A stretch of 35,581 nt of DNA from a virus. A model generated the notes under the pieces. That model saw only the letters and a list, made by a program, of their open reading frames with translations, had not been told where the DNA came from and ran no database searches. Below, in pieces: positions 1-35,581 of the stretch; position 1 is the first letter of the stretch, and each line of letters opens with the position of its first letter. A program made the translations under genes and the position numbers. The stretch spans positions 1 through 35,581 of the IMG/VR virus record IMGVR_UViG_3300018080_000375; one strand, written 5' to 3'.

Positions 1-155
1 AATGGAGTGTACTCGAAGTATTGCTTGCGGGAGTTTGAGGCAAGGTTTGAAGGTTTGCCTAAAAACACACCAAGTTCATGCAATATCTGAGTGAACGCAC
101 TGCTGCCTTCATGTCCACAGGTTACTATTATTGTTGGGTCGCACAGTTCAGTCAT
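1..155 (-). CDS. Sulfotransferase-like protein, N-terminal part (cut by window edge)
   Basis: An open frame begins with ATG at 155 and runs to base 1 without a stop, giving 51 codons; the gene continues outside the window. A purine-rich GGAGG lies about 10 bases upstream, inside the end of the preceding gene, so translation is probably coupled. The visible protein starts with a hydrophobic strand (TIIVTCG) followed by GHEGSSAFTQILHELGVFLG. This matches the shape of the 5'-phosphosulfate-binding loop of PAPS-dependent sulfotransferases (strand, G-x-x-x-S-S/T loop, helix, then a Gly-containing turn). It is the last visible gene of a glycosyltransferase cassette, which supports sugar or surface modification. 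Only the first quarter or less is visible, and another P-loop kinase-like fold is possible. Confidence 0.55.
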   Translation of the reverse strand, partial: MTELCDPTIIVTCGHEGSSAFTQILHELGVFLGKPSNLASNSRKQYFEYTP

Positions 156-162
156 AGAGTGT

Positions 163-987
163 CTACCTCCTCACCTCCTTCAACCTTTTCATCTCCGTTT
201 CAAATATATGCAGCTTCTCTTCCTTATCGCCTCTGTTGCCGTGCCAGACAACGCTGTGTTTATACAATTCGCTGTCGTTTAGCATATTAGGCAGTTCCAG
301 GAAGGCGAAATCTATCTCTAATTGCCTGAACCTGTCAATTGTTTCACCGAGAACTATCTGCTCAACACCCAAAGCGCGTGAAGACGTAGCACTGCGACGA
401 GGCAATAACCTTTCATCGTCTTTGGGGAATGCAGCTAACAAGTGATTTAAAAAATGTTTGGAGCCTTTGGTGTTGTTGTAAAACTGAACCCCGGCATTGT
501 ACTTGTAACGCCTGTGGTTGGGTCTATAAAGGCAGGAATAATCAAACCTGGACCTGCGAAAACAGTCAAGTAACGTTGAACACCGCACAATCGTATCAAT
601 GTCCATAAACAATACTGGCTCATTTGCGGTTTCCAGGAATTCCTTGATTGCAAGATAGCGTTCACGCATCAACCAACCCTTGTACTGCTCTTGTGTCTTT
701 TTGCTGAGGTCTTCATGCAGTGACAACATATCCCAATTGGGCAGGTATACACGAGGTAAACCTTGCTTTAATGCGTACCTAACAACTGAGTCTGCAGAAA
801 CCTGGGTAGGTTCATTCGCGTCGTAAAAGTAGTAAGTGTATACGCGAGTGTTTGGGAGATGCTGCAGGATTGAGGTAATGTGTGCTGTAAAAAACCTTAA
901 ATAGATCTGTACGTCCGAAAGTTGACGTTTATTGTCGTAGTCCCAAGTGTGCCTGTTCGTTAAGCAAAGATTGTTTACTATAACCAT
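163..987 (-). CDS. Glycosyltransferase, GT-A fold with DxD motif
   Basis: A 274-residue protein. The metal and nucleotide-sugar binding motif is LFMDIDT, with Asp129 and Asp131 forming the DxD. It is followed by a YNAGVQFY stretch at about 163-170 (the N-A-G turn common in GT8-like and PF03407-like enzymes) and a late VWHGN motif near residue 245 that could supply the second metal ligand. There is no signal peptide or membrane segment, so it should act in the cytoplasm, transferring a sugar from a nucleotide sugar to an unknown acceptor. The start has a GGGGAA ribosome site 9 bases upstream. It lies between the shortened SDR gene and the sulfotransferase-like gene, in one operon. Family-level call only; sugar and acceptor cannot be told. 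Confidence 0.75.
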   Translation of the reverse strand: MVIVNNLCLTNRHTWDYDNKRQLSDVQIYLRFFTAHITSILQHLPNTRVYTYYFYDANEPTQVSADSVVRYALKQGLPRVYLPNWDMLSLHEDLSKKTQEQYKGWLMRERYLAIKEFLETANEPVLFMDIDTIVRCSTLLDCFRRSRFDYSCLYRPNHRRYKYNAGVQFYNNTKGSKHFLNHLLAAFPKDDERLLPRRSATSSRALGVEQIVLGETIDRFRQLEIDFAFLELPNMLNDSELYKHSVVWHGNRGDKEEKLHIFETEMKRLKEVRR

Positions 988-1010
988 TGTATGTTTCCCC
1001 GTTTGTTTTG

Positions 1011-1589
1011 TTATTTAACTTTCACATTTAAACACTGAAAAAGTGAATAATAGGAACTTACCCACCAATTAGTACGCACCTTCAACATAGATTTATCTTT
1101 TAAATTCTTCATGAATTCTAGATATAAATAACAAGGCACAGAGTTCTTCCAGCCCTTCCAGCCAGTAAAAACATAAACTCTTGCATCACTATAGTACTCA
1201 CTCACGCACATAAAAAGGTTATAAGTCCCAATGAAATCGTTAACCAATGCATTCTGTTCAGTCATAACCTTTGAGTATTTCCACATATCGTGCGTAACGG
1301 TTGCGCAATGAATTACATCTGTCAAATCATCAAGCAGTCCAGACTCAAAATACGCAGTCAAAAAATCCATCCTGGAAATATCCAAACATTCAAAGTCACT
1401 TTCCAGGCCATTACTGCACTGTGAAAACTTCTTCTTTTTGTCTGAGCCTTGACGTGCAAGTTTATTATCTACCCCGTATACAACATGACCCAGTTTATGA
1501 AGTTCAGTGTACAGGTAGTAACCCGTACGTCCGTCGGCACCAGTTATGAAGAATTTCCTTTTGTCGTTGTTGTTATCGGATTTCGTCAT
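1011..1589 (-). CDS. Short NAD(P)-binding SDR/epimerase-like protein
   Basis: A 192-residue protein with an N-terminal Rossmann motif: ITGADGRTG has the G17-x-x-G20-x-x-G23 pattern of extended SDR nucleotide-sugar epimerases/dehydratases. It is followed by a GVDN second-strand end and a VIHCAT strand. Family members are usually about 300 residues. Here the protein stops soon after the central strand, and the usual Y-x-x-x-K catalytic pair is not recognisable (the region reads YLYLEFMK). It may be a nucleotide-binding remnant or a truncated enzyme. The start overlaps the stop of the gene before it as TAATG, with no good ribosome site of its own, so it is probably translated by re-initiation. 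Its neighbours are glycosyltransferases, consistent with nucleotide-sugar work. Confidence 0.65.
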   Translation of the reverse strand: MTKSDNNNDKRKFFITGADGRTGYYLYTELHKLGHVVYGVDNKLARQGSDKKKKFSQCSNGLESDFECLDISRMDFLTAYFESGLLDDLTDVIHCATVTHDMWKYSKVMTEQNALVNDFIGTYNLFMCVSEYYSDARVYVFTGWKGWKNSVPCYLYLEFMKNLKDKSMLKVRTNWWVSSYYSLFQCLNVKVK

Positions 1590-1996
1590 TAGTGCACACT
1601 GTCACTTTTTTGTCCAGGTGTTTGGTGTCGTTCTCTGTATGCATTAGCTTCTTTAGCCTTTTGAACGAAGGCAGAGAATGCTCCTCTGGCTTTCGCAGCA
1701 CACGCTATTGCATACATGGCGTCAAACACTTTGCGCTGGTAGGGAGGCACGCGTCCATCTTCCTCCGTGAAATACATGTACCACGAAAACACGACACTGT
1801 AAAATGAAAACAAGAAGGCAAGTGAAATAACAGCAACGAGAAAAAACAACAGTATAACTTTCGCGTAAAAAGTGTTTGCACCGATGATTATAAACGTCGC
1901 TGACAATACAGAGGCCACGAATAGTAGCATTGCGTACTTCAGCATGATTCCTGCTATGTACTGCCTGTCTGTTTTTGTGGATGTTGTGTTGTTCAT
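1589..1996 (-). CDS. Small membrane protein in glycan cassette
   Basis: A 135-residue protein not assigned to a family. After a polar N terminus it has two strongly hydrophobic stretches, about residues 18-40 and 45-77; the second is long enough for one extended or two short membrane passes. The C-terminal 55 residues are hydrophilic, basic and predicted helical (KARGAFSAFVQKAKEAN). A strong AGGAGG site precedes the ATG. The position between the GT-B glycosyltransferase and the SDR gene suggests it could anchor or help the glycan enzymes at the inner membrane, but this rests on context only. Confidence 0.7.
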   Translation of the reverse strand: MNNTTSTKTDRQYIAGIMLKYAMLLFVASVLSATFIIIGANTFYAKVILLFFLVAVISLAFLFSFYSVVFSWYMYFTEEDGRVPPYQRKVFDAMYAIACAAKARGAFSAFVQKAKEANAYRERHQTPGQKSDSVH

Positions 1997-2019
1997 TTAT
2001 TTCCTCCTGTTTTTAATCT

Positions 2020-3294
2020 TTACTCATATATTAAAGGTTTTAATTGCGTATTCCATATACGTTCGTAGCTGTATTTCCACTTATGAGAAACATCTGGAGC
2101 ATAAACCCTTATCTGTTTTGCAACCTCTTCATAATCCACTAAATTCTTAGCTTCGCAGTAAGTGCTATAATCCGGCACACCAGGAGTAAAAGCATCAGAG
2201 AGGAAGAATACCGCATCTCCTTCGTCAACAAACTCCCCTGCTATAGGCAGTGCGGAATTGATGCAGACAAAGTTGCCTGAGATTTGAGCCTCTAGTAGTG
2301 TATTGGGGCAGACCTCAGCTTTTGAGCCAAACACGAACACGTTTGAGACGCTGAACAGGTCCTTGATGACTTGGCGAGGCATTGCCTCCTTATTAAATAC
2401 CTCACTGGTAAAAATGTAATCTTTGCCGAACTTTAAGTTTAAACGCCTCTCGTACCAAGGCATTAATTGCTCTATTTTAAATTGCGCGTCAGGGTTTGAA
2501 GCATTGCTATTTGCGATGATGAGTGCTACCTTTGCGCCTTGACGCTTTAACTCGGCGAACGTTTCAACCACTTGTGTCAAACCTTTAGGTATTAAGCGCG
2601 TGCTGCACACCGGGAACGTTTGGATATAATCTTTATTTGGTACATCTAAAAGCTTGCATATTTTCCAGGAATAGGAGTGAAAGTCATTGAATGAGCGAAA
2701 GTCTTTTGGGTTGTAAACACAGGCCACTTTTTTAGTGTGGTAAGTTTTAGCTAAACCGTTGAGTTCTGTCTCATTCATGTACACCATATATGAATTGGGG
2801 TGGTCCAGATTGGAGTATAGCAATGTTTCAGGATATTCTGCATGAATGTTTGGCGTTTTCCATCGGGAATGGACCCAGTTTAAGTATTTCCTCTTGTCTG
2901 AAAGAGTTGACGTGATGTTCCTGTATGCTTGGTTTTGTGGTAGGAACATTCCACGGCGCTGGTAAAGTATGTCACCTGTCATGACGATGTCGTATTGTTG
3001 CAGTATGTCGTGATACAGGTTCTCGAAATGAGTGACTAGCGTGTTGAATATTTCTAGGTTGATGACACGGTGTTTGTCGTCAAACATCCCAGTAGTGCCT
3101 ATAGGAGGTTGCTCTAAAACATTAAGCTGGTTTGGGAATATAGCAGGAGGGCAGTCTGCATTAACTAAAAAATCAAAGTCTTGGTCGAAGTATTTAAGCA
3201 GTTTTGCCCGTTCAAGCCAACCAACGTGTAGAGCGTACCCAGGTTGGAATGTAGAGAAGTGTTGTAATATTGCTATTTTTGGTTTAGTTTTCAT
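2020..3294 (-). CDS. Glycosyltransferase, GT-B fold, family 4-like
   Basis: A 424-residue cytoplasmic protein. The C-terminal half has hallmarks of the GT4 nucleotide-sugar domain: a STRLIPKGL segment with Arg233 and Lys237, the strand VALIIAN, and the E-x7-E signature at Glu327 and Glu335 (AEVCPNTLLEA). The N-terminal half is a divergent acceptor domain. Length matches the family (350-450). The start has AGAGGA 5 bases upstream and overlaps the previous gene by 11 bases. It opens the glycosyltransferase/SDR/sulfotransferase-like cassette, so the likely role is building a sugar decoration on virion or host surface. Donor and acceptor are unknown. A DNA-modifying glycosyltransferase cannot be excluded but nothing specific supports it. 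Confidence 0.8.
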   Translation of the reverse strand: MKTKPKIAILQHFSTFQPGYALHVGWLERAKLLKYFDQDFDFLVNADCPPAIFPNQLNVLEQPPIGTTGMFDDKHRVINLEIFNTLVTHFENLYHDILQQYDIVMTGDILYQRRGMFLPQNQAYRNITSTLSDKRKYLNWVHSRWKTPNIHAEYPETLLYSNLDHPNSYMVYMNETELNGLAKTYHTKKVACVYNPKDFRSFNDFHSYSWKICKLLDVPNKDYIQTFPVCSTRLIPKGLTQVVETFAELKRQGAKVALIIANSNASNPDAQFKIEQLMPWYERRLNLKFGKDYIFTSEVFNKEAMPRQVIKDLFSVSNVFVFGSKAEVCPNTLLEAQISGNFVCINSALPIAGEFVDEGDAVFFLSDAFTPGVPDYSTYCEAKNLVDYEEVAKQIRVYAPDVSHKWKYSYERIWNTQLKPLIYE

Positions 3295-3571
3295 TCAAAT
3301 CCTCTACTGACATGTTTTCGCATTTTGTGCAGAGGTACGGGTTTGGTGGAAACTCTCTATCGTGTCCGTTGTCTGCAGGGCCTCCGCAATTAGGGCATGT
3401 AGAGAGGTCTCTTTTCAAGTCGGTATCATCCACTATTCCTCCACCCTCCGCTCTACGAAATAACTCCTCAATAAGCCCCTCATCTCTCTCATCAGCACCA
3501 ATGCACTCTAACACCGCAGCTAAGGCAAACATCATCAGTTGTTGCTCTTCCATTTCTTTAAAGTTTTTCAT
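3284..3571 (-). CDS. Small zinc-ribbon-like protein
   Basis: A 95-residue protein with an acidic helical N-terminal half and a C-terminal C-x2-C ... C-x2-C arrangement (CPNCGG then CTKC, about 20 residues apart), typical of a zinc ribbon. It has no recognised catalytic motif. The start has AAAGGA about 11 bases upstream, and its end overlaps the start of the glycosyltransferase gene. Function unknown; zinc binding is inferred from cysteine spacing. Confidence 0.65.
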   Translation of the reverse strand: MKNFKEMEEQQLMMFALAAVLECIGADERDEGLIEELFRRAEGGGIVDDTDLKRDLSTCPNCGGPADNGHDREFPPNPYLCTKCENMSVEDLNEN

Positions 3572-3573
3572 GG

Positions 3574-4002
3574 TTACTGTTTTCCTTTATTGCTTTTCTT
3601 CAACCTTTCCCACTCCCAACACTTGCCGTAAATAACACCTTGCTCAACTGTTAACTGCTTGGTGAAGCTGTATGCTTGAATATAGTCATCAAATCTTGCA
3701 ACCTCACAAACCTCTCCATCTCGTTTCACAGCAGCAATGTATTTAAACTCTTTGACGCCAAGCTCAGAGAGGATGTGATATTGAAGCAGTACGTGATGCC
3801 TGCACTTACTAGTTGATACAAAAGGTCCAGCGATAATTTGAACGTCGTTGTCTTGGTAAACTTCAATCCATTTGTCTTTGCCCGGCTCTTTTATTTCGAG
3901 TTCCAGGTGCCACTTTGTTTTGGGTTGTGAGTGAGCGCATCCAGAGAGCATTAAAGGTGAAGCACATATCACAATCACAATTAGATTTAGATACTTAAAC
4001 AT
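3574..4002 (-). CDS. Predicted lipoprotein
   Basis: A 142-residue protein whose N terminus is a type II signal peptide: basic start, hydrophobic core LIVIVICASPLML and a lipobox LSGC with the acylated cysteine at about residue 22. The mature part is a small mixed alpha/beta domain of about 120 residues with a Trp-rich end (CWEWERL). A strong AAAGGAG site precedes the start. It sits among accessory genes after the tail tube. Phage-encoded surface lipoproteins often block superinfection by binding outer-membrane receptors; that role is plausible here but not shown. An outer spanin is less likely because of its length and its distance from the lysis genes. Confidence 0.7.
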   Translation of the reverse strand: MFKYLNLIVIVICASPLMLSGCAHSQPKTKWHLELEIKEPGKDKWIEVYQDNDVQIIAGPFVSTSKCRHHVLLQYHILSELGVKEFKYIAAVKRDGEVCEVARFDDYIQAYSFTKQLTVEQGVIYGKCWEWERLKKSNKGKQ

Positions 4003-4017
4003 TCTTGTCCACTCCTT

Positions 4018-4173
4018 TTAATCTTTGATAAACAGGCACACAAACCCGGCTACCTGACAACACACCATCCCCACAAAAGACAGCAACTGCATCTCTGGGA
4101 TAAGCAATAACGCTGGAACATAGAACGAGCTAACTCCAAAGCATATAAGCGCTCTAAGAATGTCTGGTTTCAT
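4018..4173 (-). CDS. Two-helix small membrane protein (51 aa)
   Basis: A short gene supported by its signals: ATG at 4173 preceded 6 bases upstream by GAGGTG, a four-base ATGA overlap with the stop of the gene before it, and a TAA stop at 4018 just before the next gene's ribosome site. The product MKPDILRALICFG... has two hydrophobic stretches, about residues 5-26 and 31-48, separated by PEMQ, suggesting a hairpin membrane protein. No family is recognised. It could be a minor holin-like or exclusion protein, but nothing beyond hydrophobicity supports that. Confidence 0.55.
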   Translation of the reverse strand: MKPDILRALICFGVSSFYVPALLLIPEMQLLSFVGMVCCQVAGFVCLFIKD

Positions 4174-4433
4174 GTTTGCACCTCTACTAAAGACGGTTTA
4201 ATACACGATAACCAATGATTGAAAGCCAACCTTTTACCCTCCTCAACAGAGGGACACGGAAATGAAACACCATACCCTTCCCCCATGTAGTAAATCCATC
4301 TAAAGTGCCCATGACGGCACTCGACAGTGTAGAAAAGGCCGAATGGCGTAAAGGATCTAATGACATCACCGGGCTTTTTTATCTCTCCCTGCCACTCAAA
4401 AGGCTTTATTTTATATAAAGTATCTTCAGACAT
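4170..4433 (-). CDS. Small hypothetical protein
   Basis: An 87-residue aromatic-rich soluble protein (MSEDTLYKIKPFEWQ...). An upstream in-frame ATG at 4448 lies within the ribosome-site region. The ATG at 4433 is preferred because GAGGAG sits 8 bases before it. The middle (GLFYTVECRHGHFRWIYYMG) looks like a small beta-rich fold. No family recognised. Its stop overlaps the start of the 51-residue membrane protein by four bases, so the two are translationally linked. Confidence 0.6.
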   Translation of the reverse strand: MSEDTLYKIKPFEWQGEIKKPGDVIRSFTPFGLFYTVECRHGHFRWIYYMGEGYGVSFPCPSVEEGKRLAFNHWLSCIKPSLVEVQT

Positions 4434-4444
4434 ATTTGTACTCC

Positions 4445-4678
4445 TCACTTTTTTAAAGGCTTGCAGGAAACAAAAACTCCACCATTCCTCGCATCCCTGC
4501 TTCTTGTAATCTCGAAATTACGGTTTATAGCAGTGACGACATGTCCTCCAGGTATAAAGTATGAACCGTTGTGGTAAAGGCAGGTTGCAGCTAACAAAGC
4601 CTTCAACTCTCTGTTCTCCGCCTGTATTTGACTCAACATTGCAATGTTGGATTTGTTCATGCGTTGTTTTTTAGACAT
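4445..4678 (-). CDS. Small hypothetical protein, first of accessory run
   Basis: A 77-residue basic protein with a predicted N-terminal helix (residues 8-30, QIQAENRELKALLAA, coiled-coil-like) followed by a short beta-rich part. It has a strong GGAGG site preceded by an (AG)7 tract. It is the first gene after the probable terminator that follows the tail tube gene. No family recognised. Confidence 0.6.
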   Translation of the reverse strand: MSKKQRMNKSNIAMLSQIQAENRELKALLAATCLYHNGSYFIPGGHVVTAINRNFEITRSRDARNGGVFVSCKPLKK

Positions 4679-4696
4679 TGTTCTCTTCCTCCCTCC

Positions 4697-4710
4697 CTCT
4701 CTCTCTCTCT
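4697..4710 (-). repeat. (AG)7 simple repeat before a ribosome site
   Basis: On the minus strand seven AG units run directly into a GGGAGGGAGG purine tract that forms the ribosome site of the 77-residue gene. Simple repeats of this kind can change length by slippage, which would alter spacing or strength of translation. Whether this tract varies is unknown. Confidence 0.6.
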
Positions 4711-4817
4711 ACGCTGTTTAACTCATTTCATTGTTGAGTGTATTTATGCCGTCCAAACTCAAACCCTGTCAAGAGGAAAAACCAAAAAAATAAACCAGAC
4801 ACCCAACCATCTCAAAC

Positions 4818-4860
4818 AAAACAGGGGTAAATGCCTGTAATAATTAAGCACTCACCCCTG
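4818..4860 (-). terminator. Probable intrinsic terminator after tail tube gene
   Basis: On the minus strand a 7-bp stem (CAGGGGT at 4854-4860 pairing with ACCCCTG at 4822-4828), with a shorter inner TGC/GCA pairing, is followed by a T-rich TTTTGTTT. It lies about 40 bases beyond the tail tube stop codon. The loop is long (25 bases), which weakens the call. It would separate the structural operon from the accessory genes. Confidence 0.45.
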
Positions 4861-4896
4861 CAAGAAAAATACTTCAAACTGTATTTAAAACACTGT

Positions 4897-5340
4897 TTAA
4901 AGCTGTGACGTCGTCGAACTGCCGTCAAACATGGTTATCTGACCGCTGATTTTGAGTGTTACAGGTGCTGTAACAATACCGTCTGCAGGAATGCTGAAAC
5001 CAAGATTGGTAACGTACGCCGCAAACCTGAAAATTGTCTGGTCTGTGTTCGGCATAACAATCTTATAGTAACGTACATCATCCTGCTCAAAATCATCATT
5101 CATCAGCATGTAACCGGCTTGAGTGAAGAACATGTCGATTGTAATCTCTCCACCGTCCCGGAATGCAGGCTTGAACTCTTTGTAACCTCCCGTAGAGTCC
5201 AAATCCGTGACGTCATGTGTGTCGCGGGACTTGTTAGGTCCATCAATGTTAGGTATTTCGGCAACTGCTGTGTACGTACCGTCTACAGTTGTAGAGCGGT
5301 ATAGCTTAGTGCCGACACCCGATATTGCTGAAGTTGACAT
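4897..5340 (-). CDS. Major tail tube protein
   Basis: A 147-residue protein with the shape of siphovirus tail tube proteins: N-terminal G-T-K-L-Y-R strand, a PNIDGPNKSRDTHDVTDLDS segment where the subunit's long loop lies, then alternating strands with DGGEITIDMFF and a C-terminal LKISGQITMFDG. Many copies would stack as hexameric rings to form the tail tube. It follows the tail terminator gene, the usual order. Start supported by AAGGAG 9 bases upstream. It implies a long-tailed virion; no sheath gene is visible, arguing for a siphovirus over a myovirus. Confidence 0.75.
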   Translation of the reverse strand: MSTSAISGVGTKLYRSTTVDGTYTAVAEIPNIDGPNKSRDTHDVTDLDSTGGYKEFKPAFRDGGEITIDMFFTQAGYMLMNDDFEQDDVRYYKIVMPNTDQTIFRFAAYVTNLGFSIPADGIVTAPVTLKISGQITMFDGSSTTSQL

Positions 5341-5396
5341 AGTGTGTGCTCCTTAAAGTACTTGAGGGAAATAAGAGTTAAGGTACAGTGTCTGCA

Positions 5397-5789
5397 TCAC
5401 TCGCTCCTTATAATCCTTAAATTGAATGAAAATAACGGTCTGCGTCTTTTGTCTCGTTTTATGAATGTAATGTCGCTAAGGACAAAAATTCCAATATACT
5501 TTGTGCTGTTAACTACTGTGTTTGAGTATCCGAGTATTGCATTGCGGACGTTCTTGGCTTTATTCCAGATTGTCGTATAGGCGGAAGGCAATCCTCTAAC
5601 AATTACTTGAACTGTTGGGAGTTCGTGACTCAAGTGTTCAGGGTTGATGATTTCAAACCCTCCTGTGTCATAGATGCACGTACACAGGTTAGGAGTATCG
5701 GGAAGGTTTGCAACAAAGAGATTCGTCCCTAGAGTTCCCTCTGAACTGTCTACAATCATTGCTGCTATATCAAAACTGGGTGGGTTCAT
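5397..5789 (-). CDS. Tail terminator / minor capsid-type protein
   Basis: A 130-residue protein. The segment LPTVQVIVRGLPSAYTTIW, followed by a Y-I-G-I-F strand and a C-terminal basic-FSFNLRII, matches the phage minor capsid/tail completion family that caps the tail tube before head joining. AAGGAGG overlaps the stop of the preceding gene and sets the ATG at 5789. Gene order (gp10-like, terminator, tail tube) is standard for siphoviruses. Family assignment is from memory of conserved patterns. Confidence 0.65.
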   Translation of the reverse strand: MNPPSFDIAAMIVDSSEGTLGTNLFVANLPDTPNLCTCIYDTGGFEIINPEHLSHELPTVQVIVRGLPSAYTTIWNKAKNVRNAILGYSNTVVNSTKYIGIFVLSDITFIKRDKRRRPLFSFNLRIIRSE

Positions 5790-5792
5790 CGA

Positions 5793-6203
5793 TTACCTCC
5801 TTAACATCTTCCTGAGTGTTGTGTACATTCTTCTATAAAAGGAAGGAGAGATTTCTTTCAACGGGCCTTCCATATACTTGGGTCCAGTTCCAGGAGTAGT
5901 CCAGTTCATGTTTGCAGGCATTTCGTGAACCTCCAGTGCGTAATCTACATACTTAGGCGGCGAACCAGTACCCATCATGTTTCCTGCTAAAAGTTCCCCA
6001 ATGTTGTCAGCGGGAAGGTAAACCCGGATTGTAGAACGTAAATTCCCTTTGTCCAGGGGAGTAACTTCAATCACACGCGCCTTCAACTGTTCCATTGTTT
6101 GTTTTATGGGTTCTCGCGGCGATTGCTTGATGCGTGTTTGCAGAACGTTTAAGTTCTTGATCACCTTGCCTGAACCGTATACGCCTGAGCCTTTTAGAGC
6201 CAT
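5793..6203 (-). CDS. HK97 gp10-like head-tail/tail component
   Basis: A 136-residue basic protein. The patterns VIKNLNVLQTRI, ARVIEVTPLDKGNLRSTIRV and YALEVHE... followed by a C-terminal helix are those of the HK97 gp10 / lambda gpZ-like family, which acts at the head-tail interface or in tail completion. It is tightly packed between its neighbours (2- and 3-base gaps), indicating a single operon. Start ATG at 6203 with GAGAG 9 bases upstream. Confidence 0.75.
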   Translation of the reverse strand: MALKGSGVYGSGKVIKNLNVLQTRIKQSPREPIKQTMEQLKARVIEVTPLDKGNLRSTIRVYLPADNIGELLAGNMMGTGSPPKYVDYALEVHEMPANMNWTTPGTGPKYMEGPLKEISPSFYRRMYTTLRKMLRR

Positions 6204-6205
6204 GA

Positions 6206-6529
6206 TTAAACTCTCGCTATCCTTAAATATTCCGTGTTGGCCAAATCAGGCACTTTACGAAATGCAACTATTTCACGCGCATCTCTGACACTGTAGGGAG
6301 AGTCGGCTGCACTGGTGCCTAAATACATAAAGCCTCTAACGTCCACATCCTGACCTAAATATATCTTACCTTGACTAGTCACTTCATCACCGTTGTAATC
6401 GATGATGACTTCCTCAATGTTCTCCCACCTGCATGAAACAGTCACAGGGGCGTCAAAAGATGCGTCACCGTATTCATTAGCTGAAGAGAATGCCCAGTAT
6501 GTTGCAGTTTGGTTTAGTGCAAAGTCCAT
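6206..6529 (-). CDS. Head closure (stopper) protein
   Basis: A 107-residue beta-rich protein (QTATYWAFSSANEYGDASF, then CRWEN, then a conserved ITSQGKIYLG-like stretch and a basic C-terminal strand EYLRIARV). This pattern is seen in small head-closure proteins that bind the connector ring and receive the tail. Its place after the connector and before the gp10-like gene fits. The ribosome site AGGTG lies 4 bases before the ATG. Confidence 0.6.
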   Translation of the reverse strand: MDFALNQTATYWAFSSANEYGDASFDAPVTVSCRWENIEEVIIDYNGDEVTSQGKIYLGQDVDVRGFMYLGTSAADSPYSVRDAREIVAFRKVPDLANTEYLRIARV

Positions 6530-6536
6530 AATTCAC

Positions 6537-6932
6537 CTACTCGCCAGTGTCTGGAGTGACGTTGATGTGCGTTGCCTCCGCTCGTTTCTTGCCGACAGAG
6601 TTCATTAAACCTGTATAATCTAACTCAAGGACGCGCTGTCCGTAAAAAGTGGAGTGAAGTCCGGGTAAACCTTTGCCGGAACCGCTTGGTGTTTCATACC
6701 ATTCTTCAGCGTCACCTATACGGTGCCTGCGTAACGCGCCGCCAGACTTGGGATCACGGCATGTAACCAAATGAGCAGTATACCAACGCTCTATTTCCTT
6801 CAGGTAAGCGTCAGACATGCCGGAACTACCTAAAACCTGAGTGATTAGCAGGTTTGCTGCTGTAATAAACGGTGTCGTCGTGATATCTGTATCTATTATT
6901 TCTTTAACCTCTGCATCGGATACTCTAGCCAT
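6537..6932 (-). CDS. Head-tail connector (adaptor) protein
   Basis: A 131-residue mainly helical protein: residues 1-55 (VSDAEVKEIIDTD ... PFITAANLLITQVL ... LKEIERWYTAHLVT) match the helical bundle of head-tail adaptor proteins that sit beneath the portal. The C-terminal part (FYGQRVLELDYTG, KKRAEA) is also typical. A strong GGAGGAA overlaps the stop of the upstream gene. Directly follows the capsid region as expected. Confidence 0.7.
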   Translation of the reverse strand: MARVSDAEVKEIIDTDITTTPFITAANLLITQVLGSSGMSDAYLKEIERWYTAHLVTCRDPKSGGALRRHRIGDAEEWYETPSGSGKGLPGLHSTFYGQRVLELDYTGLMNSVGKKRAEATHINVTPDTGE

Positions 6933-6938
6933 GGTTGT

Positions 6939-7478
6939 TTATTCCTCCATTGGAACAAGAACACCTTTCTGAAGTGTCCAGACCTTGGTCTCATCTTTGT
7001 TGACGAACGTCCGTTCCTCGTCATTTTTGCCCGTTACTTCAACGAGCGTTTTAGACAGGACGCCATCCTTGGTTTTATAAGGAAGACGTTTCTTAGGCTC
7101 TGGTTTCCTTGGTGCCGCTTTTGTCTTTTTTACTTCAGGCTTTGGTTCCTGTTCTGATTCCTTTGCAGCCTCTTTCAGTTTTCCCAGTTCCTTCAGTTTA
7201 GCCTTTTCCTTCTCCAACCATTCATTGTGTTCAACAGTGCCTCGCAATAAAGGAGTATTTGGAGCGGTGAGAGGTTCGACGTGCTCAACTTCTGGAACAG
7301 GTCGCTTGAAGGTAGCGCTGCGATGCTTGTAGCTGTCCTCCAAAACACGAACTGAACCCTTGTTACATTTAAGCTCGTGCTCGTCCAAGAAAACTGTGTC
7401 ACCTTTTGTGTAGGTGATGACTCCCTCTTTTGTGCGTTTAGAGTATACGCCGTGAGTAATTTCTACTTTGGTTAACAT
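6939..7478 (-). CDS. Lys/Glu-rich head-associated protein, unknown
   Basis: A 179-residue protein. A longer in-frame start exists at 7553, but the ATG at 7478 has AAAGGA 10 bases upstream and begins with a beta-rich small domain (MLTKVEITHGVYSKRTKEG). Residues 85-150 are a charged Lys/Glu/Pro-rich linker with helical potential, followed by a second small strand-rich segment at the C terminus. No family recognised. Its position between capsid and connector genes suggests a head or neck accessory protein. Confidence 0.6.
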   Translation of the reverse strand: MLTKVEITHGVYSKRTKEGVITYTKGDTVFLDEHELKCNKGSVRVLEDSYKHRSATFKRPVPEVEHVEPLTAPNTPLLRGTVEHNEWLEKEKAKLKELGKLKEAAKESEQEPKPEVKKTKAAPRKPEPKKRLPYKTKDGVLSKTLVEVTGKNDEERTFVNKDETKVWTLQKGVLVPMEE

Positions 7479-7624
7479 TGTCTGTATTTCCTTTCTACGT
7501 TTCTGGTTGTTTTTTGACTTTTGGCATGAAGTTTGCAATATAGCCGACTTCATGTCTCCGAGTCTCCTAATCTACATGTCTACCGCATGTCCTAGCTGGT
7601 TAGCTCTAGAGATTGTGCAAATTG

Positions 7625-7697
7625 ACACAAAGGACTCAAAAAATTGCTGCCTTTGTGTTTGGTGCGTCAAGGAAACCGTTACGCCCTCAACGCACCA
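7625..7697. repeat. Two adjacent hairpins in gap after capsid gene
   Basis: The gap 7479-7758 holds a 9-bp inverted repeat (ACACAAAGG at 7625-7633 with CCTTTGTGT at 7650-7658) directly followed by an 8-bp one (TGGTGCGT 7660-7667 with ACGCACCA 7690-7697). Neither is followed by a T-run on the minus strand, so they look more like mRNA processing, stability or attenuation structures than a simple terminator. Confidence 0.5.
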
Positions 7698-7710
7698 GGT
7701 AAAACGAGAC

Positions 7711-7739
7711 TTAATACAAAACGTTATTAATAACGCCAA
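7711..7739 (-). promoter_or_regulatory. Weak candidate promoter with palindromic spacer
   Basis: On the minus strand TTGGCG and TATTAA are separated by 17 bases, and the spacer region contains the palindrome CGTTATTAATAACG (7722-7735). It would drive the connector and tail genes separately from the capsid gene. The boxes match consensus at only 4 of 6 positions each, so this is tentative. Confidence 0.3.
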
Positions 7740-7758
7740 TAAATAACGCAACGTATGA

Positions 7759-8799
7759 TTACGCTGCAGTTGTGGTTGTGGATGTTGCTGCCTCGAAAGC
7801 GTGCAGAATGCCACAATTACCGTTGTCGTCATATTTGAAACGGGGAACGGCGGCAGTCATGATTACGTTGTGTTGCTGTAATCCACCGCGAGATGTCCAC
7901 TCGACATTGGTAATATCCTGACCGATTACCAAGTCTACAACGCCGCGTTTCATTTCAACCATTACAACCTCTGCTGGCAACAGCTTGCTGGACTGGCGTA
8001 CGGCAGCAATCTGAGGGTAAGCCAGGATTCTATCAAGGAACGTACCTTCTTTATAGGTGCTCCAATCCTTGATGAGAATGCTGTAATAGTTGGTCGGGAC
8101 GTACAGGAAGAGCGGTCCACGGTGATAAGCGGCTTCCATAGTTGCGATCATGTGCTCAACGTCAGTAAGGATTGAAGTTGTTGCACTATCCCAGGGTGTG
8201 GCGATGTTTGTCCGCAAGCGCTGCGGGAATGTGGTATAGCCGTAAACGTTGTAACCATCTGCTTTCATGGTGATACCGTTGAACAAGATATCTTCCAGTT
8301 TTTCGGTAACCTTCATGGCTGCAGTTTCTGCGTGGTGAGTCTCGATTGGGTGACCGTTCTTGCGCGCGGCCATAAGCCTTCGAATGTTCAACCTGTAATC
8401 CTTATGTATGATTGGGATAGGCACACCAGTGGTGCTGTACGCAACCGTGTCTTCCTGGCCTGGAGTTACCGCAGCCATGTCAACGTTGGCATCACTCATG
8501 TCGCTCATCTGTTCGTACTCAAGGATTGTAGTTCCGAGACCGCCAACGTCAAAAGTCAAACCAAGACGTCTCAAGTCTTCGATACCATTCATAACACCAC
8601 GCGCTACCTCAACAACTGCGCCGTCGAGCATTTTCCAGTCGTCTTTCTGAAGCAGGGCGTTGGTGCGCAAGGCGTTAATGTTCAGCTCTCCATTGCTGTT
8701 GATTGCAAGCCCACGACCTCCAACCATGGCAAGGTTATAAAGCGTGTCGATGAATTGCTGGTCATTTAATGCTGTGACCATCGCTTTTTCGTTATCCAT
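7759..8799 (-). CDS. Major capsid protein
   Basis: A 346-residue protein of HK97-fold type. After an N-terminal helical arm it contains patterns seen in encapsulin-like capsid proteins: RGVMNGIEDLRRLGLTF, PGQEDTVAYSTTGVPIPIIHKDYRL, a basic LMAARKNG, EKLEDILFNG, then FLYVPTNYYSIL and a C-terminal DLVIGQDITNVEW followed by hydrophobic strands. It ends with a Thr/Ala tail. GGAGG lies 10 bases before the ATG, with a repetitive TTAAACA-rich leader further upstream. It is preceded by the decoration protein and the protease/scaffold gene, the canonical order. Confidence 0.85.
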   Translation of the reverse strand: MDNEKAMVTALNDQQFIDTLYNLAMVGGRGLAINSNGELNINALRTNALLQKDDWKMLDGAVVEVARGVMNGIEDLRRLGLTFDVGGLGTTILEYEQMSDMSDANVDMAAVTPGQEDTVAYSTTGVPIPIIHKDYRLNIRRLMAARKNGHPIETHHAETAAMKVTEKLEDILFNGITMKADGYNVYGYTTFPQRLRTNIATPWDSATTSILTDVEHMIATMEAAYHRGPLFLYVPTNYYSILIKDWSTYKEGTFLDRILAYPQIAAVRQSSKLLPAEVVMVEMKRGVVDLVIGQDITNVEWTSRGGLQQHNVIMTAAVPRFKYDDNGNCGILHAFEAATSTTTTAA

Positions 8800-8878
8800 T
8801 TGTTTAATTCCTCCGTGTGTACGTGTGTTTGTGTTTGTTTAAATGTTTACTTAAGTGTTTAAGTGTTTAAAGCATCAA
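8800..8878 (-). promoter_or_regulatory. Repetitive TTAAACA leader of capsid gene
   Basis: The gap between decoration and capsid genes reads on the minus strand as repeated TTAAACA/TTTAAAC units, including TTTAAACACTTAAA, before the ribosome site. The same 14-mer occurs in the leader of an early plus-strand gene at about 32662. It may be a shared mRNA leader element or simple A/T-rich sequence. Confidence 0.4.
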
Positions 8879-9355
8879 TTAAGTAACGACTACTTTAATC
8901 CTTGCCACTGCAGCGCCTGCACTGTTGTCGACTGCCTCAAGTGCACGTGCCTGGATGATTTTACTGTACTGTGTTTCCGCAATAGACTCAGTTGTTCCAA
9001 CAGCCCATGCCTTGGCAGTGTGTTTGCGCAGGCAACCGTCACCATTAGACTCTAATGGATCGTTTACGGCTACTGCAGTTGCGTATGCAGGAAGCAATGC
9101 GTAAATCTCATCGCCTGGCCTGGCATGGCAGAAAGCCACCCTGTCACCAGAGGCATAGTTGGTGCTAATGCCTGTTCCTTCGAATTCAGCGGCTAATGCA
9201 AACATACCTGCAGCATCTCCGCCAGCAGTGGCGTGTACAGCTACAGTATTTGCAGCGCTGTAGTAAAGAAGGTGTCCAGGAGTGATCGTACCTCCCGCTG
9301 TTCCTTCTTCATAGATAGGACGCCCTTTAAGGATTATTGTGTTATTTGCTGACAT
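8879..9355 (-). CDS. Capsid decoration / stabilisation protein
   Basis: A 158-residue, Ala/Gly/Thr-rich beta protein (ITPGHLLYYSAANTVAVHATAGGDAAGMFALA ..., then YASGDRVAFCHARPGDEIYALL). These patterns are those of small head decoration proteins that bind the capsid surface, often encoded just before the major capsid protein, as here. Strong AGGAGG site 8 bases upstream of ATG. No signal peptide. Confidence 0.7.
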   Translation of the reverse strand: MSANNTIILKGRPIYEEGTAGGTITPGHLLYYSAANTVAVHATAGGDAAGMFALAAEFEGTGISTNYASGDRVAFCHARPGDEIYALLPAYATAVAVNDPLESNGDGCLRKHTAKAWAVGTTESIAETQYSKIIQARALEAVDNSAGAAVARIKVVVT

Positions 9356-9424
9356 GTTGTTTTCCTCCTGAAATGTTTAATTGTTTAATTGCTTTGTTTA
9401 AATGTTTAATGCATGGTTGCGTTA
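9356..9424 (-). repeat. TTAAACA-repeat leader of decoration gene
   Basis: The 69-base gap contains four TGTTTAA (plus strand) units close together, read as TTAAACA on the transcribed strand, similar to the capsid gene leader. No promoter boxes are visible. Confidence 0.4.
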
Positions 9425-11044
9425 TTACGCATTCCCTTCAACCTTTGCAGCTAACACGCTCGGCATATCCGGTACAGCATTTTCGCCGTCACTGGAAAGC
9501 GGAATAAAAGCCCCTCTGGTGTCAAACTGGCCAACTGGTATCAGGTTGCTTTCAACTTCCTGCAGTTCATTCAGGGTCATCTTGCTCAAAGTCTCCTTGC
9601 CGAACTTGTTGAATTTGTTTGCCAGGATACGGTTAACCGCTTCACTGACTTTCTCTTTCTGAAGTTCAGCGGCAACTAGTGCAGCTATTCTTTCCTCAGA
9701 AATGTCCTGTTTGTTGTCCGCATTGTTTTCCACGTTGGCAGCGGGTTTGGGGGCTTCCGTGTCCTGTTTGTTGTCCTCTTTTCCCTTGACCTGATTAAGG
9801 ATGAGGTTAAGCTGACACTCCTTCATTGCTGTAAGCGCATCCCTGTCGTCCTCTGTAAAGCACTCGATTTGCTCGTTTGCAATGATTGCGTTTACCATTT
9901 CATCTGTGTTCATGTTTTCCTCCGTGTTTGTGTTTGGTGTTTCTGTTTTGGTGTTTGTTTTTATGCCGTCGTCACTGTCAGTGTTTTCTTTGTTGATTGC
10001 GGGTTTCACCGGCTCAAAACTAACGACTGCTCTGACCTCTTCTATATTGTCGTGGAGAGTTATATTGTCGTTTGCGTCGACATTATAGCCACGTTTATAG
10101 AGCTTGGTTTTTCCAGTTGAGTCTTCCAATTCATAGACAAAGTGATCACTGAACATATAATTGCTGGAGAGCCATATGTAGCTGTAGTTCGGGTTGTTAC
10201 TCTGCTCCTCCCTTAATCGCTCTATGATTACCTGCCTTTTAGTTCCGTATGAAAGTTCGTTATCCTTTAATTCCGTATTTGTTTCATTCCCTTTAAAGAA
10301 CTCTTTCATACGCGTGAGGAAGGATTTTTTATCGTTATCCTCACTGTTTGTTTCTGTTTCAGTTGTTGTGTTGTTAGCTGTCTTTAAGTTCTCGTCCATG
10401 TTTGTTTCCTCACCTCCTTTGTTGTTTGGTGGTTTTGTTTTATTGTTTCGCGGCGCGCCACAACCGTCTTCCCAGGAACAGGCACCTTTTGCATCAGGCA
10501 AAATTGCAAGGTGGTCCGGGCGGAAATTAGTGGCTACCTCGTTGTAGGGTTCTTCATTCCAGGTGCCGGACTGTGGAATCGCGTCCATGAAGAGTCCGGT
10601 GCTCACCTCTAGAGGCTCTTTTGCATTTAGTGCTGGAATGATTTCTGGGCGTAAGGCATTGATGCGTGCATTCTCCAACCATATCTCGCCATAAAGCTTT
10701 GTGTTATCTTTGATTGCAGTGTTGAAGAACCTACCGACGCAAAGAGTGTCTAGGACAGGGGGAGAGTTAGCTGAAATAGGCATCCCGTCATTGCCAACTG
10801 GGTGGTCTAGTGTTATAGGCACTCCGGACCATGCAGCAGGGTGTTTGTTCAGCTCTTCCTGTGTGTACAGGATTCCGTTATGGACGCCCTCGACCAATGC
10901 GATCACAGGTACAACCGTATGGGCCTTGTTGTTGTAGATCTCGCTTCTGATGTTTCCGTCAAGGTTGGCTTTAAAGCTTGCCGCCTGGTTCAGGTTTACC
11001 TTAAGGTTCACTTTAAGAGTTTCTGTTTTACTCGTTTCGCTCAT
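9425..11044 (-). CDS. Prohead protease-scaffold fusion (DUF2213-like)
   Basis: A 539-residue protein. Residues 30-195 match the DUF2213 prohead protease domain: VPVIALVEGVHNG, ITLDHPVG with His81, EVSTGLF with Ser148 and FRPDHLAIL with His178; the His/Ser residues are the likely catalytic set. A Pro/Asn-rich linker follows (about 196-215), then a small domain with SYIWLSSNYMFSDHFVYEL and a charged, coiled-coil scaffold region to the end. It should cut itself and the scaffold during procapsid maturation. Two internal in-frame ATGs (10399 and 9913), each with an excellent ribosome site, probably give separate scaffold proteins of 324 and 162 residues. The first ATG overlaps the gene upstream by 17 bases. 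Confidence 0.8.
   Translation of the reverse strand: MSETSKTETLKVNLKVNLNQAASFKANLDGNIRSEIYNNKAHTVVPVIALVEGVHNGILYTQEELNKHPAAWSGVPITLDHPVGNDGMPISANSPPVLDTLCVGRFFNTAIKDNTKLYGEIWLENARINALRPEIIPALNAKEPLEVSTGLFMDAIPQSGTWNEEPYNEVATNFRPDHLAILPDAKGACSWEDGCGAPRNNKTKPPNNKGGEETNMDENLKTANNTTTETETNSEDNDKKSFLTRMKEFFKGNETNTELKDNELSYGTKRQVIIERLREEQSNNPNYSYIWLSSNYMFSDHFVYELEDSTGKTKLYKRGYNVDANDNITLHDNIEEVRAVVSFEPVKPAINKENTDSDDGIKTNTKTETPNTNTEENMNTDEMVNAIIANEQIECFTEDDRDALTAMKECQLNLILNQVKGKEDNKQDTEAPKPAANVENNADNKQDISEERIAALVAAELQKEKVSEAVNRILANKFNKFGKETLSKMTLNELQEVESNLIPVGQFDTRGAFIPLSSDGENAVPDMPSVLAAKVEGNA
9911..9924 (-). promoter_or_regulatory. Internal start site 2 within protease/scaffold gene
   Basis: CGGAGGA lies 5 bases before an in-frame ATG at 9913 (residue 378 of the full protein). 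Translation from here would give a 162-residue acidic, helical C-terminal protein. The preceding residues are a low-complexity Thr/Asn/Glu linker, a natural domain boundary. Confidence 0.5.
10397..10420 (-). promoter_or_regulatory. Internal start site 1 within protease/scaffold gene
   Basis: AAAGGAGGTGAGG, among the strongest Shine-Dalgarno matches in the window, precedes an in-frame ATG at 10399 (residue 216). The product would be a 324-residue scaffold without protease. This mirrors lambda gpC/gpNu3 and similar nested scaffold genes. Confidence 0.6.
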
Positions 11045-11312
11045 TGCCTGCGTCCTCCGGTTCCTTGTGCCCTGGTCCTTTAATTATTACTGCACGCGTT
11101 GCCTCTGGCGTGCGAGTGGTGTGGGTTATTCTGTTGTTAATGTTACCTTTCTTGGTGCCAGTGCTAGAGCTGTTAGGCGGTTTCTCTGTGATCCTGTGCT
11201 CTATGTGTTTGATTTCTCCGCCCTGAAAGGTAAAAATCATTTTTCCGTAGCGTTTTTGCATAGCCCACTCGTTTAGTTTATTCAATACCCAGTTTTTGGT
11301 TTTTGCCTTCAT
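11028..11312 (-). CDS. Small DUF2292-like protein
   Basis: A 94-residue protein. The first 45 residues (LNKLNEW ... KRYGKMIFTFQGGEIKHIEHRITEKPP) match the short DUF2292/YezD-type pattern of a helix, two strands, a glycine turn and a basic end. The remainder is polar and disordered (Asn/Thr/Arg-rich). The ribosome site is weak (CGGA about 11 bases upstream). It lies between endolysin and protease genes and overlaps the protease start by 17 bases. The role of this family in phages is not known. Confidence 0.55.
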   Translation of the reverse strand: MKAKTKNWVLNKLNEWAMQKRYGKMIFTFQGGEIKHIEHRITEKPPNSSSTGTKKGNINNRITHTTRTPEATRAVIIKGPGHKEPEDAGNERNE

Positions 11313-11345
11313 TTTTAACGATTTCCGTTATTTATTAAAGGTTTA

Positions 11346-11654
11346 TTACGCTTTAGGGTCATATTCAACGTGTATATAACCCTTTTCCGTATTTAATATT
11401 ACATCATAATCGCGTCCCAATGCAAGAACTATTCCAGAGTGTACCCTTCTAGCCTGTGGGAGGAGCGCAGGTCTGCGGAAATCAATAGCAAGGTTCAGGT
11501 AGTGTTTAGAGCGCGCCAGGTGGTCTCCGCCGTATGTGGAGGTGATGACAGCTTCAAACCCTGTCTCTTTTTTGAATATCTCGTCTATGGCGTCCAAGTG
11601 CTTAGATATTTCTGGTTTAAGTCTTGAATGGTCTACACCCATTTTTAAAAGCAT
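11346..11654 (-). CDS. Endolysin, M15-type peptidase
   Basis: A 102-residue single-domain enzyme with the zinc-peptidase M15 pattern: S49-x-His51-x6-Asp58 (SKHYLNLAID, the SxHxxGxAxD motif with Asn in place of Gly) and a final HVEYD with His95 as third zinc ligand. It would cleave peptidoglycan stem-peptide bonds at lysis. There is no signal peptide, so it needs a holin, and a holin-like gene lies 1.3 kb upstream in the same operon. The length is at the small end for the family. ATG has AAGGAG 10 bases upstream. Confidence 0.7.
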   Translation of the reverse strand: MLLKMGVDHSRLKPEISKHLDAIDEIFKKETGFEAVITSTYGGDHLARSKHYLNLAIDFRRPALLPQARRVHSGIVLALGRDYDVILNTEKGYIHVEYDPKA

Positions 11655-11674
11655 GTTGCTTTACTCCTTTAGTG

Positions 11675-12928
11675 TTACGTGAATAAGGGTTTCTCTGGTG
11701 TTGAGTCCTTTTTTCTCGCGTGGTTGTAATTCTTATAATCATCCTCAATATCCACAAAATGCAGGAATGAAGCCTCATGCCGTTTGAACCTTCCTTTAGA
11801 GTCTAGAGTGGCTTTGATGATGTAACCTCCAACATTCGGGTAGAGTTTCTTACGGCGCAAATAATTAGTTTCGCCTTCAAAACTGCCACATTGTGCACCA
11901 AATATTGGACCGAACATGGCCTGGAGTTGAATGTGAAGGTGGCCCGCCAAAAGGAAGCGCAAAGTAGGTCTATCTTTTTTGCCCTGTGCAATACGGAACA
12001 GTTCCTGGTATGCTTCTTGCTCTATTCCCTTTTGCAGTTTGTAACTTATTGCATAAGCGACGCCACCACTTGGATGCCAGAGTTCCATGTCAACACCGGG
12101 TAATACTGGAATTGTAGCGGAATCAAACCCCAGGTAGTGCACGTCCTCACGCTCGGTTTGAGCGGAGCGGAGAATGTTGAACCCCTTGGCGCGAGAAATG
12201 AAGGAGTAATCATGGTTTCCTCCAAGCAACCACCAATCAAAGCCTTCAGGCAGGTTTACAAGCAGGGAGGAGAGTTGATCTTCTGCAGTTAGGGCGTACT
12301 GGTCGTGTTCTTGACCTTTATACATTCCAACGCCTGCAGTGATGTCGCCTGGACAGAATATGTGAGTTACGCCCTCTTTCTTACATTGAAGTGTGAATTC
12401 ATTTAGTGCTGTGATCTGACAACCCGTGCTTCCGAAATGCAAATCAGAGGCTACACCAAACACTATTTCACTGTCACCTAAAGGTTTAAGGTCTAGGGAC
12501 TGCTCAAGAGGCTCGTTGGAGAGGATCACATCATTACCAACAACTCCAATCTCTAAGCCTGTACTGCTTAGATAGGTGACCATGTCCTCAATGTTTCTGG
12601 GGCTTGTGTTCAAGTGGTTGCAGATGGAAATGAGGGGTACTTTCTTTTTTTCATTCAGTATTGCAAGCAGTTCCTCCTTTGCATCATAGTGGGTTAGACC
12701 TTCGTTTACTTCAGGTTTGGGTGGCGCAGGTGAAGTAGCAGCAACAGTGTCTACATAACTAAATGAAGAACTGTAGTCTTTAGATCCCTGAGACTCAAGC
12801 TTTTCTTTATACCTTCGCACGGTTTTGTAGTTGCGTCCAGTGAGTTTAGATGTTTTGCGTACTGAGTAACCCTGCCGCAAATAATTATATATTTCATTCC
12901 TTTCTTCTTCTGTTATTCTAGCTACCAT
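11675..12928 (-). CDS. HTH-metallophosphoesterase fusion protein
   Basis: A 417-residue protein in three parts. Residues 1-48 are a helix-turn-helix (YSVRKTSKLTGRNYKTVRRYKEKL). Residues 78-140 look like a winged helix. From 155 there is a calcineurin-like phosphoesterase with all motifs: Asp162-x-His164 (SDLHFG), Gly194-Asp195, Gly-Asn238-His239-Asp, His285 and Gly329-His330-x-His332. It should be a di-metal phosphodiesterase or nuclease, with the HTH part directing it to DNA. It sits between the holin-like and endolysin genes. Strong AAGGAGG site. The substrate is unknown; nuclease at the packaging or DNA-entry stage is one idea. Confidence 0.8.
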   Translation of the reverse strand: MVARITEEERNEIYNYLRQGYSVRKTSKLTGRNYKTVRRYKEKLESQGSKDYSSSFSYVDTVAATSPAPPKPEVNEGLTHYDAKEELLAILNEKKKVPLISICNHLNTSPRNIEDMVTYLSSTGLEIGVVGNDVILSNEPLEQSLDLKPLGDSEIVFGVASDLHFGSTGCQITALNEFTLQCKKEGVTHIFCPGDITAGVGMYKGQEHDQYALTAEDQLSSLLVNLPEGFDWWLLGGNHDYSFISRAKGFNILRSAQTEREDVHYLGFDSATIPVLPGVDMELWHPSGGVAYAISYKLQKGIEQEAYQELFRIAQGKKDRPTLRFLLAGHLHIQLQAMFGPIFGAQCGSFEGETNYLRRKKLYPNVGGYIIKATLDSKGRFKRHEASFLHFVDIEDDYKNYNHARKKDSTPEKPLFT

Positions 12929-12976
12929 GTGTTATATTCCTCCTTGAGGGCTTTGCGTATTTAGGTGAGGCTTTCT

Positions 12977-13159
12977 TTACTTCCTGCCACCATTGTTCAT
13001 CAAACCTGTCCGCGTGAAGATTCCAAGAAAGCTTATTACAGCCAGTTGAATTGCAGACTGCGGGTCCATTGTCCCAGTGCAAAAACCTCCAACTGCTGTT
13101 ATAACTCCAGTGATGCCAGTCCAGACTGTTTTGGATTTTAACTGTTTAGGTATTTTCAT
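12977..13159 (-). CDS. Holin-like small membrane protein
   Basis: A 60-residue protein. ATG at 13159 is preferred over 13171 because GGAGG lies 5 bases before it. It has a basic N terminus (MKIPKQLKSKTVW), a hydrophobic segment (about 14-32) and a second (about 38-52, AIQLAVISFLGIF), then a basic tail (GGRK). Size, two membrane segments and its place just upstream of lysis genes fit a class II-type phage holin. Overlaps the preceding gene by 14 bases. Confidence 0.6.
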   Translation of the reverse strand: MKIPKQLKSKTVWTGITGVITAVGGFCTGTMDPQSAIQLAVISFLGIFTRTGLMNNGGRK

Positions 13160-13457
13160 GACTTCCTCCATTTTTAATGGTTGTTTTTATACTTCTTAGT
13201 TCTTTGAATATTTCATCCTTCATTGCATTGTGTGTTTCCGAGATGTGGTTTTTTATTTCAAGAACTGTATTTGTGCGCAGAAGTTCACAATTGTCTTTTT
13301 CGACTAAGTTTGTAAGATTGACTTCTTTGACCTTTTTTATCTCGTCGCCTTGCTCCTTTATTTTGGTGTTTTGGCCGCGAAGGATGAAACCTAATAAACC
13401 CAAGGAACCTAGAACACTTAATACTCCAGTTACTAAATAGTTAGTGGTTGCTGACAT
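13146..13457 (-). CDS. Membrane-anchored coiled-coil protein, lysis-linked
   Basis: A 103-residue protein. ATG at 13457 is chosen over 13505 because AAGGAGG lies 7 bases upstream. It has one N-terminal membrane segment (about residues 6-28, LVTGVLSVLGSLGLLGFIL), followed by a charged heptad-like helix (KIKEQGDEIKKVKEVNLTNL) through most of the protein. This layout fits an inner-membrane spanin or holin-accessory protein. No matching outer-membrane spanin is evident nearby. Confidence 0.55.
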   Translation of the reverse strand: MSATTNYLVTGVLSVLGSLGLLGFILRGQNTKIKEQGDEIKKVKEVNLTNLVEKDNCELLRTNTVLEIKNHISETHNAMKDEIFKELRSIKTTIKNGGSHENT

Positions 13458-13501
13458 TCTGATTTCCTCCTTGAGAGTTGCGTATGTAGTGTGCTGTTTC
13501 A

Positions 13502-13957
13502 TCAAACTTCAGCCTCGCGTAAACCTTTGCGCCAACTATTGAAAAAGGAGATGATCGCATCTATTACCCTGCGCAGGTTTGTTACAGGTTTCAACCGGAC
13601 GACCGCCTCTAATTCATTGCTGTATGTGCTCTCTATTGCAGGGTTGTTTGCCGCAAAGCATGTAATCGCAATGAAGTGTGTGCCGGGGCTTAGTTCTATA
13701 GTGGCGACAGGGTTATCGGCGTCAGGCAGGTCTGCAAGAGGCACCGAGCACTTAGGTTCCCCGTAGTCTTTGTCTGTGTTGTTCTTGTTCGCCTGAGATG
13801 TATTGCTGTAATAAATGTTGTAACCAGAAAGTTCAGGTTCAGTGCTTGCATCCCAGGCTATCTTCACAGGACCTGCGAATGCTGCATTGCTGTAAAACAA
13901 AATTAGGATCAGAGTTGCTGCAATTGTTAAAGCCGTGTTCAAGATTGTTTCCTTCAT
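13502..13957 (-). CDS. Secreted fibronectin type III domain protein
   Basis: A 151-residue protein with a signal peptide (MKETILNTALTIAATLILIL, cleavage likely after AFA at about residue 28) and one fibronectin III-like domain (KIAWDASTEPELSGYNIYYS ... TIELSPGTHFIAITCFAANN ... ESTYSNELEA). A GTG at 13966 is an alternative start, as GGAG lies 4-5 bases before it. The domain commonly mediates carbohydrate or protein binding outside the cell. It is last in the run of seven signal-peptide genes. Confidence 0.65.
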   Translation of the reverse strand: MKETILNTALTIAATLILILFYSNAAFAGPVKIAWDASTEPELSGYNIYYSNTSQANKNNTDKDYGEPKCSVPLADLPDADNPVATIELSPGTHFIAITCFAANNPAIESTYSNELEAVVRLKPVTNLRRVIDAIISFFNSWRKGLREAEV

Positions 13958-14014
13958 GTGTATCACTTTCTCCTTTCTCCTTTGTTGTACTGCGTTCGTG
14001 TTGTTTGTGTTGCG

Positions 14015-16750
14015 TTATTGCAGTGTTATACCAACGCATTTTTCAGTCACTGAGTCGAAAAATGCATACACACCCCCAACAGGTGCGGCTACTAATTCTT
14101 GACTTGAGGTTACTAGTGCCGAGGCTGGAATTGTCACTGTGATGGTTTCGTTTGCTGAGATGTCGTAAGTCGCCTCTGCATTAAGAGTTACTGTTACTTG
14201 TGTGCTACTGTCTCTACTCACATCTGTGTAGTCTAAACCAGCTTTTACGACCGCATCCCAACCGTAAATCTCTGAACAGTTACTGTCTATTCCGTTGATT
14301 ATTGCTGTCGTTATTGCGTTATCATCTCCTACTGTAGGTCCCCAAGTATCATTGGTGAGAGTTATTATTATGGTCTTGCCGCCAGAGACTATTTCGGCTT
14401 CTGTGCTAGTTGGAAGGAAAGTACCAGACAAGGCGGCTGCAGGGTCATTTTCAGCAGTCACTGCGAACGTCGGTGATGCAGTTATTTGTGAACCGCCAGT
14501 TACTGCAGTTCCAGGTATTGTTACAGTTATGGTCTCGTCTGTGAACGGGTTGTAAGCTGCACTAGCTGAAAGAGTTATTGTGACAGTTGTGTCGTTTGTG
14601 CGGACGACGGCACTAGTTGACTCGTTGTCGCGTACCTCATTATTCCAGCCGTATGTTTGAGAAGTTCCTGCATCTAACCCGTCAATTATGTTTTGCCGCT
14701 CGGATTCGAAAAGGGTTGGTGCTCCATCCGTTAAAATCTCTATTGCCGAGATCATCGGGTTTCCGGCAGAGCCTCTATCTAGCGTTATGTTCAGTTCACC
14801 GTCTGATACTGTTGTTGAGATGTTTTCAGTGTGTGCAGTGTCTGTTCCTACCTCTGAGATTATGTCTAGGTCGTCCACTTCCAGCACACCCTCAACGTAC
14901 ACATCGAATATTCTCTGTCCTGCACTACTGTGGTAAATGTCAGCGAAGTGCAGGTTGACTGTGTAGTTACCGTTTTCCACAGTGAAAGCGTAGTCCAAAT
15001 CTGGTGCGGCTTCCGGGTCCCACCTGTAGGCTTGGTACAGTTCATCGTCTGTTGTTCCAGCTATTGCATCAGAGGTTGATCCTGTGTTGCCGGTGTTGTA
15101 GTTCGTGTCTGCTGACCAGACGTTACTGCTTCCATCAGTGTATTCTGTTCCACCACAGTTTACGCGTACGGTTGCGTCATTAGAGACCCAGGCATTGTCT
15201 ACTAGAGTGACTATTATAGTCTCGCCGCCTGCAACTATTTCGGATTCCGTTACTCCGCCGGAGACGACTGTCCCTGTGACAGTGGCCCCTTCGGTTATGT
15301 AGATGTCGCCACCTATTTCCCAAGCTGCCCCCTGGTCGTCCTGGTCGCCGAAAGTGAAAGTGAGTGGGAAAGTAGTATCTTCTACCTCAAGCAAATCGTC
15401 ATACGTGTCACCGAGGTCTTCACCTGCGTTGATGCAGGGTGAGTTTGATTGTAGCGCAAAATCTGTGGCAGAGAGGCTACCTTCAGTTAAAGATTGCCAA
15501 CCTTCTGTTTTATATAAATTCGGTGTCCCTATTACGTCATTAGTGCCAGACTGGTCGCCTGAGATGCTTTCAGACCAGTTGTTATAATCCCACGTTAAGC
15601 CTGATGTGGTAGAAGGACCAGAATATAAATAACTACCCCCGGCTTGCCAAAAAAGATTATTCTTAATCGCAGAATTTGACCAATCACCTCCCAAACTATT
15701 CGACGTAGCAATCATTCCATAACAACCAACGATCGTGTTATTGTAAACTAAAATAGAATCAAAAGTGAAAGTTCGTACACCTATATATATACCCCAACAT
15801 CGGTTGGCTATAAGGTTGCCGTATATTTGAATGTCTTCAACGCGATCTTCGGTTATATTTTCATCCGCAACAGAGATTCCGTTGCCGCAATGATTACCGG
15901 AACCGCTGCACCTGAAGTATTCTGAGTCAGTTGTTCCGTAGATCATATTATATCTAACAATTGCTCGTTTTGCTGCTTCTGGGTATATTCCAGCAGAGTG
16001 GCTCGTACCAATAATGTTATATTCAGCTATGCAATCATCAGCAGTGCCTTGATTGCCAAAAAAACCAATTCCTTCGCCGTGATTGTCAGTTAACGTGCAA
16101 TATCTTACCGTGAGTGAGTCTGAGTGGGATGCGTTAATTGTAGCAGGCCAGTCGCCGCCATTAACACGGCTATACTCCCCGGCATTGTGTATAGTGCAAT
16201 TTTCAACTAAGCCGTTGTCACAGTGCCAATAAAATATAATGCCACCATTTTCAACATTGTCTATATCAACATTAGTAACTTCTCCATAATCTGACCCATT
16301 CGCAGTAATACCGTGAAACCTTATACCCCACCCCTCTGAATTTCTGATATCTAAATTAGTGACTGTAACATAATCTTGTAAATAAACATGAATCAGACCC
16401 TCGGAAAAAGCACTTGGAGAAGTGTGATTGCCATCAATGATAGGCTTATTGCCACTAACTCCAATTGTTCCAGCTCCGTAATATGCACCAATAACCGCAC
16501 GATCTTCAGCGCTTCCCTCCCAATCTACCCACAACTGTTCTCCTGTCCACGTATCTCCACATAAAAAGTAAACATCATCCCCAGTTGCAAGGGAAAGACT
16601 ATTAACCTTTGCTATTGTCTTGTATGGGGTGCTGTAAGAGCCGTCACCCGTAGTGTCATTCCCAAGCGAATCGCTAACGAAAATGTCAGCGGCAAATCCC
16701 TGTGACGCTATCAGTAGAAATATTAATATATAAAACAGTCGTTTAATCAT
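14015..16750 (-). CDS. Secreted beta-helix / malectin-like protein, possible depolymerase
   Basis: A 911-residue protein. Residues 1-20 are a signal peptide (cleavage after FAA). About 21-440 form a right-handed parallel beta-helix of the pectate-lyase superfamily with repeated N-x-I/V and G-I-x-F/Y turns (VTNLDIRNSEGWGIRFHG, VYNNTIVG) and the closing NSPCINAG motif. About 500-680 is a malectin-like carbohydrate-binding domain (YRWDPEAAPDLDYAF, VNLHFADIYHSSAGQRIFDVYV). From 680 on there are two repeats ending in ETITVTIP. Beta-helices on phage fibres often cut capsular polysaccharide, but no catalytic pair can be named here. Its start overlaps the LamG-like gene by 8 bases. Confidence 0.7.
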   Translation of the reverse strand: MIKRLFYILIFLLIASQGFAADIFVSDSLGNDTTGDGSYSTPYKTIAKVNSLSLATGDDVYFLCGDTWTGEQLWVDWEGSAEDRAVIGAYYGAGTIGVSGNKPIIDGNHTSPSAFSEGLIHVYLQDYVTVTNLDIRNSEGWGIRFHGITANGSDYGEVTNVDIDNVENGGIIFYWHCDNGLVENCTIHNAGEYSRVNGGDWPATINASHSDSLTVRYCTLTDNHGEGIGFFGNQGTADDCIAEYNIIGTSHSAGIYPEAAKRAIVRYNMIYGTTDSEYFRCSGSGNHCGNGISVADENITEDRVEDIQIYGNLIANRCWGIYIGVRTFTFDSILVYNNTIVGCYGMIATSNSLGGDWSNSAIKNNLFWQAGGSYLYSGPSTTSGLTWDYNNWSESISGDQSGTNDVIGTPNLYKTEGWQSLTEGSLSATDFALQSNSPCINAGEDLGDTYDDLLEVEDTTFPLTFTFGDQDDQGAAWEIGGDIYITEGATVTGTVVSGGVTESEIVAGGETIIVTLVDNAWVSNDATVRVNCGGTEYTDGSSNVWSADTNYNTGNTGSTSDAIAGTTDDELYQAYRWDPEAAPDLDYAFTVENGNYTVNLHFADIYHSSAGQRIFDVYVEGVLEVDDLDIISEVGTDTAHTENISTTVSDGELNITLDRGSAGNPMISAIEILTDGAPTLFESERQNIIDGLDAGTSQTYGWNNEVRDNESTSAVVRTNDTTVTITLSASAAYNPFTDETITVTIPGTAVTGGSQITASPTFAVTAENDPAAALSGTFLPTSTEAEIVSGGKTIIITLTNDTWGPTVGDDNAITTAIINGIDSNCSEIYGWDAVVKAGLDYTDVSRDSSTQVTVTLNAEATYDISANETITVTIPASALVTSSQELVAAPVGGVYAFFDSVTEKCVGITLQ

Positions 16751-18752
16751 TTCCGCCCTTTATCCCGTCTATACCGTTTGTCATTACATCACTAACCTCT
16801 GCAGCGCTTATTGCTCTGTCAAATATAATCACTTCATCAATAAGGCCATCCGCAGGAGAAGAATCACTACTTATAGTGAACTGGTCGCTACCGTTGTAGA
16901 TTCCAGCACTATAAGTTTTAGGATTATCTGCCCCATTACTATCAAGCGACCCGTCAAAATAAACGCGCATATCTGTGTCATCATAAACAGCGCAAATGTG
17001 GTGCCAGTCAGTGTCATCTATGTCTGTTGCCCCAGTGCACTCGGTGTATGCTGAACCGTCACTAGATAGGAAGAACTTTATGCCGCCATCAGAGGTGTCG
17101 TAGCGCACTCTATATTGTAACTGCCCAGTGTCATACTTCTCAACAAAACGTTGATCCGCACTGTAACTTTCCAGCTTAACCCAGAAGCAAATAGAGATGG
17201 GTTGGTCGGCACCATTAATATCTGTGGAGCCTCCATCTGCTGCGTAGAGGTAATCTGCATCCCCTGCCTCGAAATCTCTACTGTTGCCACCGAAACCGGA
17301 AGGAACAGTTGCTGAGGTCGGCATGTCGTCACCGCTTGATTCAGTCAGTGTTGTACCTTCACCACTCCTATCTGTTTCAGTACTTGAGGAGTTCATGAAC
17401 CATGCACCCATACAGTTTGCGTCTGCGGTGTAATCCGTTACTGTTGAAGTAGTTACTAAACCTCCCATGCTGACTTCAATGCAGTCCGCACTTTGGGCCA
17501 CACCAACTACTTGAACCTTATCTGCGCCTGTGGGTTTTGTTTGAGTGAGTCCTTCAGTGGTTGTAGGGTCTGTGCTGACGTAAACAGGTTCACCGACTGT
17601 CCAGTTCCAGTCTGTTTCGCATATGCCACCGTTTAACAATATGCGCTTTGATCCAGTGCCGGTATCCGTCATGAGTCCTATTGCAGGCATGTCACCTGCA
17701 TCAGCATCTGCAACAATCAACTCACCGTCCGTATCGATATGCATTGCCTGGCCGAAACTGGTTGACGCCCCACTGTCTACTGTGTAGTACCGTACAAACC
17801 CGTGGTAATCCTGGTCACTATTGTCGAATGTTTTAAAGTATATGCGAGGCTGAAGGTTCGTATCACCGATGGTCATGTCCTCAGTACCGAAGTTGCCGTA
17901 AACAATTATCGCCTCTGAACCTCCGCGCATGGCTTTAAGGGCTGCAGAGCCATTTTCAGCGCCATCTCCTCCACTCACATGATCACTTTCAACAGTGCCA
18001 CATTCCTTATCGGTTCCCGGACTGTCTGAATCCCTGAATATCCATGCCGGATCAGCACTAGCGTCAAGAGTGATAGAAGTCGCTGTAGCATCACCCAATA
18101 TAGGAGTTACTAGTGTAGGGGACTCATTAAACACCACCTCGCCTGTCCCGATGCGCCCAGTTGCTATGCTAAGTAAGCTTAATTGCGTTGAGTCTGAAGT
18201 GTTCCCGTCAATGTTTTCCAATTCTGTTTCGTTTATTTCTGCACTGCCTATTGTAATGGTACCTGTGAACGTAGGTGAGGCGAGGGGCGCTTTCGCATCT
18301 ATCTGGTTCTGGATTAAGCTAGTCACGCCGTCTAAGTACCCTAGTTCAGTAGATGTTACGTCACTCACAGCAATGTCGCCTGACCCGTCCGTGATTAGCG
18401 CACGGTTTATAGTCAAATCTTCAAAATCAAGTGTACCTACAGTCATATCCATTATCAACCAGGCTCCTGTGCTCGAACGGTCGTTAGGCACTATTGTTCC
18501 AGGAGAACTTTCAGATGCGCTGGATGTCTCGTCGTAGTAATGCAGGTATAAAACATTGCTGACTACAGTAAATGCGATATCTCCATCGTCAAGGCGAGAA
18601 TCGTCTACCGAAATGCCGTCTAGTGCGGTGTTTGATGGCCTGGCTCCAGAACCTGTTAAGCCTATACAGCCCCACTGATTACTAAACGCAGATTCCGTGA
18701 ACAGGATAAATAGGCAAAAACAGAAAAATACACACATTAATAATTTTTTCAT
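16743..18752 (-). CDS. Signal-peptide-bearing tail-fibre-like protein with LamG-type domain
   Basis: A 669-residue protein. A longer in-frame start at 18926 overlaps the upstream gene; ATG at 18752 begins a clear signal peptide (MKKLLMCVFFCFCLFILF, cleavage after AFS) and has AGGGG 11 bases upstream. The body carries phage-fibre phrases such as TELGYLDGVTSLIQNQIDAK followed by PLASPTFTGT, as in many tail fibres. Residues about 440-655 form a concanavalin A/LamG-like jelly roll (ISICFWVKLES, DTDWHHICAVYD, GLIDEVIIFDRAIS). It probably binds a surface glycan. The combination of export signal and fibre sequence is unusual. Confidence 0.7.
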   Translation of the reverse strand: MKKLLMCVFFCFCLFILFTESAFSNQWGCIGLTGSGARPSNTALDGISVDDSRLDDGDIAFTVVSNVLYLHYYDETSSASESSPGTIVPNDRSSTGAWLIMDMTVGTLDFEDLTINRALITDGSGDIAVSDVTSTELGYLDGVTSLIQNQIDAKAPLASPTFTGTITIGSAEINETELENIDGNTSDSTQLSLLSIATGRIGTGEVVFNESPTLVTPILGDATATSITLDASADPAWIFRDSDSPGTDKECGTVESDHVSGGDGAENGSAALKAMRGGSEAIIVYGNFGTEDMTIGDTNLQPRIYFKTFDNSDQDYHGFVRYYTVDSGASTSFGQAMHIDTDGELIVADADAGDMPAIGLMTDTGTGSKRILLNGGICETDWNWTVGEPVYVSTDPTTTEGLTQTKPTGADKVQVVGVAQSADCIEVSMGGLVTTSTVTDYTADANCMGAWFMNSSSTETDRSGEGTTLTESSGDDMPTSATVPSGFGGNSRDFEAGDADYLYAADGGSTDINGADQPISICFWVKLESYSADQRFVEKYDTGQLQYRVRYDTSDGGIKFFLSSDGSAYTECTGATDIDDTDWHHICAVYDDTDMRVYFDGSLDSNGADNPKTYSAGIYNGSDQFTISSDSSPADGLIDEVIIFDRAISAAEVSDVMTNGIDGIKGGND

Positions 18753-18772
18753 AGTAGGTAAACCCCTAATTG

Positions 18773-20839
18773 CTATTCTGTGTAATTGACGCGCAAAAAC
18801 ACGCGAGTATTGTACGGGACTGCATAAATACCTCCGCGCTTCCACATGTCGTAACCGAACACTGTATCCTCTAGTTCCTGGAGAGTCCAGCTCGCATTGG
18901 TTACAGTCTCTGTAAAGTTTGTCCAAGTAACTGAATCCAGGTTCTGGTCAGTCCCTTCCACCTGTGACTCAGCTCCTATTTTCCAGTTAGGCTCTAGTAC
19001 TCCGTACCATGAAGCAGTGTTAAATGACGCTCTAGCCCTGAAATGCATCACTACGGAAGATATACTCATACCTGTTGCGTCATCTGCGTCGAAATCATGA
19101 CCGTACAGATCGTAATAATGCGTCTCACTGTTATTTTTTATGTATGTTGTTGTATCATCCGGTGAATCATAGTATTCATCATTCACGGCTTCGTAATTAT
19201 CATCCATGCCGGAACCCACAATAGTACAACTGGTGTTATTGTCACTCCTGGCGATAAGATCAAAGTAAGAATTTTCATAATCGTACGTATACGTTGTGAA
19301 AGATGTTGAACTTTTCCTGTCTGCCCACGTTCCACTATACGTCGATAGATCAGCACCGGAAGAGGTCGCCACCATAGAACCCACTGACTCACCGTCTCCT
19401 ATATAAGTGGTGTAGTCAGTTCCGCTTGAAAGCAGTGAGATTGTTATATTTGCCCCGTACCGTCGAGAGGAAAGATCCAAATCAGAGGAGTCATAAAGCA
19501 TGAACTTGTCATTCTGTCCACCCCTGTCTACGTCAATTCTTGTAACATTTGCGCGAACTGTTCCATTTGCGTCATGTGCATCAGTCCAGCCACCTACGTA
19601 TAGATGTCCATTGTCGTATAGAGTGGTGCCGAACGCCACAAAACCTCCGTTGAAATGTCCTCCAAACGACCTGCACCAGTTAACAGTTGTCGGGTTAGAT
19701 TTGGCAACATCTAGTATGACGGCAGAGTGCTTGTGCTTTAGAGTGTATTCATCACTAGATCCAATACCTGAGTGAGGTACGTAACCCACAGAAATAAAAA
19801 GACTGTCGTCGTCCTGGTCAAAACCTAGACCTCTAATCATTGGCATGGTCGAATCACTTATTTCCCAAATGTTCGTCACTGAAATGTTTGTAGAGATGTC
19901 AAATTTACCCAGTAGGATGTTGTACCCATCTTCAGCATCATTTTCAGTGTGACCTAGTGCCCAAATCACATCCCCATCCGAGGAGTCTATCAGGATCTCA
20001 GAAAACAGCAAATCAAACTGCCACACCTCGCCTCGTCCTAGAGTGACTCCATTCACGTACTCCGCAGTTACGTCATGATCAGCATCCACACTTAATTTAG
20101 TAATAGTTGCATACCATTCCCCTGTGTCTAGATTCTCAAGTCCAGCTACATACAGTGCCTTATCGGACGGGTCCTGAGTCACGTCATGCCACATTGAACC
20201 GTTAAGGTTCCCAGATTGGGAATAGTACCAGTTGTGTTCACTTGTTTCCACAGTGATGTCATCCGGGTCTATTGTCCATATTGTAGGGATGATAACTGCT
20301 AAAATGGTCTGGTCGCCAACCACGTAAATCCTGTCATTACCGTCATAATCTACACCTAAATATATGTTCTGACCCTGAGTTATTGAGGCTTCCGTGCAAC
20401 GCTTGAAAGTTTTAGTGCTCCAATCTGAGCGTGTTATTTTATTTATGAACATTTCGTCATCAATAAATCCGCACATGTACAAGTAGGTATCGTCACCAGT
20501 TATTGCCTGAAAATTGCTACCTGTTCCATCGTTATGGTACACGTTTACTTCATTGTCTAGATCATCAGTGTCAACTTCGACCAACTGAGAGCGTCTACTA
20601 GTGCTAGCTTGCCCGTGACCTTCATTGACAACCGCTATAAATAAGTCATTCCCATCAATCCACATGTGGTGGACTCCACCCATATCGTAACTGCTGTCTG
20701 TTATTACAACAGTCTCTGAGTAATCGTAGGAAGTACCAACTGCTGGCATGTTGCCGTGCAAAATAAGAATTCCGGCATATGCTGTACAGCAAAACAGTAT
20801 AATGCAAAGCACGAAGATTGACAGAAGTTTAGTTTTCAT
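18773..20839 (-). CDS. Secreted beta-propeller-like protein with C-terminal sandwich domain
   Basis: A 688-residue protein with a signal peptide (MKTKLLSIFVLCIILF, cleavage after AYA). Residues about 30-430 contain recurring blades (DTYLYMCGFI, KALYVAGLEN, GHLYVGGWTDA) interspersed with acidic turns, as in beta-propellers. The last 230 residues form a separate beta-sandwich (ISSVVMHFRARA, then W-x-L-Q-E-L-E ... VFLRVNYTE) of the type found at the tips of environmental phage fibres. A GTG at 20866 has a better ribosome site (GGAG 11 bases before) and is an alternative start, adding nine residues before the signal peptide. Confidence 0.65.
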   Translation of the reverse strand: MKTKLLSIFVLCIILFCCTAYAGILILHGNMPAVGTSYDYSETVVITDSSYDMGGVHHMWIDGNDLFIAVVNEGHGQASTSRRSQLVEVDTDDLDNEVNVYHNDGTGSNFQAITGDDTYLYMCGFIDDEMFINKITRSDWSTKTFKRCTEASITQGQNIYLGVDYDGNDRIYVVGDQTILAVIIPTIWTIDPDDITVETSEHNWYYSQSGNLNGSMWHDVTQDPSDKALYVAGLENLDTGEWYATITKLSVDADHDVTAEYVNGVTLGRGEVWQFDLLFSEILIDSSDGDVIWALGHTENDAEDGYNILLGKFDISTNISVTNIWEISDSTMPMIRGLGFDQDDDSLFISVGYVPHSGIGSSDEYTLKHKHSAVILDVAKSNPTTVNWCRSFGGHFNGGFVAFGTTLYDNGHLYVGGWTDAHDANGTVRANVTRIDVDRGGQNDKFMLYDSSDLDLSSRRYGANITISLLSSGTDYTTYIGDGESVGSMVATSSGADLSTYSGTWADRKSSTSFTTYTYDYENSYFDLIARSDNNTSCTIVGSGMDDNYEAVNDEYYDSPDDTTTYIKNNSETHYYDLYGHDFDADDATGMSISSVVMHFRARASFNTASWYGVLEPNWKIGAESQVEGTDQNLDSVTWTNFTETVTNASWTLQELEDTVFGYDMWKRGGIYAVPYNTRVFLRVNYTE

Positions 20840-20872
20840 GTTTTTCAGGATTGTCAAGGTTGTCACAGTTGC

Positions 20873-23800
20873 TTAGTCTCCTATATTTGACGTGTATTCC
20901 ATTTTCATTCCCAGTATGTGCAGAGTGGCTACTGCTGTAGTAGTGCCTGTTGCATCTAATTGCCACCTGAAATATAAAGTGTCGCCACCTGCACAAGTCC
21001 CATTTGCTGTTACTGCAGCGGAGGTAGTGTGGTCTACAGCGTTAGAGCCTGTAACTGCGGCGTCATCTATTGCCACTTCACTACCCCAAGTGTTATTGAC
21101 TGTTTCTGTGGCTCCTCTGCACATTGCTGCAATGTCACTATTTAATGCACTAGTGTCTGCCGCTGTTTGCAGATATTCAAGTTCGAAAGTCACAGTTCCT
21201 GCATCCCAGGAATCAGGCATAACTATGTGACCATACAGGGTCGAGCTGTCATTGTCCGCGCATATTGCTGTGTACTGCATGGGGCCAGAGTTTATGGTCA
21301 CGGGGTCAGAAGCCACGTCGCATTGGGTGCCGTCTGGAATCATACCTGCCGCATCCCAGAACACAGACTCCACAATTGTCGAGATGTGTTCAGAGTCTAC
21401 AGAGTTTGCAGCATAATGTTGGGAGTCCAAACCGTCGTCGGCAACGTCAATATTTATTTCAGTGTCCGGGGATTCAGTTATGGCGAAAACGGTTCCATCA
21501 AAGTCGAGAGTTACGATGTCCGCGCCGCCTACCTGAGAGTCGCCATCTTCAACGGTTGTCATTGTTCCGCTGCCGCCACCAGCACCGTCATCATCAACTT
21601 CCTTCCAAGTGTCTGTGGATACGCAGTGGTAGAGTGAGCCATCTGTGTCTGCGTCCGTGTCAATGTATAGTTCACCGGTGGTGCAGGAGCCGGGTAATGA
21701 AGTGCCTGAACCAGTTTGCAGTGTGTCGCCAGGTTCATAGAATTGAGAGACGTCAGAGAGGGCTGCATAGAGACCCGCTTCGTTTGCAAGGTCGCCTTCT
21801 TTGCCGTTAAACGTGTCCCAGTCGCTGCCTGTAAGGAAACCCTTGACGCCTGTAGCTGCAGCCTGACCGTTTGTGTAGTCTATGGCTAAACCACTCGCGC
21901 CTTCATCGAAATCAGTTGAAAGGTACTTGACTTGCAGCGCATCCTCTTCCTCTATCAATGTAGCACTTCCGGCAGAGGGTGCAAGGTCTAAGGCGAGAGT
22001 CACTGCGGCATTCTCTGAACCAGAGCCGGATACATCTATTGCGCCACTGCCGCCATCAGCTACTGTTGCTACAAAATTACCTGTTGTGTCTGTAGAGAGA
22101 GCTACGGCATTAGCTGAAATTGTTCCATCTGCTTCCAGGTCGCCTGCATCCTCCCATTCGATTGAAGCGTCAGTGTCGTCCAGGTTGCCGGAAGCCAGAC
22201 CGACTGCTGCAGCCGTAGGTTGTCCTGCCTCACCTAGATATGTAATATCGCCCCAGTTAATGTGTGCAGCGTCCACTGAATCTGTTTGGATGCTGGTTGC
22301 TCCTGTATTGTCTATCTCGACGTCACCACTTACCTGCACTGGGTTAAAGTTTGTACCGTCCGCTACCATAATCATGCCGTCAGTGTTTGTTGCCAGGAAC
22401 AAGTCATCGCCTGAGATTGTCAAATCGCCAGCCATTGTCGTGTCGCCGTCAAACTCAACGTTGAAAAGAGTTGCTGGAGTTCCTCCGTATGCATCTGTGA
22501 ATTTGATAAAGTCGCCGTTAGAGGAACCGTCTGCAGTGTGTTGCAGTTCAAGCAAATAGGTTTCTGCGGCGAGAGAACCATCTGTGTTACGAATAATCAG
22601 TTCAGTAGTGCCATCTGTTGAAGCGCTCAGTAAATCAGCAGCGTCGTTGGTGATGAACGCGTCATCAACGTTTAAAGTGTTAGTTGAAAGTGTTATGTTG
22701 GTGCCTGCAACTAGTGCCGTCTTGCTTATGGCAATTGCGGCGGCAGCGTTTATATCCGCGTCGACTATAACTCCTGCATCTATTAAAACATTTCCTGAAC
22801 CGTCTGTCTCTATGTCCCCCCAATCTGTGGAGTGTGTAAAATGAGCATTGGTTAAACCATTATCAGCTACGTCAAGAGTTACTGCTGCATTTTCTGAACC
22901 GGACCCTGAAACCGTCACAGTTGAACTCCCGGCATCTGCAACAGTTGCCACAAAGTTTCCGGCAGTGTCTGTAGCCAGTGTTACAGCGTTTGCAGATACA
23001 GAACCGTCTGCATCTAGATCTGTAGCATCTTCCCATTCAATGGATGCATCGGTGTCGTCAAGGTTGTCTGAGGCCAGGCCAACGCCTGCTGCAGTGGTTT
23101 GACCCTCTTCGCCTAGATACGTCATTGAAGCCCAGTTTACATGTGTATCGTCTACTGAGTCCGTGTTCAGGTTTGCCGTAACAGTATTCGAAGTATCAAC
23201 AAAGTCAATATCTCCAGAGCTAACAAAGTCTGGATCGGTCACTCCTACACCGTCTATTGAAACACTATCTCCTCCTCCACCTGTAGTATCTAGATCAGTG
23301 AGGACGTTATCCTGGCACTTCTTTAGCTTGCCATCTGAATCGTCATAGAAAATGCCTCCACCTGTAGCTGCAAAACCAGAACAATCCGAAATACTGTCCG
23401 TTTCTTGAAATTCAATGCCCAATTCGTCTGCCACCAGTTCTCCGGTGAGAGTGCCGCCAGTGAGAGGCAGGTAGTTTGAGGCAGTAATGTCGTCTGCCAC
23501 CTCGTTGTCCGCCCACGGGTTCGCGGTATTAACAAGGTTTTCAGCTATTGTCCCATCCGCAATGTCAGTGAGAGTGGACTCTAAAGGTTGGTAAGCGGCA
23601 TCAGATTCTGTTGTGTTATATACTCCCACTCCGCCCTCTGTGAGAGTTGCACCTTCAATAGTTCCGCCAGAGGTCACATCGCCCTCAATGGACAGGTTCA
23701 TCTCGTACGTCCCATCTGGGTTCTCAAGGCGTATTGATTCGTCTGCGGCTGCATTTGTAGCTGTTATCTCAAGTCTGTCGTCAGTGGTTTCGTCATACTG

Positions 23801-26800
23801 AAACAGGAAATCTGCCTCTGTTCCAAAGGCCAATGCAGTATTATCTGCAACCTCTATGTTCGTGTCGTCCCAAATGAATGCTGAAATACCTCCAAAGGAC
23901 CCTCCATTATTATACTGTATTTGTGTGTCAGAACCTCCTGGAGTTCCAGACGCTCCTGTGATTGCTGCATCTAGATCGTCAAGCACATCTTGAACTGTGG
24001 TCGAATTGCTGTTGTCGAATTCATCATACACGCCAACAATGTTTGCCCCTGAATCGTTTGCCGCTGTAGTTTCCTCTAGTGATGTGGTGCCGGAATACAC
24101 TGAGGTGCTTGTGACCGAATCTGCTACATCCCAAGTCGAGCCAGCTTGTGCCGTGACTGTTAGTGTATTTGCCACTTCATCATCTGCCCAAGGATTAGCT
24201 GTGTTGACCAAGTTTTCGGCAATGGTGCCGTCAGCAATGTCGGTAAGGGTAGATTCAAGCGGCTGATATGCTGCATCAGATTCAGTCGTGTTGTAGACTG
24301 CAGTTCCGCCTTCAGTTAGTGCTGTCGCGTCAAGTGTTCCAGTTGAAGGTGTGTACGTTAAATCCCCATCTGACTCGATGCCGAGGTTTCCGCCGTCAAG
24401 ATCTCCGCCAGAGGTGAATAGGACTGCGTTAGTCTCTGCTGTAGATTCATTGTCGGTTATTGTCAAAGTTGTTGCCAGAGTTGCCAGGTCTATAGTGATG
24501 TCGTTTGGAACCTGACCGTCTGTTGCCGCCCCCTGTAAATCCTGCAAATCTATCACGCCTTCCAATGCAGATTCATACCCTGTTATATTGGCGAAAGAGT
24601 AGGTGCCGTCCGCGTCGTCCTGAAGCACGTAACCGGAACTTCCTTCACCTGTAACATCTACCAGGTCATCTAACTGGTCTACAACAGTAGGTATGGCGGC
24701 GTCTAAGTCATCCAGAACGTCTTGAACGTTTGCAGAATTTGAGTGCGTGAATTCATCAAACACTCCTATGATTGCAGCGCCAGAATCGTTAGCTGCTGTG
24801 GTTTCTTCAAGAGAGGTTGTGCCTGAATATACTGAAGTTGTTGCCACACTGTCCGCATCAAATGTCAAGTCGGAGCTAGTCACGTCAGTAAAATCAATGC
24901 TATCGTCGTCAATAGTGTCGTCTTGAATGTTTTCACCATTCAATGCAGTTAGAGATGTTCCGACGCCATCAGTTGCAAGCAGAGTTGATGTAGCTGCCGG
25001 AAACGTATACGTAGTGTTTGCTGAAATGTTGGGTATTTGCAACTCTCCATAGTGACTGTCTCCATCATATATACGCACATAAGAGCCGCCGTCACTAGAT
25101 CCATCGAGACATTCACCTACTGCGCAATCCCCTACTGCTGTAATGTCGCCAGAGCCTGAACCTGTGATTGCCGCATCCAAATCATCCAACACATCTTGTA
25201 TGTTTGCCGCATTACTGTTATCAAACTCATCAAATACTCCTATTATATAGGCTCCTGAGTCGTTTGCGGCTGTAGTCTCTTCTAATGACGTAGTGCCGGA
25301 GTAAACCGCAGTTGTGGCAACCGTATCTGCGTCAAAAGTGATATCTGTACTTGTAACATCAGTGAAATCGATGCTATCATCGTCAATAGTATCATCCTGG
25401 ATATTCTCGCCATTTAGCGCTGTAAGGCTTGTACCAACGCCGTCAGTAGCTAAAAGGGTTGAGGTTGCTGCCGGTAGAGTGTACGTAACATTCGAAGAGA
25501 CATCCGGCACCTGTACCTCACCGTAATGACTGTCGCCGTCATAGATGCGAACGTATGAACCTCCATCACTGGACCCATCAAAGCACGCTCCAGAAGCGCA
25601 ATCCCCCACACCTGTCACATCCCCACTGCCTCCAGCAATCGCTGCATCCAGGTCATCAAGCACATCCTGCACATTAGTGCTATTTGAATTATCAAACTCG
25701 TCAAACACACCAACAATGGACGCACCGGAGTCATTAGCCGCTGTAGTTTCCTCTAGTGAAGTAGTTCCTGCATATACTGAAGTGTTAATTACTGAGTCTG
25801 CGTCAAATGTAAGGTCTGAACTCGTCACATCAACAAAGTCAATACTGTCATCATCCACAGTATCATCTTGCAGGTTTTCTCCGTTTAGTGCAGTCAAATT
25901 GGTTCCCACCCCTGAAGTAGGAGTACCTAAAGCTCCGTTCAGTAACACAAAGTCGTCGTCTGTGGTTGCTGCATTGATTTCCGCCGCACTATCCCACTCT
26001 GAGTCTCTGGTTACGCCTGCAGGAATAGCTGAATCATTAACACTTCCTGATGCCCCAACTGTCAAAGTATCCGACACTTCATTATCTGCCCAAGGGTTTG
26101 CAGTATTTACGAGATTTGTTGCTATAGTTCCGTCTGCAATATCTGTAAGTATCGCCTCAAGAGGTTGGTAAGCAGCATCTGATTCGGTAATGTTGTATAC
26201 ACCTGTACCTCCCTCTGTGATAGTGTCTGCTTCTAACGATGTCCCTAAATCGTACGCTCCTGCCGCCATTTCAGCGGGGCCTATAGAGTCGTTCGGCAAA
26301 ACTATCTCGCCGTCTCCTGTACCGTCTGTAATGAACCTGTGATCCGTGATGTCGATTGAACCATAGTCTATGTCTGCTGCACCGATTGCGTCAAACCCTA
26401 CTGTAGTGTAGAATGTTCCAGTGGTTGTCACGTCGCCACAGTCTGAAGTGGTCAAGTCTACGCACGTAATGTCTGAAAAATCCAGTGCATCGTCATCTAC
26501 ACTGTCATTTTGAAGGTTTTCGCCATCAAGGTTGGTTAAAGAGCCTCCATCACCGTCCGGCGCTAAGACGTTTGTTCCTATGATCAGGCCCATAGTGGTT
26601 CGCATAGTTGCCGCATCTGCATCATCTGCATACTCATTAAAGAATGCGCCAAGTCCTGCATACGTTTCTAGCTCTGCAGCAGTGTCTATTTCAGCCGTTG
26701 TTCCAGCGTTGATTCCTATAATTCCTGTGTACGCGCTTACGTTTGCCTCTAAGCCCCCTCGCTCGTGCTCTATAGTGCCTGCATCAAAGAAGCTCGTGGC

Positions 26801-27076
26801 ACTATCTCCTGTTGCGGCGTCAACATTTGTTAAATTGCTGCCGTCGCCGTTTGGTGCTAACACATCTGTGCCTGCCTCAAGGTTCACGGTGGCTTTGAAC
26901 GTTGCCTCGTCTGCGTCGTTAATGACGGTTTGCATGTAAGCGCTGATGGTGTTCGCAACGCTGACCGCATTATCTACCTGCGCGCCAGTGTGAGACGAGT
27001 CATACGCGTACGCAAATATCGCCACCCCAAATAAGAATAGTATTGTTAGAATTATCCTGAATTTATTCGCGGACAT
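20873..27076 (-). CDS. Giant repetitive fibre/adhesin-like protein with signal peptide
   Basis: A 2067-residue protein. ATG at 27076 is chosen (GGAGG 11 bases upstream); a GTG at 27088 lies against the ribosome site. Residues 1-25 are a signal-peptide-like segment (IILTILFLFGVAIFAYA). Next comes SSHTGAQVDNAVS, a phrase common at the N terminus of phage fibres. The body is Asp/Ser/Thr/Gly-rich and built of repeats: a unit of 157-158 residues beginning TALNGEN occurs three times in tandem, TSLEETTAANDSG four times, SDAAYQPLE three times and LDDTDASIEWED twice. The last 150 residues are a globular beta domain (PDSWDAGTVTFELEYL) typical of phage appendage tips. It is almost cysteine-free until the C-terminal domain. 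Confidence 0.75.
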   Translation of the reverse strand: MSANKFRIILTILFLFGVAIFAYAYDSSHTGAQVDNAVSVANTISAYMQTVINDADEATFKATVNLEAGTDVLAPNGDGSNLTNVDAATGDSATSFFDAGTIEHERGGLEANVSAYTGIIGINAGTTAEIDTAAELETYAGLGAFFNEYADDADAATMRTTMGLIIGTNVLAPDGDGGSLTNLDGENLQNDSVDDDALDFSDITCVDLTTSDCGDVTTTGTFYTTVGFDAIGAADIDYGSIDITDHRFITDGTGDGEIVLPNDSIGPAEMAAGAYDLGTSLEADTITEGGTGVYNITESDAAYQPLEAILTDIADGTIATNLVNTANPWADNEVSDTLTVGASGSVNDSAIPAGVTRDSEWDSAAEINAATTDDDFVLLNGALGTPTSGVGTNLTALNGENLQDDTVDDDSIDFVDVTSSDLTFDADSVINTSVYAGTTSLEETTAANDSGASIVGVFDEFDNSNSTNVQDVLDDLDAAIAGGSGDVTGVGDCASGACFDGSSDGGSYVRIYDGDSHYGEVQVPDVSSNVTYTLPAATSTLLATDGVGTSLTALNGENIQDDTIDDDSIDFTDVTSTDITFDADTVATTAVYSGTTSLEETTAANDSGAYIIGVFDEFDNSNAANIQDVLDDLDAAITGSGSGDITAVGDCAVGECLDGSSDGGSYVRIYDGDSHYGELQIPNISANTTYTFPAATSTLLATDGVGTSLTALNGENIQDDTIDDDSIDFTDVTSSDLTFDADSVATTSVYSGTTSLEETTAANDSGAAIIGVFDEFTHSNSANVQDVLDDLDAAIPTVVDQLDDLVDVTGEGSSGYVLQDDADGTYSFANITGYESALEGVIDLQDLQGAATDGQVPNDITIDLATLATTLTITDNESTAETNAVLFTSGGDLDGGNLGIESDGDLTYTPSTGTLDATALTEGGTAVYNTTESDAAYQPLESTLTDIADGTIAENLVNTANPWADDEVANTLTVTAQAGSTWDVADSVTSTSVYSGTTSLEETTAANDSGANIVGVYDEFDNSNSTTVQDVLDDLDAAITGASGTPGGSDTQIQYNNGGSFGGISAFIWDDTNIEVADNTALAFGTEADFLFQYDETTDDRLEITATNAAADESIRLENPDGTYEMNLSIEGDVTSGGTIEGATLTEGGVGVYNTTESDAAYQPLESTLTDIADGTIAENLVNTANPWADNEVADDITASNYLPLTGGTLTGELVADELGIEFQETDSISDCSGFAATGGGIFYDDSDGKLKKCQDNVLTDLDTTGGGGDSVSIDGVGVTDPDFVSSGDIDFVDTSNTVTANLNTDSVDDTHVNWASMTYLGEEGQTTAAGVGLASDNLDDTDASIEWEDATDLDADGSVSANAVTLATDTAGNFVATVADAGSSTVTVSGSGSENAAVTLDVADNGLTNAHFTHSTDWGDIETDGSGNVLIDAGVIVDADINAAAAIAISKTALVAGTNITLSTNTLNVDDAFITNDAADLLSASTDGTTELIIRNTDGSLAAETYLLELQHTADGSSNGDFIKFTDAYGGTPATLFNVEFDGDTTMAGDLTISGDDLFLATNTDGMIMVADGTNFNPVQVSGDVEIDNTGATSIQTDSVDAAHINWGDITYLGEAGQPTAAAVGLASGNLDDTDASIEWEDAGDLEADGTISANAVALSTDTTGNFVATVADGGSGAIDVSGSGSENAAVTLALDLAPSAGSATLIEEEDALQVKYLSTDFDEGASGLAIDYTNGQAAATGVKGFLTGSDWDTFNGKEGDLANEAGLYAALSDVSQFYEPGDTLQTGSGTSLPGSCTTGELYIDTDADTDGSLYHCVSTDTWKEVDDDGAGGGSGTMTTVEDGDSQVGGADIVTLDFDGTVFAITESPDTEINIDVADDGLDSQHYAANSVDSEHISTIVESVFWDAAGMIPDGTQCDVASDPVTINSGPMQYTAICADNDSSTLYGHIVMPDSWDAGTVTFELEYLQTAADTSALNSDIAAMCRGATETVNNTWGSEVAIDDAAVTGSNAVDHTTSAAVTANGTCAGGDTLYFRWQLDATGTTTAVATLHILGMKMEYTSNIGD
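24690..25910 (-). repeat. Tandem protein-level repeats in giant fibre gene
   Basis: Three copies of a 471-474-base unit (phase marker TALNGEN at about 25.87, 25.40 and 24.93 kb) encode nearly identical protein but differ at many third codon positions. A partial fourth copy (TSLEETTAANDSG ... LDDLDAAI) lies at about 23.96-24.09 kb. Confidence 0.75.
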
Positions 27077-27257
27077 TGTAATTTTCACCTCCGTTATCTG
27101 TAACTACAAACGCTTCGCCGCCATTATCTGTTACGTTGAATACAGTTGTGCCGTCGCTGCCGACGTGTTTACCTGTACCCATCATCAACATGTTGCCGTA
27201 AACAGAGACAGCAAGCAGCAATAGTAGGGCTGTTATAGTGAGGAGTATTCTCGCCAT
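27063..27257 (-). CDS. Small exported protein with VTDNGGE repeat
   Basis: A 64-residue protein. The N-terminal 21 residues are a signal peptide or membrane anchor (ILLTITALLLLLAVSVYG). The mature part is short and has a direct repeat NVTDNGGEAF / VVTDNGGENY. It overlaps the start of the giant fibre by 14 bases and is only 5 bases from the gene upstream, so it is translated with them. No family is recognised; it could be a small fibre-associated or assembly protein. Confidence 0.6.
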   Translation of the reverse strand: MARILLTITALLLLLAVSVYGNMLMMGTGKHVGSDGTTVFNVTDNGGEAFVVTDNGGENYNVRE

Positions 27258-27262
27258 GCGGG

Positions 27263-27625
27263 TTACCTTCTCTCATATTCAATATAGAAGTATGCAGTCC
27301 CGTCAGTTGTCACGTCAGCGTAAATGCCATTTTCCATGTATCCGGGCGATACCCAGACCCTGCCGTCTTGATTGTCTGAAGACGTCACTTTGTAGTCTGC
27401 TACTATTTTGCCGGACCCCTCAGTATTATCATATATTATCAAGGAGGCGTCGTTTGTAGCGTCCGTTTTAAGGACTACTGCCGTTATTGCGCATTTACCT
27501 GTAAATACAAGCTTGTCTGCTGTGAGTCTTCCTGACGTGATTGCGTCGCCGAATGCCGGAACGCTGAACACCAGTAGTGCGAAGAGTAACAATGCTGTTT
27601 TTAGTGCTGTTTTTCTCGTTTTCAT
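27263..27625 (-). CDS. Exported small beta-rich phage protein
   Basis: A 120-residue protein with a signal peptide (residues 1-26, ALLLFALLVFSVPAFG) and a compact beta domain (CAITAVVLKTDATNDASLIIYD ... RVWVSPGYMENGIYADVTTDGTAYFYIEY). Domains of this pattern recur in environmental phage structural regions, where their role is not settled. It is the first gene after the portal. GAGGTG lies 7 bases before the ATG. The export signal on a virion-type domain is the odd point. Confidence 0.65.
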   Translation of the reverse strand: MKTRKTALKTALLLFALLVFSVPAFGDAITSGRLTADKLVFTGKCAITAVVLKTDATNDASLIIYDNTEGSGKIVADYKVTSSDNQDGRVWVSPGYMENGIYADVTTDGTAYFYIEYERR

Positions 27626-27658
27626 CTGTTTTCACCTCATTTAATGTTTATTTTTTAT

Positions 27659-29137
27659 TTAAAGCGTGTCGTCAGGGTTGTTCAAGAATTTACAAAGACC
27701 GGAAGCGCTTATTTCGTCCTCTTGGTTGCTTTTAGGGTTTATGTCGTCTTTGTTACCGCCACCTTCAGTGTCCGACGCACTACTCCTATCTTTGCCTATT
27801 TCCTCTATTTGCTCCTTACTGAAACCTATTATTTCGCGCAAATAACTGTCTACAGGCATTATCTCTGGTGCGTAAGGTGAGTTGCCGTATTGCGCCAGTG
27901 CTCTACTGCGGATTTCACCAATCTCTGCCCTTGTTTTATCATCTAAACTGAAAATATCAGTCCACTTGACTGTGTACTCGCCTTCTTTCGGAGGTGCAAT
28001 TATTCCGTACTCTATCTGACGGTCAATAAACGGGCGAATGATTGAGGGTTCTACGAAGTTCACGTTACGTGATTCGACTTTGCTTAACCATGTCTTCTCG
28101 TCTTGCGCTGAGGCCAGCTTGCCGCGCTCTGAACCGGTCAAAATGCGTCGCGGAATGCCTGTTTGTATGGAAATGCACGCTATCTGTATGTCAAAATGCT
28201 TTGAGGGGTCGGCCACTTGCGGACTGAGTTCTTTTACCTCCATTCCCTGTGTGCGCAAAACCCTGGATAAACCGTGAACATAGTCGAATATTTGTTTGCG
28301 GAGAGAGGACGGGGAGGTTGTGTCCGTGTCGCCTTCCTGTGTCGAGTCGCGGAACGCCGCATCCGCATCTAATTGAAAGTTTAATCCTGGGAAAGCTCCG
28401 CGCCAGAACATCTCAGCACTGCCGCCAGTTATCAATTCTATGTTGGAGAGACGGTTGAATATGGGTTCCAGGCAGGATTTCCCGTACAAATCATTGTCGA
28501 AAGTGTCCTCTGCGACATGTATTAGACGCGACCAGTGTACATCTATGTTTTTTGTACCGTGCACATCTGTAATATTGCTGTCTGTAGATGTTGGGTTAGG
28601 CAAAGTAAGTTCGTATATCTCTGGCATACCGTAGCGTGGATCAGAGGCGCGTTTAACCCATGTCTTAACCTTGATATCGGTCTCTTTAACCGGGCGCAAC
28701 CATAAAAGTTTGGCCTTTTTAGAAAGCTCTTTGCTTGGTTCGCCATCACTGTACCCCATGTAGAGCACTGCGTAACTGCCTAGTCTCTGCAGCACGTCAA
28801 GCCTGTGCATGTAATGGAACAGTTTCTGGTTGCGGACAATATCTTTCACGTCTTTCTCAAAATCTGTAGTGGTGGTCGGGTCATTATCGTCCTGAATAGT
28901 CGGGGGAGAGTTCCAGGAATACTCAGGGTAACAATGCACCACGCGATTGGCCACATCTAACCTTTCAAACTTTGCATAGAAGTCTTCATAGGTCAAGGTT
29001 GTTTTGTAGCCTAGTTCAAGGTACAGATCCCGGTCACCGTCATAGGATTTAGAGAATGAACGCGCCAGTAATTCACGCTGAATCAGCTTGTTTACTACAG
29101 TAGTCGCGTCTTTCATTGTTTTAAGCTTTTCTTCCAT
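27659..29137 (-). CDS. Portal protein (DUF1073-like)
   Basis: A 492-residue protein following the large terminase. The segments YEDFYAKFERLDVANRVVHCYP, LDVLQRLGSYAVLYMGYSDG and LRPVKETDIKVKTWV, then HVAEDTF and ILTGSERGKLASAQDEKTWL, are the conserved blocks of DUF1073-type portal proteins. It should form the dodecameric ring at the capsid vertex through which DNA enters and leaves. The length is normal (450-520). GGGAGA lies 10 bases before the ATG. The C terminus is polar and disordered. Confidence 0.85.
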   Translation of the reverse strand: MEEKLKTMKDATTVVNKLIQRELLARSFSKSYDGDRDLYLELGYKTTLTYEDFYAKFERLDVANRVVHCYPEYSWNSPPTIQDDNDPTTTTDFEKDVKDIVRNQKLFHYMHRLDVLQRLGSYAVLYMGYSDGEPSKELSKKAKLLWLRPVKETDIKVKTWVKRASDPRYGMPEIYELTLPNPTSTDSNITDVHGTKNIDVHWSRLIHVAEDTFDNDLYGKSCLEPIFNRLSNIELITGGSAEMFWRGAFPGLNFQLDADAAFRDSTQEGDTDTTSPSSLRKQIFDYVHGLSRVLRTQGMEVKELSPQVADPSKHFDIQIACISIQTGIPRRILTGSERGKLASAQDEKTWLSKVESRNVNFVEPSIIRPFIDRQIEYGIIAPPKEGEYTVKWTDIFSLDDKTRAEIGEIRSRALAQYGNSPYAPEIMPVDSYLREIIGFSKEQIEEIGKDRSSASDTEGGGNKDDINPKSNQEDEISASGLCKFLNNPDDTL

Positions 29138-29197
29138 GTTTTATGGTTCTCCCTGCATTATTACATTAAATTAATCGTTAAATTCAGTTAGCTTGCT

Positions 29198-30814
29198 TTA
29201 CCACCCGCCACACACTCGTTGAATGTTCGGGCAAAAGGCAATACATAGCGCCTCTGCGTGGTTCCTGGACTCCATGCGTGTGAGTTTTTTCATTGTAACC
29301 TTGTCCACCATTACTATTTTGCCGCCGTTAGTGAGTTTGTATTGTTGGGAGCAGAGTTCATTTATCAGGGTTTCATGATACGGGATGGAAAGCAGTTTCT
29401 CATCTGGGTAAAGCTTTATGCCGTTCACATGTTGAAACGTTCTGTATGCTCTATCTCGTATATTCCACCACATTTGCGCCTTAAGGTTCAGGAAATGCTC
29501 TGAATTTTTGCGGTCATCCTTATAATACCCTGGAGCGGGAGAGTTCCTGACATCAATCGGTATGGCTTCAATGTTGTACTTCGTCTTGTTTATTTCGTTT
29601 CTGGTGCCGGAACCTACTCCAATGACATCATATTTAAGCCTTTCGAACCCTCCAAGTTTACAGAAGGCGTACGCGTGTTGCGCAGACTCATCAGTATTGC
29701 CCTTTTTCCAAAATTTGATGTCTTCGGCCAATATTACGGGTCCTCGCCTTCCGATTACGCAATTCCCGTCGCCGTCTTCCTCTGAAACGTCTAGGCCTAC
29801 TTCCGTTGGCCCTTTATTTGATATTTTCAGGTCTACACAGGCCAGTAACCACCGTCGCGGAATACAGATCCCTTCCACACTGGCATCCGGGTCCCGTAAG
29901 ACCTCCTGCGCAAAGTTGATAGGGTCCATGGTATCTTCCATATATTGGAACTTTTCCATATCGTGGTCTGGATTCTCAAACCAGTCAAATTCAAACTTGT
30001 TGAATGCCGGGTTTCGTGTCTTCTTGTAGAATTCTGTGCTTGGTCCATTGTGTGTTGATAAGTCTATTTTACAGTCTGCGGTTCCTGAAAGCGCTGCATC
30101 TATCTGAATTGGCCGCTCATAGAACGCGCTCTCATCTTTGAAGTATATGGACGCTCGTCCACCGCGCCCTATGTCATCGCCACCCTCACCCCGGATGATG
30201 CTACCGTTCTCCTTATTGAGGATCTTCTCCTTCATGGCGTGCTTTTCTTCATTATACCCTTCCGGCATAAGGAATGGAGGCTGGTGGCGGAGGAATATTC
30301 TAACCTTCTCCAGAATTGAGTCCGGGTCACCCTTACTATCTACCTTAGAAAGCTTGTTGGAGCCGAAACCTATAACGGAATCCGGGTGAAACTGCCACAA
30401 CCAACAGGCAAATGCGACACAAAGCCATGTCACACCTAGCTCTCTCGCCTTGTCAATCACGCCATCTTCTTGATTTTCATACCTATCTTTAAGCCATAGA
30501 ATAAACTCTATCTGTCGCGGCCAGAATATGAAGGGTATAAGGGCCGGTTTTTTCTTGGGAACGTTCTTAGGGTTGAAAGTGAAGCCCCAGTCCTGAATGA
30601 ATTCCACCGGGTGGGTTGTGTAGTAGGCACGCTGAATGGCTGCAAACCTTGGATTCGCGCTCACTTTCCGCAACATTTGGTCCCTTATTACGTAAATGCG
30701 CCTGTAATCCTTCGCGCCATGGTCAAAAAACGCATAAGGGTTGTAATATTGCAGTGTTTTAGGCTTTGCCGGAACTCCTGGAGCCGTATTTTGAAATTCT
30801 GCCGTCTGCGCCAT
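29198..30814 (-). CDS. terL: Terminase large subunit
   Basis: A 538-residue packaging motor. The ATPase has a Walker A-type motif KARELGVTW at about 122-130, Walker B IYFKDE at 223-228 with the catalytic Glu228, and a coupling motif DLSTHNG near 251. The nuclease domain has EVGLDVSEEDGDG with Asp342 and DVIGVGSGTRNEI with Asp396 as likely metal ligands. It cuts concatemeric DNA and pumps it into the prohead through the portal encoded next. The start has AAGGA about 12 bases upstream. The non-coding gap before it (30815-31399) is unusual, since terS and terL usually touch. Confidence 0.9.
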   Translation of the reverse strand: MAQTAEFQNTAPGVPAKPKTLQYYNPYAFFDHGAKDYRRIYVIRDQMLRKVSANPRFAAIQRAYYTTHPVEFIQDWGFTFNPKNVPKKKPALIPFIFWPRQIEFILWLKDRYENQEDGVIDKARELGVTWLCVAFACWLWQFHPDSVIGFGSNKLSKVDSKGDPDSILEKVRIFLRHQPPFLMPEGYNEEKHAMKEKILNKENGSIIRGEGGDDIGRGGRASIYFKDESAFYERPIQIDAALSGTADCKIDLSTHNGPSTEFYKKTRNPAFNKFEFDWFENPDHDMEKFQYMEDTMDPINFAQEVLRDPDASVEGICIPRRWLLACVDLKISNKGPTEVGLDVSEEDGDGNCVIGRRGPVILAEDIKFWKKGNTDESAQHAYAFCKLGGFERLKYDVIGVGSGTRNEINKTKYNIEAIPIDVRNSPAPGYYKDDRKNSEHFLNLKAQMWWNIRDRAYRTFQHVNGIKLYPDEKLLSIPYHETLINELCSQQYKLTNGGKIVMVDKVTMKKLTRMESRNHAEALCIAFCPNIQRVCGGW

Positions 30815-31190
30815 GCCTTATCTGGGTCCTTACGTTCAATTTTTCGCCGTTATTGCCATTATTTGGTGTTTTGCGCCATTTTGTGGTCAAAAAAGCAACA
30901 TTTTCCTAAACATTATAATATTTTTGGCCCCAATGCAAGAGAAAATGGTGTATTTTGCCATGTTTTGGCTTGTGTGCGCAGTGAAATGGTGATATTTTTA
31001 AAGGTTTGTGTTTTGTTTTGTTGCTGTAAAACACGCCATAAACCCGCCATTAAATGCTAATTCCCTGAAAAAATTCTGTATATATTTCCCGTGTTGCATT
31101 TTGCTACATTGCCGAATTTAATAATTGAAAATTCTACTCATATATTTTGAGGCGTCTTTGCCCCAGTAAACACTGTTCACGGCATCAAAC

Positions 31191-31220
31191 GGGGGTGGGG
31201 GGCCTGGGGTAGGGCAGGGG
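31191..31220 (+). other. G-quadruplex motif
   Basis: Five runs of 3-6 guanines (starting at 31191, 31197, 31206, 31212 and 31217) separated by loops of 1-3 bases fit the canonical intramolecular G4 rule on the plus strand. It is embedded in otherwise A/T-rich sequence. Being on the plus strand, it is non-template for plus-strand and template for the minus-strand late transcript. Confidence 0.7.
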
Positions 31221-31360
31221 AGTGCACTAAAGTATACAGTGTTGCAATAGTGACACAGTGTGTTCTTTATGCAACAGTGCGTGTAAGTGTATGTTTATTT
31301 ACACAGTGTATAATGTTTTAATACAGGGTTTGAGCAGTACCACAATGTAGCAGTGACGAA

Positions 31361-31387
31361 ATTGTGACACTACCACATTGTGACACT
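31361..31387 (+). repeat. ATTGTGACACT direct repeat
   Basis: Two exact copies of ATTGTGACACT begin at 31361 and 31377, 16 bases apart, just beyond the terS stop. A GTGACAC core also occurs at 31250. Likely part of the same protein-binding array. Confidence 0.6.
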
Positions 31388-31399
31388 GGTCGACACTGA

Positions 31400-32074
31400 C
31401 TAAATCTCGTCATATTCAGCTAACTCTTCTGGCGAAATATCGTCACCTTGTGTTGTAGTGCGTACCACATCTGGGACAGTGTGTTCATTGTCTTGTTGTT
31501 CCAGTGCTTTATTGCCTGGTGACGAATTCTCGCCACTGTTGCATTCTACTACAGTGTCATTATTCTCGACAGTGGTAATATCCGCAATACGAGCTTGTTT
31601 CATGTTTTCGATGTACGCTTGCTCAATCTCTCTTGGTGACATTGCGTTAGTCAATGCAACCATTGTTGCACCCTTACTTATATCAATCTCAAGCTTGTTG
31701 GTGTTCTGCCACTTGCCGTATGTCTCTTCTCTATCGTTTGTTCTATTAAGTAAATAAAACACACATGCAGGCACATCTGGAGGCACGTACTTAGTTACTG
31801 TTTTATTCTTTTTTTTCGTGTTGCCCTTTGCGTCAACCACTGTTTCTTTAGTGGTTTCAATGTGTTCAAACCCGATTGCACGTTTAATTAATGCATCCTC
31901 AACAAGCTCAAACTGCTCGTCAAGCTCCAAATCTTCAGGCAAAAAACGTCCCGAAATGGTGGGGATATGTCGCGACTCGTCATTGCTGGTGTCGATATTT
32001 CCGCACTGTATACTTTTGTCTACATGTGCACTTTTGTCTACACTTTCGTCTAACTCGTTGTTTTCGTTCATCAT
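31400..32074 (-). CDS. terS: Terminase small subunit
   Basis: A 224-residue protein. The central block PPDVPACVFYLLNRTNDREETYGKW, following a helical segment ALIKRAIGFEHIETTKETVVD with a basic KKKNKTVTKYVPP turn, is characteristic of phage small terminases of the type where a conserved A-x-x-F-x-L-x-N-R is followed by a Trp. It would recognise the packaging site and dock the large subunit. The N terminus has a VDKSAHVDKS repeat and the C terminus is acidic (ISPEELAEYDEI). Two adjacent ATGs exist; the second (32071) has better spacing from GAGG. It is the first gene of the minus-strand operon. Confidence 0.7.
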   Translation of the reverse strand: MMNENNELDESVDKSAHVDKSIQCGNIDTSNDESRHIPTISGRFLPEDLELDEQFELVEDALIKRAIGFEHIETTKETVVDAKGNTKKKNKTVTKYVPPDVPACVFYLLNRTNDREETYGKWQNTNKLEIDISKGATMVALTNAMSPREIEQAYIENMKQARIADITTVENNDTVVECNSGENSSPGNKALEQQDNEHTVPDVVRTTTQGDDISPEELAEYDEI

Positions 32075-32162
32075 TGCCTCACTGGTTTAACCTATTAATT
32101 TTGTTTTTTTGTCTCAGCGTGAGACGTCCGTGTGCTGCGAGAATTGACTCAACAATCACCCT

Positions 32163-32180
32163 AAATTGATTAATCAATTT
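32163..32180. promoter_or_regulatory. 18-bp perfect palindrome, candidate operator
   Basis: AAATTGATTAATCAATTT is a perfect palindrome located just downstream of the -10 box of the minus-strand promoter, around or just after the predicted transcription start. A dimeric repressor bound here would block terS transcription. Confidence 0.55.
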
Positions 32181-32190
32181 CACTGTATTG

Positions 32191-32218
32191 AGTATACAAT
32201 TTTTACCGTATTTGTCAA
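32191..32218 (-). promoter_or_regulatory. Sigma70-type promoter for terS/late operon
   Basis: On the minus strand TTGACA (32213-32218, perfect -35) and TATACT (32191-32196, one mismatch to TATAAT) are separated by 16 bases. Transcription would begin near 32184, about 110 bases before the terS start. Confidence 0.65.
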
Positions 32219-32306
32219 TAATGCTGTAACTGCCTGATTATTGGGGATATTTAACACCCTCCCCGTGAGCCCTTGAAAACAGTGTGTTTAAAAGGACAAA
32301 AAAACC

Positions 32307-32335
32307 TTGCAATTCCCGTAACGGGAAATTATAAT
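32307..32335 (+). promoter_or_regulatory. Sigma70-type promoter for early genes with palindrome in spacer
   Basis: TTGCAA (32307-32312) and a perfect TATAAT (32330-32335) are separated by 17 bases. The spacer contains the perfect inverted repeat TTCCCGTAACGGGAA (32313-32327), which would place a regulator directly between the boxes. Transcription would begin near 32342, about 70 bases before the first early gene. Confidence 0.65.
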
Positions 32336-32410
32336 AAACACAAATTAAAGAGAGTTTTTGAGTGTTTTTAACCTTGTTACATTTAAATACTTAAATAAAG
32401 GAGAGCAAGC

Positions 32411-32638
32411 ATGTTTAGAATGATTGTACGTAACCCGAATAAAGATAATGAGATTGTTGAAATTGTAGAACATCCTAATCCTTGTTGGACTGCGGGAAAG
32501 TTCTTACAGTTTGTCGAGGAACGTTTAACCGTAGCTTTGAGGGAAGACTACCGCGTTGAAATGAACAGTAATCAAAAAAAGTACATTATAGATCGTACAA
32601 CCGAAGAAGGTTTTTATGCCGTGCAAAGGGTGCTTTGA
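32411..32638 (+). CDS. Small early protein, unknown
   Basis: A 75-residue acidic protein of mixed alpha/beta type (FRMIVRNPNKDNEIVEIVEH ... GKFLQFVEERLTVALREDY). It has a strong ribosome site, AAAGGAGAG, 6 bases before ATG in a leader that is repeated before the next gene. First gene of the rightward early operon. No family recognised; early phage proteins of this size often alter host functions. Confidence 0.6.
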   Translation: MFRMIVRNPNKDNEIVEIVEHPNPCWTAGKFLQFVEERLTVALREDYRVEMNSNQKKYIIDRTTEEGFYAVQRVL

Positions 32639-32661
32639 AAGCCTCTCGAGCCTTAGCCTTA

Positions 32662-32693
32662 TTTAAACACTTAAATAAAGGAGAGCAAACCAT
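32662..32693 (+). repeat. Duplicated early-gene leader
   Basis: The leader here (ATTTAAACACTTAAATAAAG then GAGAGCAAACC) is nearly identical to the one before the first early gene at 32381-32410. It sets both ribosome sites and suggests gene duplication by leader, or a selected mRNA element. Confidence 0.6.
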
Positions 32694-32889
32694 GAAGCCA
32701 GTAACCACACAAACCAAGATTTATGGCATTTACAGGCAAAAACTCACTGGGGTTGATGGTGTTGACCACTGGTGGCTACAAGACGATAGAGGCAATGAGG
32801 AGCATTACGGCGAGTTGTGGCCCAATGACAAAGATGTTAGGAAATTCTGTGATGCACGCGGAGGGCTTGACAGGTTGATGTGGAAGTGA
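32692..32889 (+). CDS. Small early protein, unknown
   Basis: A 65-residue protein. A longer frame opens at 32635, but ATG at 32692 has the repeated AAAGGAGAG leader directly upstream and is preferred. The product (MKPVTTQTKIYGIYRQK...) is rich in aromatic and charged residues (DHWWLQDDRGNEEHYGELWP), suggesting a small compact beta domain. No family recognised. Confidence 0.6.
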   Translation: MKPVTTQTKIYGIYRQKLTGVDGVDHWWLQDDRGNEEHYGELWPNDKDVRKFCDARGGLDRLMWK

Positions 32890-32943
32890 GTGAACAGTTG
32901 AACGTTATTTAATCGTTAACTATATAAATAAGGAGAAAATCCA

Positions 32944-33252
32944 ATGAACACACAGAAACGGATCAAATCTTACACAAGAGACACGCTCAAATTAGATAGG
33001 CAGTATCTAAAGCAGTACGGTATCCACATACCCAAAAACGCAAGGTACAGGCTTAGTTATGACGTGAGACAAAACCTTATACACGTTGAGTGCAACAGTT
33101 GGAAACGGAGGAAACTGTATTATTATGGTGAGTTTGTGCTGTACACGATGGATTACAACGAGGAGACAGCGAAGTATCCAGGATATGTACATGTTTGGGC
33201 TTATGAGTTGTTTAAAGCAGGCAGGCGTAGAAAAGCAGCTAGTCGGCTGTAA
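32944..33252 (+). CDS. Small basic early protein, unknown
   Basis: A 102-residue, strongly basic, Tyr-rich protein (KLDRQYLKQYGIHIP, RRKLYYYGEFVLY) ending in GRRRKAASRL, which suggests nucleic acid binding. Its leader AAGGAGAAAATCCAATGA is identical to that of the next gene. No family recognised. Confidence 0.6.
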   Translation: MNTQKRIKSYTRDTLKLDRQYLKQYGIHIPKNARYRLSYDVRQNLIHVECNSWKRRKLYYYGEFVLYTMDYNEETAKYPGYVHVWAYELFKAGRRRKAASRL

Positions 33253-33295
33253 CTAATAAACACGCAATAATACAATACAACAAGGAGAAAATCCA

Positions 33296-33796
33296 ATGAC
33301 AGGTATCGATTACGGCTTAGGCCAAACGAACATTAACAAGGAGACAGGTATCAGATACGGAGTGATACCACATCACGCAATAGGGCAAGCTTGGTATGAT
33401 GATAGCCTAGCTGATTACGGGAAACCTTTATGTATCTACTGTGATGGTGAGCTTGATCCGGTTGAGACTTTCCAAGACCTAGAACTAGAGGGGGATTATT
33501 ATTGTGCAAACTGTGATATAAGCTTTGATGCTTGGGACGATATTTGGACTGCTGAACCTTTTGGATATTACTACAACGAGCAAGGCTATCACGCTTACCA
33601 AGACAAGGATACAGACATTTTTGTACAGTTATCGCCATATTACACACTTTGCGAGTACTGTTCGCCGTGTGCTCCTGGTGCAGGGTATGTACTCGGTGAG
33701 GGAACAATTAAAGCTTATTGCTTTGGGCATGACTGGTTTGAAAGTGGCAAAGCGCCTTATAAGGTGTATAGTGTCGAAACTGGAAAAGAAGTGTAA
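33296..33796 (+). CDS. Cys-rich conserved phage early protein
   Basis: A 166-residue acidic protein that begins with IDYGLGQTNINKETGIRYGVI, a phrase I recognise as conserved at the start of a family of phage proteins of unknown function. Two zinc-ribbon-like knuckles follow (CIYC near 46-49 and CANC near 70-73) and a further CEYCSPC near 120. It probably binds zinc. The role is unknown; such genes lie in early regions of many phages of Gram-negative hosts. Confidence 0.7.
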   Translation: MTGIDYGLGQTNINKETGIRYGVIPHHAIGQAWYDDSLADYGKPLCIYCDGELDPVETFQDLELEGDYYCANCDISFDAWDDIWTAEPFGYYYNEQGYHAYQDKDTDIFVQLSPYYTLCEYCSPCAPGAGYVLGEGTIKAYCFGHDWFESGKAPYKVYSVETGKEV

Positions 33797-33832
33797 CAAT
33801 ATTAATATTAAATAATAAGGAGAACTGCACAA

Positions 33833-34072
33833 ATGACTAAACAAACAATAACTACACACATAATGCACTGTGACGGCAGGCAACTCGGAAGGAAGACAGT
33901 TGATACGGCATGTGGTAGGAGAACAAGCAAGAGACACACAATTGTAATTGATAATTCAAAGCCGACGTGTCAGAAGTGTTTAGAGGAAGCTAGACGGGCA
34001 AACATAAGGTTCAGGGGTTGCAGGAAGGATAGTATCCTTGAAAAGTATGAATTGCCTTATAGGGTCTTATAG
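33833..34072 (+). CDS. Small basic putative zinc-finger protein
   Basis: A 79-residue basic protein with MHCDG near the start, a CGRR and a C-x2-C pair (PTCQKCLEEARR) mid-protein. The cysteine and histidine spacing suggests a small zinc finger. The ribosome site is AAGGAGA. It is separated from the next gene by 56 bases. No family recognised. Confidence 0.6.
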   Translation: MTKQTITTHIMHCDGRQLGRKTVDTACGRRTSKRHTIVIDNSKPTCQKCLEEARRANIRFRGCRKDSILEKYELPYRVL

Positions 34073-34128
34073 GGTAATAGTAAATACGAACACTGCTTAA
34101 TAAAAGGATATGAAGGGGGATAAGCTAC

Positions 34129-34326
34129 ATGGCAACATTTATAATACAGTTTCACTATTATAATCCAAAAAACCCAAAATGTAGAAATTGCAAGTTCTGG
34201 ACAGGTAAAGGGTTTGATTACGGAAAGAAGTGCAGTAACAAAGACTTTAAAGGGTATAAATGGCGAAACCACAATTCAAAGGCGTGTACACAGTTTACAA
34301 AAAGGAGAGAAACATGGATTACTTAG
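34129..34326 (+). CDS. Small Cys-rich early protein
   Basis: A 65-residue basic protein with a C-x2-C (KCRNCKFW) and two later cysteines (KKCSN, KACTQF), a pattern that suggests a metal-binding knuckle in a short protein. AGGGGGA lies 10 bases upstream of the ATG. It overlaps the start of the next gene by 13 bases, indicating translational coupling. No family recognised. Confidence 0.55.
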   Translation: MATFIIQFHYYNPKNPKCRNCKFWTGKGFDYGKKCSNKDFKGYKWRNHNSKACTQFTKRRETWIT

Positions 34327-34844
34327 ATCATTTTGACGAATTACAGGCATGCAAGGACTACCAACCTACACAGTTTGACGTAAAAGGATTGAACTGCGTT
34401 GAACATGAAATTTGTAATTTCAAGGTACTGCTTGGCAGAAACAGGGATAGCAGCATACTGGAAAACTGTAACTTTGAGGTAGCACTTGAGACGTTGGGAG
34501 ACAATTCTGGTGACGTACAGGTATACAGGTTTGGCCATTGGGCCTGTGGTTGGCTTGAAGTCTTGTTAGTTAGTGATAAGGGCAGTGAGGAACTAAGGAC
34601 TAAAGCCGGTGAGATTGTCTGCTCTCTTGCGGACTATCCTATTCTTGATGAGGACAGGTACCATGAAAAATGTGCAAACGCTGCAAATGAGCTATGGGAA
34701 AACATGTCACCAGAACATAGGCTAGAATACACCAGGGAAAACAGAGATACGTGTGAGTTTACGGGTTTTAAAGATTTGCTTTCCTGTGTTCGTAAGGGGG
34801 ATTACTTTCCTGGTGATTCATTTGAATTTGCTGAAGTGTTCTAA
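34314..34844 (+). CDS. Conserved phage early protein, unknown
   Basis: A 176-residue acidic protein. ATG at 34314 is preferred over the upstream frame at 34260 because AAAAGGAGAG lies 5 bases before it. The core phrases NRDSSILENCNFEVALETLG, VQVYRFGHWACGWLEVLLV and LADYPILDEDRYHE recur in a family of phage proteins that I recognise but whose function is not established. It is probably cytoplasmic. Neighbours are other small early genes in the same operon. Confidence 0.65.
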   Translation: MDYLDHFDELQACKDYQPTQFDVKGLNCVEHEICNFKVLLGRNRDSSILENCNFEVALETLGDNSGDVQVYRFGHWACGWLEVLLVSDKGSEELRTKAGEIVCSLADYPILDEDRYHEKCANAANELWENMSPEHRLEYTRENRDTCEFTGFKDLLSCVRKGDYFPGDSFEFAEVF

Positions 34845-34876
34845 TACTATAATGCTCTAAAAAAGGAGAACAAACC

Positions 34877-35083
34877 ATGGATGAACCAAAAAGCAAACTA
34901 TTGCGCGACTTTTGCAAATACCGCAATGACTGGTGTGTTGTATTGCATAGGGGCATAGTGGCACAAAGCACAAAGGACCAAGGTTGCCCTCACTCGTTCA
35001 ACGATGAGGAAGCGCCATGGTGTGAGGAACTAGTGCATGATTGCCCATGGGTGGGTTTAAAAGGCTTAAAGCTCAAGGCTTAA
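34877..35083 (+). CDS. Small early protein, unknown
   Basis: A 68-residue protein (MDEPKSKLLRDFCKYRNDWC...) with four cysteines and several Trp (APWCEELVHDCPWVGLKG). AAAAAAGGAGA precedes the ATG. The Cys content may reflect metal binding. No family recognised. Confidence 0.55.
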   Translation: MDEPKSKLLRDFCKYRNDWCVVLHRGIVAQSTKDQGCPHSFNDEEAPWCEELVHDCPWVGLKGLKLKA

Positions 35084-35125
35084 GGTTTAAAACACGTTTG
35101 AATAAACAAAAAAGGAGAGAATACA

Positions 35126-35581
35126 ATGCGAGAAATAACAATAAAGGTATACAAGTTTGAAGAACTACCGGAAGACGTCCAGGAGAGAATCATAGAAGAC
35201 AGAAAAGAGTACTCAAGTATAGATAGTATAGATTTTAATGAGGTTCACGCGCAATTCATCCTTGACCACTGGAAGGAAAAACTTGAAACACTCGGATTTG
35301 AGAATGCTGAAATACAGTACTCTGGATTTTACAGTCAAGGAGACGGGGCAAGCTTTACGGCAGACGTGAACCTTGAAAAGGTGCTTAATGCTCTAGTTAT
35401 GTGCGATTCAACCACTGCACACTGGAATCATGACAGACTGAACTTTGAAAGGTTATACACGTTTGCAAGTGAGGGTTTGATCGAGTACACACTGGAACGT
35501 TCCAACCATTCAAGGTACGTACACGAAAACACAATACGAACACGTGTAATCAATCACACTTACTCAAACCACGAAACACAC
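35126..35581 (+). CDS. Conserved phage early protein with GF-x-SQGDGASF motif (cut by window edge)
   Basis: ATG at 35126, preceded by AAAAAAGGAGAG, opens a frame that runs 152 codons to the window end without a stop. The start (TIKVYKFEELPEDVQERIIED) and the phrase SGFYSQGDGASFTADV are the hallmarks of a widespread family of phage proteins of unknown biochemical role, sometimes annotated as antitoxin-like. It is the last visible gene of the early operon and continues past the edge. Confidence 0.7.
   Translation, partial: MREITIKVYKFEELPEDVQERIIEDRKEYSSIDSIDFNEVHAQFILDHWKEKLETLGFENAEIQYSGFYSQGDGASFTADVNLEKVLNALVMCDSTTAHWNHDRLNFERLYTFASEGLIEYTLERSNHSRYVHENTIRTRVINHTYSNHETH

Follow-up and report, generated by a model that had tools for sequence, protein, structure and literature searches.

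The question raised by this locus is whether a single reading frame, next to the genes for the decoration and coat proteins of a virus, specifies one protein or several. The frame, of 539 codons, occupies the minus strand of the stretch of DNA that was analyzed (hereafter the window; 35,581 nt), and an earlier note had placed two in-frame ATGs within it, at 10399 and 9913, each preceded by a strong ribosome site; coordinates and frame proved exact. Were both to be used, the frame would give rise to three proteins that share a C-terminus and have independent translation starts, an outcome that we consider very probable. The features on which the argument depends are collected in Table 1.

Table 1. 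Features of the protease-scaffold frame and its neighbors; positions are those of the window.
Feature	Position	Strand	Basis
Protease-scaffold frame, 539 aa	9425..11044	-	PHROG_760; marginal DUF2213; T4 gp21 protease fold
Head decoration protein, next gene downstream	8879..9355	-	PHROG_766
Major capsid protein	7759..8799	-	PHROG_771, DUF6260; Linocin_M18 also matched
Protease domain, residues 28-197	10454..10963	-	Alignments, AlphaFold, Foldseek to T4 gp21
Middle alpha+beta domain, residues 264-340	10025..10255	-	AlphaFold, structural comparison
Helical C-terminal scaffold domain (predicted)	9425..9913	-	Predicted structure, family alignment
Ribosome site 1, AAAGGAGGTGAGG, in linker 1	10408..10420	-	Sequence, pairing energy, low pLDDT, conservation
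Candidate inner start 1 (ATG at codon 216; 324-aa product predicted)	10397..10399	-	Sequence, family conservation
Ribosome site 2, GGAGGA, just past linker 2	9918..9923	-	Sequence, pairing energy, AlphaFold
Candidate inner start 2 (ATG at codon 378; 162-aa scaffold predicted)	9911..9913	-	Sequence, most widely shared start

A profile search places the 539-aa protein in PHROG_760 (E 1e-31, residues 30-485), a family listed in PHROGs as of unknown function; the match to Pfam DUF2213 (E 5e-4, 20.6 bits) falls slightly below the Pfam cut-off of 22. Terminase and portal genes are also present within the window. The Pfam scan found no S49 protease domain in the protein, the fold being instead that of T4 gp21: the predicted protease domain, most of which has a pLDDT above 90, aligns with T4 gp21 (5jbl) at a Z of 13.9 over 152 residues (Foldseek E 3.7e-6) and more weakly with herpesvirus proteases (Z ~6). 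A sequence search of solved structures returned no usable match. In an alignment of 65 relatives H81, S148 and H178 are invariant and D177 is nearly so; the conserved serine and histidine of a putative capsid maturation protease are therefore present. The putative scaffold domain is predicted to be helical (six helices and zero strands, in a model of modest confidence) and is encoded beside the decoration and coat genes. We conclude that the product is a capsid protease of the DUF2213/PHROG_760 family whose C-terminal part is a putative helical scaffold.

Other features of the window were recorded in passing. A match to an encapsulin family (Linocin_M18, E 4e-14) was obtained for the major capsid protein, whose nearest named phage relatives include the haloarchaeal virus Hardycor1. 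A 2071-aa frame with no Pfam match (20873-27088, minus strand) lies 571 bp downstream of the portal gene; its fifth codon is an ATG with a ribosome site of -15.4, and the true start is thus probably there. A weak match to glycosyltransferase group 1 occurs amid structural genes (2020-3294, minus strand), and malectin, beta-helix and laminin-G-like domains occur in two large proteins (14015-18926, minus strand) that are probably receptor-binding parts of the tail.

The position of the two ATGs relative to the predicted structure is informative. AlphaFold gives three confident parts, one rich in beta strands (~30-188), one alpha+beta (264-340) and one composed of helices (from ~376), separated by two disordered linkers of low pLDDT (residues 190-234 and 351-374). 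Codon 216 lies inside the first linker and codon 378 directly after the second, where the helical part begins; on the predicted structure, then, the inner starts are at the borders between protease, alpha+beta domain and helical scaffold. The middle domain has a cystatin/NTF2-like arrangement (Z ~7), which is common and uninformative as to function.

The sequences preceding the two codons read AAAGGAGGTGAGGAAACAAAC-ATG at site 1 and CACGGAGGAAAAC-ATG at site 2, so that at both a candidate ribosome site and an in-frame start yield a C-terminal product ending at the common stop, the arrangement of nested protease-scaffold genes. Pairing with the anti-Shine-Dalgarno (anti-SD) sequence amounts to -15.7 to -17.2 kcal/mol at site 1, varying with the upstream stretch scored, and to -9.5 kcal/mol at site 2, the same value as for the ribosome site of the major capsid gene. 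Site 1 (-15.7) exceeds the latter and ranks first among the 449 internal NTG codons of the listed open reading frames of the window. Site 2 has a spacing of 5 nt; at site 1 a long spacing of 13 nt separates the AGGAGG core from the ATG, and a second GAGG stands 8 nt before that codon. Predicted RNA folding at the two starts is slight (-0.7 and -0.3 kcal/mol, compared with a mean of -5.6). When the codons of the gene were shuffled the best ATG score had a P of 0.0007 and the second best a P of 0.017; under a null that preserves the amino acids, the support from the window gene alone falls to P = 0.047 and 0.062.

Decisive support for the predicted inner sites comes from their conservation across the family. 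Direct scans of viral contigs with the single protein returned zero relatives, whereas an alignment-based scan of IMG/VR, its pattern drawn from the last part of the protease domain rather than from the inner starts, succeeded: 80 of at least 555 relatives were fetched. A non-redundant set of 78 genes was assembled from 67 IMG/VR genes, the window gene and ten named phages, and a site was counted as present at an energy cut-off of -8. The earlier note had proposed conservation of the ribosome sites in homologues as a check, and both sites are indeed kept at ~30% identity to the window. Site 1 is found in 56 of the 78 genes and site 2 in 60, and 28 lack one or both at this threshold; a comparable ribosome site precedes 6.2% of other in-frame NTG codons. 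Counted in bins of ten residues, sites with starts peak at window codons 210-219 (53 genes) and 370-379 (57 genes), while every other bin holds between 1 and 9 (n = 78). Both sites occur together in 50 of the 78. Thus, in place of the single nested start by which lambda and Mu are described (not a strictly defining trait), these genes have two that are conserved; one nested scaffold is known, from lambda, as the earlier note had said, and two in succession, which it expected to be uncommon, are no oddity of this phage.

At site 2 the start codon is ATG in 58 of 60 genes; the window's own ATG stands six residues off the family methionine column, which is attributable to the gap-rich linker. The predicted products have median lengths of 503, 297 and 173 aa. 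Copies on contigs of bacterial genomes, for example Paenibacillus mesophilus (L092), carry both sites. A second scan, seeded with a tight alignment of the scaffold domain only, gave 39 loci that partially overlap the first set. In 35 of 35 of these loci that were examined the scaffold lies in frame behind DUF2213, most have both sites, and a stand-alone scaffold gene is absent from all 35.

Some members of the collection depart from the common form. In six relatives (L146 and L149, also L062, L070, L089 and L099) site 1 and the middle domain lie further apart, the intervening stretch including a motif resembling YNGTESTAWS, and most of these relatives retain the inner starts. A weak match to site 1 in SF3 (codon 183) falls where the protease domain ends and was taken as chance. 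Short DUF2213 proteins with no scaffold occur in Geobacter MAGs (L101 and L103) and a Bacteroidales MAG (L115). L103 and L115 were considered as split versions and rejected, their neighbors being genes of regulator or replication type and not capsid genes; the domain may accordingly serve outside capsids too.

Conservation of a site could reflect nothing more than conservation of the amino acids encoded there. To define the contribution of the protein sequence, codons were redrawn according to each gene's own usage with the amino acids kept. The linkers are rich in Gly, Glu and Lys, and this explains part of the pairing: the family mean expected from this synonymous null is -9.1 at site 1 and -7.9 at site 2. 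The observed means are -11.9 and -11.1, respectively (z -9.1 and -9.4). Codon choice therefore favors both sites beyond the demands of the amino acids. Compared with control positions within the respective genes, RNA folding at both sites is weaker (p ~1e-9 and 5e-11), although the shared ancestry of the sequences makes such p-values too small, and it is effect size and consistency that carry the argument. Together with the codon shuffling and the spacing of SD to start, the synonymous null also renders a chance origin of the sites unlikely.

The alternative that survives best is that site 2 alone is a real start, as in lambda and Mu, and that site 1 arises incidentally from a linker rich in Gly. 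The energy that linker amino acids alone predict for site 1 is in keeping with this, as is the long spacing in the window, and ES18-like phages have site 2 without site 1. Nevertheless, the synonymous signal at site 1 is as strong as that at site 2 and its positional peak as sharp; its start codons are correctly spaced, in open RNA; and the start is ATG in 34 genes, GTG in 17 and TTG in five, despite the different residues that these encode. We regard this alternative as unlikely. Much less probable still is the proposal that the SD-like stretches are pausing signals for folding domain by domain. Both do lie at domain borders; however, pausing requires no start codon, yet an in-frame NTG follows 3-10 nt after the SD hexamer in 173 of 208 cases at the two sites and in 20 of 198 elsewhere, and the openness of the RNA is typical of initiation. 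That the short forms are cleavage products of the full-length protein, or owe their expression to internal promoters and not to internal starts on one transcript, is the least credible of the three, since neither process calls for ribosome sites and start codons that are conserved together, and a scan for promoters of sigma-70 types only detected nothing promoter-like on the coding strand of the region, even if the protein, itself a protease, is likely to generate cut forms in addition.

We return, then, to two inner starts on one transcript. The full-length form would comprise protease, middle domain and scaffold tail, the tail bringing the protease into the procapsid; initiation at site 1 would deliver the middle domain plus scaffold, a second scaffold form; and initiation at site 2 would deliver the helical scaffold alone, the bulk scaffold, equivalent to Nu3 of lambda and Z of Mu. 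On average the inner sites are stronger than the genes' own starts (mean -6.4, those starts having been partly picked by that same score), from which it follows that scaffold-bearing forms should outnumber a rare protease. Sharing the scaffold, all three forms would co-assemble beneath the coat protein, and the protease would then clear the core. It seems likely that in a widespread, mostly uncultured clade of phages one frame yields three nested proteins of capsid assembly by way of two inner ribosome sites that are conserved, and that the middle form is a second scaffold isoform with a job of its own, such as fixing copy number or linking the core to portal or protease.

The distribution of the sites offers some indication of their history. 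ES18-like phages of enterobacteria and Pseudomonas form a well-supported separate branch in which site 2, although kept, is weaker (typically -6 to -12) and individually non-significant against the synonymous null; the archaeal virus Hardycor1 has neither inner site. The plain reading of these sequences is that site 2 would be the older, general scaffold start, and that site 1 arrived with, or was retained in, the large and mostly uncultured clade that includes the window. Because ES18-like phages also have site 2, the 162-aa product is probably the counterpart of the usual nested scaffold. This alters the labels, though not the lengths, of the three products (539, 324 and 162 aa) in the earlier note: the 324-aa form, there named the scaffold, becomes the extra isoform, and the 162-aa form is more than a C-terminal piece.

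Several consequences follow should the starts be used. Programs that call one gene per frame would miss two of the three predicted products; the two-start pattern assigns a protease-scaffold role to a large family; and the ratio of protease to scaffold would be set, in a natural case, by the internal ribosome sites of one gene. Cultured relatives exist in the Brevundimonas phages MaInes and StAshley and, for site 2, in the ES18-like phages; in MaInes, which like StAshley infects Brevundimonas pondensis, the two candidate inner starts are codons 241 and 390. For the predicted middle scaffold isoform we found no description in phages; nor did the open papers that were searched describe a phage with two nested scaffolds in succession, the incomplete coverage of this literature making that weak evidence of absence.

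Comparison with known systems places the arrangement in context. In lambda, as in the window, the scaffold start (Nu3) lies inside the protease frame (C) and the products share a C-terminus, with the decoration (D) and coat (E) genes following; lambda, however, has one nested start where the window gene has two, and C is annotated as an S49-family peptidase whereas the window protein has a fold like that of T4 gp21 and herpesvirus proteases. Our ribosome-site score ranks first in lambda an ATG giving a 131-aa C-terminal product, which presumably corresponds to Nu3 as described experimentally (~132 residues). In the lambda locus of our collection (L162, 233-838 and 443) the RefSeq nu3 start is at 5132 (SD -6.4), and it is the in-frame ATG at 5342, scoring better (-9.7), that yields the 131 aa. 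In Mu (I/Z) and in the protease-scaffold of the Mu-like phage PaMx73 an in-frame inner start with an SD is found in the protease gene (PMC4378225), again one as compared to two here. The DUF2213 proteins of Salmonella phage ES18 and Oslo type (PHROG_760) are of the same family, with the same order of protease, decoration and coat and a conserved inner start 2, but the protease continues into the middle domain without an SD-bearing linker, and inner start 1 is missing. The 478-aa gp24 of Pseudomonas phage Pa193 is a putative scaffolding protein encoded beside the decoration and capsid genes, in an account whose passages on gp24 considered here do not discuss internal starts (PMC11042391). A weak profile match in the protease region (E 0.07) does no more than suggest that gp24 is related to the window protein. 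Herpesviruses, whose protease-scaffold genes (UL26/UL26.5 and the UL80 family) encode a related protease fold, provide a further comparison. They too have nested in-frame scaffold genes, several in the case of cytomegalovirus UL80, although these are expressed from separate overlapping transcripts and not from inner ribosome sites. Lambda and Mu are thus the known precedents for one nested scaffold, and the predicted two-start trait is here widened from one phage to a family.
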